A stretch of DNA of 64,000 nucleotides from Brachionus koreanus (Eukaryota; Rotifera; Eurotatoria; Ploima; Brachionidae): contig PJRA01000005.1 in assembly GCA_016987375.1 (NCBI GenBank), positions 3,551,916 to 3,615,915 on the forward strand, in the 5' to 3' direction. The notes under the pieces were generated by a model. That model searched no databases. It was given only the letters and a program-made list of their open reading frames with translations, and was not told the DNA's origin. Shown here piece by piece: positions 1-64,000 of the stretch. Within the stretch, counting starts at the first letter, position 1, and every line of letters begins with the position of its first letter. A program made the translations under genes and the position numbers.

Positions 1-240
1 GGTTAACCAAAAAATGTTAAGCCAAAAACTGGTTAACCTAAATTGGTTAACCAGCTAACCAAGCTTAACCAACATCACTATAATTCATCAAATTAAAAAA
101 AAAAGCCTAGTAAAAATTGTTTTTTTATTGAATAAATAAGAAAAACTATATAAGCTAATTTTTTTAATGTTTTCAAGAAATTATAAGTAAAATATCAGAA
201 AGCAAATTTATTACAAGCTTAAAAAAGACTTTTTACTAAA
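1..240. other. AT-rich flank with GGTTAACC palindromes
   Basis: No gene is seen. The first 70 bases contain three copies of the self-complementary octamer GGTTAACC plus diverged GCTAACC/CTTAACC variants, which gives a short irregular repeat. The rest is simple AT-rich sequence downstream of the minus-strand esterase gene. Confidence 0.4.
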
Positions 241-2786
241 TTATAAATTTAGCTCAATGTATTTAACAACATTATCTAGCAAAAAATGTGGCAATTTTAA
301 ACCAAGTGCCGGATCCAGCATTGTTGCAATTCCGTGAAAACCTTCTTCATTAAAATCTAAATTTACCAGTACACCAGCTGAACGAAGTCTTTCAGCAAAT
401 ATTAACTGCTCATCTTTCAAGCCATCCATTTCAAAAACAAGCATGTAAGTTGGCGGCATGTTTCGAAGTATTTCAAGATCAGCCAAACCAGGCGAAAGCT
501 CAATATCAGCTAGTTTTGCTAACCGACTTGCAAAATTTCTATTTCTTAATAATGGATCATTAATTAAATTGGTTTGATTCGAAAATAGCATGTTATTATA
601 GTTTTTGTAATATGATCTGGCTAGTTTGTATTCTTTTGGAATCAAATTTATGTCCAAATATGACTGATACTTGTCTCTAAGACTTTGATCTCTGATCAAT
701 AAAGTGTGTCTATTATTAAGCAAAAACTCTTGCATTTCAATTGAAACTTGTGAGAACCCTAAATACCATAGAATAATCTTAGCTGAATTCAAAGTAGGAA
801 ACAAAGCTTTATAGCGTAGATGTGAAGGAAATCTCAAGTTTAACATTTGAATCCATGGATATATTAGAACTTGTAATCTGGGCTTTATTTGTCTTCGAAT
901 GAACAATTGTTGGCTTAAAGCAAGAGCCAAATGTCCACCAGATGAGTCACCAGCAATTATCATTCTTCTTGTGTCTAGCTTTAATACTAATGAGTTATCT
1001 ATTGCATATTCTAGAACGGCAAATGAGTCCTCTAAAGGAATCGGAAATGCGAATTCTGGTGATAAACGATAGCTAAAATTATCATACATTTTTTAAAGCA
1101 GAAAAAATTTATTTTTTAATTTTACTTTACTGATATGACAATTATGTTGGTTCGTCTTGCAATTTCAAACAAATAAGTATCAAATCCGTCTAAACAAAAA
1201 ATAGCTCAGTTATTTTAAGATCAAATGCATTCAATAACTTTTAAGTTTAGTTTATTAAATAAATATAAATGGCACAGTTAGTCACACACACCGTTTTTTA
1301 ACAGTACTGTGTCTGTGAATAACTTTATTAGTATTTTTTTTATTTTTAAGGAATTAAAAAAAAAAAGCCTTAAAGTCGGGTCTATTTTGATGTTATTTAG
1401 TGTTGTTTTACATCTTCTCATGTGTATTTTGATTCCTATTTTTGCTTCGAACATCTTCAATCACAAATTGTAATATTAATTAAGATATTAGCTAAAAATT
1501 TTTAAAAAAGATAAAATATTTTTTTTTGTTTATTCCAAATTTAAATTTTTAAAATATAACTTTAAATAAATTTATTTTGAAATTTTAACATTGATTTTTA
1601 AAATTGATAATTTTCAAAAAAAGAGTAGAAAACTTGTCTTATTCAAATATTCCTAAATCTATAAATTTTTTTGTGTTTTTTTTTTTAGAGGAAATAATCC
1701 TTTTTTTAAAGTAAAAAAAATTAATTTGAAACTTTTAAAGTTCTGGTCATTCTCTATTCGAATAAATCACTAAAAGCATGTTTTGATGACCATAAAATAT
1801 CAAGAATTAAAAAATAGTGCAGTAAATTGAGTGACCAAAAAAAAAAATTTTTAAATTTTGCTGTCAAATGAATTCACTTAAGGTTTTGAGAATTAACTGT
1901 ATAAATTTTTTAGGTTTTAATAAAATTATATTTTTAAGTTATTCCAATCATTAAAGATACAAAAATCAATTTTTTTTAAAACTGAGTTTTAAAAGTTTTA
2001 CATTTTTTTGTCATGATGAGAATTTTTAAATACAATCAAGTATCCTGATAACAAAAAATTGGTGAAAAAAAAAATTTTTTAGATGTACTTTAATAAGGAT
2101 GGATCAAATGAGATTTATAGATTTTCTTAATTAAAACATATTATTTTTTAAATATTATTTTTAATATGATCGTTTTTTTTATAATTATTAAAATAATTAG
2201 AAATGAAACGATCTTATTTTTCTAAAAAGAAAAAAAAAATTCATAATTACCTTTAAAAAATTAAAAACATTGACTAAAATTTTTAAGAGAAAAACAGTAA
2301 TTTAAAAGTATAAGTACCTATGTGTCCGAGCGAGTATCCACCTCCATGTGTAAAAACCATAAATGGCATTGAACTCTTTACCTTAATTGGTGAGTATACT
2401 CTAACAGGAACTCTATTAAACACTGTATCATAAATCTTTGTTTTAAGTATTAGTTTTTTTTTATTTAAATTTGAATAACTTGCCGTATATTGATCATCAA
2501 TAAGAATTGTTTTTTTTGTTACGACTTCAATAAATCGTCTCACAATGTAATATTCATGCTCAAATCCAAAAAAATCAGTGTAATAAGCCTTTGAAAATAA
2601 AGATTTAGCTTTAGATTTTATTTTTGTTTGATTATTTACTAAATTTCCTATAAATTTATTAGTCAAATAAATAGATTTATAGAGCAGTGGACTCTCAAAA
2701 GTTTCGGGTACATAGACTGTAGAAAGCTCGTTTCCAATGTAAATTGATGCCAAAGTAACAAGTCCAACAAAAAATTTGCCAAACAT
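241..2786 (-). CDS. Arylacetamide deacetylase-like membrane esterase (alpha/beta hydrolase, HSL family)
   Basis: Likely an ER-membrane serine esterase of the AADAC/NCEH1 group, which hydrolyses lipid or arylacetamide esters. I join three minus-strand exons: 2318-2786, 1126-1189 and 241-1072. The 64-bp middle exon is bounded by GTTTAG and GTAAAA and restores the core strand ending ISVNYRLSPE. The model is 454 aa, close to the usual 400-440. An N-terminal hydrophobic segment (residues 5-18) looks like a signal anchor. The oxyanion-hole HGGG is at 147-150 and the nucleophile motif GDSSGG puts Ser near 221. The acid Asp is near 394 (EMDGLKDE) and His near 424 (GFHG), so the catalytic triad is complete. 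Intron 1 is 1128 bp and intron 2 only 53 bp. Family assignment is firm; the substrate is not known. Human-type subfamily orthology cannot be decided by eye. Confidence 0.88.
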
Positions 2787-5396
2787 CTCAAATGAAAATA
2801 AATCAAAATTAATTTTGAATTAATCTTTTATTTATTAAATGAATTATTCTAATTATCTTTGCGTTTATATACCTATATGGCAATAACATTTTTCTTTTCT
2901 TTTATTTAGCAGAAAAATTTGATATTTAGAAAACTAATTGCCATTTAAGGCAGTTAAATTTCAGTTTAAAACACTGTCTCTGTTAATTTAAGTTTGATTC
3001 TTGAGTGATCTTTGCCATTGTAAGAAGAAATCAGATCTATTTACTTTAATTTAATGTTTACATAGTATTAAATGATTCAAATATGGTTTGAGCAAGTTTA
3101 TAAATTAATTTAAAAAGACGCATTTTAATTTTTTAGGATTTTTGGTCGAAATTGTTAGAGTCTGCTTAAGCCTAAATAAATATCAATCGACTTATTTATT
3201 TTCAAACAAATCTAAATTTTCTAAAAGCTAAATATATTCTTATTAAAATAAGAAAATTAAATAAATTTAACGACCAGAATATTTTTTAATCTAATTTTTT
3301 TTTTTAAATTCATATAATTTTTGATTACAATAAATAAAAAAATTCCCTAATTAATATTTTTTATTTTTCTTTTTTGAAAATGTAGTTTATTTCTTTAGGG
3401 AAATTTTGACTTAACTTATTTCTACAGCAATTTAACGCTTATTAAATTGGCCAGAAATATCTTTTTTCCTATTAAAAAAAAATATTTTAAGGCCGCTTTC
3501 CTAAAATATCTAAAAATATATTTATGCATTGTATTGCTTTAGCAATTACAGATCATCAAAGAATTCACTTCCTATTTTCATAAAATAAATGATATAAATG
3601 GATAGATTGAATAATGAACAAGACTATTTATTTTACTTCAAGAATTACAATTTTCTTCAAATATTTAAACTTTTTAAATTTCAATTAATCTAATTCAGGT
3701 TTTAAAAGAACTTGTATCATTGACGGAATTCAGGTCGAAAGTCTTGTGCTTCGGATTTTGGCAAAATAAGAAGCTAGTAATAATTCAAGTAGAATATAAA
3801 ATGAAACAATTGAAGTAGTTGAAGAAAAATTTACATCAGTTTAACAGTTGAATAATTTAAATAGTTGATTCTACCTCAAAAAGATTAATTAATGATAATT
3901 TCTACCTCTATGGCATTAATTTAGTTAAAAAAAATAAAGATGTATTGATTTAATAAAAAGATTTAAAGTCTAGATTTAATAGATTAATCTAGAGGATTTA
4001 AAAGTTCTTTATAAATAAGAAACTGAAGACTCAAATAATGAATTTTATTTTTATTTATTTATCAAGGAATGGGAGCTTCGCTCCTTCCTAATTTCTGTTA
4101 AAACTGTTTTTTTTAAGAAACTTAGAATCTAGTTTTAATAATCATATTGTCTAATTTTTTATTAAAATGTTTATTAACTTTCCATATGCCTCCATCCGTT
4201 TTTTTAAACGATTTGATCAAAAGATAACCAGATTAATTGATTATATTATTAAATTTAAATGTTATTTAGAAAAATTGTATTTTAAATTACCATAATTCAA
4301 CAAAATCGATTGCCAACATTTATTTATATAGGTTTTAATTTTTAAAACTTTTTTAGAGTATATAGCAAGATAAAAAAATATAAATCATATGAAATTTTTC
4401 ATCAAAAATATCTACAATATCTATTTTTTTATTTTGAACTTTTTTATCAACCCTTTTTTAATCATATTTTTTATAAATTGATATCCAGTGTCTTGGCGTC
4501 CATTTTGAACCTTTAAGAGAAATTCTAATCAAAAAAGACAGTTGAAAGATTCTAATGTTTTATTTAGTTATATAACTTTTTTAAATGTTGTAAAAGATTT
4601 AATTTAAATCTTTCAGTATTTAATTTTTCTAGTTAGTCAAAACTATTATTCTATTTTTAAAGAAATTAACTTTTTATAAAATTTAAATATATGAAGTGTT
4701 AATCAGTCTTTTAGACAAAGCCACTAGCCTGTTGACTAGCCTTGAATTTGCTAGATTAAATTTTAGAATTTAAAAATTTTTAAATTTTAGTGGTATGGGT
4801 CAGGGTATGGAATTTTTGTATATTTGAATGAATCTTAATATTTTTCTAATTAACAAATTTGATATGTAAAAAAAAAATAGTTATTTGAACCATGTTTTCT
4901 GTGAGCTAAAATTCTTAATATTCACGAGAGACATGATTTGGGAGATTCTTATTTGCAAGAATGAGTTAATAATATTATCAAAAAATTTTTTGGTAAAATT
5001 CCCATTGGGAAAAACTGATTAACGTAAAAGAAACTTAGCAAACATCTTTTTGTGGGCGATTTTGGCAACCATTTACTAGGCATAAATAGTTAACAGAAAT
5101 AAAAGAATATCAAGAATATTTTTACATCAAGAAATTCAAGATATATAAAATTCACTTAAAGTAAAAAAAAAAATTTTCTGCTTCTAGTTTGATCAAGATA
5201 TTGCTGCTTGATCACGTAGTTTCATCTTAGCTTTAATTTTTTAAAGCTTAATAGCTCTTGGAAAATTAAGATAAATAAAAGCATAAAATAAAAAGTTAAT
5301 TGTCACAATTAACAATTAAATTAAAACTTTAAAATCTGATTTCAATTTAAAAAAATTTTATAAAAAAAAAGCAAATTCTATTTCATTATTCTAAAT
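2787..5396. other. Intergenic, no gene seen
   Basis: This is 2.6 kb of AT-rich sequence between the divergently transcribed esterase and methyltransferase genes; both promoters presumably lie here, but I see no defined elements. A small GC-containing hairpin sits near 4065-4092 (GGAGC, loop TTC, GCTCC, with further pairing AGGA/TCCT). Confidence 0.5.
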
Positions 5397-6173
5397 ATGA
5401 AATATACTAAAAAGCTAAAAATTATTTTAAAAAATTTATTCATATCAGTTTTGTTTCTGTTTTTTATTAGAATCATATATAGACAACTAGTACATAGAAA
5501 ATCGAATGACTCAGATAGTTTAAAATTGATAAAGAGTTTATCAATGAGCATGATGCAATTGGCAAAAAAATATGGTCAGCTATCATGCAATATAAGTGAT
5601 CAGGTATCCTTAAACGGTGGATGGTGCTCTCGACTAAGTGGCAAAAATAGTTCAGAGCATATTACTGATGTAAAAATAGCCAGAGAATTAAGTTTTTATC
5701 TAAAAAATAAAAGAGTAGCAAGTTTTGGAGATGGACCAGGGTTGTATAAGGAAATATTTGAACTATTAAATGATGTACAGAGCTATGATGCTTTTGATGG
5801 TGCACCTTTTTGCGAAGAGACAACAGACAATGCTGTCAAGTTTTTGGATCTTACCATACCTGTATATCATTTAGACCAGTTTGATTGGATTATCAGCATA
5901 GAAGTTGCCGAGCACATCCCAAAAGAATACGAGGAAATTTATATAGATAATTTGGTTAGACACGCTCGTGAGGGAATAATACTAAGTTGGGCTAGTCCTG
6001 GACAAGGAGGCCTTTCGCATTTAAATGAGAAAAATTTTGAAGAAGTTAAATTTCTGTTATCCTCAAAAGGTTTTCTACATTTGCAACAAGATTCAGAAAC
6101 TATAAGAGACAAGTCTTTTTTACCATGGATTCAAAAAAATCTAAATATTTTTAAGCGAATTTCTAAAATTTGA
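5397..6173 (+). CDS. Membrane-anchored class I SAM-dependent methyltransferase
   Basis: A single-exon 258-aa protein. A basic N-terminus is followed by a hydrophobic segment (about residues 12-27), which suggests a type II membrane anchor with the catalytic domain after it. Class I methyltransferase signs are a glycine-rich SAM loop ASFGDGPGLY (108-117), an acidic end of strand 2 (YDAFDG, 130-135), and strand 4 FDWIISIEVAEHIP (162-175). A later strand IILSWASPGQGG (194-205) is followed by a conserved-looking SHL. The sequence SLNGGWCS (71-78) precedes the fold. I cannot name the substrate. The start ATG is the first in frame and directly precedes the hydrophobic segment. The gene ends only 124 bp upstream of the RBMX2 start on the same strand. 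Confidence 0.75.
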   Translation: MKYTKKLKIILKNLFISVLFLFFIRIIYRQLVHRKSNDSDSLKLIKSLSMSMMQLAKKYGQLSCNISDQVSLNGGWCSRLSGKNSSEHITDVKIARELSFYLKNKRVASFGDGPGLYKEIFELLNDVQSYDAFDGAPFCEETTDNAVKFLDLTIPVYHLDQFDWIISIEVAEHIPKEYEEIYIDNLVRHAREGIILSWASPGQGGLSHLNEKNFEEVKFLLSSKGFLHLQQDSETIRDKSFLPWIQKNLNIFKRISKI

Positions 6174-6297
6174 TTAAATTTTCAATAACAAAAAAATGTT
6201 AAGTTTTTAATGAAATTTTAATTATTAATAATTTTTATTATTCATTTTTTTTTATAATTTAAATAAAAAAAAAGTTTATTTCAATTTTAAAATCAAA

Positions 6298-7140
6298 ATG
6301 AATCCCCTAACGTAAAAATAATATTTGTGTTTAAAATTTTTTTAATTAAATCAAATACTTTAAGACAGACAAAAAATTTGCAAAAATTAATTGAAAATGA
6401 ACTAAAATTGGGGGCTGTGGGAACCACTAAATCGTGGCATAATCAGTATAGAGATAGTGCTTGGGTTTTTTTCGGAGGAATGCCGTTTGAACTAACTGAA
6501 GGAGATATAATTTGTGTTTTTTCACAGTATTTTTTAAATCATTAATAAAGATGTTTTCTCTACTAAAATTAAACAGATATGGAGAAGTAGTGAACATAAA
6601 TTTGATCCGCGATCGCAAAACTGGCAAATCGAAAGGTTTTGGCTTTGTGTGCTATGAAAATCAAAAAAGTACTGATCTAGCAGTTGATAATTTTAATGGC
6701 ACAAAAGTTGGTTTCTTTTTACAAAAATAGATATACTCTTATTTACTTAAGTTTTTCAGATATTGGGTCGAATAATAAAAGTGGATCATGCAGGAAACTA
6801 TAGACCCCCTAAAGAATATGAAGATGCTGACGAGATTACAAAATTTCTAAGAGAGTCTGGTTGTCAAGGTGAATTTCATCAGAATGAAGAGAAAAAAGAG
6901 AAAAGCATATTGAAAGAAATTAAGTCAGAAGAGGATAAAAATGAAAAACGAAAATATGATGATTGGGAACGAAAAAGATCAAGATCAAAATCTAGAGAAA
7001 GAGAAAAACGAAAAGAACGAGAAAGTGAAAGAGATCGAAGTCGGGAACGTCATAAAAAAATAAGTCGCAGTAGAGGAAGAGATAGAAGTCGAAGTAGGGA
7101 CAGACATAGAAGAGATTATCACAAAAAAGATAGATATTAA
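6298..7140 (+). CDS. RBMX2: RBMX2 / Ist3-like spliceosomal RRM protein
   Basis: Orthologue of human RBMX2 and yeast Ist3/Snu17, a subunit of the RES complex that joins the activated spliceosome. Four exons fit by phase: 6298-6311 (14 coding bases), 6365-6526, 6577-6706 and 6760-7140. Together they give 228 aa beginning MNPLTQTKNL, matching the conserved family start. The RRM follows, with RNP2-like WVFFGGMPFELTEGD near residues 37-51 and RNP1 KSKGFGFVCY near 76-85. Next comes the family signature VDHAGNYRPPKE, and then an acidic/basic tail that ends in an RS-rich stretch (SRSKSRE, RSRERH, RSRSRDRHRR). Introns are 50-53 bp. The short first exon would be missed by simple ORF finding. Expected location is nuclear. 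Confidence 0.95.
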
Positions 7141-8318
7141 TTTATGTAAATAAATCATTTTTTTGTTACTAACTTTATTAATAATTTTTTTTTTGAACAA
7201 TTAAAAAAAAATAAAAATAAACAAATTTTTTTTAATCGATGTAAAAAACAATACAATAGAGTCACGCTATTAAATGAAGAATTAAAAAAATCTTCTAAAT
7301 TTTTTAGAACTAAACTCCCAGAACATTTAAAGTGTTGCTTTTAAGACTTTTTTACAATAATGACGTTTAAAGCATAAAATTTTATGAAAAGTTTTGGCAA
7401 TAGATAAAAATATGAAATCAACTAGATATGATATGACTTGTATTAACTAATAGAAAAAACGACAAAACACTATGTAAAAATATTTTTTTACTAGATAGAG
7501 AAATTATTTGATAGACAAGAAAATGACAAAAACTTTATAGAATATGAGTACCACGTATGGGTTGAGTTGTGTCTACACCAGCAGTAATTCTTAATTCAAC
7601 ATGGTTTATTTCTTCTTCTTCTTCGATTTCATAAATGATTTCTGTTTTATTGTATATTTGTATATTTGTTTGCTTATTTACCGGTATATCTAGATAGTCT
7701 CATCGCTATAAGCACTGACAGCTTCACCCGGTTGTTTCCAAGCCGTTTGTCGTATCTTTTGGTCACCGAGTTGTCTTTTCTGGCCAATTGTTATTAATTT
7801 GACATTTGCGGAATTCGAAGAAAGCGGTGCGCTCAGCTATTCTGATATCCGAATTTGTCACAACTATTCCAATCAGGCTTTTTACTTTTTAGAAGATAAA
7901 AATGCTTTACAATATTTCGTATTTAATTATTCTTCGACGTTTGTCTCTAATTGTGAAAAGTAGTATCGTTTACCACATATCCTTGTTGAAATGACTGGAT
8001 CACGCTTAGACACTTATAACCTATTTCACTGTTTGAAATGCTAAATCAGGAAAAGATTTTTAATCTTTCAAATCAAGATGATGAATTGGATTTCTCTCAT
8101 TTGACCAGTTGTTTATGAAACCATTCTCGACTAAACTCAAAAATTTCTGATTATATCAAGTTAATTAATAAAATTGTCTAGCATTTTTTAATTTTTTTAT
8201 TTAGTACATTAAATACATTTTATTTAGTAAGTTCATCTTTTTGTTATGTGAAAAATTTTCATTTTATTAAAATTTTAAAAAATTAAATCAAATTTTATTA
8301 ATATCACTTGATAAATTT
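7141..8318. other. Intergenic with unidentified possible coding debris
   Basis: No intact gene. Around 7790-8160 the plus strand has higher GC and short open stretches (for example FAEFEESGALSYSDIRICHN) broken by stops. This is probably decayed transposon sequence leading into the LINE relic that follows, but I cannot identify it. Confidence 0.35.
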
Positions 8319-9135
8319 TTGCTAAAAAAACTAAAAAATCAATTAGAAAAGCACATATTACCAAATATGAGCAAATTTTTGGCTAAGTGGATCGAACAAT
8401 TCATTCGAATTTGGAAATTCAAAGTTTCCTCGAATAACACTTCTTCGAAAGAATTCCCCAAAACAAACGGAGTACTCCAGCTGCTTAGCACCAACTCTTT
8501 TTTCACTTTTTTTTGTACCTGAAACGATCCCTAAGAATGTTAAATTTGCCCTTTTTGCAGACGATTTTTGCATTTGGTTCACAAACAAATCACTAAAAAT
8601 GATTGAAGTTACCTTAAACCATGCAATAGAATACTTTAAAAAATATTGTAATGAACGGGGTCTAAGATCTTCGACTATGCTTTTATTCCACTGGGTTGTT
8701 CGACGCAGAAAATATCATCACATCTTCAAAAATTCATTAAAGAAATTTTAGACACATCAAATTCTTTTCAATCAAATCAAAAATCACTGACATGCACAAC
8801 CAGCTCAATTTGGACTCAATAGAAGCACGCTCAAATGTTCTGATCAATAAATTTTTGATAAAAAAGTCAAACTGTAATATAGCTACATCTTTGTTCATTG
8901 GATTTGTTAACTAGCTAAACCATAAGCGTTTTAGTTAACATGGAATGGAGCATATATAAATAGCTGCTTCTAAACGTCTAACGAAGAGATCGGATAGACG
9001 GGTCCAAGGGTACTAATGAAAACATTACACAAACCATCAACAATTAAGATCAGAGCTGGATGAATTTAACTTAACAGATAATACTTTAATGAACAATAAG
9101 TTCACTTCGCTCTACTTAGATTTCAAAACAATAGT
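8319..9135 (+). pseudogene. Decayed non-LTR (LINE) retrotransposon ORF2: reverse transcriptase to C-terminus
   Basis: Fragments of a Jockey/CR1-like reverse transcriptase in several frames. At 8380-8480 the order resembles the segment before the GVPQGS motif (FKVSSNNTSSKEFPKTNG). At 8535-8670 there is an open stretch with the polymerase box KFALFADDFCIWF. At 8960-9090 the C-terminal region ASKRLTKRSDR is followed by LRSELDEFNLTDN. Stops and frameshifts separate these pieces. The ASKRLTKRSDR part is shared with the LINE copy at 54.7-56.8 kb, so both belong to one family. Further broken reading continues to about 9430 but is too degraded to place. Confidence 0.72.
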
Positions 9136-9435
9136 TTCTCCCTAAAGACTTACTAACTAAAATCTATAAACTTATTTTATTCGGCAAAATTTTCACAAAA
9201 CTCATTTTATCTACTAGCGCTTATCTAAAAAGAAAGAATTAGTTCCATTCTGAGCAGCCTGTGGTTCTCAAATTTATTTATAAAAAAACAGGTTTACCAC
9301 GAAACCTCAATTGAAGAAAAAGAATTTTCTTCAGGCCTTTATCAGGAATTGGTAAGACCCAATCTAATTAATAAAGATTTAAAAAATACTTTAAATGATT
9401 CTTTGAAATTTGAAATCTATGCTATTAAATAAAAA

Positions 9436-12400
9436 ATAATTTTAATTTTTTTCTTTTTTTTAAAAAAATTAAATTAAAATTTTTAATATAAAAACAGTCG
9501 GATTATTTATTTTTCTCGACTAGTTTTTAACTAGTGTTGGGAACCGTGCAAGCGGTCTAAATTTTTTTTTACAGCAAGAAAGACCATCTAGGCCAATGTT
9601 TTAGAAGCTAATTTGGTGATCAGGCCGGCGGCCAAAATTTTGGACCAAAATTTCTCAATTGAATTGAATGTTTTTTAGGAATCGACAAATTAGCTGACAA
9701 TGTCTCAAATTATTCAATTAAACAAGTTTTTTTTGCGAATCTCGAATTAAAGAAATGAAACTTTTTTTTAAAAGAAGTTAATTAGCTCAAATCTAGAAAT
9801 TAGCCTAAAATTTGGTAAACTTATAAAAAATTCTTTGTCTCAGACTAAAAAAATTTAAAGCTCTTTGAGAAATTTTGGTCAAAACCGGCCAAATTCGCAG
9901 TCCAAAATTTTGCCAAATTGTAAAAATTTTTAATCAGTTCTATCTTATATTGAAATTTAAATAATTTTTTTTAACCTCTAATTTAGGATCGTTTTCAAAC
10001 TTTTATTAAAATGTAATTTTTTTTTAATTATCAGATTAAACTATAAACAAAAATTTTTTACTCAAGTTCTTAAAATTTAATTGTAGTCCTAGTTAGAAAA
10101 TATAACCGTTTTTACATATTTTATTTTCTATAAAAAAAATTAAATAATTTTAACTCTTAACTTAAGATTTTCCCTCTATGTTCGTTGTTCGATCGAATCA
10201 ACCTTTGAAATTAAAAATAAACATATTTAGGATACATTAGTTAGTATTTATCTAAACAAAAATATATAAAATTGTTTATTACGAGTATTTCTTTTGATGA
10301 ATATCCTAATAACTGGGTGTATTCACTCCAATCGATGCTTTAAAATTGTTCTAGATTAAAAGGCCAGTTATTAATCTCCTAAATATTTGGTTTAAATATT
10401 TTAGCCAAAGGCTAAATCTATGCTTTTCGTTTATAACTATTTTAAATTATAAATAAAATCTTAACCATTTTTGGATCATTAATTTTCATCAACTTAATAT
10501 TCACAAAAAATAAAAACCCTTATTATATTAATGATATTTTTAAGACTCAGAGAGAATTTTTTATAATTTTTTTTTAATTAAAAAAGATTAATGCAGATTT
10601 TTAAATACTTTCAATAATATATTTGATTTTTTGGTTGACCGAAATAATCTATTTATTTTAACATGATTGCTTTTAAACTAACCCATGCTTGCATCCCAGT
10701 AATCATAGTAGAAAAGTATAATTTGATTTGAATTGTTGTAATCTAATCATTAGTTAGAAAAAAATCAAAGTTTGCATGTCGGCATTCAAATTACTCTGCG
10801 AAATATTAATGAGTCAAGAAATGACTTTTTATTGTTATTTTAATTAAAGAGTAAATTCACTAGACTTATAAGACCACATGAGAAAATTTATAAGATGTAA
10901 TAAAAACTTTTTATTAAAAGAAATTTATTTTTTTTATTTTGTTTTTTGATAGAAATTTTGAATTAGTTAGGTATTTCCTAATTTTTTAATTTTCTAATGT
11001 AAAAAAGCTTCATACACAATTATAATTCATAATATTTTTTTCATACTTTACTTTAAAAACAAGTAATTCGAATTTTTTTGTTTAAACTCTTTAAAACAAT
11101 GAAAAAGTTCAACTAGTTTTACGATTTAAAAAATTTTAAGAAAATTTTTCTTAAAACCGAAGAAAAAACAGTTATAAAATATAAAATATTATCAACAGAT
11201 AGATTAAAAAAAACTGATTTATTTGGACAACACACTCTCTAAAGTAACTCGAATTCCAACGGTTTTTTAGCAGAAGGGTCACTTTCTAAAATTGTTTTCA
11301 TTCATTTTTTTATTTATTCTAAATTTTTTTAAAAAGAATTATTTGAAAAAAAAATAAAAAAAATAGACAATTTCAAATTTTTTTAATATATCTATTGATT
11401 ATAGATTTAGAGATTTAATTTTGCAATTTTTCAATGAAGTGTCGTTTCAAAATTAGATGTTTGTATATTTAAAATGAAAAATGATAATGATGCTGAAAAT
11501 TTTATAATAGATTAATGGGTCTTTAATTTCACTTTGCTTATTTTGTGTCTATGTATTTATCTATAATTTTATTGTGTGAGTAAATGCAAACAAAAGTTTT
11601 TTATTTTGTTATTATTTTTACATTTTCGATACTTTTCTAATAAATTTATGGTAATTGTAATTAAAATATGATTTAAAATAATAATTATTGGTAATATAAC
11701 TAGATAAGTGGTAAAAAACTGAATGTTTTGTTGAAAATCTAATTCATGGTTGTTTTATTAACAGATCCGTTTTGAAAATTTTTAATAAATTTTAACTTAA
11801 TTATTTTTGATAGAAATAAAATTTTATAAAATTGCTCATAAAAAAACTAAGCATCTTGTTTTTAATTCTTAAAAAATTTTAATTAATTTTCAGGAAAAAT
11901 TTTTGATTTGTGCACAAAACCAAATCTGAAATTAATAATTAAATGGGCTTTCTAGTGTTAAATTAGTCGTATAATTTACTTTTTTTGTATAATTTAATCG
12001 CTCTTTTAATATTTGAGCTAAACTAAATGAACGCAATAAAAAATAAAGAAAGGCTATACTGTGTATTTATTTAATTAACTAAGATCTACATAAATTTATT
12101 TGAGCCAATTTTTAATTTATGTAGGGCCTAAACTCTTTGAAAAAGAGTCAATTTGGAGTACACTTATTTGCAAGAGTATACGGGAATTAATAGGAATTAC
12201 CTTTTGCTTTCCGTTGAAATTTTTTTAATCAAAAATTTAATCAAATTCTTTTTTATCAAAAAAGAAAATTTCAAAACTTAAGATTTACTTTTTAATAGAT
12301 ATAATTTTATGAATATCAATTAAGTTCAAATTTGTGACCCTAGAAAAACCCTGATATAATTTAGCAAGTGCAAAGAAAGTTTCATTCAAATAGACTAACT

Positions 12401-13640
12401 AATTATTTTAGCGTCTGAATTATTAAATTTTTAAAGGAATATATTTATTTTTAGTTTAAGGCATAGAATTATTAGAATAACATAGTTTTAATATGGAATT
12501 TTATACCTTACAATTTTAAAATTAAATCGAGTTTATTTTTTAAGTTTTTTTTTTTATTTTGTATTAGTTAAGTAATTTTGAAATAATTAACTAAAATTTT
12601 GTTAAATTGGATTTGAAAGCAGGATATTTAGTAAATTATCATCAAAGATTTAGGAAAAAAAATAGATAATTGGAGTCCCAAGCTACAAAAAATTTATTTT
12701 ATTAAGTCGTTTAAACAATTTTAATGTAATTACTGGAATTTAATAAAAATTTAAAAACTCAAAATAAAGTAAACTTAGAAAATTTTTCAAAAATAATTAA
12801 TTTTTTTCAATTTCTTTAACTCTAACACTTGAGAAGTCTTTTCAAAAAAAATTAATTTATATATTTATACCTATGTTCAGTATTTTTAAATACTGTGATT
12901 TTATTTTAAAAAATTAAGTATTTTTTGTATTTATAACTGTCCTTATGTATTAATTTTAAATATGTATGACAATTTTTACAGATGACTGATTCAATTTCGG
13001 AATTTTTACTAATTTTCAAACATAAGTATATTAGTTTTAATATACAATTTCTAAACAAATTAAAACGATTTCAAACAATCATTGTTTCACCAACTGGGAA
13101 AAATAAATTAATTTAATAATAATAAAAACAATAACACAGTTTTAGCAAGCTTTTTTACATTGTATGAAATAAAATTTGAAACACTTTGTTTCATTCATAA
13201 AACATGGTTTTATATCATTGATGTAAAAATTTTGCTTCTGTCTATTTGTTTGTATGGAATTTTAGAGCGGCGATATTTCAATTGGGAATCTTGTTACGAA
13301 AACTTAAAGTTCAATAATTTTATTATTTTAACATTTTTTAATTTGATATGCTTTCTTTTAAACATATTCTGGGTTTGATATACAGAAGAGAGGTAAATTT
13401 TCGTCAAAAAATTGACTTAAATAAAATGACGAAAAAATTTGATTTATTTAGAAAAATTATGTGACTAAATATTTAGAACTCTTATTATTTATATATTTTT
13501 TATTTAGGTATTTGTTAGATCTTTTTATTTGTATTTACTAGTGACCCTACATATCATTATAAACGATAGCTTAGTAATTCGGAATTATGCATGTTAGTTT
13601 TAATTAATCATTAAAGATTTTTTATTCTAAGTTTATAGTA
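9436..13640. other. Long AT-rich intergenic stretch
   Basis: About 4.2 kb with no recognisable gene, RNA or intact element. A TAGTGTTGGGAACCG sequence near 9533 resembles a hAT-type terminus but has no visible partner. Open frames such as the one at 13160-13378 are hydrophobic low-complexity translations of AT-rich DNA and are not supported. Confidence 0.4.
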
Positions 13641-13683
13641 GTGTTGGGAATCTTCAGTGACGGTCACTGAACCTCCATAACTT

Positions 13684-13955
13684 GTTTCAATTGAAATTTG
13701 AATCATAAAATTTTGTTTTTTAATAGGACTTGACTTCCAGAGTTTAAATTTTTGTCTTAATTTAATGTAATCTAATGAGATTGAATTTTAAAAAGTAAAA
13801 TAATGATAATTGAAAGATTTATAAATATCTTTTTTTTTTAAAGATGCACTTTCTTTAATTATGTTATGTAATTAAATTTTGCGTTTTTTAAAAGGTAGCA
13901 TATAAAAAATGATAAGTTTTTAATAAAAAATTTACGAAACCATCAAAAAAGATTT
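13684..13955 (+). repeat. Dispersed repeat copy A (inverted relative to 24955-25222)
   Basis: About 270 bp that closely match the reverse complement of 24955-25222, from GTTTCAATTGAAATTTGAATC through to ACGAAACCATCAAAAAAGATTT. Copy B continues into a transposase-like relic, so copy A is probably the truncated or non-autonomous 5' part of the same transposon. A TAGTGTTGGGAATC sequence lies just upstream at about 13641. Confidence 0.75.
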
Positions 13956-14991
13956 AATTAAATGTAAAATTCTACTTATTTGATTTACTGAAATTAATGT
14001 CAAAGTGTAAGCTAACTTTTTTCACCCTGGAATTTTTTTAAATAATATAATGTTTAAATTTTATATTTTTGACATATTTTTTTTTTAAATTCAGAGGTTC
14101 TGCTGATGAAGCTATTAATACAGTTTAGTAAAAAATTCCTTAAATACACAAAAGCTTTCTGTTAACTGTCTATCTGTTGTTTATCGTCAACCCATGAATG
14201 AAGACTTATTTTGTAGCAATAATTTGTGTAAGCTAGTCTTGTTTTGTAAGTCTTTTATTTGAGACTTGAGACTTAAAAAGAAATTTGGTGTTTTATTTTT
14301 TTTTTTTTCTAATATTATCTAAAAAATTTTTTTCTCACCAGGATAAATCCCAGATGGTGCCATTTTTGAACCAAAAAAATCGATAGCAGACAGATAAAGA
14401 AAGAGAGAGAGAAAGGTTATTTTTTTTTATTTTATTTCTAATATTTGTTCAATTAATAAACGATGATGGTTTTTGTTTTTAAATTAAAATTTTTTTTTTA
14501 TTTGAGTACATGATTTATGTAGGGCTTGTTTGACCAAATTTTAAATTTCTCAATTAGAGACTGTATGAAAACTAAAATTAGTGAGAATCGAGTCAAAACA
14601 CATGCTAAACAATATTTATATGGTTAACCTAAATTTCTATTTGTTTTATTAGTCTTGTATGAGGTCCTTAAAAACAAGATAAATTAATTTACTCTAATAA
14701 TCTCTAGCCTAATAGCTGTGCGCATTTGTTTCGGCAAAATTTCGAATTCCAACTGCTAATAGTGTTTTTTTGCAATCACACATATTCATACCTTATATTA
14801 TGTAAAATGCAAATGATAGCTTATAATCAACACAACAACATAAAAAAAATTATAATAAAACTTGCAATATATTTATAATTTGCATTAGAAAATAGCTTTG
14901 AAAATTTGTTTTTTTTTAATATTTTTGCTTTTATGGTTAAAACTTTTAAGTAAACCCCACACACAAATAGATTATTGACCATCAATACGTT
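13956..14991. other. Upstream region of ITFG1
   Basis: AT-rich sequence with a purine run (GAAAGAGAGAGAGAAAGG, about 14399-14416). It presumably contains the ITFG1 promoter; I see no defined promoter motif. Confidence 0.35.
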
Positions 14992-17900
14992 ATGAATAGA
15001 CGCAATATGAGGCTGCTTTTGGCCGTCATTTTTAGTCTAATAAACTACTGCATTTCGATAAGGGACACATTTTCGCCCATCGACAGCGATTTGTTCAACA
15101 ATTTACAATGTGTTCCGCACGCATACGGCGATTTTAATGCCGACAAATTTGTGGACATCATTTGCGTGACAAAAACTGGTAGTCAAATTGAAATATGGCT
15201 CGCACAGGAAAAAGAGCCTCTTTTCTCCCGCTCTCAGGTTCTGAAGTAAGCAAACGCTGACAAAATTAAAGCCCTTGATGATTAATTTTAATTTCATATT
15301 TAGTGTTAATTTACCGATTGTTAATATAGTTCCTGGAGATTTTACCGGTGATTCAGTCATGGATTTATTAGTGACTTACAAATTGAATGGAGAGTACAGG
15401 ATGAGTTTATATCAGGGAAATATGACTGCCAAGTATCACAATGAAGTTGGAGTGGAAAAAAAATTCAATATTAGCTTATTAGATCAACCTTTTGTTGCTG
15501 AGTAATTTAAAATTTCAAATATTTTTGTTTGTATTTAATAAAGTTTTTGTTTTTTAAGTTTTGATGGAGACGGAAAACTTGACGTTTTACTTAGCATCAA
15601 AGATCAAGAAATTCATAATTCAAATTTTTATTTATTCAAGTGAGATTTCAATTAATTAAAGAAAAAAAAAACATTTTTTTTTCTTCTAAAGTTCTAGTGG
15701 AGATATTCAAAAAAACACTTTAGTAATACTTGATGAGAGTGTAAGGCTTAAAAATGGATTTGCTCACACAATTACAGATGTAAATGGTGATTTTAAGCCT
15801 GATTTGGTTTTAACTGGACGAGATATTGATGATAAAATTATTTTTTATGTACTTCAATTGAATGAATTGACAAATAAGTATGAAAAAACCGATTGGTACT
15901 CAGTGCCTAATGAATCATTTGTCTATGGTCAATCTTTATTTGGCGATTTTGATAGCGATGGTGAAATAGAGCATTTGCTTCCTTGCTGCAATGATCATAA
16001 ATGTTCGAATTCTTTTATATTTATTCGAAAATTAAAGAAGGTAAACAATTTTTGGTCTTACATGAAATAATTACTCATATTTTAAATTAGAGAAAATTAT
16101 TTATTTAAGAATTTTTAAAGGAAATGAATTCTAAGTGCTTGTGTTTAACTTTTCAAGATCAGTTTTTAAAATACATTACTAATCAAAAATAATGGCTAAT
16201 TCTAATTTTTGAATTTATTTTTGTATTTTTTTACTTTCCTATAGAATTTAATTTGAACTGTTCAGTGTATTCTCCGTATGCTAAATTTTTTTTATAACTA
16301 TTGATTCACAATAATGATTGATCTTATTTACTTAAAAAACTGTTACAAAACAAAGTCAAATGAGAGTAAAAATTTAAAATTGAAAATATGATAAAATAGA
16401 CTTTTTTCATAAGTTTTATATTTTTAAAATTTTCGGTTTAATTTTTGGATAATTTTTTTTTAACAATTACAACTTCTTAACTCAAAATTATCAAAGATGG
16501 TTTTTTCAATGAAAAATTTTCGAAAATTTTTCGTAGTGGACTGAAAAATTTGTTTAATAATAAATTCAATTTTTTCTATTTAGAGGAAGAAATAAAAAAT
16601 GATTTATGTAAAATAATATTTATTAAAATACAAGTANNNNNNNNNNNNNNNNNNNNNNNNNNNNNNNNNNNNNNNNNNNNNNNNNNNNNNNNNNNNNNNN
16701 NNNNNNNNNNNNNNNNNNNNNNNNNNNNNNNNNNNNNNNNNNNNNNNNNNNNNNNNNNNNNNNNNNNNNNNNNNNNNNNNNNNNNNNNNNNNNNNNNNNN
16801 NNNNNNNNNNNNNNNNNNNNNNNNNNNNNNNNNNNNNNNNNNNNNNNNNNNNNNNNNNNNNNNNNNNNNNNNNNNNNNNNNNNNNNNNNNNNNNNNNNNN
16901 NNNNNNNNNNNNNNNNNNNNNNNNNNNNNNNNNNNNNNNNNNNNNNNNNNNNNNNNNNNNNNNNNNNNNNNNNNNNNNNNNNNNNNNNNNNNNNNNNNNN
17001 NNNNNNNNNNNNNNNNNNNNNNNNNNNNNNNNNNNNNNNNNNNNNNNNNNNNNNNNNNNNNNNNNNNNNNNNNNNNNNNNNNNNNNNNNNNNNNNNNNNN
17101 NNNNNNNNNNNNNNNNNNNNNNNNNNNNNNNNNNNNNNNNNNNNNNNNNNNNNNNNNNNNNNNNNNNNNNNNNNNNNNNNNNNNNNNNNNNNNNNNNNNN
17201 NNNNNNNNNNNNNNNNNNNNNNNNNNNNNNNNNNNNNNNNNNNNNNNNNNNNNNNNNNNNNNNNNNNNNNNNNNNNNNNNNNNNNNNNNNNNNNNNNNNN
17301 NNNNNNNNNNNNNNNNNNNNNNNNNNNNNNNNNNNNNNNNNNNNNNNNNNNNNNNNNNNNNNNNNNNNNNNNNNNNNNNNNGACCAACTCGATGCAGTAG
17401 CCTCTGTGTCAGATCGGAGCTGTTGCTCAAAAAGGTACTTGAAAAGGAGATGAGCTCCTCCCTATTATCCACTAGGATAAAATAGGGTCAAAAAATAAAA
17501 AAAATTGACAATTGATGTTTTAAGATTTAATATTTTGACCAGTTTTTATCTTTTGATTAAAATGAAATAAATTTATTAATAAACATCTAGTAAATTATTA
17601 ACAAGCTTTTTAGTAAATTTTTATATTACTCATTTTAAAAAAAGGATAACTAATTAGTTTCCAAACATTAGAAGACCCAAGAAGATTTTTGGCTTTTTAT
17701 TAAAAGCTTCAAACTGTTGTATTATTGTAAAGATATATCAATTAATAAATTAACCAAAATATTTTTATAGTAATCTTTAAAAAAGACTTTTTCAATTTCT
17801 AATTAATTTTTCAATTTATTATTTCTTTATTAAGATAATACAAGAATTTAAAATTATTAATTAATATGAAGTAAAATTAAATCACGGATCTTCTATTGTT

Positions 17901-19208
17901 AAGAGTTTTTTGTATGATATTAATATCTGTTAAGTTATTTTATTTTTATGATAGGTTAAAATAAATTTTTATTGCTGACCAAAAAAGTCAATTAACTAAA
18001 ATTTATTTTTATTCATAAAACATAAACTAAAAATTAAGGTTAAAGAATGAAAACCCATGCCTTCTAAAAGAATTAAATCAAATATTGAAGATATATTTAA
18101 TTTTTTTAAGTGGAATCAAGTGCCAATCGATTTTGGTAATTATCGATTTATACCACAAAGTGATTTGAATTCCAACTGGGGAAATAGCATTAGTATAAAA
18201 TCGGGAGATTATAATTTAAACGGCTATTTGGATCTTATGCTTGTTCTCGAAAGACTAGACAACAAGTAAAAATTAAATTTAATAAATTATTTTTATTTTT
18301 TTTAAATTTTATACATTAATTTAGTGAACCTAAAGAAAAATTTGCTGTTTTAATGAAAAACACAGTAAATATCGCTCTAAATACGTCATATACATTTAAC
18401 CGCACATTTGAAATGGACCAGCATATTTCAAGTCTTTATTCGTACAATAATGTAGTTCAAGCGTCCTTTTTTGATTTGTATGATGACGGCTATTTAGATA
18501 TCTTACTAGTAATAGAAGAAAAGCAAAACAATGAAGTTAACTATCGTATTGTAGCGCTTAAGAACGACTACTATGACGATGTGTATTTTATTAAAGTAAT
18601 GGTGATTCCAGGGAGCTGTAGTCAAGCAAAATGTCTTTATCAAAACATTCCTTATGGCCTCAATTATCCAGGAGCATTAGTTAAAATAGAGTCAATTTCA
18701 AACGAATATCAAAGAGTAGTAATGTATGCGACTCAATTATCTCAGAGCAGTTATATGTCGCTTCAATTGCCATATATTATATTTGGCTTAGGACCAACTC
18801 CCAACTTTGTAGAACATTTGACTGTGGGAATTTTGGCCGATAATGGAAAGATTCATGGTTTTTTCAAAGAATGGCACCAAATAATTCCAAATTCTCAACT
18901 AGTTATAAATCCATATCCACGCTATGATTCATACAAGTAAAATTAAAAGTTAAAAATAAAAAATTAATTTGATTTATCTAGCTGGAAAATGCAGTTGTTT
19001 ATTACTCCATCAAAAAATATACTCATGACTGGCATCGCTTTGGGAAGTACCATGATTTGTTTGATTATAATGATCGGTTTACTTCAATTTAGAGAAAATG
19101 TATTTATTAAATTTTTTAATTTACAAAAAATTAATTATTGCTGTTTAGAAAATGGATGAAAAAGAGAGAAAAATAGAGTCACAACGTTTTCATTTTGATG
19201 GCTTGTAA
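14992..19208 (+). CDS. ITFG1: ITFG1 / T-cell immunomodulatory protein (TIP), FG-GAP membrane protein
   Basis: A complete eight-exon gene: 14992-15245, 15304-15501, 15559-15639, 15692-16040, 18111-18265, 18325-18936, 18982-19099 and 19149-19208. It encodes 608 aa (human about 612). All junctions keep phase. A signal peptide (RLLLAVIFSLINYCIS) is followed by a run of FG-GAP/integrin-type calcium loops forming a likely beta-propeller: GDFNADKFVDIICV, GDFTGDSVMDLLV, DFDGDGKLDVLL, DVNGDFKPDLVL, GDFDSDGEIEHLL, GDYNLNGYLDLMLV and DLYDDGYLDILLV. A membrane helix (about residues 565-588) precedes a short cytoplasmic tail ending in RFHFDGL, the conserved family terminus. Exon 5 was chosen to start at TTTTTTTAAG/TGG because only this acceptor is phase 0 to exon 4 and it gives RKLKK-WNQVPIDF. 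A 745-base gap lies inside intron 4 and costs no coding sequence. Role: a type I surface glycoprotein; its function in invertebrates is unclear. Confidence 0.95.
16637..17381. other. Assembly gap (745 N)
   Basis: Unsequenced. It lies inside ITFG1 intron 4. The sequence directly to its right is the 3' end of a SINE, so a repeat probably broke the assembly. Confidence 0.98.
17382..17489 (+). repeat. 3' end of a tRNA-derived SINE
   Basis: About 105 bp nearly identical to 58202-58305 within the full SINE at 58015-58333 (shared GATGCAGTAGCCT, CAGATCGGAGCTGTTGCTC, AAAAAGGTACTTGAAAAGG). The 5' part, including any Pol III boxes, is lost in the gap. Confidence 0.88.
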
Positions 19209-19903
19209 ATAATTATTTTTTGTGAATCATTTATCCAAACGGTGGTTGTTTTTTTTTTTTTAATTTTTTTGACAAACAGTGCTGGTGTTAACTAAAAATT
19301 TCAAATAATGCCAGTGCACACAAATTTTTTTTATTTTATCTTTAAAGATTTAAATTTTTCCGAAAGTATATTTTAATTATATTTATTATGTGGTGGTTGC
19401 TTAATTTTTTTTCTAAATTTCATTTTTTGGAATAAAACTTTCTATAAAGATTTGATTATTTTAAAAAGAAATTTGTTTTTAGGATCTTTAGATATTTGTA
19501 AGAATTTATTAAAAAAAATTCTATTTAAAAGACCCTTAAATGCCTACCCTAAGGATTATTTTGTTTTTAAAAAAATAATATTTTCATAAACAAGTCTTAA
19601 ACATAGTGCCGTTTAAAAACATGAATTTTCGTTAAATTGTTAAATTTTCATAAACAAAATAAGAAAAGCTTAAAAAAAAAGTCAAATTTGAAATTTTTTT
19701 ATTGTTTTTTAATAAATTTCAAAAATACTAGTTTCTTTTAATTAAATTTTTATTTAGAATTAAAGCATCTTGAATTTGATCAATTCAAAATTTCATTATA
19801 TTCAAATAGTTTGTCTTTAGATATTAAAATTAAACTACCTTTGGAGTCCCAAAGGAATCATTGTTTTTTCTTGTGGTTCTCACACATTTTTTTGACACTC
19901 CCA
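19209..19903. other. Intergenic, nothing recognised
   Basis: AT-rich 3' flank of ITFG1. It contains possible polyadenylation context (AATAAA at 19430) but no gene. Confidence 0.35.
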
Positions 19904-20503
19904 CTAATTTTGGGGTCAGGATTAAAATACCATAAAAAAGATTAAAAAACATAAATTCTGTGAATGACACATAAGCTTAAATTTATTTATCAAAATAGAT
20001 TATTAACACATAAAGTGATTTTAATAAAATGTTACAAACACATTAGTTTATTTTCAGCAAAAAAAATGAAGTCTAATTTTTATCTTATAATGTCAATAAC
20101 ACGTAAATTTTTTTTCCTAAACTTTATATAATTAAGTGACAGAATATATGTAAAATTATTTTAAAAAAATTTAAAATTTTTAAATTAGTATTTTATATAC
20201 CAATAACCAGCTTTTCGTTTTTTTGATTTAGTTTTACTAATTAAAGACCTTAATTTGAGACATTATGAAATTTTTGTACAAAACATTTTTGGAAATAAAT
20301 TAAGTTATGTGTTTGTAACATAAATAAGAAAATAAAATTTTTTTTTTTTGAATTTTATGTTTTTTAATCCTTTTTACTTGTTTAACAAAATTTATATGTG
20401 TTGACCAATCTTTTTGAAATTTTGTTTAGCAATTTTTATTCTTATGTGTTAGTTTTTAAGATTCACTTTTTTTATGGTATTTTAATCCTGTTCCCTAATT
20501 TAG
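19904..20503. mobile_element. Non-autonomous inverted-repeat DNA transposon (MITE-like)
   Basis: The left end carries CAGGATTAAAATACCATAAA (from about 19918) and the right end its reverse complement (ending about 20490). Outside these, AATTTTGGGGT pairs imperfectly with a CCCTAATTT-type sequence, and further inside ACACATAAG and TTACAAACACAT pair with CTTATGTGT and ATGTGTTTGTAA. The body has no coding potential. Superfamily is not identified. Confidence 0.6.
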
Positions 20504-20766
20504 CTATTTCCCTATTACTTTTAGACTTATCTTTTAGGAGACCAATTATCTGACATCTTACTTCATTGGTAACTCTTTTTTTACCCATTTTTTTTACCAA
20601 GGTTCCTAATTTTTTCGGGGTTTTATTTTAGTTAGTCTCAGGCACGGAACCGAAAGTTTTATAGCGATGTTTCATATATAATTTTAACACTAATTGAATA
20701 TTTTTTAATTAGAAGATAATTAGAAATCCATTTAAGTTATTTTATCAATTTTTAATTAAAGATTAA

Positions 20767-21017
20767 TGGTGTGCGTCTAAACTTTTGTGCAAAATTTTTT
20801 GATTGACATTTTTATGCTATATTTTATTTAAATTTTTCAGCTAAGTGATAAAAGGACTTATCATGTATTTTGTATCATTTTGAAGGACAGAGCTAGTTTT
20901 ATTAAAAATCGATTTTTATCTAATAAATTTTTAAAATAAATTTTAATTTTTTAATGTTTAACTAAATAAACATATGAAAAAAACTGGTGTGTCTAAATTT
21001 TTGTGCAATACTGTATA
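20767..21017. repeat. Tc1/mariner-type terminal sequence in two direct copies
   Basis: GGTGTGCGTCTAAACTTTTG (20767) and GGTGTGTCTAAATTTTTGTG (20985) are in the same orientation; the second ends in GCAATACTGTA. This style of terminus is common in Tc1/mariner elements. No opposing terminus was found, so these are relics. Confidence 0.4.
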
Positions 21018-21311
21018 ATGTAACACGCTTTGGAAATAGATTCAAAGAAAACTTTACAAAAAAAATTTATACTTTAATAATTTAAAAATTAAACTTAAAC
21101 CGAATTTAATGTTATATTAAATTTGAGTTATAAACAGTTATTGTTATACAGTCGAACCTGCGAATAACGAAAACCTCTTTTTTACGAACAGTTTAAAATA
21201 AGCTGACGTTTAAGGTTTAAGATTAATGTTAATTTTTTTCTATTCAACGAATCGTCTATTTAACAAAACCTCTCAACAAAGTGTCAAATAATATTTATAC
21301 CTAAGGTTTAA

Positions 21312-21505
21312 TTAATACTAGAAGCAAATTTTAAGTTCTCGTATCTTTTGAATAGATGTTTCAAATAAATATATCTTTTTTAAATTATGTAGATTTAAAA
21401 TATTCTTTAAAAAATGATATTGCTTTATAGAATTAAAATAAATTTTTTGTAAAATATTTTTGAATAAAAAAAACATGAAAAAATGCTTGGTGCTTCTAGT
21501 GTTAA
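21312..21505. mobile_element. TTAA-flanked MITE, copy 1 (piggyBac-like target)
   Basis: A 194-bp unit bounded by TTAA, with left end TACTAGAAGC and right end GCTTCTAGTG forming short terminal inverted repeats. A diverged copy in the opposite orientation lies at 52639-52859, sharing the inner blocks TCGTATCTTTTGAA, AATATATCTTTTTT and AAATGCTTGGTGCTTCTAGTG. TTAA targets are characteristic of piggyBac transposons. There is no coding sequence. Confidence 0.72.
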
Positions 21506-21667
21506 TAGAAATCATACTCCGAAATATAAAAATATAAGAATAAAAAAATTTTAACACCTAATTAAATGATGCTTTTATTTTTCCTTCTGTGTTTCTAAAA
21601 CATATAAATTGAATATATGAATAAAAATATTTAAACATTTACCTGAGATTTATTAATTAATTTTAAA

Positions 21668-22090
21668 ATGAATCAACGAGCAAAAAAAGAAAGATTATCG
21701 ATTATGATACCAAAATAGAAATTATAAAAAAAAACTGCTGATCAAAAGATATCAACATCTGCATTGGCTGTAGAATATGGTTTTTCGAATTCAACTGTTT
21801 CGACAATTCTTAAAAAGAATGAACAAAAACTAGAAAAATATGATAACAACTTAATAGAACCGAAACAGAAGAAACACAGATACTCGTCTATGCTGATATA
21901 GATAATGCAGTAGATACATGGATTAATGATAGCAAGAGTCACACAAATATAACAACTAGTGGCTTAGAAATTCAGATTCAAGCTATTAAATATGGAACAA
22001 TGTTAAATCATCCAGAGTTTAAAGCAAGGAATGGATGTTGATCATCAACTTCAAGGGGTGAAAATTTAGCAAAAAGGTAAAATATGGTAA
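21668..22090 (+). pseudogene. Tigger/pogo-type transposase relic (CENP-B-like DNA-binding half)
   Basis: Starts with an ATG at 21668 (MNQRAKKERLSIM). In shifting frames it then gives a psq/CENP-B helix-turn-helix (STSALAVEYGFSNSTVSTIL) and the second HTH (DIDNAVDTWIND, GLEIQIQAIKYGTMLNHPEF, then a degraded GW motif). Several stops and frameshifts are present, and the DDE catalytic part is missing or unrecognisable. Confidence 0.78.
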
Positions 22091-23380
22091 TGAAAAGTAA
22101 ATTTTGAAAAGAGACATTAAAAAATTGTAAAAAGGATATTTTGGATTATAAATTAGCAGTCCGAAAATCCACCATTTTTATCCAATACAATATCAACTAC
22201 TTAAAATAAAATATAAAACACTTTTTAAGCTTATTTACTTTTATCAATTGACTTATGCAATTATTACATCTAGTAATTGTAAATTTTTTTTTTTTTAATT
22301 CAAAAAATAAATTTAACTTTTAAAGTTTTTATAATTTTTTGATTTTATTTCATAACAAATAAAAGCAAAATTCGTGTTTTAAGCAATTTTTTAGCTGGAT
22401 TCATATCTGATACTTTTAGAATTAAAGAATCAAAACAGAGTGGAAAACTGCGTTAATTTTTTACAATGAGTGCATTAGGAGATGAATGAATTTTTGATAA
22501 AAAGTCTTCTATTTGTGGTATATTAATGAATCAAAAAGGCAAAAGCTTGGATGAATTTTCTAACTCCTTTTTGTAATTTTTGTTTTTGTTATAATGAAAA
22601 TTTAAATGAAATAAAATAGTTGTATCTAATTTGTGTAATGTTTGAAACGATAACTTTATAATTTGATTGATTTTCAAAAGCTTTTTTATTTTATTTTAAT
22701 TAACACTTAATTTAAAAATAAATTATTTCATTAGTAGTTCCATGCATTTTAAAGCATATGATTTAAATATTTAAAAAAAATTAATTTTTTCGAGATACTT
22801 GAAAGATTTATTTGAAATAAACAAATTTTATTAAGAATTTTTTTTCATTCAAAAAAAAGAATTTAGCATCTATTTATAAGATTTAAAAAGAAAAATTGAA
22901 CATTTTGAAATTTATCTATCAATTTTGACTAATCAACTTTTTTTCTAAATTCAACTCTTATTTCCAGGTCTTTAAGCTATATACTATTTATTTCTAGCCA
23001 TTAATTGTTGCAAAATATTTTTATTGTCTCTAAATTATATCTTAATCTTTCTTAATGTGATCTATTGTAGTTTTGTTTTATTTTTAAAGCCTTAAGCAAA
23101 CTGAAATATTTAGCTTCGTTTAAAAAAAAAAACAAGAATAAAAGATGACTGTGGTTTTTTTCTCTAACTTTAAAAAAGTTATTTACTTAATTTATGAATT
23201 AAAAAACAATCTTAAGACTTTGTTTTATTAACCTTAATGAAACTCAATTACTAAACGATTTAGCTTATCTTCTCATTTTATTTTTTCAAAATATTGTTTT
23301 CTCAAATACTTGGTCTCGAAAAGTTTTAAAAAAGTTTAAACTTTAAATGAAAAAAAAATAAATACCATATTCATGCAAGC
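22091..23380. other. Intergenic upstream of the receptor phosphatase
   Basis: About 1.3 kb of AT-rich DNA with no recognised element. It presumably carries the receptor-phosphatase promoter. Confidence 0.35.
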
Positions 23381-26300
23381 ATGTTCTTTCTTTTTTTACT
23401 CTTATTCCAAGTGGTGCTTTGTCAAATAGGTAAGAAGCCTCTTTGATGAGAGCTTAATTTTAAATTTATTTGAAATAAGAAAAGCCTTCAATAACAGATC
23501 TGCAGCAAATAGACGAAGATACCGTATTGATTAAATGGATCTATAAAAATCTTGAAACATCCGGTAATCAAAGACTCAGGGTTCAGTTTAGCAATGACGA
23601 TTTTCACTATGATATAAACGAATGGCCAGGTAACAATTTTTTTTTAGGTATTGTGAAATTCATAAAAAATTTGAAATTTTATAACTTTTGTTTCAATGGT
23701 CAAAAATTTGTTCTGCAGATGAAACAAAGTGAAACAACTGTTGTTTCATCTACTACGGAAAAATCCAAATTCTATTCATATAAATTGCGATCTGCAAAAC
23801 AAATTTTTTACCATTTTTTAATTTTTGTATCGCAAATGTTGTATGTAATTTCATATTGCCTTTTTTTTATTTTGAATAAAAATTTTAGTAATTTTTGTTC
23901 TTTTAGTTAACTTTGAAAAAGTAAATGTAACATCTGGTGAAGTTATAAAGTCTATTAGTGTCAAGTCAAATTTTGATTGTATATTGCAATGTATAAAAAT
24001 TTTCGAGTGCAAACAGCTTGTTTATAAGTATGATTTAACAAATAACTGCTATTTAAAAAACAATTTTGGAAATGAAACTGATTTGAGATGGGAGCATGAA
24101 GATTTTTTTAAAATATTAGGTAATGTTATATTTGGTTTAAAATAAGTAAAAATTTAATGAATTAGCATCAGGTTTTTTATTAATTTGCAGAAATATATTT
24201 AAATAATACAACAAATTTTTAAATTTAACCCTTCTATTTTTTTTTTAGGAAATCATTCATTTATTTTTTAGACAAAAAATAAATAAATATAAATCCCAAG
24301 AATTATTAATTTATTTCATATAATATCTCTTAATAACGGTTTAGGAGACTAAAAAATGGCACAAAATTAATTTTATCAAAAAAAAAATTTTATTTAACAA
24401 AGGCTTTAATTTTTTTTTAATTACAACTGAGCTCTCCTATTTTGAAAAAATTATATCAGTTAAGGTATTGAACTCCATGAGTTCAATATTAAAAATTTAT
24501 CAATAAAAATTTTAATATTTAAAATTTAAAATTAAAATGAATTAAAATTTTCATAAATAAATTGCTCGACGTATGATATCGAGCCTAGAGCAAACAGTCT
24601 TGGCATGGTCTTGCACAACCTAGGTTAGCATTTAAATGAGGTCTCTGGTGTTTTTTATACTTTTTGATGTTTGTATACTTCTTTAAAATCTTTCCGATAT
24701 AGGTATTGTGGCGATTAAACTTTCTACCCATCTTTCTTTCCGAACGACCCGATTTATGATTGAAATAAGCTTTTAGTTTTAGTCACCATTAGTTTCGTCG
24801 CTATTTTAGAAGGCTTACAAATTCCTTTATTTCTCTTGAAAGTTTTATCTCTTTCTATAATATCTAGTCAACGATAAATAGTCTGTTTTTTGTATCCAAG
24901 ACCAGTGAATCGCCTTATAACTTCAAATTTTGGTTACTTTTTACTAATTTGTACAAATCTTTTTTGATGGTTTCGTAAATTTTTTATTAAAAACTTATTT
25001 TTTTTTATATACAACCTTTTAAAAAAACGCAAAATTTAATTACATAACATAATTAAAGAAAGTGCATCTTTAAAAAAAAAAGATATTTATAAATCTTTCA
25101 ATTATCATTATTTTACTTTTTAAAATTCAATCTCATTAGATTACATTAAATTAAGACAAAAATTTAAAGTCAAGTCCTATTAAAAACCAAATTTTATGAT
25201 TCAAATTTCAATTGAAATTTTGAATTAAAGTCTAAAAATATTAAATTCATGTAAAATCGAAAGTTTGAATGTTGATAATTTTAAAATTGGTCTATTTATT
25301 CTAATCAATGTATCTCTTGATACCCAGGGGGAGAATTAAAGTAATGTGTGGCTTGTAAATGCTTTAGTTTATTTTAAAAGCATGTTTTATATATGATTTT
25401 GACCTGTATTTATATATAAGCCCGAAATTGGAGGAGGTTAAGGATTACAGAATTTATCAATTTTGAATAAAAAATTAGATTAAATTTCAATTTTCCAATA
25501 TTTCTTAAATTTTATTTAAAAAGTTACTGAATTGAAACAAAATTTTACAAAAAAATGTGTTAAAAGTGAAAAAGTTAGCTATGATTTTTATGATAAAATG
25601 TTTTTTTTTTAAAAAAGCCTAATCTGAAATTACTTTTTATTGTGAATAAATAGTGCAAAAACGAAATTTTGACATTTTTTTAAATATTTTATTAATTAGA
25701 TTTAAAAAAAAAAATTTTCACTTAAAATTTATGAATTTAGATCACAAAAGAGAAATCATTTTAAAAAAATTTCCGTATAATGATTTATACAAATTTCGAG
25801 TGATGGTTTTTGATGAAATTGAAAAAAAATGGAGCCAATTTTCGAATTCTTCACATCAACACTTGGACACTCGAATTAGTTAATCATATTTTTCATTAAT
25901 AAATTGCAAACATTCTAACATTTTTTATTAGATCTATTTGTTAGGGTTGAAAGAGTAGGAACCGAGAGTCTTAAAGTAAAATGGGAACAGTTGGGAACTT
26001 TTAAAAATTATCCGATCAGTCGATATAATATTCAAACTTCTGTCAATGAAGAACCATTTAATGACAATTATGACTTCAATTTTTTGTTTTCCGGTATTTA
26101 TTACCAATTCTAATACGAATATATAAATTTTTTTTTCAGGAAAAGTGTTTGAAAACTTTATTGAAATATCATTGCCACCCTCAATAGGAATTTTCAAATC
26201 AGAGAAAGAATGTTTTAGAGAATGTTCAAAAAAATTTGACTGCATTAGATATGCATTCAACATTACCCAAGGAAATTGTCATCTAATAAATAAATTTGAG

Positions 26301-29300
26301 CCTGTGAACGCGAATAAAGTTCCTACAGTAGTCTCAAAAACAATGATATGTAAAATTTATTAAAATCGAAAAGAAAAAAAATTCATATTTTAATTAATTT
26401 AGCTTCATCGAACCAGTTTATTCTTGAAAATTTAAAACTTTTTTCAAATTATAAAATCAAAATAAATTTTAAAACTCCTTATGGTAGTCAAGGATCATCT
26501 AATTTGGTTACATATGTTTTAAGTAAAATTGAAAAAATTGTTAACTTAAAAATAATAGTTAGTTCAAAGCTAAGTTAAAGCCTCTATTGAGAATACGAGC
26601 AGAAAACAAAGATTTTACAGTTATTTTAAATTGGACAGTAGTGGAACCAGTCAAACTCAGAACTTATCTAATCCATTCTTCAATCAATGAATCAAGCTAT
26701 TTTGATCAATATTTTGAAAGCAATTTACATGACTTTGAAGACCCAAACCAATTGATTTATCATCTTAATTTGAACGATTGTTTCTATAAATGTGCTCTGA
26801 ACAAAAAATGTTTGGCTTTTACTTGGAACCGCTTTGAAAATAGTTGCTTTTTAAAATCTAGCAAAAACAAGACTCGTTTATGTGCATCAAATTCCTTTTG
26901 TTCTTCTATTATGGGTATGCAAAAGAAAAGTTTTAATTAGACTAACTTTTATTTATTTTTTCTAGATTACAACAGTCTTATTAGAATCAAGAACCATTTT
27001 GTGAACACAAAATATTGCTACATGATAAGTGTTTTGAGCAATTTTGGATTTGTTGGTGAAAAATCAAATAAAGTTTGTTTTAAATGTAATTTTTTTTCAA
27101 ACATTTTCATTTCAGATAATTTTCATAACTAAAATACGGATATTTTGTTTTAGAGATAAAAACGGACCCATAAGAACACTAAAGTATTTTTTTGTCGCAA
27201 TTAGTAATTGTTGGATCTTAATTGTGGAAGCTTCAAAAATTTTACATTAAGCAGGTATAGGGTACAAAGCCGTTGCATATTTCGGCCAAAGGGTATGGGT
27301 CTGTTTTTTTCGGTAAAAATAAATATCTGTATTTTATAGAAATATTCGATTTAACAATTCAAAAAATAAAAATTCTCTTAGAAGTTTTTAAAAGTTTTCT
27401 TTAAGACTCAAAGGTCGTAGGGTTCTTTTGAAATCCTTTTGTTACTTCCTTTATTTGTTTTTTATTCAATAAATTTAATTAAATAATTCAAAAAATATAA
27501 TTTTTATCAGTCATATCCAGACTTGTGCAAAAGTCAAAAAAAATAGTATTTTTAAAGTCTTTTGAAATCAAGTCAAGTCTTTTGACTTGACTTGACTTTT
27601 GGTATCCAAGAAAAAATCAGATTGTTTTTAAAGTAATTTTATTTAATTTTTAAAAAAAAAATTTTAACTAAATTTTTAAAAGCTTAAAATTGCTATATAA
27701 AAGCGTTGTTGATTCTAAATTTTGAAATAAATGATTTTTTCTTGGATACCAAAAGTCAAGTCAAGTCAAAAGACTTTTTTTCAAAAAAAAAAATTTAAAG
27801 TCAAGTCAAAAGACTTGACTTGACTTTAACTTTATGACTTTTGAACAACTCTGGTCATATCTTAAACCAAAAATATTATAAAATTTATTTTAATTACATA
27901 AAATTTATTTATTTTCATTGAAAAAAAAGTAAAAGAACGAGTAAAATAAATGATTCAAAACATCCCTCCGGCCTTCGAGTGTTAAGTGATAATTTTTTTC
28001 TCAAAAAAATTATATGAAGATTGAATTATTGTTCTAAAATAAATTTTTTTTGAAAAATTTTAAATAAGCTTTGTTTATCATTAATCTCCCATAAATCTAA
28101 AATTTAAAAATTTGAAATACCGGAGAATAATTAAGGTGGCAAAAATTTTAGAATTTCTTATTTAAATTTCTATTAACTAATAATTAATGTTTAAATAAAA
28201 GACTTTAATTTTTTTCCGAATTAGTTCAATCTTCTATCATTTTTATTAAAATTTAAAAAAATAATCTTATGCTTCCAAGATGATAAAAATAATAATAAAA
28301 AATTTAAGGGAACGTTACAGTCACTTTAAAATCTGATAACAGATTAAAAGAAGGATCTCGTACAACCTTATCATGTAACATAAGCGGAATAAGCATAGAG
28401 CAGTTGGATAATTTGAAATGGATTAAAAACTCAAAAGTATTATCTGAAGCTAAGTTTGCACACAGTCCTTTTCAACTTGACAGATTGAACTTAGAACTAT
28501 TTTCTCTAAATTATTCTAAAGACAATGGAGTTTATTTCTGTGAGATAAAACTTTCAAATGGACAAGTTCTTATAAGTAACAAGTTGGATTTAAAAGTAGA
28601 GTTCCCACCACTCATAAAATTACAAAATGAATCAGACTTTTTTGCTATAATGCAAGGTGATCCATTCAATATTAGCTGCTTCTCAGTCGGCTATCCTATA
28701 CCGGATATTAAATTTACCAAAAATGGAAATAAAATAAAGGATTTTATTGAAATTTATGATTATGAAAATTTTCGCAAAACTATTTATCTAAATGTAATAA
28801 AAAGCACTTTTAATTTACACAATGGAACTTACTCGTGTTATTTGGATAAATCGATAAATAAAAATTTTGATTTATTTATCAAATTTGGTCCTTTATTTGT
28901 TAACGAGTCTAGTGAAATTCATGTAAACGAGTCGGATGATGTATCAATCGAGTGTTCAATGATCAAACATCCGATGCCTAGTTTAAAATGGAAAGAAAAA
29001 AACTTTAAAAAAGAACTTGATTATCAATTGAACTTTTCTAATCAAACATTTGCCACATCGATTCTCAATATCAAAAATGCAAGCAGATACGACATGGACG
29101 AATATTTTTGTTATGATGAAAATTTTTCACATATGACAAAAAAGTACATGCTTTATGTGCATTGTAAGAATTTAATTTTTTTTCTAAATTATTGAAATTA
29201 AAAGAAAAATTTTTTAGTTATGCCATTTTTAAAAGATGAAAATCAAACTGAAGAATACCATTTAGATCATAAATCATCTATTGAGCTAAGTTGTGTTTCT

Positions 29301-32300
29301 GAAGGCTTCCCGGTACCAAACATCGAGTGGAAGTTCGATACCTTTAATGTAGACTTAAATCCCAGTCAAGTTTCTAACTCTGCATACAATCAGACATCAA
29401 TACTTGTTTTAGAAAACTTGGACAAAAATGATCAAGGAAACTATTCTTGCGGATTAATGGCTGATTATATGCATAAAAAATACTTTCGTATTTTCATAAA
29501 AAGTTTTGATATTTAACTGTATTTTATTTATTTTATCTAAAATATATTTTAAAGCTAAACCATCAAGTCCTGTTATAATACAGGCTGAAGAATTAGACAA
29601 TGGTATGATTAGAATTATTTGGTTCATAGATGAAATTGGTAGTTCGGGTTTATCTAGTGCTATTTTCGAATGGGCTCTAAATTTTGAAAAATCTCCTATT
29701 CAAAAGCTCACATGTAAGGCATTTTTAATCAATACTTTTAGGAAATTTTCCAATTTTTTTTATTACACTTTGCCAAATTTGCTATTAGCAACTAGGTCTC
29801 ATTTAAGCTTTCACTAAAGTTTATATAATTTTCTTAAGTGAACGGATACAAACAAATAACTTTATTAAAAGCTTATTATAGACTTTTATTTTCAAAACAG
29901 CTAAGTTTATATACTTATTAAATTAATATGTAGATTTCATTTTTTTTTAATTTTAACAAAGTCTCTTTGAGAGAATATAAGAAAAACCCCAGTGACAAAT
30001 TTTAATTTTTTAATGAAAATTTAACTGATAACATTAATTTATCTCAAATTTTATCGATTAGATTTTTTTAGCTTTTTTTTTTCTAATTGTTAATAAAAGC
30101 AATATTTATTTTATTAAAAGTGACTCTTGGATTTGAATAGAAAAATTTAAAATTTTTTCCATTTTTGAAGAATTATTTGAATGTTAAGGTATTTAAAATT
30201 AATTATTGGAAAATTACTTTTTAAATTTTGTATTTTTTGTTATTTAATCTAATTTAAAATTAAAATTTTGATATTAAAATACTAATAACCACAGGAAATT
30301 TCCTGTAAACTTTTATTCAGCTCAATAAAAGCAGCGTTCAAGAGTCGGCTTGACTGTTAATTTTTTAAATTCGTAATTTTATTGTTCTTTAAGTGAATGA
30401 AAGAGGTTTTTTTTTGATTCTTTAAAGCATAATTTATAATATTTTTCAAACACATTTTATCGAATTAGCTATCACAATCAAACATGAGCATTTAAATTAC
30501 CATTAAGCATAAAAAAAGATGCTTTTTAAAGCACAGATTTTTTAATTAAAATTTTTCTATATGAATAAAAAAGTTAATAATCTATGAAATTTTTGAAAGG
30601 CAGTTTTTATCAAAATAAAAAAGGAAATTAGTGTTTTTGTTAAAAATTTCTTTAGTTTGTTAAAAAATGCAGTTTGTTTTTTCAGAAACTTTTTACCTTT
30701 TTTTATTTAATCAAAATGTTCAATACAACTGAATTAATTTTAAAAAAAAATTTTATTGTTATTTTTAATTTACTCCTAAAAATAATTTTAAAAAAAAAGA
30801 CGAGTCGAAAATTAACTTCAATTTTTTTTTTATTTAATTTAAAAAAAAATTTAAGAAACAAATTTTTTTCGGTGCTAAAAATAAACCAAAATTATACATA
30901 TCGATCCAAGATGCTGATTTTTAAGAATAATACAATTTCAATTCTATAAATTTTATCCATATTAAATTCTAATTTATAAATTTGAATTCATGCTTCTATA
31001 AACTAGTCTTTGAAATAAAAAAATTGTACATTAAAGTCAAATTTTTACATAGAAATTTTGAGAAATTTCTTTTTAATTAGTCAAATTTTACATTAATTTA
31101 AGTATTGTTCTTAAATATTTTCACTCTGTAATTTAATGATTTAATCACAAGAGAGTATATTATATTTTTTAGTGAAAAATTTAGACTTTGCAAGAAAATG
31201 TGTCTTTAAGCAATTTAGACTAGCAAATAATTTATAGCTGACTTGATCTAAATTTTAAACTTGTCCTAGAGTTTTTATTATTACCTTTAGAACCAAGGGA
31301 GTAAAAAACTATTAGAAATTTTATTATTGTATTAGTTATTCCTTTGCAAATAAATCCTTTTTTTAACATTTATTAAATTCAGTGTGTTAAGTATATCATG
31401 CGAAGATCTATACAAAGCAACTTGTTCAGAAAAAATGTTCAAATAAGATCCTACTTTTAAAACAACACGATGCTAGATTAATAATCCGAAAATTTAAAAA
31501 GACTTATTCTCTGTTTTAATACTTGTAAATTCAAAGATTTATCTTTAATTTCATAAACTTATGATCAAAGCACAATATGAAAAAAAAAAATTTTTAGAAT
31601 TTAAAATTTCATTTAAATTTTTTTACAAAAACGAGCAATTTTCTAAAGTTTACTTCAATAAAATATTAATCGTATTTCTCAATTATAATTGATGCTGCTT
31701 AAAATTGGTCAATAATACGCATTCAAGATTCTGCCTCAAGGCAAATTTACAGGTCATTAAACAAATTTTAACCAAGTTGATTTTTATGTCTTTAAACAGT
31801 AAAAAGGAAATAATTGAATATCATTTAAGTCTTTATTCTAATTTTTTTAGTTATATTGACACATCTCTTGAGAGTGAATGAATAAATTTTATTTTAAAAG
31901 CAAATACTTAAAACGATTATGAAAAATTGTTTATTAAGATACTTTGTTCAATAAGTAGCACGAAAAATGCTTAGTTAAATATGTCTGAATATTTTTTAAA
32001 ATTAAATTTCTATTACGAATTTTTTCAAATAAAAATTAAAAAAAAAAAGCTTACATTTACAAAAATAGCGCTTTTGGATCGATATTATAATTAAAGATTT
32101 TAGAGACAATTTATTTAGATTAAAGACTCGTTATAAAGGCCTGGTGTAAACTAAGTCGGAAACATAAATTGTCAAGACTAGAAATTAATTTTTTCCTTAA
32201 AATATAAAATATTTATAGCAAAAAAAAAGTATTTGTGTATTTGTTTATTTTATGTAGCTATTTAATCGATTAAAAAAACGAGTGTTATGCTTTAAACAGA

Positions 32301-35300
32301 AAAATCAAGCAGATATTTTTCTGGGAAAAAAGAAAAAAAATTTTTTTCCTTTTTAACTACTTCATTTATTATTGACAAGAAATTAAATTTTATTTTTCTC
32401 TTCAAAAAAAAAACATCGTCAACAACAACAATTTAACTCTGTGTTGCTTAATTGCCAAAATTGGTTTTGTCAAATCTAATAAAAACACAAGCCATTTAAA
32501 AAATTTTTTCTTATCTCATTACTATTTGCCATGTAAGAAGATTCTAGTCAAATTTTTTTTAATTTACAGACTAGCTCACTTTAAATTTCCTCTATATTAA
32601 TTGCTTTTTAAACTTAATTTAACAATTGCAAACATTTTGCTCAATTTTAATTTATTGTCTAGTCTTTTTAATAAATAGTTTGAGCACTCTTGAGAGAAAA
32701 AAATTCTTCAAAATAAAAAAGACATGTCATAATTTAGTTTTTTTATTAAATTCGATTAGATAAATCGAACTAATTGTATTAAATTTTTAAACCTTTTTAA
32801 AGCTATTAAAGCTTTAATCGCATTTTAGAACAAAAATTAGCTTAATCATGAATGATTGTATTATTTATTTCCGAGTGATTGTATTATTTATTTCTGGTAT
32901 GTTTTTAAAAAGGAAAACTTGATATATATTATCTGATGTCAGGTAATCTAAAACTATCAATGTTTATTTCTATGTGCATTTAATTTGTTAAGGAATTTTT
33001 TTAGAACTATTTGAATTAAGTACTGTCGATATTTATTTGACAATTGATGACAGACTTAAGAGGAAGCTGCACTCGAGATCGCTTATCTTGTTACAATTTT
33101 GATTGCCACTGTATTTTCATTACGCTAATTCAAAGTAAATATTGCATAATTTATTAACAATGGATTTTATTTTGTCAAAATTTATATTAAATTTTTTAAA
33201 TAAATATTTTCCTTTGACAAATCAAAATGTTGACTGCTAAATTGGTAACTGTGTCATTTAATTAAAGCAATGTTTGCTTTTTATTTATATCCAAATTTAT
33301 TTTAATATTTTTCTTTTTATTTTTTGAAAAAAAAAAAAATTTTTTAAGAACTAAAATTATTTTTTAAAAAACTAAATTTTTTTTTTAGTTAAATTTTCAA
33401 AAACTATATCTAAAGAAAAAAAGCGCTACGAAATTAATTTGAAATTAGCAATTCCAAATAATCATTTAATTCGATTATCGGTGAAAAATTCAATAGGTCA
33501 AAGCGAGCCCAGTGAGCCAAAGCATATTACAAAAAAGCTGCTTAAAAATCCAAGTTTTAAAATAGCTAATTTTAAAACAAGTTTAGTCCTCGTAGTCGTT
33601 TTAGTTGTTGTATTTTCAATAGTAGGATTATTAATTGTAATTTTAGTCAAGTTACGACGTGATTTACACAGGAAAAACCATCTAAATCACGAAAGCCAAT
33701 GCAAACTAAATGATACAATCGAAAGCCGATCATTGCAGCTTATTGAAAGTGCGTGCACCAACTCAAGCTCGGCCCCCAAAATGAGTGATAGACGACAAGA
33801 GACTAGCTCACCGCATCCCAGCAGGAGTCATTCTGGACCCAATTTTGGAATTTTTTCCAAAATAACAAGTCTCAAGCGTAGAAACGCTGAAAAAACTAAA
33901 AAACAAACTTTTTTAGACTCATCTTTAAATGATGTTAATTTAATTGACAAGCACATTAATTTGCCAATAGCTTTGGAAAACTTAACTAGCCAGTTGGATG
34001 TGTTGGATGATAAATTTGCCAAGACTTATTCAAAAGAGTCATTGCTTAAACGATTTACCCAGGATTTTGAATCGCTGGATAAAGATATGCACTTTGAGTT
34101 TTGTGTACTATAAATTTTATATTGATGGCAAGTTGATTTTTTTTTTGTCTAGCAAATACATTTATCGCTAATTTCATTTTAAAATATTTAAGTAATTAAT
34201 GAATTTTGTTGTTTTTTTTCTATTAATAATTAATTAAAATAATATAACTTGAAGAAAAAACTTCTGAGCCACGTAATTTTATTTTTCTCAGTCATTAGAT
34301 AAAAAAAGTTATATAAATAAGTTATTTTTTTTAAATGTGCAATCATTTGTGAATCGTTGAGTTGAGAATATAATTAAAAAATTTTAAATCTCATATTTTT
34401 CAATTTATTTTAAAGAGCACTTGAAATCTGAACTTAAGTGAATAGAAAAAAATTTTTTTTGGCACATTATTGTGATTTAAAAGTAAATAAGTGAACAAAA
34501 AAAATTAAACTTAATTATTTTATTTGAAATAAACAGTTGAAATTCGATTTAATAAAATGAAAAACTTTTTGGCCTTTAAAGTTGAATTTTATGAATAAAC
34601 TAATAGATAATATAGACATTTTTTTTAATATTTTTTAGAGATTTATCAATTTTTATTGAATTTATAGCATAACATACAAAGACGTTCCTTGTCAAAATTA
34701 AAAAAGTAAACAAATAAATCCACGTGTAAAGAATAAGTAAATATATGCAAATATTTATCTTTTTCAGTTCTTCACATTTCATTTCCATTCATTTCGAAAT
34801 ATTCATTATTAAAAAACCATAATCTTATGTCTTTTGTCATTAAAACTCACAGCCACTTATCCACTGATTCCCATAACTTAACTACATCCACCAGAAGTTT
34901 TAGAAAATATAACTAGTTCAGTTAAGCTCGGTAATTTTATTTTGCGATTTAATTATTCTAATATATTTAGTCTAACTAGCTAAGAGCTTACTTTTGGGAA
35001 TTTTATCAATAAAAATAACATTCTATAAAGGTCCCAACATAAACCCTTGTTGTATAGCTCTCAATTTAATATTTAATATTTATTTAAGTATTTTAGTTTT
35101 TTTTTTAAATGAATCAAATTAAACAACCGATATTAAAAAAAAATAGAAATGTGAATGTTAAAAGCATATTCTTAAGAATCATATTTTTTTAAAGGGATAT
35201 AAGTTCAAAAATTCATGATTAAGAAAATATAATTTTTTTTTAATTTTTAAATCAGACAGCTTAAAAAATATCAACTTGCTTTTTTTTTTATTTCTACTAA

Positions 35301-38300
35301 GAATTTATTTTATCCAGGAAATAAAGAACCCGATAAACAAGTCTTTTCATGATTCTTTAAAAATTCAAAATGAACGCAAATCGCGATACAAACACGTATA
35401 TCCATGTATACTTAAAAAAAAAATTTTTAAAAAAAATTATCTTGATTGATTTTTTTTAAAAAGATGATGATAATAGAGTAAAACTAAATTTAGTGCCTGG
35501 TAGACCAGACTCGGATTTTATAAATGCTAGCTATATTGAAGGACACAATCAATCGAAGCGTTTCATTGCTGCTCAAGGTCCTACCAAAGATACAACAGAG
35601 GACTTTTTGCGAATGATAGTCGAAAAAAATGTAAAAGTTATTGTTATGCTGACCAAAATATACGAAGGAAATCCTCCGATTGTATTTAAAAAAATTTAAT
35701 AAAAAAAATTTTATTTTTTTTTTAACTTTTAGCTCAAGTGCTGGCCTTATTGGAATGACAAAAATTTAATTAAATTTGGCTTAAGCTCATGTGAAGTTAA
35801 GTCTATTGAGAGTAAACTTTTTTATGAAAAAAGAAAATTAAAAATTAGATATAAAGTAAGATATTGGCTTTTTTTTGCCTTATACTAAAGCTCAATATTA
35901 TTTTTTTATGTTGTTTTTTATGTTCATTTTCAATATCATGAAGAAAATTTGAATATCAATTTGAATATTCAGATTGTAAGTTTATAGAATCTTAGAAATA
36001 TTAATCTCTGCAAGCCAATTCAAATATCAAACTCTTTAAGGTTTCCAAAATCCAGATTGTTTTTAAATATTTATAGATATATATTAGATATATATATATA
36101 TATATATATATATCTATTTGTAGTTTAACAAATCATCATAGACAAATTGTAAATGTAATGTTTGATAAAGTCGGTTTAAATAAAACTTATAACTGAGACA
36201 TGTTATGAGGTATTTAACTATGAGCCTAATGAATTAGTCAAGGTGAGCAATAATCAAACAATACCCAGTCACAAAAAAAAGATTATTAGTCGATGACCAT
36301 TTCATCTTACTTCTACGATGAAAATATTATTTTATTTAAAAAAAAAACTTTTATTTTTTAAATAATTTTAAGGATTTTAATTAATACAGAGTCTAAAAGC
36401 AAAGTATTTTCACTTAATTAAAATTTTTACAATTTTGTTTAAGACGAAAATCAATACACGTTTTTCTCTGTAGAGAGACTTTATGCTATAATTCTCTTAA
36501 TAGTTATCGTCAAATAATCAATTTTTAAAATTACAAAGTAGTCCTATTACTAGTCTTAAATAGATTTTAATTCAAAGAACAAGCTATTAATTCAATAAAA
36601 TAATATTTTTTAAAGTCCAGATTACTGGTTTCATGTGTAATTCAATTTTTAAAATATTAGCTTCATATTTTTTGGTTAATAAATATTTATGAAATGAATG
36701 AAACGATTTGATTTTAGCTAGTAAACTAATTCACTTTATAATTTTTTTTTCTCATTTTTACAGTTCTTGACTGGGTAAAATTAATTATATAAAAAAATTA
36801 ATTATTTATTTTTTTATTTTGTATTAACTGATTAAAAACTAAAAATATTTTGTAAAATTTATTAAAGAGTCTTTTTTTTTTATATTAAAATGTATATCAA
36901 TTAATTGAATAATTGATTTTAAAAATACAGTATCATTGATATTCAGCTTTAGTAGACCTTTTTTTTTAGTTTAAAAAAATTTTGTTTTAAAATTTTGAAG
37001 GACATGCAATGTCTAATAGATCATTATTATTACAAAGAATGGCCGGATCGATCTAGCCCATTGGAATCTCAGTCAATAATTGAGCTAATCGATAGTCTTG
37101 TAAAAAATTTAGACTCACAACCTATTTTGGTTCATTGCAGGTATTGTAGTACGCTTCATAAATGGGATAAAATCATCTTAAAGTTTAATTGTGTACTAAA
37201 GTGCTGGTATAGGACGCACGGGAACCTTTGTTGCCTTGTTCAACTTGATGAGCATGATGAAAGATATCAACACAATCAGCCCAAATAGAACTGTGTATGA
37301 GATGCGTCGCCAGAGAGCTTATTCTGTTCAAAACTGGGTACTAATATCTAATATTGATTTGAATCAAATTGAAAATTTTTAATTTAAAGGAGCAATATAA
37401 ATTCATTCACCAGGCCTTGCTTGAATGGTTAATTTTTTGCAATAGCACAATAAATATCAACGACAGGGATACAATAAAAGCAATAATATCAAATAAGAAT
37501 AATTTACAAAATGAATTCTCGGAAATTTTGCAGCTTAAAGACACATTTAAGCTTAGGACTTATTCATTTATGAATATAATTAAATGTTCTTCCATTTACG
37601 AGCTTTTAAAAAGAGAGATCGAATACAACCCATCCAATTCTACAGAAAATTTTGAAAATATTAAATTACTTGATTTTTTGTTGCTAAAGGTATTTGATAA
37701 AATTAAAGTTTGTTTAAATTTATAATCTCTTTAGACACCGCCGTTCAATCTAAATTTGGTTCTCTCAGCCGAACCAACAAGCAAAAATATTAATTTGTAT
37801 CTCACAGCAATTTTTAGAATAAAGCCAGAGATAATTGTTTCAATAAGTCCCAAAGTAATTTAATTATTTTATTTTCTATTTTTTTACAAAAAATTTTTAT
37901 CATTAAGGAAAATTCATATTTTTCTGTTTTAAATGAGACAAGCATTGATAGAAACTTAGTTTGTGGAATTGTTGTTTTGTGTCAAGAGATTAATTCAAAT
38001 GATTTTTTCAAAGAATTCGAACTTGAATTAATAGACACTAAGGTAAATTTTGTGTGGCAATTAAAAAAAATTGATTTTTTCTTTAATTTTAATTTTTTCA
38101 AATGATAAATAATAAGTTAAAAAAAACATCTGTTAAACAAAAGAGTTAGTTTACAGTCAATTTTGCTATAAAAATAAGCAACATGATCAAAATTTGTGAA
38201 ACCTATTGAAAATTCTAAAATAAAAAAAAGCTTAATTCTAAACTAAACTTGACCGTAGAATATTAACTATTATTATTATTATTATTAATATTAATTCAAA

Positions 38301-39705
38301 TTATGAAGAAATTAAAACAGCTGAAACAAAATTTTTCTTTAAATATTTTTTAATTAGTGAACATTGAAACGATCATTCAAAATACATAGTTATTCATCTT
38401 TGAAAATAACGTAATTATCCGAATTTAATGACATGTAAAAAATGAACATTGATTTAAAAAAAAAACCGAATTCAACATTTATGACATGTCTTAAAAAATG
38501 AAAAAATGATTTTTTTGAAAAAAACTTCTGACTTTAGCGACTTTTAGATTTATATCAAAATTGACTTTCCATTTTTTACAGTATCTCATAAAGGCTAAAC
38601 CAAATTTTTAATTTTTTTTAATAATTTCACAATTTTGAATAACATGTCACTAAAATAGAGTACTCTATTTTAAAGACATTAAAGACATTTTTGATCAATT
38701 CGGATAATTACGTTATCTCTGAATTAGTTAAATAATTTTATTATCAAAACTCAAAAATTTAAAAACAAGAATATATAAATACTAAGCCAATGATCATTCG
38801 CATGATGGAGTTATTAAACTGAATTTTTTCATTATTTATGCTTCATGTGTAAATTAAAAAAGCCATGATTCAAAAAATCAGCTCCCATAAATCACTAAAT
38901 AATTTTAAATTTTGTTTTCTTTTTAATCAATTAAATAAACCAGAAAAAATATTCTTCCATTATTTGTTATTGAGCTACAAAAAGAAAACTCCTAAAAAAT
39001 AAAAAAAAGATCTATAATAATTTAATCTATAGTTTTATTTTAAATTCAAAAATTTCTCTTAGAGCAAAAATAAATCAATAAAAGTACGCTATTTTACTAC
39101 AGAAAATTTATGGTCGAATGACAGGAATTCAATTAATAATTTTTCTGATAATTTATACGCGATAAATGAGATAAAATCGAATGAATTAGATGCTAATCAA
39201 CAAGATAATGAATCAATAAATTCACAAGTTTTTCCAGTATCAAGCAATGAATCGATTATTAAATTATTTGACGCTTTGGGCGAATACATGAGCACCAAAG
39301 GTGATTTTTTGACTTCATCTTCCACTGGTTTGTCCAAACAAAAAAACAATGTTTTTCTCATACAAGACGAGTGAGATTTTTTTCAATATTTAACGCAATC
39401 TTAAATTTTTAATTAAATTAATTTTAAAATAAAAAAGAAAAAAATTAAATGAAAGCATCGAAAAGCACGGTCTATTCATTAGCCTTATGTATCTCTATTT
39501 CAATATTAAGATAAAAAATGAGTTTAACATTGTGCAAATTGTTCGTCTATTACGCAAAACATATCCAAAACTTATGAACAAAAAGGTGAGCACTTTAATC
39601 TCAAAGCTTAATTGTATTATTTACAAAAAAAAAATTTTTTTTTTCAAGGAAAACTACAATTATTTGTACAATTTTTGCTCGTCGGATAGTTTCATAGCCA
39701 ATTAG
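23381..39705 (+). CDS. Receptor-type protein tyrosine phosphatase with FN3-embedded PAN domains, Ig domains and a dead second PTP domain
   Basis: 24 exons join in frame to about 1739 aa: 23381-23429, 23498-23629, 23907-24119, 25741-25878, 25932-26093, 26140-26349, 26403-26522, 26570-26914, 26966-27085, 28321-29163, 29218-29502, 29555-29713, 33389-34104, 35318-35405, 35464-35681, 35733-35855, 37001-37140, 37202-37337, 37390-37689, 37735-37854, 37908-38042, 39063-39370, 39483-39585, 39649-39705. Order: signal peptide (MFFLFLLLFQVVLCQ); three FN3 domains each split by a PAN domain; four Ig domains; FN3; membrane helix (about 990-1013); active PTP domain D1; degenerate D2. Extracellular introns are all phase 1. 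It should act at the cell surface, removing phosphate from tyrosines in response to adhesion or ligand. Exon 4 could instead start at 25654, which is also in phase; 25741 gives an FN3 half of normal size. No orthologue can be named: LAR-type receptors have Ig before FN3 and no PAN. Confidence 0.88.
24560..24990 (-). pseudogene. Transposase relic, probably Tc1/mariner-like
   Basis: Minus-strand translation gives ETIKKDLYKLVKSNQ early on. After several stops it gives KSGRSERKMGRKFNRHNTYI, then GKILKKYTNIKKYKKHQRPH, and a following CARPCQDC. A basic linker, a helix-turn-helix ending in a KKYTNIK-type motif and a proline is typical of IS630/Tc1/mariner DNA-binding regions. The frame is broken and the DDE/D part is not seen. 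It sits inside intron 3 of the receptor phosphatase. Confidence 0.55.
24955..25222 (-). repeat. Dispersed repeat copy B (inverted copy of 13684-13955)
   Basis: Reverse-complement match to copy A over about 265 bp. It lies in intron 3 of the receptor phosphatase, immediately 5' (on the minus strand) of a transposase-like relic, so it looks like the 5' end of that element. Confidence 0.75.
27518..27853. mobile_element. hAT-type MITE with 8-bp target duplication, copy 1
   Basis: Termini CAGACTTGTGCAAAAGTC and GACTTTTGAACAACTCTG form an imperfect inverted repeat flanked by a perfect 8-bp duplication GTCATATC (27510-27517 and 27854-27861). Internally, a second inverted pair (GGTATCCAAGAAAAAATC and its complement) and many short TCAAGTC/GACTTGA units give strong fold-back potential. 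It lies in the 1.2-kb intron between exons 9 and 10 of the receptor phosphatase. There is no coding sequence. Confidence 0.88.
28321..29502 (+). other. Four immunoglobulin domains (receptor phosphatase exons 10-11)
   Basis: Exon 10 encodes three Ig domains in one uninterrupted 843-bp exon. Their Cys-Trp-Cys marks are TTLSCNISG / LKWIKN / GVYFCEI, FNISCFSVGYPIPDIKF / GTYSCYL, and VSIECSMIKHPMPSLKW / EYFCYDE. Exon 11 adds a fourth (IELSCVSEGFPVPNIEWKF / GNYSCGL). The D-x-G-x-Y-x-C variants NGVYFC, NGTYSC and QGNYSC are typical of I-set domains. Many N-x-S/T sites suggest glycosylation. Confidence 0.88.
29714..33388. other. 3.7-kb intron 12 of the receptor phosphatase
   Basis: This splits the membrane-proximal FN3 domain at the same place, and in the same phase 1, as the PAN-interrupted ones. 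I see no PAN exon, ORF or repeat inside it, only AT-rich sequence. Confidence 0.55.
35464..37689 (+). other. Catalytic PTP domain D1 of the receptor phosphatase (exons 14-19)
   Basis: All hallmarks are present. The substrate loop is KSRYKHVYPYDDNRVKL (junction of exons 14-15), followed by DSDFINASYIEG, AAQGPTKDTTEDFLRM, KCWPYW, the general-acid loop EWPD (residues D-R-S-S-P follow instead of the usual H-G-V-P), and the signature HCSAGIGRTG (Cys about residue 1353, split by intron 17). The Q-loop is QNWEQYKFIHQALLEW. The domain should be catalytically active; only the residues right after the WPD aspartate are unusual. Confidence 0.9.
36082..36120. repeat. (AT)n microsatellite
   Basis: A run of TATATATA flanked by near-palindromic ATAGATATATATT / ATATCTAT, in intron 16 of the receptor phosphatase. 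Confidence 0.85.
37735..39705 (+). other. Degenerate PTP domain D2 (exons 20-24)
   Basis: After D1 a second, shortened PTP-like module follows. Its end is recognisable (EFNIVQIVRLLRKTYPKLM, then ENYNYLYNF, matching the family's V-x-LR-x-x-RP-x-M and Q-x-Y-x-F-x-Y). The position expected to carry the VHCxxGxxR loop reads VFLIQDEDLMYLYF, with no Cys or Arg signature; no WPD and no KNRY are found. About 65 low-complexity Asn/Ser/Asp-rich residues are inserted in exon 22. It can only be a pseudophosphatase or scaffold. Confidence 0.78.
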
Positions 39706-39829
39706 CCGCTCAATTTAATTTATTTTAAATAATTTTTTTTTGCATTTAATTTCTTGAATAAATTTAAAAAAATAATTCAATCTTTAATTTGAAAGACCTA
39801 AGTTGAATTAACCGGCTCCTAGACCAACC

Positions 39830-40090
39830 CATCCAAACCCTAGAGGAAAGATGATTCAATTGAACAAAATTGACCCCACTTCAATGAGCATAAGTTTTAA
39901 TAATTGGAGCGTGCAAAAACAGAGAGTTAAAGAGGATAGAAACTACGTTTTAATACAGTTTCTATTGGAAATTGGAGGGTGGCCGAAACATTACTTAGGA
40001 ACAAAGTTGTATATGATTGGAACAAGTTGAGAAGTGAAGTAATTGAACCAAAGACTGTAAATGAATGAATGAAAGCGTTTTAAGACAAAG
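39830..40090 (+). pseudogene. Possible LINE ORF2 C-terminal fragment
   Basis: Plus-strand translation gives DWNKLRSEVIEPKTVNEWMK with a stop, resembling the x-WN-x-LP-x-x-VV-x-A-x-TVN-x-FK tail common to CR1/Jockey reverse transcriptases. Preceding frames (GKMIQLNKIDPTSMSISFNN) are uncertain. Weak call. Confidence 0.35.
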
Positions 40091-40580
40091 AGCTTCCATA
40101 CCGTATGAAATAAGCTTATTCCTATCAAATACGCTTAGTAAGTTATTAAACTTATCATGGCTCAACAACAACAATAAGAATAACAATAATCTATTTGAAT
40201 TCGATTATAAAAAAAGTTATATAAATTTCTTAAAAACAATCAAAAATGACATTTGAATATTAGGAATTGAAAATTAATCATCTAAGAAATAACTTAATAA
40301 CGTGGAAATTGACAGATGTCTCATCTTCCATCTTTAATGACGAGTTTCAGAAATTTTATATAATAATAATAATAAGTGAATTAATTAAAATTTAAAAAAA
40401 AAAAATTTTCATGCAGTTGAGTTTTTATAAGAACAAGACCAATATTGTACACAATTCTGCATTTATTTAAAAAACAAAGAACTCGATGATTAAAATATGT
40501 TTAAAACTCAACTACTAAGATAATATTTAAGCATGATAAATTAATTTGATCATAATCTTCATCATGCCTTTATAATTACC

Positions 40581-40923
40581 NNNNNNNNNNNNNNNNNNNN
40601 NNNNNNNNNNNNNNNNNNNNNNNNNNNNNNNNNNNNNNNNNNNNNNNNNNNNNNNNNNNNNNNNNNNNNNNNNNNNNNNNNNNNNNNNNNNNNNNNNNNN
40701 NNNNNNNNNNNNNNNNNNNNNNNNNNNNNNNNNNNNNNNNNNNNNNNNNNNNNNNNNNNNNNNNNNNNNNNNNNNNNNNNNNNNNNNNNNNNNNNNNNNN
40801 NNNNNNNNNNNNNNNNNNNNNNNNNNNNNNNNNNNNNNNNNNNNNNNNNNNNNNNNNNNNNNNNNNNNNNNNNNNNNNNNNNNNNNNNNNNNNNNNNNNN
40901 NNNNNNNNNNNNNNNNNNNNNNN
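40581..40923. other. Assembly gap (343 N)
   Basis: Unsequenced stretch within transposon-rich sequence; nothing can be said of its content. Confidence 0.98.
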
Positions 40924-41169
40924 AATTTTTTAAATTTTTTTACAAAGTCAATAAAGATCAAATTGATATTATTATAAATTGATAGCTTGAATGTTGCAAA
41001 TTTCAGCATTGATCTCTTGATCACAAAGCAATTTATCAATCTTGAGTAAAAATATTCAAAAATTTTTTCTCAACTTTTTGATTTTGCCATTGGTTCAATT
41101 AAGTTATTGCTGTTCCTTAAAATATAATTAAAATTTCTTGAGTCATTTTTCTTTAATTTCTCTTTTAAA

Positions 41170-42200
41170 TTCATAGGTGTCAAAAGTGTAGTCTATTGTA
41201 AGTGTGTAAGTTTTTCAACCTTTTCTCTTGGTCAACAAACTCTTGTTCCCCGGCAGTACACATAACATTAGTTATATCCTCAAAGAGATTTTTCATCTTG
41301 CGATATTTCTGTTCGGGGATGCTAGGTCTCAAACAGTCCTTTGTCCACTGCCACAAAGGTCTTTGAGAAGAACAAATACTTTGTGATTCGGTTAAAGGAT
41401 TTACAAAACTAAGGCAATTTTTACTAAATCGTTCATGATACCACGGTTTAAATACACGTTACTCTTACAATATTAAGAGTATGACGACAAGGTAGCATAA
41501 AATTAATTGTAAAATCACACTCACATTTTACCACATTCTCTGGGTCTACACTAACAATATACACATTATCTTGAGATTCTACTTTAAAATCACTTTTACC
41601 AAAACGCTTACAACTGTACTTGGTCTTGCGCATTAACTCAAATTGTTCCAGTACCAAATCTGTTCCTTTATCATCTAATTTTGAAATGAGTTCATTTACT
41701 TTATTCGAAAGACAAGTTTTTGAAACCTTTGTCTTTATTTGAGTCAACTTATTTTGTAAATCTTTTTGAATAAATTCTTTGGTAATCAACATCAGCTCAA
41801 CGAGGCAATCAGTCAAGTGTTGTTTAGGTTTAATGGATATTTTTAAGTTGCTTTTATAACTTTCTAAGTGATTATTTGTATGTGTCCCAAGAGTTTGTAA
41901 TTTTCGACGATGGTACCGGACCCAAAGTTCTTGACAATTATGCCAATTATTATTGAAATATTCAATAAAATCTTTAAATTTTTTAGCGCACTCTTTTAAT
42001 TCTTTATAATTTGTTTCATATACCAAATGACTGGACGCGTAGGTCATGCCTTGAATATGTTCCATAATCTGAATTAGGGAAAAATTCACGAATAAGTAAA
42101 TATTTTGAATTCACATTGGCTTTAACATGAATCATAAATGGACAATTGGTTTCTTTAGTTACTCTCTGACGGTGTAAACCGTATTGCACACATGTGATAT
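41170..42200 (-). pseudogene. MULE / ZSWIM-type transposase relic with SWIM zinc finger
   Basis: Minus-strand reading from 42200 gives a ZSWIM3-like N-terminus: CVQYGLHRQR, ETNCPFMIHVKANVNSKYLL and IREFFPNSDYGTYS. After a frameshift an open frame (41448-42089) follows with ELWVRYHRRKLQTLGTHTNN, HLESYKSNLKISIKP and a SWIM finger CECDFTINFMLPCRH. Another frameshift leads to KPWYHERFSKNCL and QWTKDCLRPSIPEQKY. The DDE catalytic core normally between the N-terminal domain and this region is absent, so the copy is internally deleted and dead. Host ZSWIM genes share the domain, but the breaks favour a transposon. Confidence 0.7.
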
Positions 42201-42234
42201 AAATGGATGAGTTTATTAATTTTTCAGTTATTTC

Positions 42235-42620
42235 ATCTTTCGTTTGTAAACGATTAGAACTTGGAGTTTTTGACCAGTTTATATAAATTCTATTAAATAT
42301 TCACCATTCATTTAAACTTTTCGTTATAACATTTAATTTTATCAAGGCGGTCTCAAGATCTATATCAGACATATTTATTGTTGTATCATCTGCAAACATT
42401 TTGATACTTGAATTTTTAAGTAAAAATGAGAAAAAGCAGTGGACCCAAAACAGATCCTTGCGGAACACCTAATTTTTAATTTTACAGGTTTACACATTTC
42501 ACTGCCAATTCTTACAATCTGAGACGTTTTTTCAAAATACTTCGAAACAAGACCCAAAAAAGAATTATCAAAACCATAATGGAAGAGTTTTAAAAGCAAT
42601 AAATTTGTATCAAATAAAAT
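42235..42620 (-). pseudogene. LINE reverse transcriptase fragment
   Basis: Minus-strand pieces in two frames: LLLKLFHYGFDNSFLGLVSK and YFEKTSQIVRIGSEMCKPVK, then, after a frameshift near the expected GVPQGS box, MFADDTTINMSDIDLETALI and KLNVITKSLNEW. This is the order finger - box - FADD of a non-LTR reverse transcriptase, in a family different from the copy at 8.5 kb (FADDTT against FADDFC). Confidence 0.78.
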
Positions 42621-42819
42621 GGGTACAAATATTCTGAGTGTTAAAAAATTATTGTTAAGATCCTTTTTAGTTAATTATATTTTGCAATTTTAAATAATAC
42701 GCATCTCTTATTTTTTATTAATAAAAAGCTCTTTAAATTTAAAAACAAAATTTTTTGAATTTTAAAATCTGTCATTTAAATCTTAAAATAAAATAATTTA
42801 TAATTTGATGTTTTAGAAA

Positions 42820-43830
42820 ATGGCATCTCGTTTATTTTTAGATTATTTTGACCGATGCAAACATTTGGACTTTTCTTTTGAATTTTTCCGTACCGAAATC
42901 TTGCCGATGATTACTCCAAAAAAAATGAAGCTAAATCCAAATGCAGAGCAAAAAATTTTCATAAATCAGTTGAAAGATTCAATCGTTTCAAACCTTGCAT
43001 TCAATCCATACTTTTATAAATTTGTTTTTCGGCATGAAGAGCTTGTATTACTTGAGAATATTTTGCTCAGTAGTGAAAAATACGACCAAAATAAATTTGT
43101 TCAGCTTATTTTTTTGCTACATTTGAGCAAAGCTAATATTGAAGACAAAACTTCTTGGAATAATTTTTTTTTATTTTTGGGAAGCATAAATACTATAAAT
43201 ACAAGTGAGTCGATACTCAAAAATGATCTCGATGAATTTCTGCATCAATTAAAAAAGTGCAAAAAATTCACAGATAAAATATTTGCTGTCGGAAAAGAGA
43301 TATCTGGAGTTAAGGAAATTCAGAATAATTTTGAAGATTTAGAAATAGTTTTTATATCAAGCTCAATATCAGGGTTAAACGGATTTTCAGGCATAAATTC
43401 TATTTACATAGATCTAACTGAACTTATAAGAAAACACAGGGCACTGATTAATTCTGTTTATGAAGCTAAAGCTCAAACTGTTTTGAGATTCGAATGTTTA
43501 CGATTATTTGTACACGAATCATGTCATGTATTGATTCGTCAAGGCCTAAATGACTTGAATTTTTCTAGTCCTGGACTTTCAAAAATTTCAAATAAATATA
43601 GTCTACCTGAGGCAGGAGTAGTGGCTGAAGAAAATATTTTTTCTCATAGAATCGACTGGATGTCATCAGTAATGACTTTTAATTTCGATTATTGTATTGA
43701 GTATTTAACCAATATATTGGAAAATCAAGATGTTAGCTTTGATTTTCATAAAGCAAAATGTTCTATTGATACCAGGAAAATGTATCTAATGGCTATAGAT
43801 TACAAGATACCTATGCCATGCTTCTATTAA
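42820..43830 (+). CDS. Uncharacterised protein with an HExxH metallopeptidase-like motif
   Basis: A single-exon, intact 336-aa frame without signal peptide or membrane segment; I do not recognise the family. The N-terminal 170 residues are helical and Lys/Asn/Phe-rich. Residues 175-200 look like alternating strand and loop (EIVFISSSISGLNGFSGINS). A helix then carries FVHESCHVLIR, where H232-E233-S-C-H236 fits HExxH. About 28-35 residues later comes a Glu-rich segment PEAGVVAEENIF (E264, E270, E271) that could supply the third zinc ligand, as in gluzincins. Strand, HExxH helix and downstream Glu is the order of a zincin fold, so metal-dependent peptidase activity is a reasonable inference, not a demonstrated one. 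A TTTTAG acceptor-like sequence just before the ATG may end a 5'-UTR intron. The start is the first in-frame ATG. Confidence 0.72.
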   Translation: MASRLFLDYFDRCKHLDFSFEFFRTEILPMITPKKMKLNPNAEQKIFINQLKDSIVSNLAFNPYFYKFVFRHEELVLLENILLSSEKYDQNKFVQLIFLLHLSKANIEDKTSWNNFFLFLGSINTINTSESILKNDLDEFLHQLKKCKKFTDKIFAVGKEISGVKEIQNNFEDLEIVFISSSISGLNGFSGINSIYIDLTELIRKHRALINSVYEAKAQTVLRFECLRLFVHESCHVLIRQGLNDLNFSSPGLSKISNKYSLPEAGVVAEENIFSHRIDWMSSVMTFNFDYCIEYLTNILENQDVSFDFHKAKCSIDTRKMYLMAIDYKIPMPCFY

Positions 43831-44336
43831 TCTATATTAAATTGATCTATTTATTTATCATTTGTCATCTAAAATCATCATTTTTTTTTTTAAATTTATA
43901 TAAATATCATCAAATTGAAGTTTATGTACAAAATAAAATGATCCTAACTAAAAAAATTTCCAATAAATTCATTAAGTATTTTCAAAATAAACAGTGTTGG
44001 ATATGGTCGAAGATAAACGGATGGTTTTACAGTCAAAGAACCTTTTTTTCTGGCATTCATATTTTTGGACTGTCAAAACAATCTTAACAAAATTTTTCTC
44101 ATATTTTATTTTGTTTATTTGAAATTTGTTAATTTTATTTTTACTGCTAATAAATTATTTTTTATAAAATAATTTTTTAATTTTTCAAACTTTTAAAAAA
44201 AACCTGCATCAAATCAAAACCGTATCCTTGACAGTACGTTTAGTTTTGAACCATTATCTTGATGCTCAATTTTTTTTTTAAATAAAAAACCTGAATTCTT
44301 TTGCTCGACTCAAAAAGTCGGTTTGTGACTCTTAAT
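43831..44336. other. Intergenic, nothing recognised
   Basis: AT-rich 3' flank of the HExxH gene. An open frame at 43818-44087 is low-complexity and has no recognisable motif. Confidence 0.35.
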
Positions 44337-44622
44337 CAGAGTTGTTCAAAAGTCGTAAGGTCAAAGTCAAGTCATTTGACAAAAAAAAGTCTTTTGACTT
44401 GACTTTTAAAAGACTTTAAAACAACTTTTTTTTGAGTTTTCTACAAGATAAAACTTTAAAAAAAAAAGAAAAAAAAATTTTAATTTTATCGAATAATTTA
44501 ATCTTATTAATTTTGACATTAAATTTTTAAATCAAAATTTCAACTTAAATAAAAATGAAATTAATACTGACTTTTTTTTGAAAAAAAAATTCAAGTCAAG
44601 TCAAATGGCTTTTTTTTGAAAA
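44337..44622. mobile_element. hAT-type MITE, copy 2 (right end missing)
   Basis: Begins CAGAGTTGTTCAAAAGTC, the complement of the right terminus of the MITE at 27518-27853, and shares its TCAAGTC / GACTTGAC units. The opposite terminus and the target duplication are not recognisable, so the copy is truncated or diverged. Confidence 0.7.
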
Positions 44623-45029
44623 TGAAAATTTATCCTACTAAAGATTTGTATGTTTTCCCAGATTTATATATTTTTCAGATACCATTTTCCACTTTCAAAT
44701 TCACCTCAGCTTATATTCATCTTAGTTTATAGATTTCCACAGTTAATTTTATTTTTTTAAAAGTCAAAAACATAAAAAAACACATAAAACTTATTTAAAT
44801 TCATGTCATGGTCTTGCTTAACTATTCCTAGACAGATTTTTATTGTTAATAAATTCACAATCATGTACCGAATAAGAAGCGTTAAAATACGTGTACAATA
44901 AATGGTTCTTCACCTTCATTTTGTTTAAGCCGGATTTGTCTGTGCAAACGAAAAATTATAATATTTTTATGTAAAAAAATTGTAAAACCCAAAAGGATCA
45001 TATAAATTTTCTTTAGTTTCAATTTAAAT

Positions 45030-45257
45030 TTAATTATTATTCTTTTGTTTGTTTTTATTCGCTCGTTCAACGAACTGTTGTTCAACAAATCTCTGTTCAA
45101 CACGTTGCTGTTCATCAAATCTATGTTCAGCACTCCTCTTTTCTACAGTCTTTTGTTCAACATTTTTCCTTTGTTTCATACCCACACTACGTTCTTTCAT
45201 CTCTCTCACACCCCTCTCGTTAGTAGTTCCAACATTAACTACTAATGTCATTTTCAA
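45030..45257 (-). pseudogene. Probable start of an LTR-retrotransposon gag-like ORF
   Basis: A 75-aa minus-strand frame starting about 110 bp inside the element from the primer-binding-like site. Its second half is a tandem of short units of the type VEQ-RFDEQ-RVEQ-RFVEQ-QFVE, followed by a Lys/Asn tail. It is truncated; no protease or polymerase follows. Confidence 0.35.
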
Positions 45258-45382
45258 AACTCACAGTACTAAAACTTTTACAAAACTTTTAGTTTAACAC
45301 TTGATCACGTTTCTAACACGCTGTTGATATAAGCTTATTATCTCAAGGCGTTCCAGATTTTAAGCTTAGCCGCTGCCACCAA

Positions 45383-45672
45383 TGTTGGATAGGGAGCCGA
45401 GGGGAAGGGATGGGAGTAAATAAATAAATACAAAATCTATGTTTTTTATTAATGCCGAATCAAAACAAAAAAATAATAATTCAAAAATAAAAAATAAAAT
45501 AAAAATCTCTAATGCCAAATTGAATTTTGAATAAATACATAATAAATATTGCAGCACCATGCTAACATTATATAAGTGAACACGTGATGACTAATGCTGC
45601 TTCATCATTAGTCTTACAGCGTGTTTACTTAAATACTGCGTGTTTGTTAGATAGGGAGTATGCTATCTAACA
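45383..45672 (-). mobile_element. LTR (5' LTR of a truncated minus-strand LTR retrotransposon)
   Basis: A 290-bp unit with TG...CA ends and short inverted termini (TGTTGGATAG... / ...CTATCTAACA). On the minus strand it is followed after two bases by TGGTGGCAGCGGC (about 45368-45380), in the place of a tRNA primer-binding site, and then by the short gag-like ORF. A closely related site (TGGTGATAGCGG) lies at the matching place in the gypsy relic at 58.56 kb, which supports the reading. Confidence 0.68.
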
Positions 45673-46170
45673 TTATTTTATTTTTTTTCAAATAAGTTCA
45701 GTGTTAAAAATAGGATTTTTTTAAGTTGTTTTTTTTTAAGTAGACCATAAGCACTGCGCTTATTATTTAACTTCTTTTCTTTTTTTTAAATAAATTTAAT
45801 CATTTTTGACAATTTTCTTTTAATTCAGAAATATTATAAAATTTAGATCAGACAAAAATGCTTGTATATATGTGTTTATATCAATTAAATCTTTTAAATA
45901 CATTAATGTAAACTTAAAAAAACTCCAAATTATAAAAGGAGATTGACAAAGGTACAGACAAGAATAGCGTTTTAAAAAATGTTAATAATTATTCATAAAG
46001 AATAAACCGTAAATTTTTTAATTTTATTTCATAAAATATTTTGATAATATTTGGAATTTGAGTAAGATTGAGCTAAAGAGAATCGTTCATTCATTTACTA
46101 GGAATTATAGAGCCTAGTATAAAAATGAATCAAATTTCTTATTAAAATAAATATTTGAATAATTCACTCA
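45673..46170. other. Intergenic, nothing recognised
   Basis: AT-rich. An imperfect inverted repeat near 46090-46135 (TTCATTCATTTACTAGG against CCTAGTATAAAAATGAATCAA) may be a fold-back remnant. Confidence 0.35.
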
Positions 46171-46546
46171 ATATTAAGTGAATATTGAATTTTGATTTAT
46201 TTTCGTGAAATTCAACGATTTAATAACATTTAAAATTTTGTTGAAAGAGTATAACAAGGTATTTCTCTGATTCATTTTAATATCAACAAATATCAATACT
46301 AATTTGCTTTTACAATCGAGTGGTAAACGAGTGGAACATGTTACCAGTTGAAGTTGCAAACGCAAAATCCAAAAATGAATTTAAAATCAAACTAGATATA
46401 TATTTGAAACTAAAATTATTAATTTTTTCTATTAACATATTTTATCACTATTAAGGTTTATGCTAAAACCAGGCAGCTACCATAGCAAGGCACTTATCGC
46501 ATTGCTCCGCAGTCAGTCTGCTGTAGCTTATTATTATTATTATTAA
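46171..46546 (+). mobile_element. 5'-truncated LINE: ORF2 C-terminus and 3' tail
   Basis: The plus-strand frame reads YNRVVNEWNMLPVEVANAKS and continues KNEFKIKLDIYLK, the common tail of CR1/Jockey-like ORF2 proteins. A 3' UTR (AGGCAGCTACCATAGCAAGG ... GTCTGCTGTAGC) follows and ends in TTATTATTATTATTATT. Retention of the 3' end only is the usual result of incomplete reverse transcription. Confidence 0.75.
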
Positions 46547-46969
46547 TTTGCATTTTATTTTTTAATTAGCTTTATAAGAATTTTTACAGTCTCAAATTTA
46601 TTCTAAAATATTATATTAACATTTTCTCTTCACATTTCTTTGATACTGTTTTCAATTTAATAATTGATTAAACATTTCTTTAATTTTTTTCTGCTTTTAA
46701 AACTTTTAAATAGGTGAAAACCTTTATTTTTTGTACGAATAATATTTATAAAATACAAAAATTATAGTTTAGAAAACAAAAATTTAAGTAAACATTAATT
46801 TAACTATTAAAAATTGACAAATATTAATCATAATTATTTTTATGTTTGTTAAATGATTCTTAAAAATTTTCAATAACAGATTTAATAAAAAGTTACCACA
46901 AATTTAATAACAAAATAATAAATTTATTAAGAAGACATCTAATATAAACATTATGTTAGTTTAGATGAT

Positions 46970-47770
46970 GTAGGAGATGCAAATATTATCTGAAGAACAA
47001 GGTGTGCGCTCATTTACTTGCACTGAAGAGCTTGAAAAACAAGACAGAATTTGTTAATAAGCAAAACCGTGATCTACCTAAAAAAAGTTGAAAATGCTTT
47101 AGTAAAGTTATAAAGTTATAATTTTTATATTTAATTAATAACTTGGTATTACTTTAAATTTGATTTAAAACTAATAAAATATATCATAGATGTAGATTCC
47201 AAGATTAAGATTTTAAAGTTTAATTAAAATATTTTTTATTTAATTTTTTTGTTGATGCCTTAGTCAAACGATATGGTAAATAATTTTGACAATGCGCTAT
47301 TAAGAAATCTTTTTTAAATTTCTGGTGCGCTGAATAATTTAAGCCTTTTTTTTAAACCTGATGCATTTTTAAGAGGGATGTGTTGTTTTTTTTTTGATGC
47401 ACATCTTAGAACTGAATTTGCGGTAACAAGAGAAAATCTTAACATAATTTATAGAATTGTGGAAAAAAAATTTGCAATTTTAAAAAGAAAAAAATTTGTT
47501 TAGAAGAAATGCCAAGTAACATATCTTTAGAGCATATGGAAATAGGGTATTTTCTTTGGAAGAAAACTAGAGGAAAAGGCAACGTCTGTCCGCCGTGTTT
47601 AAGTTTTCAATATTTAAAATTTAGCTTGAGTAACTAATTGAAAAAAAAATTTGCAATTGCAATCATTTTCTGACCCAGTAGTCAACGATGAACCTTATAC
47701 GAAAAAAATATGAGTTGGAATGAAGAAAGAAAACGTGGTAGACCAACTGGATCAAAAAAATAAAAAATGA
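46970..47770 (+). pseudogene. Decayed transposon coding remnant ending in an AT-hook
   Basis: Scattered short frames such as LRTEFAVTRENLNIIYRIVE and HMEIGYFLWKKTRGKGNVCP end in NEERKRGRPTGSKK-stop, an AT-hook C-terminus of a kind seen on many transposases. I cannot name the family. A similar, minus-strand ending (SIRKPLERKPGAKNKNK) occurs at about 55.25-55.38 kb. Confidence 0.42.
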
Positions 47771-47889
47771 AAATTTTTTTCTTTCAATGATGTTTTTATT
47801 TTGCAAAAATTTTCATTGCTTTCTTTTAGTTATGTAAAATATCAAATCAATAAATAAAGATTTTTAAGATTAGATTTGTTTTTTCAAGT

Positions 47890-48044
47890 TTACATTAAAT
47901 TTTTAAAAAAATCTCACTCGTCTTGCATGAGAAAAACTTGTTTTTTTTTGTTTAGACAAACCATTGGAAGATGAAGTCAACAAATCACCTTTGGTGATCA
48001 TGTATTTGCCCAAAGCGTCGAATAATTTAAAAATCGATTCAATG
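47890..48044 (-). repeat. Inverted partial copy of receptor-phosphatase exon 22
   Basis: Minus-strand reading gives IFKLFDALGKYMITKGDLLT and SSSNGLSKQKK, matching exon 22 (39240-39395; IIKLFDALGEYMSTKGDFLT, SSSTGLSKQKN) including the GACGAGTGAG splice-donor context. It lies beside a direct copy of the following exons at 48355-48745. Confidence 0.85.
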
Positions 48045-48345
48045 CTTGATATCGAAAAAATTTTGAAAGCTTGTGGAGGATTCTCGAGATACAATGAGCT
48101 GAGATATTGTCGTTTCAAAAGACTACGATGGCTTGACATGCAGTAAGAATGGAAGAAAAAAAGATACCATGACCAACCCTTCAATGGAAAACTCAAGAGC
48201 GACGTAAGTTGGGAAGACCAGCAGAAACATCCACATAGGAGCTCATCGAAATGGGAATAACATGGGGAGTAACACGGCTAAAAGCAAAAGATCAAATTGA
48301 GTGGAAATCAAATGTAATGATCCCATCCTCCACAGAGAGTTAATA
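48045..48345 (+). pseudogene. LINE ORF2 C-terminal fragment (RTE/craniofin-like tail)
   Basis: Plus strand: ILKACGGFSRYNELRYCRFK followed by RLRWLDM. After frameshifts come GRPAETST and ELIEMGITWGVTRLKAKDQI then EWKSNVM. This is the RLRWLGHV-x-RM ... GRP-x-x-x-W ... W-x-x-x-VA tail of many LINE polymerases. It sits exactly between the inverted and direct parts of the copied phosphatase segment. Confidence 0.72.
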
Positions 48346-48354
48346 AGAAAATGA

Positions 48355-48745
48355 AAAAATAGCAATCTTAAATTTTTATTTAAATTAATTTAAAAATAAA
48401 AAAGAAAAAAATTAAATGAAAGCATCGAAAAGCACGGTCTATTCATTAGCCTTATGTATCTCTATTTCAATATTAAGATAAAAAATGAGTTTAACATTGT
48501 GCAAATTGTTCGTCTATTACGCAAAACATATCCAAAACTTATGAACAAAAAGGTGAGCACTTTAATCTCAAAGCTTAATTGTATTATTTACAAAAAAAAA
48601 ATTTTTTTTTCAAGGAAAACTACAATTATTTGTACAATTTTTGCTCGTCGGATAGTTTCATAGCCAATTAGCCGCTCAATTTAATTTATTTTAAATAATT
48701 TTTTTTTGCATTTAATTTCTTAAATAAACTTTAAAAAAACATTTA
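48355..48745 (+). pseudogene. Direct partial copy of receptor-phosphatase exons 23-24 with introns
   Basis: Nearly identical to 39395-39775, including the upstream intron end, exon 23 (copy 48450-48552), the 63-bp intron and exon 24 (copy about 48615-48671) to its TAG. Introns are retained, so it arose by DNA duplication and not by retroposition. It lacks the rest of the gene and is presumably a pseudogene, unless it is used as an alternative 3' end. Confidence 0.88.
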
Positions 48746-50536
48746 ATCTTTAATCTGTTTGAATTCGATTCTAAAAATAAATTTTTAAACCATCAAAATT
48801 AATTCTCTCTTTAGTTTTAAATTAGGGCTTTAAAGAAATCGTTGAGCAAATAAGATAAACTGACGGATTCATACGGACCTTAAATCTATGTCAATTAGTT
48901 TTTTTCAACTCAAGATTTAAATTACTTTTGGGTTATTTCAATTAGACAGGTTAATAGATAAGAAGCTTTCGATGATAGATATTTCTCAATTTTTAAAGGT
49001 TTCTATACTCAAATGCCAAAATTGTTTGACCACTTAATTTTCAATCTTAACACCAAAGACATTTAACTGCAATTACATCGATATCTAAGAAAAAAGTGAA
49101 TAATTGAACTGGCTTTTATGACTAGCATTTGATCAATGATGATCTTGCTGGAATACGCAGTTTTTGATATTATGCAAATTTAATTTGAAAAATTAAAGAT
49201 CTATTCAAAGCATCTAAATTTAGGATTCTATTTGATATCTGAACACAATTATTTGACGTACTGGAGCTAATGCTGATTTTAAATTCACCTTCAAATAAAT
49301 GATATCATAAAATTTAATAAATTTCAATGATACACTTAACATTAAAACTGAGACTATTTTGTGTAGGAATCTTGTAAAGGTTTTGCGTTGTCGACAGAGT
49401 TGTTTTTAGCTAATATTTAGGTAAATATTGAAACAGATTTTTGATAAAAATTTAAGATTATTTAACTGAAATATAAAAAATGTGATGTTAGTCACAATAA
49501 AGATTGATTTGATGAAATTTTTTAGTACAGGATCAAAACGAATGATGAATTTAAATTTAACTTTAGCTAATGAATATGTCAAATAGCATCGTGGAGATAA
49601 AGACGGAAAAGAGAGAATGGAGAAGCGATCATTTTTTTCAATTTCGAAATTACCTTCAATTTTAAATTAGGATTTATGTAAAAAAAAATCGATAAAACAC
49701 TACTTCATTTGATTTTTTCCAATTCAAGGATTTAGCACATTAGTCATTATTTTCCTATTCATATTCCATTTTTTCGTCATTCATAAAACAAATTTAAACT
49801 CTAAAGATTAAAAATTTCAAATGACTTTTCATCAATCAGTCAAAGTTAGATTATTTAAAAATAATTTAAATTAGATATAATCGGCTTAAATATATATTCG
49901 AATAGGTTAGCTTAGAAATATATATGATGAATATGAATTTTAAATTTTGTATATAAATTCAAGTTGAATATTAAAGAAAATTTCGATATTTTTTTTTCAA
50001 AATTTAATTTTAGGTTTCGTTTTAGATTTCTTTAAAATCTAGATTTTGAAATTATTATCTAAAGCTTTTAACCAGTTATTGTTTTATTAGGATGACTAAT
50101 ATTCTTAGAAAATATTTTATATTTTTTTAACACTGACAGATTTGGCCTGAAAAGGAACTTTTTTCTCATTTGTTGGCATCGTTTTGAATTTCATTTTTTA
50201 TTTTTTTAAATTATTAGAATATTAATTTTGAATTTAAAGGTGAACTAGTAACTTTTTTTAATGATTGTTTTTTTTTTTTTTTCTAAAAACAAAAAGCTAA
50301 ATTGATAGAAAACAAATAGACCAGTATGATCTGAAATGAATAAACTTAAAATGTAGAATCACGAATCGATGTCTCAATTTTCTTTTCTTTTTACTTGTCC
50401 TTCAATCTATCACTTGAGCAAATATTTACCATTGTATTAAATTAATTCAATTATTTTTTTAAGGCAAATAGAATATCTCTAAAGAAATATTGAATTTTTT
50501 TTGCTATTTAAAAAAAAAAGTTATAATTCACATAAA
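48746..50536. other. Intergenic, nothing recognised
   Basis: About 1.8 kb of AT-rich sequence upstream of the tetraspanin gene. No gene or repeat is recognised. Confidence 0.4.
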
Positions 50537-51546
50537 ATGGCAAAAGGTGGCCCCAAACTAGGCTGTGGAGCGAAACTTGTTCGCTTTACTCTCGTTTTTT
50601 TTAATCTAATATTTTTTGTAAGTAAACTTTTCTTCTACTAATTATTATTTGAAATTTTTTATCTCTCTTTTTTTGCAAGATTTTGGGTTGCTTAATTCTG
50701 GCTCTAGGTATTTACATTCTTGTCGATCCGAGTGTAAAACAGTTGCAAACTATTGCCAATACAAAAGAGTTGCAAAAGAGTGGAATCGACTTGACTTATA
50801 TTGATAAATGCGGCATTGCATTTTGCGTATTCGGAGGCTTCATGTTTCTAATTAGCTTTTTAGGCTGCTGTGGAGCATTGAAAAAAGTCAAATGTCTCCT
50901 TGGACTTTACTCTACTATTCTTCTATTAATTCTTATAGCCGAAATTGCAATTGGAATTTTCGCAGCTGTTTACTCTTCAAAATTCAAGGAGCTTCTAACC
51001 AAGACACTAAGAGACAGCATTCGTGACCAGTACATGGGACAAATGTCTAATAAAACCCTTGGATCTGTAGCTTGGGATGCCGTCATGTACAATGTAAATT
51101 CAAAATTTATTATTTTTTCTTATTTTTACAAATTTTATTCAAGTTCGAATGCTGTGGTGTTTACAATTATTCAGATTTTAATCAAACAAATAATGTCTGG
51201 ACCGATAGACAGGATGCTGTCACGCCCATATCTTGTTGTAAATTTAAAAATAAAAAAATCGATTGGAGTGGTACATTGCCTAATTCAACTTTTGATATTA
51301 ATTGCTATAAAAATCCCAATGAGAACAATAGTAACTACAAAATAGTAGGAGATAAAAGATTTAAAGAAGCATTTAAAATAATTTTTTTCAAAAAAGGGCT
51401 GCTATGAGAAAATTAATGGTTTGATTAATGTTTATAGCGTAGTTGTAATAGCGGTGGCAATCGGAATTGGATTCTTTTTGCTATTAGGCGTTTGCTTCGG
51501 ATTCTATTTATGCAAGAGAATTAGAGACATGGATGACTATATATAA
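50537..51546 (+). CDS. Tetraspanin
   Basis: Four exons joined in phase 0: 50537-50617, 50680-51093, 51144-51344 and 51397-51546, separated by introns of 62, 50 and 52 bp. The protein is 281 aa. The four membrane helices are VRFTLVFFNLIFFILGCLIL, FCVFGGFMFLISFLGCCGAL, LYSTILLLILIAEIAIGIFA, and VVVIAVAIGIGFFLLLGVCF. The large extracellular loop has the tetraspanin signature FECCGVYNY and a PISCC pair, plus NCYKN and GCYEK, six cysteines in all, so three disulfides are expected. It ends in a short basic tail (CKRIRDMDDYI). Tetraspanins organise membrane microdomains with integrins and other receptors. The last intron (GTAGGAG...AAAAAG) is needed to reach the fourth helix; without it a frame stops early. 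Confidence 0.95.
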
Positions 51547-51774
51547 ACTAAATTAAAAATCATTTTTTTTGAGTTAAAAGAAAAAACTGTTCTAGTTAAT
51601 TTGTAAATTAATGAGGTATAAATAAAATGATTTATACTAAATTTTGATTTTTTTCTCTAAAAGCAAAGATTCAAGCTAAACAAAAACAGGTTTTTTGAAG
51701 AGTTAATTTTTAACCAAAACTTCAAATGATTCAAAGTTGATTTAAAAAAAAAAATTTTGTTTCTGTATTTTTTT

Positions 51775-52190
51775 TTGAAGAGAGACTTAGTTTCCTTAGG
51801 TTGATGAGTCTAGAACGGCGACGATTGAGACGAGATTTAATATAGTTAGATGTTTAAAATAATAAATGGATTTGAGATTTTAAATTTTGCAAATAGCTTA
51901 TGCCTTAATCTAAGAAGAGAAGATAATCATAAATTTGTAAGGGAGATTAATAAAAAAAGACAATGCCGTTATCAATTCTCAACAAACGGAGTTGTTGAAT
52001 CATGGAACGAATTACCAAAAGAAGCGATTTCAGTAAGTACAGTAAATAGTTTCAAGTCTCTGATTGATAAAGAAATATTCAAATGGAAACCATTAGGACT
52101 GCAGTAGCCTCAATGGGTAATTGCAATATTTGTGATGGTATAGAGCACTATACCGCACTAAATACTACTAACACTACTACATTTCAATCA
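51775..52190 (+). mobile_element. 5'-truncated LINE (CR1/Jockey-like): ORF2 C-terminus and 3' end
   Basis: The plus-strand frame gives RLMSLERRRLRRDLI, then (after a stop) INGFEILNFANSLCLNLRRE, NGVVESWNELPKEAISVSTV and NSFKSLIDKEIFKWKP. The 3' end ATAGAGCACTATACCGCACTAAATACTACTAACACTACTAC resembles sequences at 61.64 kb and, on the other strand, at 61.91 kb, which suggests further tiny 3'-end copies there. Confidence 0.8.
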
Positions 52191-52638
52191 ATTTTTCAAC
52201 AGAAAAAAATTTCTAATTATCATGATTTTATTAATTTTCATTTTTCTAGTTAAGTGGAGGACGGCTTTCTATTTTGTTCGTTACAGCTTTAAAAAAAGCT
52301 AATTCAGTAATAGCATCGAGTAATGGAATAGATTTCTAATAAAAAACTGCAATTAATTTTTAGTCAAATTTTTTATTTGATCCAGAAACTGTTTAATCAT
52401 ATAATATTTTATTTCTATTTTAAAAAAAAATTAAAAAACTTAATAAACTTTTTATTTACTTGAAAAAACTACTTTATCTTAAATAATTTTATTTTTCTTG
52501 AGCTTAATTTTGGTAGATATTTTTTAAATCTGTTTAAATCATGACTTTTGCGACTTTTAAGGAAAAAATTTTCATCTAGTTAATTTTAATACAAGAAAAA
52601 AGATCTAGAACAAATTGATTTTTAAAGCTTATTTTGTC

Positions 52639-52859
52639 TTAGCACTAGAAGCACCAAGCATTTTTCACGTTTTTTAATTCAGATATATTTTATAGAAAAA
52701 CTATAATAATTTTATAAATTAATATCATTTTTAAAAAAAATTTTAAAATCTACATAAATCAAAAAAGATATATTCATATGAAAAATCTTTTCAAAAGATA
52801 CGAGGATTTAAAATTTTTTTAAACGAGTCAAATGACTCGTTTGGTGCTTCTAGTGTTAA
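52639..52859. mobile_element. TTAA-flanked MITE, copy 2
   Basis: A 221-bp diverged copy, in reverse orientation, of the MITE at 21312-21505. It is bounded by TTAG (a mutated TTAA) and TTAA, with ends CACTAGAAGCACCAAGCAT and TTGGTGCTTCTAGTG. It has an extra small palindrome ACGAGTCAAATGACTCGT near the right end. Confidence 0.75.
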
Positions 52860-53889
52860 TCTGCTCAATAAATACGACCTTAGAATGCTTATGTCAACTA
52901 ACACGACCTATTTATTTTTTCGTTCATCATTTTACTATCAAAAAGTTCCAAATTGATTTAGATAGGAAAATTTTAAAAAAATAAATAATCTAAAATTAAA
53001 CGCTTTCAGGATTAAATATTTACATTCATATAAATACAGACGAACAACAAATAGTCTAAATTCTTTAATGTCCTTTATGTTTACTTAAAATTAACAAATA
53101 TTTGATTCATAAAAATTACAAGATTTCATTTAAGGATGTAAAATAAAATACACTTGAAAAGCTACCATTGCAAATATTTGAGATTTTTTTAGTAAAAATA
53201 TTAATTTGGCCAAATAAATTTTCATTGTTGTTGGATGACAAAAATTATTTATTCAATGGGTCTTTTTGATAAATTTTCAATCTAAGTGCAAAATTTTCGA
53301 ATAAATGCAAGGAAAATAAATCAAAGAATTTAATTTAGTATTTTGGTAAAAAAATTTGGCTACTACTTCACTTCAAATGAGATATTTCCCAGTAACTATA
53401 TAATTTGTTTTTAAATTTAAACTATTTAGAAAAAAAAATTTCCAAAATGACTTAAAATTTAATCGCAAAGTTTTATTATTTTTGAAAATTCCATTCCTTT
53501 GGAAAATAATAAGCAAAGTTAGACACTTTTCAAAGTGTGTTGTACTTGAAGTCCAATATCTTAGGATCAGAATAACTTTAAAGTGTCCCAGACCGCTTGA
53601 TAGTTTACTAAAGAGCTAAGAATATAACTCAATAGTCGATTTGACTTGGTTATATATTTGAAAGCTCTTACAAATGAAAAAACTAAAATACCTTATTTTA
53701 ACACTTCGAGGTTCGATTTGACCCTGTTTCCACCATACAACTATATAAGATAATCAGAAATTTTGAAAGCTAATAAAAAACTCTTTATAATTCTAAATTT
53801 CAGCCGTTCCCTCAAGAAATGCAAAACTAATTCAATTTTAAAGAATTTTTTTTATTTCAAAAAAAAAAACTCAACTTATTCCTAATTTC
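52860..53889. other. Intergenic, nothing recognised
   Basis: AT-rich sequence without recognisable genes. Confidence 0.35.
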
Positions 53890-54500
53890 TTAGCGTGTTT
53901 ACACAGATTTTTTAATTTATTAAATTCTTTTGGGTCAAGTTTTTCTTAAAATTTTTATTACACTGGCTATATAAGAAGAGCAACCAACTGTTCTTGCTCC
54001 CACCTTGCAATCACAGTACCAACCTTTTTTTGGGTCAGTTTTATTGCTAATTTCTAGTTCTACAAAAACTGTTTAAACAGTCTGACTTGAATTTCTTGAA
54101 TTTAGTTTAACTTTGATTATGTCTGCATTAAATTTTAGACATTCAAATTGGTATTTTCCATCTTTGTTCAAATGTTCCTTTTTAAAACTTTTGGCTTGCT
54201 TAAGTTGATATACTCCGAAGGTCAATGAGCGTATGTTATTTTCATTTAGTGGTGGAAAATCAACTGAATCTGAATCTTTTGAGATTTTCTTTTAAAGTCA
54301 ATTACCTTTTCTTTTAATCGATTGTTTTTTTTTTAATAACTCATTCATTTTTTTAGCCTTACTTTCGTCGTTTGGTTTATCCGTCGTTCTTAGTGCTCGA
54401 TATTTATTTATCAGAGCACAAAAAATTCAAAAACTTTTAAAGGATTTTGAACAAAGCTTGATAACATTTTTTACCAGAATGTGGATTTTTATTAATATCG
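53890..54500 (-). pseudogene. Transposase relic with SWIM-like CxC...GC ending
   Basis: Minus-strand frames give INKYRALRTTDKPNDESKAK, DFPPLNENNIRSLTFGVYQL, KQAKSFKKEHLNKDGKYQFE, ADIIKVKLNSRNSSQTV-stop and GWYCDCKVGARTVGCSSYIA then SVIKIL. This block (LT-x-G-x-YQ-x-KQA, then SRH-like, then WYCxCxxGARTVGC) is common in multi-copy transposase-like proteins of invertebrates. Stops and frameshifts show decay. Confidence 0.6.
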
Positions 54501-55483
54501 ACATCAATTAATTTAAAATAATCTTTTCGTCATTTAGCTAAAGCTTTTATTTTTTTTTCTAGGAGAAATAGGGAGCCTGTCAAAACGTCTCAGCATTTAG
54601 CTCATTTTGATTTCATTTTGCTTATTTTATTTATCATTTTTATATATTCATTTTTTATATGGCTCATTTTCTCAAAAAAAAAATAACGAAAAGACAAAGA
54701 TTTTGAAATTGAAGGATATTTAAAACGTGGACTAAAAAAATGCCAGATCAGCATTTGTGATTTAGCGACATCTTTGTCGATATCACTGGATTTGTTAACT
54801 AGCTAATCCATTGGCGTTTTAGTAAACATGGAGCATAAATACCGTATTTCCTTGTTTAAAGAGGCGTGCACTAAAACTCAAATTTACAAATATGGTGCAT
54901 GCACCTACTTAGACCTCGTCCATGTTAAAAAATCTTTTTATAAGTGCGACGCATTCGATGTATTATTTTGGTTAATAGAGGACGTTATTTTTCAAAAAAT
55001 TAAGTTTTAAAGCAGGGTTTTTAATCAAAAAATTTTATTTAGTGCGACACTATTGTTAAAAAAAAAATTTATATTAAAAATATTAATTTTTTTAATTTTG
55101 AGAATAGGTGCAGGGTTAATAAAAAATAAGAAATATAAAAAAAATATAAAAAAATTTTAGTTTCGGATATAGACGCGGCATTTAATTTTAAAAATTACAT
55201 ATAATGCAATAAAATTATATTCATATTTACAAATTGAATTTTATTTGTTTTTGTTCTTAGCCCCTGGTTTTCTTTCCAAGGGTTTTCGAATACTTCCATC
55301 TTTGTTATAAATTAATACAGGTGTTTGTGGTTGGTTTGTGATTGATGGTAAAGTCTGAAGTGGTCGACGCGTTTGTGATTCAACTATGATTGTATGAATG
55401 AATGAATTATATCATTTAATTACTTAAATAAAAGAAAAAAAATTTGAATAAATTTACATAAATTATCAAAAACACTTGTCCAA

Positions 55484-56339
55484 ATGACAGCTGTCCATCA
55501 AGAGATTGATCTAAGCTTCTTACAAGAGGCTAACTGGCCAAAGCTTCCTTCAGCTACCTCCGAAGTCGGTAAGAATCATCATAACTGGTTGTCCAAAATC
55601 AGCAACAGCGTGAAATTTCTTTATCAACGTGTTGAGACTTTAGAAAAAGAAAATAACGCACAGAAAGTTACTATCAAGACTCTTAGCACACTTGTTGACT
55701 CGCTTAGTAATCCACGAGACCAACCTTCTCAAACTTCTTCTTCATCTTTGGTACCTCCAATGAATTGGTCCAAGATAGTTAATGGGATGGCTCACAAGGA
55801 TGAGAATGCTGTGGCAATCATGGCAACTATAGCCACAGAAATGAAAAAAAAGGAAGAACGAGCTAATAATGTAGTTGCTTCGATTCCGGCTACAATTTTT
55901 GATTGCGAAGAAGGTTGTGAAGTTGAGTTCATCCAAAAACTCTCAAACAAGTTAGGACTTCCAGGAAGCAAGGTGAAGAAGGCTAGAAAAATTAGTCGCG
56001 CAAAAGACAAAACACCAAATGATCGAGTTCTTCTCGTAGTGGAGATGGAATCGCCAAGCGCAAGAGCCGATCTGATTCGTAGCTCGAGAAAGTTACGTGA
56101 TGATGAGAGTCATAAGGGCATTTATGAAGATATATAAATGAAGATCTTACGCCGAGTGAAAGAATCACTCAAAGAAAACTACGTCAAGAGAGGGACTCTA
56201 AAAATGATCTTCTCCCCGAATCCGGAACAATTAATGGACGGGTAATGAAGTTTAAAACCTGCACGGATGGCAAGAAACGTTTTTGGGGAATCCGTAATGG
56301 AGAGCTAAGGATGGTCACATCCTTAATAGATCGTCAATA
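55484..56339 (+). pseudogene. LINE ORF1-like protein, frameshifted
   Basis: Begins MTAVHQEIDLSFLQEANWPK. A coiled-coil segment (VKFLYQRVETLEKENNAQKV) is followed by a nucleic-acid-binding ORF1 domain (NNVVASIPATIF, EFIQKLSNKLGLPGSKVKKA, DRVLLVVEMESPSARADLIR). The frame stops at 56137 because of an 8-base near-duplication (TGAAGATA). The next frame continues as NEDLTPSERITQRKLRQERD to a stop at 56339 (DRQ-stop), the usual C-terminus. Confidence 0.72.
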
Positions 56340-56358
56340 GCAACAAAAAAGTCAGACA

Positions 56359-56703
56359 ATGGAGTTCACTGCCTCATTTGAACTCAGTCGTAATTTAGCC
56401 CTGCAATCTAGTTATTCTGACCTAGATTTTTCTAAAAGTAAGTCTGATTCCTCTTCATCAATGTCAATATCTTTCACGAGTTTCTCATCAGTCACTTCTA
56501 CACCATTCATAACATCAAACTCTTCTATTGCAAAAATGTCAGGAACCTTTTCACCACATTCGTCAAGAACAATTGATAGTCAGTGCCAGCTTAGTTTTTA
56601 TTATACTAATGCCACAAGCCTGAACAACAAAATGCATCTCTTAGAAGCCTGCGTATTAAACTTTTCACCTAGCATAGTTGGTATCTCAGAAACTTGGTTT
56701 AGT
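56359..56703 (+). pseudogene. 5' end of LINE ORF2 (endonuclease start), truncated
   Basis: MEFTASFELSRNL is followed by a Ser-rich leader and then the start of an apurinic-type endonuclease domain: LSFYYTNATSLNNKMHLLEA and SPSIVGISETWFSA. It ends abruptly at the right inverted repeat of the composite element; the open frame track beyond is the repeat and the flanking LINE (PKRLTKRSDR). Confidence 0.75.
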
Positions 56704-56849
56704 GCATGCACCATATTTGTAAATTTGAGTTTTAGTGCACGCCTCTTTAAACAAGGAAATACGGTAGCTGCTCCAAAACGTCTTACGAAGAGATCGGATA
56801 GATTGCCTCAATCAAATTTTGCTTTTGGCTGACCAAAGAAGGATTTTTT

Positions 56850-58570
56850 TCTTGAAATGAAGCATAAATTCATTCTAATCGTTCAGAAATTTATTCTTAA
56901 TCTCCTAGATCAAAGCAGTTCCAATCCCAGCGTTTGATGCGTTTGCATAAATATGAAAGTTGCGTTTAAAGTCGGGATAAATTAAGATTGGTGCGTTAAG
57001 TAATTGGCTTGTTAATTTCCCGAAAGTTTTTTCGGTTTCGTCATTTCACAAAAATGTGGCTTTCACTTTAAACAAATCGTTGAGACATATCCTGCTAAAG
57101 TTCTGAACGATCCTTAGGTAATACGACTTATCCATTAGTCTTTCTAATGTCGAGAAATACTTTGAACCACCAAGCGCATCAACTGTGCCGTCGATTCGCG
57201 ATAATAAATACGCTTTCTTCACTGTGTTGCTGTTCAAATTCCGGAAATCTGTTCAAAATCTGTAATTTTGCTTCTCATTTTCTTGTGTTTTCTTTTCCGC
57301 TAAAATGATTAGACTTGACCAAGGGCTAAAACTTTCAGCAATAATATTCTTGTCAAATATTGATTTTATTTGTCGTTCGACTTCTTGTTGTGCCGCTTGA
57401 AGAAGTGGGTAAGGTTTTTGCTTTATCCTTCTAGTTTCGCCTACAACAATTTTGTGTTCTGCGAAGCTTGTTTATCAATGTCGTTTTTGGACCATTGAAT
57501 CATATCCTTGTATTGGACGATTGGTTTCTCTGTCTGATACTTATAATTCGTTGCCATACTTTTATTTGGATCTCTTTCAAATTGATTGCACCTTCAACAA
57601 GAAGTTTAGGATCCTGATGTTCTTCAAAGGTATTATTTCTGCTTCTTGATTTCGTTTTTAGCCTCCTTACTTAAGCTCTGGTAGTCTCTTTGGCTTTTCC
57701 TACCAAACAAAATACAATTGCACGTTCTTGTTACAACCCATCCCACATATACATAACAGCATTATACCCGAAAGCGTTGTAAAAATCTTTGGACGACATG
57801 TTTTTGCCATCGAAAACTAAATTTACACCTCTTTTAGCCATATTAAACTTATCCAAAAATCAATTCAAGCAAAACAGAAAAATAATTGTTAAACAAAATT
57901 CTGATTACTAGAATTTCACTTCTCTTATTCTAATGACTAAATTTGTGTCTCTCGTTTTCTTTTATCTAAGCTTTCTTTTTTTTTTGACCTTGAAGTTTGA
58001 CTTTAGTAAGTCTCCAAGAGCCCGTTTAGTCGAGCGGTTTATGTGTTAGTCATGCAAGCAGAGGATTGAGGGTTTAAAACCCGCTCAAGGGTGGAAAAAT
58101 ATTCAAAATATCTCTGTAATACGGGGCGCATGTTTTAAACCCCTTTCATCAAAAAATGGGGGACCGGTTTCGACTGGGTAAAACTTGCAGTGTAGATGAT
58201 CAACTCGATGCAGTAGCCTAGTGTCAGATCGGAGCTGTTGCTCAAAAAGGTACTTGAAAAGGAGATGAGCGCCTCCCCATTATCCGCTAGGATATAAAAG
58301 GATTAATTATTATTATTATTATTATTATTATTTGTAAGTCTCTAAGTCTCTCGAGCTGTGCCTTTCAACAGCTTACTAAATATATCAGCGGGACCTTCCC
58401 TTTCCAAATTATGCGTTCTTTTTTAAGAACGCCTTATATGAGATTGGCTTACAACTTAAAGCTCAATCCGCGCACTCTGAGCGCTTAACAAGCTTGAAGC
58501 TTAAACAGATGCCCTCTCTTCTCTTTGTGGTTGGCTTTATCTAAAATTTAAGCTCAACCGCTATCACCAA
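56850..58570 (-). pseudogene. Ty3/gypsy-type LTR retrotransposon, decayed internal region (gag, RT, RNase H)
   Basis: Minus strand, right to left. A primer-binding-like TGGTGATAGCGG abuts the LTR at 58571. A gag-like start is at 57841 (MAKRGVNLVFDGKNMSSKDF). The reverse transcriptase gives EHKIVVGETRRIKQKPYPLL, FDKNIIAESFSPWSSLIILA and KAYLLSRIDGTVDALGGSKY (57046-57480). The RT/RNase H link gives APILIYPDFKRNFHIYANAS (about 56960). Frames are broken by many stops. No integrase or 3' LTR was found. A SINE interrupts the leader at 58015-58333. Confidence 0.82.
58015..58333 (+). mobile_element. tRNA-derived SINE with target-site duplication
   Basis: A 319-bp element flanked by the 9-bp direct repeat GTAAGTCTC (58006-58014, 58334-58342). 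The tRNA-like head has an A box TTAGTCGAGCGG (about 58026-58037) and a B box GGTTTAAAACC (about 58071-58081), spaced as in Pol III promoters. A unique body follows (GGGACCGGTTTCGACTGGGT, GATGCAGTAGCC), and the tail is (ATT)n. A second copy's 3' end borders the gap at 17382. It is inserted in the leader of the gypsy relic, so it is younger than that element. Confidence 0.92.
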
Positions 58571-58735
58571 TGTAAATGAGAGAGGAGGATGATGAATACA
58601 AGATTAAAAGTAATGTTTGAACTAAACTTTATTAAATTATAAAACATCTTCTATTTATAGAGACGTGAGGGATCACAAAATGTATTCCCGAGCAGAATGT
58701 ACTATAATATTTGATGATTAACCATTATCTAACGT
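58571..58735 (-). mobile_element. 5' LTR of the gypsy relic (outer limit approximate)
   Basis: Begins (plus strand) TGTAAATGAGAGAGGAGG right after the primer-binding-like site CCGCTATCACCAA. The outer end is not defined; related ATCTAAC sequence near 58728 suggests about 165 bp. It is shorter than, and not closely similar to, the LTR at 45.4 kb. Confidence 0.45.
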
Positions 58736-58989
58736 AATAATCTTAAGATTGTTCACGATATTTTTTTGTTGTCTTTAAACTTTATTTAATTTAAAATTAA
58801 TCATGTAACGAAAATTTAATTTTGCATTTTTCAGAATCTAAAAGATTAAGATTTTATTTTTTCAAAATTAGAAAATTTAATTGAAAAATTTTATTCTATT
58901 TAAAAAAATTAATTTCTTTTTATTAACTTTAATACAATACAAAAATTTTTTAAAGACTTTAAAGCGCACTTACACATCAGCTTGCTGCT

Positions 58990-60588
58990 CTAATAGTTTA
59001 ATTTTAAGCAAACAAACCAAGGCACTTTGAGTAAATAAACGAATTTTTTTTTTAAAAAAAATCGAAATTTTACAAAAAGTTGAATTAGAGTTAAACGAAA
59101 TAAACGATTGAAAAGAAAATACAAAAAAAAATTAAAACAATGATTTGAGACAAAAAATAATTTTGCGACCACAACACATTCACGATAAAGGCCATAGTTC
59201 AGCCATCTATTATTGCTCAAATAGTCCTCAATTGTTCTCAATTCGTAGTTAAGATACAAAGTAGAGTTATTTTGCAAGCTCAATAGGATAGCATAAGGTA
59301 TTGTCGAAAAAATAAGATAAAAACCCAAAACTATAATTGTAATATAGTGAGATATTTGATTTACGCTTATTTTAGATGTATTTCTATTTAAATTAAGAAT
59401 AAAAGAACGACGCTTGTTGCTCATTGATGATCTGTCTTGCATCAAAGGCGTCATAGTCATGCTCTTGCAATTTCTGAACTCTTCAAATTTTTGTCTAGCA
59501 TTGATGCAGTAATCAGAGCCAATTACCAGCAATGGTGACTCACTGGCTGATTTTGTTGCTTTGCCTTTGCTCTTGATTATCTGATGTTTTCTTTTTAGAA
59601 ATGACTCCATTTCGAATTCATCCGATGCTGACTGAGAATTTACATTCTTGGGCGAGCATCTAAAAAACTCATTTATGAATCTGTAATTACCAGGCTTGTT
59701 AAATTTTTTTCCCTGAATAGGAATTATTTGTTCATAGGTTTTTTGACAGTAGACCGACTCGTAAATGTTATTCTGGCGAGGCTTGTTCTTGGCTTCCAAT
59801 TTGGGATTTAGACTGGTTATGAAGCGATAAGTATTTATTTGTTTTGACTTGAATATTTTGTATATGACATAGAAATTCATGCACAAAATGAGTATGCCTG
59901 GAATGAACCAAATTAGAACTGGCTCAGTGAATGTAAAATAAATATTATAGTAGGTCCATGTGGTATTGAATAAACTTTTGGTTAGAGAGTTTCGGGCATC
60001 GCATTCTTTTTGCTTTGAATTGTAGACCATTAGAAAACCGCGCGGTAAAGCTAACAAACATGAAATGCCCAGCAGAATGATTCCGATCAAGAGCTTGTGT
60101 TTTTTGTTATTGACAAAAAAGCCTCGATTAAATTTAAGTGGGTTGTATATGTGGTTAAAGCGTTCGGCTGTCACAAACAAGGTAAGCAATACTGAATAGA
60201 AATGAAACATTGACGGACCGTAGTCATAAAAAAAGCAAGACAAATCGGACCTTTTGTATATGTTGTTATTGGTTAGTTTAATCAAAATTAGAAAATTTGG
60301 CAATTCGGACAAAAAATTGTACATAAAGTCACTATATGCCAGAAATATCAGATAGAAAATGCTTTTTCGGTTGATCATTTGATTTTGCATGAGAACCAGA
60401 AAGCAGACCAAATTGGTCAAAAGACCTAGATAGTGGAAAAAAGGAATTGTTTTTTCTAGTTTAGTTCGAAGGGGAGATAGAAGCTCGAGTATGTGATATC
60501 GATCGGAGCGATTGTAAAAATAGACCAATTCAGCTGATTGCTTTGCTAGATGTGTTGAGCTGTCAAGTAGTTTACTGCTGTTTAGCAT
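58990..60588 (-). CDS. Rhodopsin-like (class A) G-protein-coupled receptor
   Basis: A single-exon 532-aa seven-helix receptor. TM1 is about 48-68 (GLLTNLVCFLVL), TM2 76-98 (LIFLAYSDFMY, with the TM2 aspartate), TM3 124-146 ending AERF (142-144, in place of D/E-R-Y), TM4 164-188, TM5 218-246, TM6 412-437 and TM7 472-496. Cys118 (SCFF) and Cys196 (KECDAR) fit the conserved TM3-ECL2 disulfide. The third intracellular loop is very long (about 165 residues) and Ser/Lys-rich. TM6 lacks the CWxP motif (FSTIPYAILL) and TM7 has NFFLY in place of NPxxY. N-glycosylation sites lie near the N-terminus. The overall look is that of lineage-expanded invertebrate peptide receptors (FMRFamide-receptor-like); the ligand is unknown. 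Confidence 0.88.
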   Translation of the reverse strand: MLNSSKLLDSSTHLAKQSAELVYFYNRSDRYHILELLSPLRTKLEKTIPFFHYLGLLTNLVCFLVLMQNQMINRKSIFYLIFLAYSDFMYNFLSELPNFLILIKLTNNNIYKRSDLSCFFYDYGPSMFHFYSVLLTLFVTAERFNHIYNPLKFNRGFFVNNKKHKLLIGIILLGISCLLALPRGFLMVYNSKQKECDARNSLTKSLFNTTWTYYNIYFTFTEPVLIWFIPGILILCMNFYVIYKIFKSKQINTYRFITSLNPKLEAKNKPRQNNIYESVYCQKTYEQIIPIQGKKFNKPGNYRFINEFFRCSPKNVNSQSASDEFEMESFLKRKHQIIKSKGKATKSASESPLLVIGSDYCINARQKFEEFRNCKSMTMTPLMQDRSSMSNKRRSFILNLNRNTSKISVNQISHYITIIVLGFYLIFSTIPYAILLSLQNNSTLYLNYELRTIEDYLSNNRWLNYGLYRECVVVAKLFFVSNHCFNFFLYFLFNRLFRLTLIQLFVKFRFFLKKKFVYLLKVPWFVCLKLNY

Positions 60589-63500
60589 TTCTATTTACAT
60601 TGGACTTTTTCAAATAGTTCTAAAAAATCTTTTAAATAATTAAATAATAGTTCATCTGGAAAAAAATGTTTAAGCTGGAGAAAAAACTCTCGGGCTAAAA
60701 AATTATATGGAATTTAAAATCTCTGGCACTTTACCCATATTAATTACTTGCAGAAATTATTAATTGAATTAGAAAATTAAATTTGTGTAAATTTTTATTA
60801 AGCACGTTAAAATAACAAGAGTCAATTGAGATTTAAGGCAATCAAGAAGATTTAATCAATATTTAATTCAGTAGTCTCTTATACTACTGGAATGACTGGA
60901 ATTTACATCTTGGGGAATATTTATTCTATAAAAAATTTATTTTTAAACAGGGAAGTTAAATTTATGAGTAAAGTTTTTTTTTTTCAAAACTATTAGATTT
61001 CCAAAAACAGAAGCCTGGAATTTTCAATTTAGATTGGTGCACTTAGATACAGCAAACAAAGCACTTCCTGTCAAAGATATGTTATTCTTTACTTTGGATT
61101 TAATTTTAACTTTGTTTTTAACATCTAAATCAAATGTATGTTTCTAATTTCAATTGAGTCACAAATAAATTAGAGCTTAAAAACTTTGGTTCACTTTTAA
61201 TTAGTACTTAATAATGAGATATGATTCAGGGATACTTGGTCTGAATGCAAGGATTTTTGCCTAGTAAATGATGTTTACATCTTAGTTTAATCTGATTATT
61301 TCAAATACTTCCTTTTTATTGAATTATTTTTTAAAAGAACATTTTAATTTTTGGCAGTTTGTTTATTATAGTTACTACCTAACGGTAGTAACTATAATTA
61401 TTATTAAATAAATCTTTTGATGAAGATTTTTTTGAAATTATTAAGATAATTTGCAAATATCTCGTAACTAATTTTTGCATTAGGCGTAATTTTTTCTCAA
61501 AAAATACAAACAAATATTTCGAAAAATGATAACATGCAGTGCTTAAAAGTCATTAAATGTTATCAAAATGATATTCTAAAATCTAAAATTCTACCTAGCT
61601 CAATAAGCTTATAATCGACTTTCAAATTTGCGCTTGTATAGAGCACTCTACCTCAGTAACTACTACTACTAGCCATTAATCAAAAACCAAAAAAATCTAA
61701 ATAAATATTAATTTAAGATATATAATGAGTTTAGACAAAAAAAAATATTTCTTTAACACAGGCTCTTAAATAATATTTTGTATTAGTCTTAAAATTTTTA
61801 AAATTTTTGTTTAAATTTATTTTTTCTTGCCAAATTTTTGCCAACTCGTATACTCTTTTATATTTTCCATTTTTACTCCTAGAATTATTTAATCGGAACA
61901 TATTTTTTAAGTAGTAGTAGTAGTAGTAGTAGTAAATCTGCAGCTTAGAGGTTATTTAAGCATAGCTCTAAAGAGCTGTAACAGTCGCTTCTTTTTATTT
62001 AGCCATCTAAAAAAATTTCTAAGTCAAAAATAAATTTTTTTTTGAACAATTAAAAAAAAAAAAATTTTAAAAAACTATTTTTTACATGATATCATTATAA
62101 TGCTCCTGCAATTCAAAACTTTCTAACTCCCAAAAATTTTTCAATTTCGCTATCATATTCAAAATCTGCATCATAAGAACCTTTTTGATAGCATAATCAT
62201 TTATTCCACTCTCTCTTTTCTAAAGTTTTATAAAACAAGAATAATTTGGCCATTATTTCTTACCCATATTATATCTATTTAATCATTTTAATAAAGAAGG
62301 TTTATTAAATGTAAATTTATTGAATCAATTTTAAATAAAAATATGACTTTTTTTGAAGGCAAAAAAACGTATTAAATCTAAAAATGTTAAAACATAAATT
62401 GAATTTTCAAAGCTGTTTTATAATCGAATTAAATTGTTAAAAATAAATTCACATCGATTTTTTTAAGAATGCTTTAATTCTCAACATTACTTAAGCCTAT
62501 CTGAGATTTATCTGATATTTTGAGATATGTTTTGAACTAGAATCCTAAAAGTACTAAATTTCTTAGCATTTCCTTATTTTACATGTAGGAATTGATGCAG
62601 AACTAGTTATTTTCCTATCTCGAAAAACATTTTAATCAAAATTTGGATAAAATTCATTTAGTTAATCTTTTATTGATTTCGTATAATAATTTGATCATGA
62701 ATTTTTACTTGAGAAAGCAAATAAAGTAATAATGAGAAATAATTCCATTCAGTTAAGCCAAACAGTAATAAAACTACCGTATAAATCTTTAATGAGACAA
62801 TATATAATTGATGCATTTAGAATCCAATACAAATAAGTTATTAATAACAAGTGCAGAAAAATAGTTGCCCGAAATTTCAATAAAAAATTAGCTTTGATAG
62901 TAAAAAGATGAATTTATGAAATTTCAAAAGTTAGCAAGAAAGTTTATTTTACATTCAAAATTAATTACCATTGAGGAATTGGCATCAACTTATTTGTTGG
63001 CCTTGAATTTGAAAAAATCCTGGAAAACAAGTTCACAAAATTAACATGTTTAGTCATTTAATATTTTGCATTTTTTAAAATGTTAGATATTTTTGATTTT
63101 TATACGCTAAATTAAACAGAATTGAATGCTAATGATGTACTCAAAATGATATGTCTGATTATGTGTTAATTTGATTCTAAAAAATTTTAAAAAACATAAA
63201 TTTTTAATTGAAAATTTTGAAATTCAGGTATTGTTACATCAGAAACAACAACAACTTGTGAAATATGTCTTTGAATCTATTTTCGAAATTAAGAAAACAG
63301 AAATAAACAATTGAACCCATCTCATCCAGCTCGACCATTCATGAAAAGAGAAACAGTTGGATAGAAAGTTAAAAATGTATGTTTGGCGGAATTCTTTAAG
63401 GGTAACACAGTTAGTCCTTCTTTGTTCAACTGAAAGCAAGATTTGTATCAAGATTCGATATAGTTCAGCTAGAAGAACAATGACAAAAATAGGATGCTGT

Positions 63501-64000
63501 GAATTGTTAAATTGCTTACAGAAATTATATGTATTGAAAATAATTTCTTTACTAAATGATAGAAAATTGACAAAATGAATAATACTATTAAAATTATATG
63601 ATTTGTTAAACAGCCTTAAGGTGATTCTAGACAGTTAATTAATTAAAAATAAATCTTCTATCTATTTATAAACTAATCGATATTGGTCAGAGAATTTCGA
63701 ACAGCTTTTTTTTTAAATTAAATTGCAAAATAACAATTTGAGTCGTAAAGGAATAAAAAAATTTGATGCAATCAATTATACTTTTCTCAAAAATTTCAGT
63801 TAATACTTGAAATGAAATCGGTCCTCTTTTAATCGAGGAATTTTGTACAAAAAATGGCTGAAATGCTGTTTTCTATGTGTTCATCAACTATTCGAATATT
63901 TATTTATTTTCCTCTTTAGACAATTTCCTTTTTTTATCTTTAATATTGTGATTAAGAAAAATATTGATTCTAAATTAAAATAAAAGAAAATAATAAAAGT
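60589..64000. other. AT-rich region, no gene seen
   Basis: 3.4 kb upstream of the GPCR. Contents recognised: a perfect 15-bp-arm hairpin at 61365-61398; a short LINE 3'-end-like sequence near 61637-61675 (TAGAGCACTCTACCTCAGTAACTACTACTAC); and an (AGT)n tract at 61912-61934 followed by GC-richer sequence that may be the same LINE end on the minus strand. Weak open frames at 63.2-63.6 kb have no recognisable domain. Confidence 0.45.
61912..61934. repeat. (AGT)n microsatellite
   Basis: About eight AGT units, perhaps the tail of a minus-strand 5'-truncated LINE whose 3' sequence (CTGCAGCTTAGAGG...AGAGCTG) lies to its right. Confidence 0.8.

Follow-up and report, generated by a model that had tools for sequence, protein, structure and literature searches.

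In receptor tyrosine phosphatases (RPTPs) of the LAR type (R2A: PTPRD, PTPRS and LAR), the Ig domains lie outermost and the FN3 domains next to the membrane, and an active phosphatase domain, D1, is followed by a pseudophosphatase, D2. The PAN domains of factor XI, plasma kallikrein and HGF are arranged as beads on a string, without an enclosing domain. An interrupted receptor FN3 is found in the insulin receptor, where, according to PMC2577065, the insert domain of FnIII-2 contains the cleavage site between alpha and beta and resisted crystallisation, presumably through being disordered. Symmetric phase 1-1 exons are, according to PMC8001218, the usual currency of metazoan exon shuffling.

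The window analysed here, a stretch of 64,000 nucleotides from the rotifer Brachionus koreanus, contains on its plus strand, at 23381-39705, a gene for which a 24-exon model gives 1758 codons in an open frame and a protein of 1758 residues. The model was built by eye and script from genomic DNA; GT-AG is present at every junction, the sites having been chosen to hold the frame. The protein runs from a signal peptide through three units of FN3a-PAN-FN3b (first FN3 half, PAN, second FN3 half), four Ig domains, one FN3 and a TM helix to the PTP domain D1 and a degenerate D2. Its best protein match, P0001, is a predicted protein of 1800 residues from Brachionus calyciflorus, which is 53% identical over residues 1-1000, is colinear with the window protein to the last residue and includes all three PANs. 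The features of the gene, all on the plus strand, are:

23381..23429, plus strand: exon 1, signal peptide, set by eye; ends in phase 1 and aligns with the N-terminus of P0001
23498..23629, plus strand: exon 2, first FN3 half of unit 1; phase 1-1; HH probability 90.7% when joined with the second half
23907..24119, plus strand: exon 3, PAN 1; phase 1-1; PAN_1 26.6 bits, cut-off 21.4
25741..25878, plus strand: exon 4, second FN3 half of unit 1; phase 1-1; donor GTTAAT, the ortholog protein matching across the junction
25932..26093, plus strand: exon 5, first FN3 half of unit 2; phase 1-1; from the exon model and FN3 profiles
26140..26349, plus strand: exon 6, PAN 2; phase 1-1; PAN_1 24.4 bits
26403..26522, plus strand: exon 7, second FN3 half of unit 2; phase 1-1; fn3 26.5 bits when joined; structure model of the ortholog's unit
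26570..26914, plus strand: exon 8, first FN3 half of unit 3 with PAN 3; phase 1-1; PAN_1 30.2 bits; structure model of the ortholog's unit
26966..27085, plus strand: exon 9, predicted second FN3 half of unit 3; phase 1-1; structure model of the ortholog's unit, no FN3 sequence signal
28309..29163, plus strand: exon 10, three Ig domains; Ig_3 and I-set, four stretches counting exon 11
29218..29502, plus strand: exon 11, fourth Ig domain; Pfam Ig match
29555..29713, plus strand: exon 12, first half of the PAN-less membrane-proximal FN3; followed by a phase-1 intron; weak full-length FN3 match
33389..34104, plus strand: exon 13, second half of the PAN-less FN3, TM helix (about 33572-33651, by eye) and juxtamembrane region
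35318..37425, plus strand: exons 14-18 and start of exon 19, PTP domain D1; Y_phosphatase 231.7 bits, profile 1-234 of 234
37426..39705, plus strand: rest of exon 19 to exon 24, PTP-like D2, degenerate; stop at 39703-39705

An earlier note on this DNA had called the gene a receptor tyrosine phosphatase, and this is borne out by a signal peptide, extracellular domains, one TM helix and a PTP domain that matches the whole Pfam Y_phosphatase profile and carries the motifs WPD (37040-37048) and HCSAGIGRTG (37133-37140 joined to 37202 onward; HCX5R), the signal peptide, TM and motifs being judged by eye. For the region 37426..39705 Pfam gives no match of its own at E 0.01, and a P-loop cysteine motif is missing; its position and the pattern of its C-terminus, judged by eye, make it a putative pseudophosphatase D2. 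The receptor thus resembles the LAR type in its ectodomain of Ig and FN3 domains, its single TM helix and its pairing of an active D1 with a D2 of pseudophosphatase type, but the order of the ectodomain is different: three FN3(PAN) modules are outermost, followed by four Ig domains and one FN3, in place of N-terminal Ig domains and then FN3 domains down to the membrane. With the insulin receptor it shares an interrupted FN3; here, however, the insert is a PAN and occurs three times in a row, whereas the insert of the insulin receptor is a different sequence, and the protein is a phosphatase in which a scan of residues 1-1033 and 1169-1758 shows no match to a kinase.

The span 23498-27085, in which the PANs had been reported to lie inside FN3 domains, agrees exactly with the exon model: unit 1's FN3a begins at its first base and unit 3's FN3b ends at its last. 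Between the signal peptide and the juxtamembrane exon there are 12 introns, each in phase 1, and the 11 exons that they enclose have lengths divisible by three. The earlier claim that every exon edge is in phase 1 holds, but in unit 3 FN3a and PAN share one exon: PAN 1 and PAN 2 are symmetric phase 1-1 exons sitting inside an FN3 and flanked by phase-1 introns on both sides, PAN 3 at its 3' side only, and the FN3a/PAN intron of unit 3 was either lost or never present.

Searched singly, all three inserts exceed the cut-off for Pfam PAN_1 (PF00024). When a profile was made of the units, its middle part alone matched factor XI, plasma kallikrein and HGF, and its end matched gp130 FN3 domains weakly (E 0.035 to 0.23). 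The inserts resemble the PANs of these three proteins in profile and Pfam family and differ from them in lying inside an FN3 instead of forming beads on a string.

In the window protein, Pfam recognises unit 2 as an FN3 only with its halves joined. With the PAN removed, unit 2 passes the cut-off for Pfam fn3 (PF00041; 26.5 bits against 25, profile 6-79 of 84), whereas in the unjoined window protein the profile finds the first half of unit 2 only (18.8 bits), and in the B. calyciflorus protein left unjoined the pieces add up to 29.6 bits, although none of them by itself passes E 0.01. Because joined units 1, 3 and 4 (unit 4 being the PAN-less FN3) have no Pfam fn3 match, a local FN3 profile made from RPTP homologs and an HH comparison were also used. 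On the local profile, joined units 1-3 score 18.1, 32.1 and 1.4 bits in the window and 19.8, 45.5 and 5.8 bits in B. calyciflorus; in both species units 1 and 2 score higher joined than either half alone and higher in native order than with the halves swapped (4.9, 13.8, 14.2 and 21.4), and they exceed the best shuffled control (13.7; 1097 of 1100 scored). HH probabilities for units 1-4 are 90.7, 96.1, 1.5 and 19.0% in native order, against 35.1, 76.6, 1.5 and 10.8% in swapped order, the latter over half the columns or fewer; the controls Ig4, D2 and PAN2 give 2.8, 0.3 and 0.2%. Units 1 and 2 are therefore FN3 domains by sequence. Unit 4 is weak, its match running over the full length with a score of 18.2 (16.7 swapped), and unit 3 is negative, with an HH score no better than its columns give when shuffled, so that it is assigned to FN3 by structure prediction.

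Structures were predicted for units 2 and 3 of B. calyciflorus P0001, from an alignment of 13 rows. In both, as the reading of the earlier note requires, the FN3 closes around the PAN, with 82-92 residues aligned to FN3 domains across the insert, and these FN3 models match FN3 structures of LAR and PTPRD. Confidence is modest: the best models have mean pLDDT of 71.1 and 72.1 (the other four of each going down to 63.1 and 55.8) and pTM of 0.52 and 0.61, and in unit 2 the stretches that link FN3 to PAN fall below pLDDT 50. The structural match lists contain no PAN fold; FN3 rows fill them, and this is not evidence against a PAN fold. In each unit, a complete PAN is predicted to break into the FN3 sandwich between strands C/C' and E. 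The proposal of PANs nested in three consecutive FN3 domains therefore stands on sequence for the FN3 of units 1 and 2 and on Pfam for all three PANs, while the FN3 of unit 3 is a product of the model.

The earlier note had proposed a search of related genomes for the same architecture, and P0001 keeps it. The only other protein match at E up to 1, P0002 from the snail Bulinus (E 1e-23, covering 31%), shows no PAN in its domain listing and was not considered further. Between the two rotifers, identities for FN3a, PAN and FN3b are 59, 41 and 50% in unit 1, 67, 30 and 70% in unit 2, and 81, 65 and 90% in unit 3, and the two Ig exons stand at 48 and 49%; inside the aligned units there is a single gap column, which lies in PAN 1, and at the border of the signal peptide a gap of seven residues. 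By these identities the FN3 frame is held more tightly than the PAN insert. That the PANs diverge faster may be a sign of relaxed constraint and not of recognition.

The composite module recurs in another gene of this genome, whose modules were assigned by eye:

C13:340500-348000, minus strand: L034, with signal peptide, FN3(PAN), Ig, FN3(PAN), Ig, Ig, FN3(PAN), Ig, Ig, TM and short tail

Its relatives are P0122 (B. calyciflorus, 55%) and P0123 (38%), the latter a protein of 1290 residues from a 4263-nt contig, a length that points to an assembled mRNA with the PANs included. This family is like the window gene in having three FN3(PAN) modules with mostly phase-1 borders, but interleaves them with Ig domains and ends in one TM and a short tail, with no phosphatase match in Pfam for any of the three proteins. 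In L034 a phase-1 intron lies at the FN3a/PAN border in all three units and at the PAN/FN3b border in unit 2 only, and PAN 1 is split internally by a phase-2 intron; pooled over both genes, the former border has a phase-1 intron in five of six units and the latter in four of six. HH probabilities for FN3 in this family are uneven: unit 2 reaches 82.4%, unit 3 reaches 95.1% but with only its second half matching (18.3 bits with Pfam fn3, below the cut-off), and unit 1 reaches 36.6% with only its first half matching. Pfam PAN_1 recognises two of three PANs in P0001 and in L034 and one of three in P0122 and in P0123, the rest being assigned by alignment and cysteine pattern. Together these data suggest that one composite module is used in two different surface-protein families.

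How widespread the module is can be judged within the reach of the searches. The earlier note knew of no other RPTP with such an ectodomain, and among the best 120 of 4142 PTP-domain matches P0001 is indeed the only protein with a PAN_1 in its domain listing. The genome (83.26 Mb, 92 contigs) has at least 60 PAN matches; of the 60 listed, 56 lie in the window or in examined loci and four elsewhere. A scan with half-FN3 profiles (threshold 8 bits), which included the halves of the window gene and L034, gave strong matches in these two only; elsewhere there were single matches of at most 9.7 bits, no better than stray matches inside the window (9.9 and 10.4 bits), and the genes at C2:2117737-2127994 have tandem PANs with no FN3 halves seen alongside. 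Among the window and the examined PAN loci, FN3 halves were thus found beside PANs in the window and L034, by a scan that is insensitive: most L034 matches are lost once its own halves are left out of the profiles, so other such genes may exist. A literature search to which most subscription papers were closed returned nothing on PANs inside FN3 domains, on rotifer RPTPs or on rotifer PANs. As far as these searches reach, the architecture is new and its component parts are ordinary; the nested FN3(PAN) receptor is real, conserved and unusual.

The most likely origin of the nesting is exon shuffling, in which a phase 1-1 PAN exon would have entered a phase-1 intron that splits an FN3 mid-domain; insertion into such an intron is also the simplest origin. 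The PAN-less FN3 near the membrane has an intron in a comparable mid-domain place (29714-33388) and in phase 1, as had been claimed for a fourth FN3, its FN3 sequence signal being weak. Whether a single insertion was followed by duplication of the unit, or PANs entered several times independently with the mid-FN3 phase-1 intron acting as a hot spot, is a question on which the PAN tree bears, made by a quick method from 52 rows and 79 columns of short domains: in it the 15 nested PANs fail to group together, with six label changes and 25 of 49 forks open. By the AU test, however, neither a single group of all 15 (p = 0.197) nor one of the six RPTP PANs (p = 0.65) is rejected, and FN3a of unit 3 in P0001 shares 17 of 32 residues with FN3a of unit 2 in the second family, a likeness that favours the copying of units. 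We put repeated insertion somewhat below even odds.

Other readings concern the units themselves. The flanking pieces might be separate half-domains or linkers strung in a row with the PAN, with which the missing profile signal of unit 3 and the modest confidence of the models would agree; it is very improbable, given that joined units 1 and 2 each make one full-length FN3 match in native order only, that in the models strands lying before and after the PAN pair up to form a single FN3, and that the six FN3 halves align between species without a gap column save at the signal peptide. An exon-prediction artefact or pseudogene can hardly be credited: the exons were set without transcripts and their GT-AG sites picked to fit, but 24 exons with consistent phases, the long open frame and an ortholog colinear over the whole length speak against it, and a pseudogene or chance reading was discarded on phases and colinearity. 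PAN 1 and PAN 2 could also be alternatively spliced cassettes, omitted in many transcripts to leave ordinary FN3 domains, the nested form being one isoform. Their exons, of 213 and 210 nt, are phase 1-1, so skipping preserves the frame, and unit 2 scores better with Pfam fn3 when skipped than when nested; PAN 3, on the other hand, shares an exon with an FN3 half and is not skippable alone, all three PANs are present in the predicted B. calyciflorus protein, and the paralog P0123 carries its own PANs in one open protein. We consider such cassettes unlikely. We would also give a rather low chance to the idea that splicing controls the PAN exons of units 1 and 2 as cartridges, placed exactly at the mid-FN3 junction, so that omission would leave a normal closed FN3 and inclusion would add a binding domain with frame and fold intact, swapping the recognition face on a constant scaffold.

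On the whole, we regard it as probable that the product of the gene is a type I receptor tyrosine phosphatase with a membrane-distal head of three FN3(PAN) modules, which most likely arose by exon shuffling and whose PANs would contact ligand. Beneath the head come four Ig domains and one ordinary FN3, with a D1 of intact catalytic motifs and a putative pseudophosphatase D2 inside the cell. As the PAN interrupts the FN3 sandwich, the FN3 would be the frame from which the PAN is displayed; stiff frames could hold the PANs at fixed spacing, contact with a cell-surface or matrix partner would be made mainly by the PANs, and binding might change the clustering or placement of the phosphatase. The suggested role in adhesion or ligand recognition would be in keeping with this scheme.

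The receptor adds an ectodomain type to the receptor phosphatases, in an understudied phylum. If its PAN exons did prove to be cartridges, it could change its recognition face by exon inclusion. The gene presents a clear and repeated case of what looks like exon shuffling into the interior of a domain and not between domains, in which the symmetric phase-1 borders can still be seen, and offers a testable model for how nested domains arise.

The second PTP-like region of the receptor phosphatase (D2, 37426-39705) lacks the catalytic motif and has no Pfam match of its own; nevertheless, its exons 19-21 and 23 retain 64-89% identity to those of the B. calyciflorus ortholog, with 47% in exon 22. 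With this much identity kept, D2 may be a functional pseudophosphatase. The 3' end of the gene is partially duplicated: the stretch 39395-39788, which holds the last two exons, recurs 9 kb downstream as a direct copy at 48362-48754 (98% identical), and part of exon 22 (39221-39405) recurs as an inverted copy at 47882-48067 (88%).

In the ectodomain, the second half of the unit 3 FN3 (26966-27085) carries two cysteines, both kept in B. calyciflorus, which possibly form an additional disulfide; this putative bond could in part be why no FN3 profile recognises the domain. The long intron of unit 1, between PAN 1 and the second FN3 half, contains a repeat (24955-25217) with an inverted copy at 13685-13955 (94%), and a short reverse-strand ORF at 24585-24782 resembles, as judged by eye, a transposase fragment. 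The perfect 45-base inverted repeat 27575-27619 / 27732-27776, in the intron preceding the Ig exon, is a small palindromic element with additional partial matches around 44.4 kb.

Elsewhere in the genome, PAN domains also occur in these genes:

G000:C2:2114000-2133999, L029 and L030, tandem genes with several PANs and a membrane helix recognised by eye
L034:1151-5687 (G000:C13:340500-348000), minus strand, L034, a second gene with three FN3(PAN) modules, interspersed with Ig domains

No FN3 halves were seen beside the PANs of L029 and L030, and these genes are a PAN receptor family of their own in B. koreanus, apart from the FN3(PAN) genes. The tail motif SYNRIEEE(L/I)(M/V)TGVDN, which shows almost no variation among L034 and its relatives P0122 (B. 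calyciflorus) and P0123, possibly serves in signalling or sorting.
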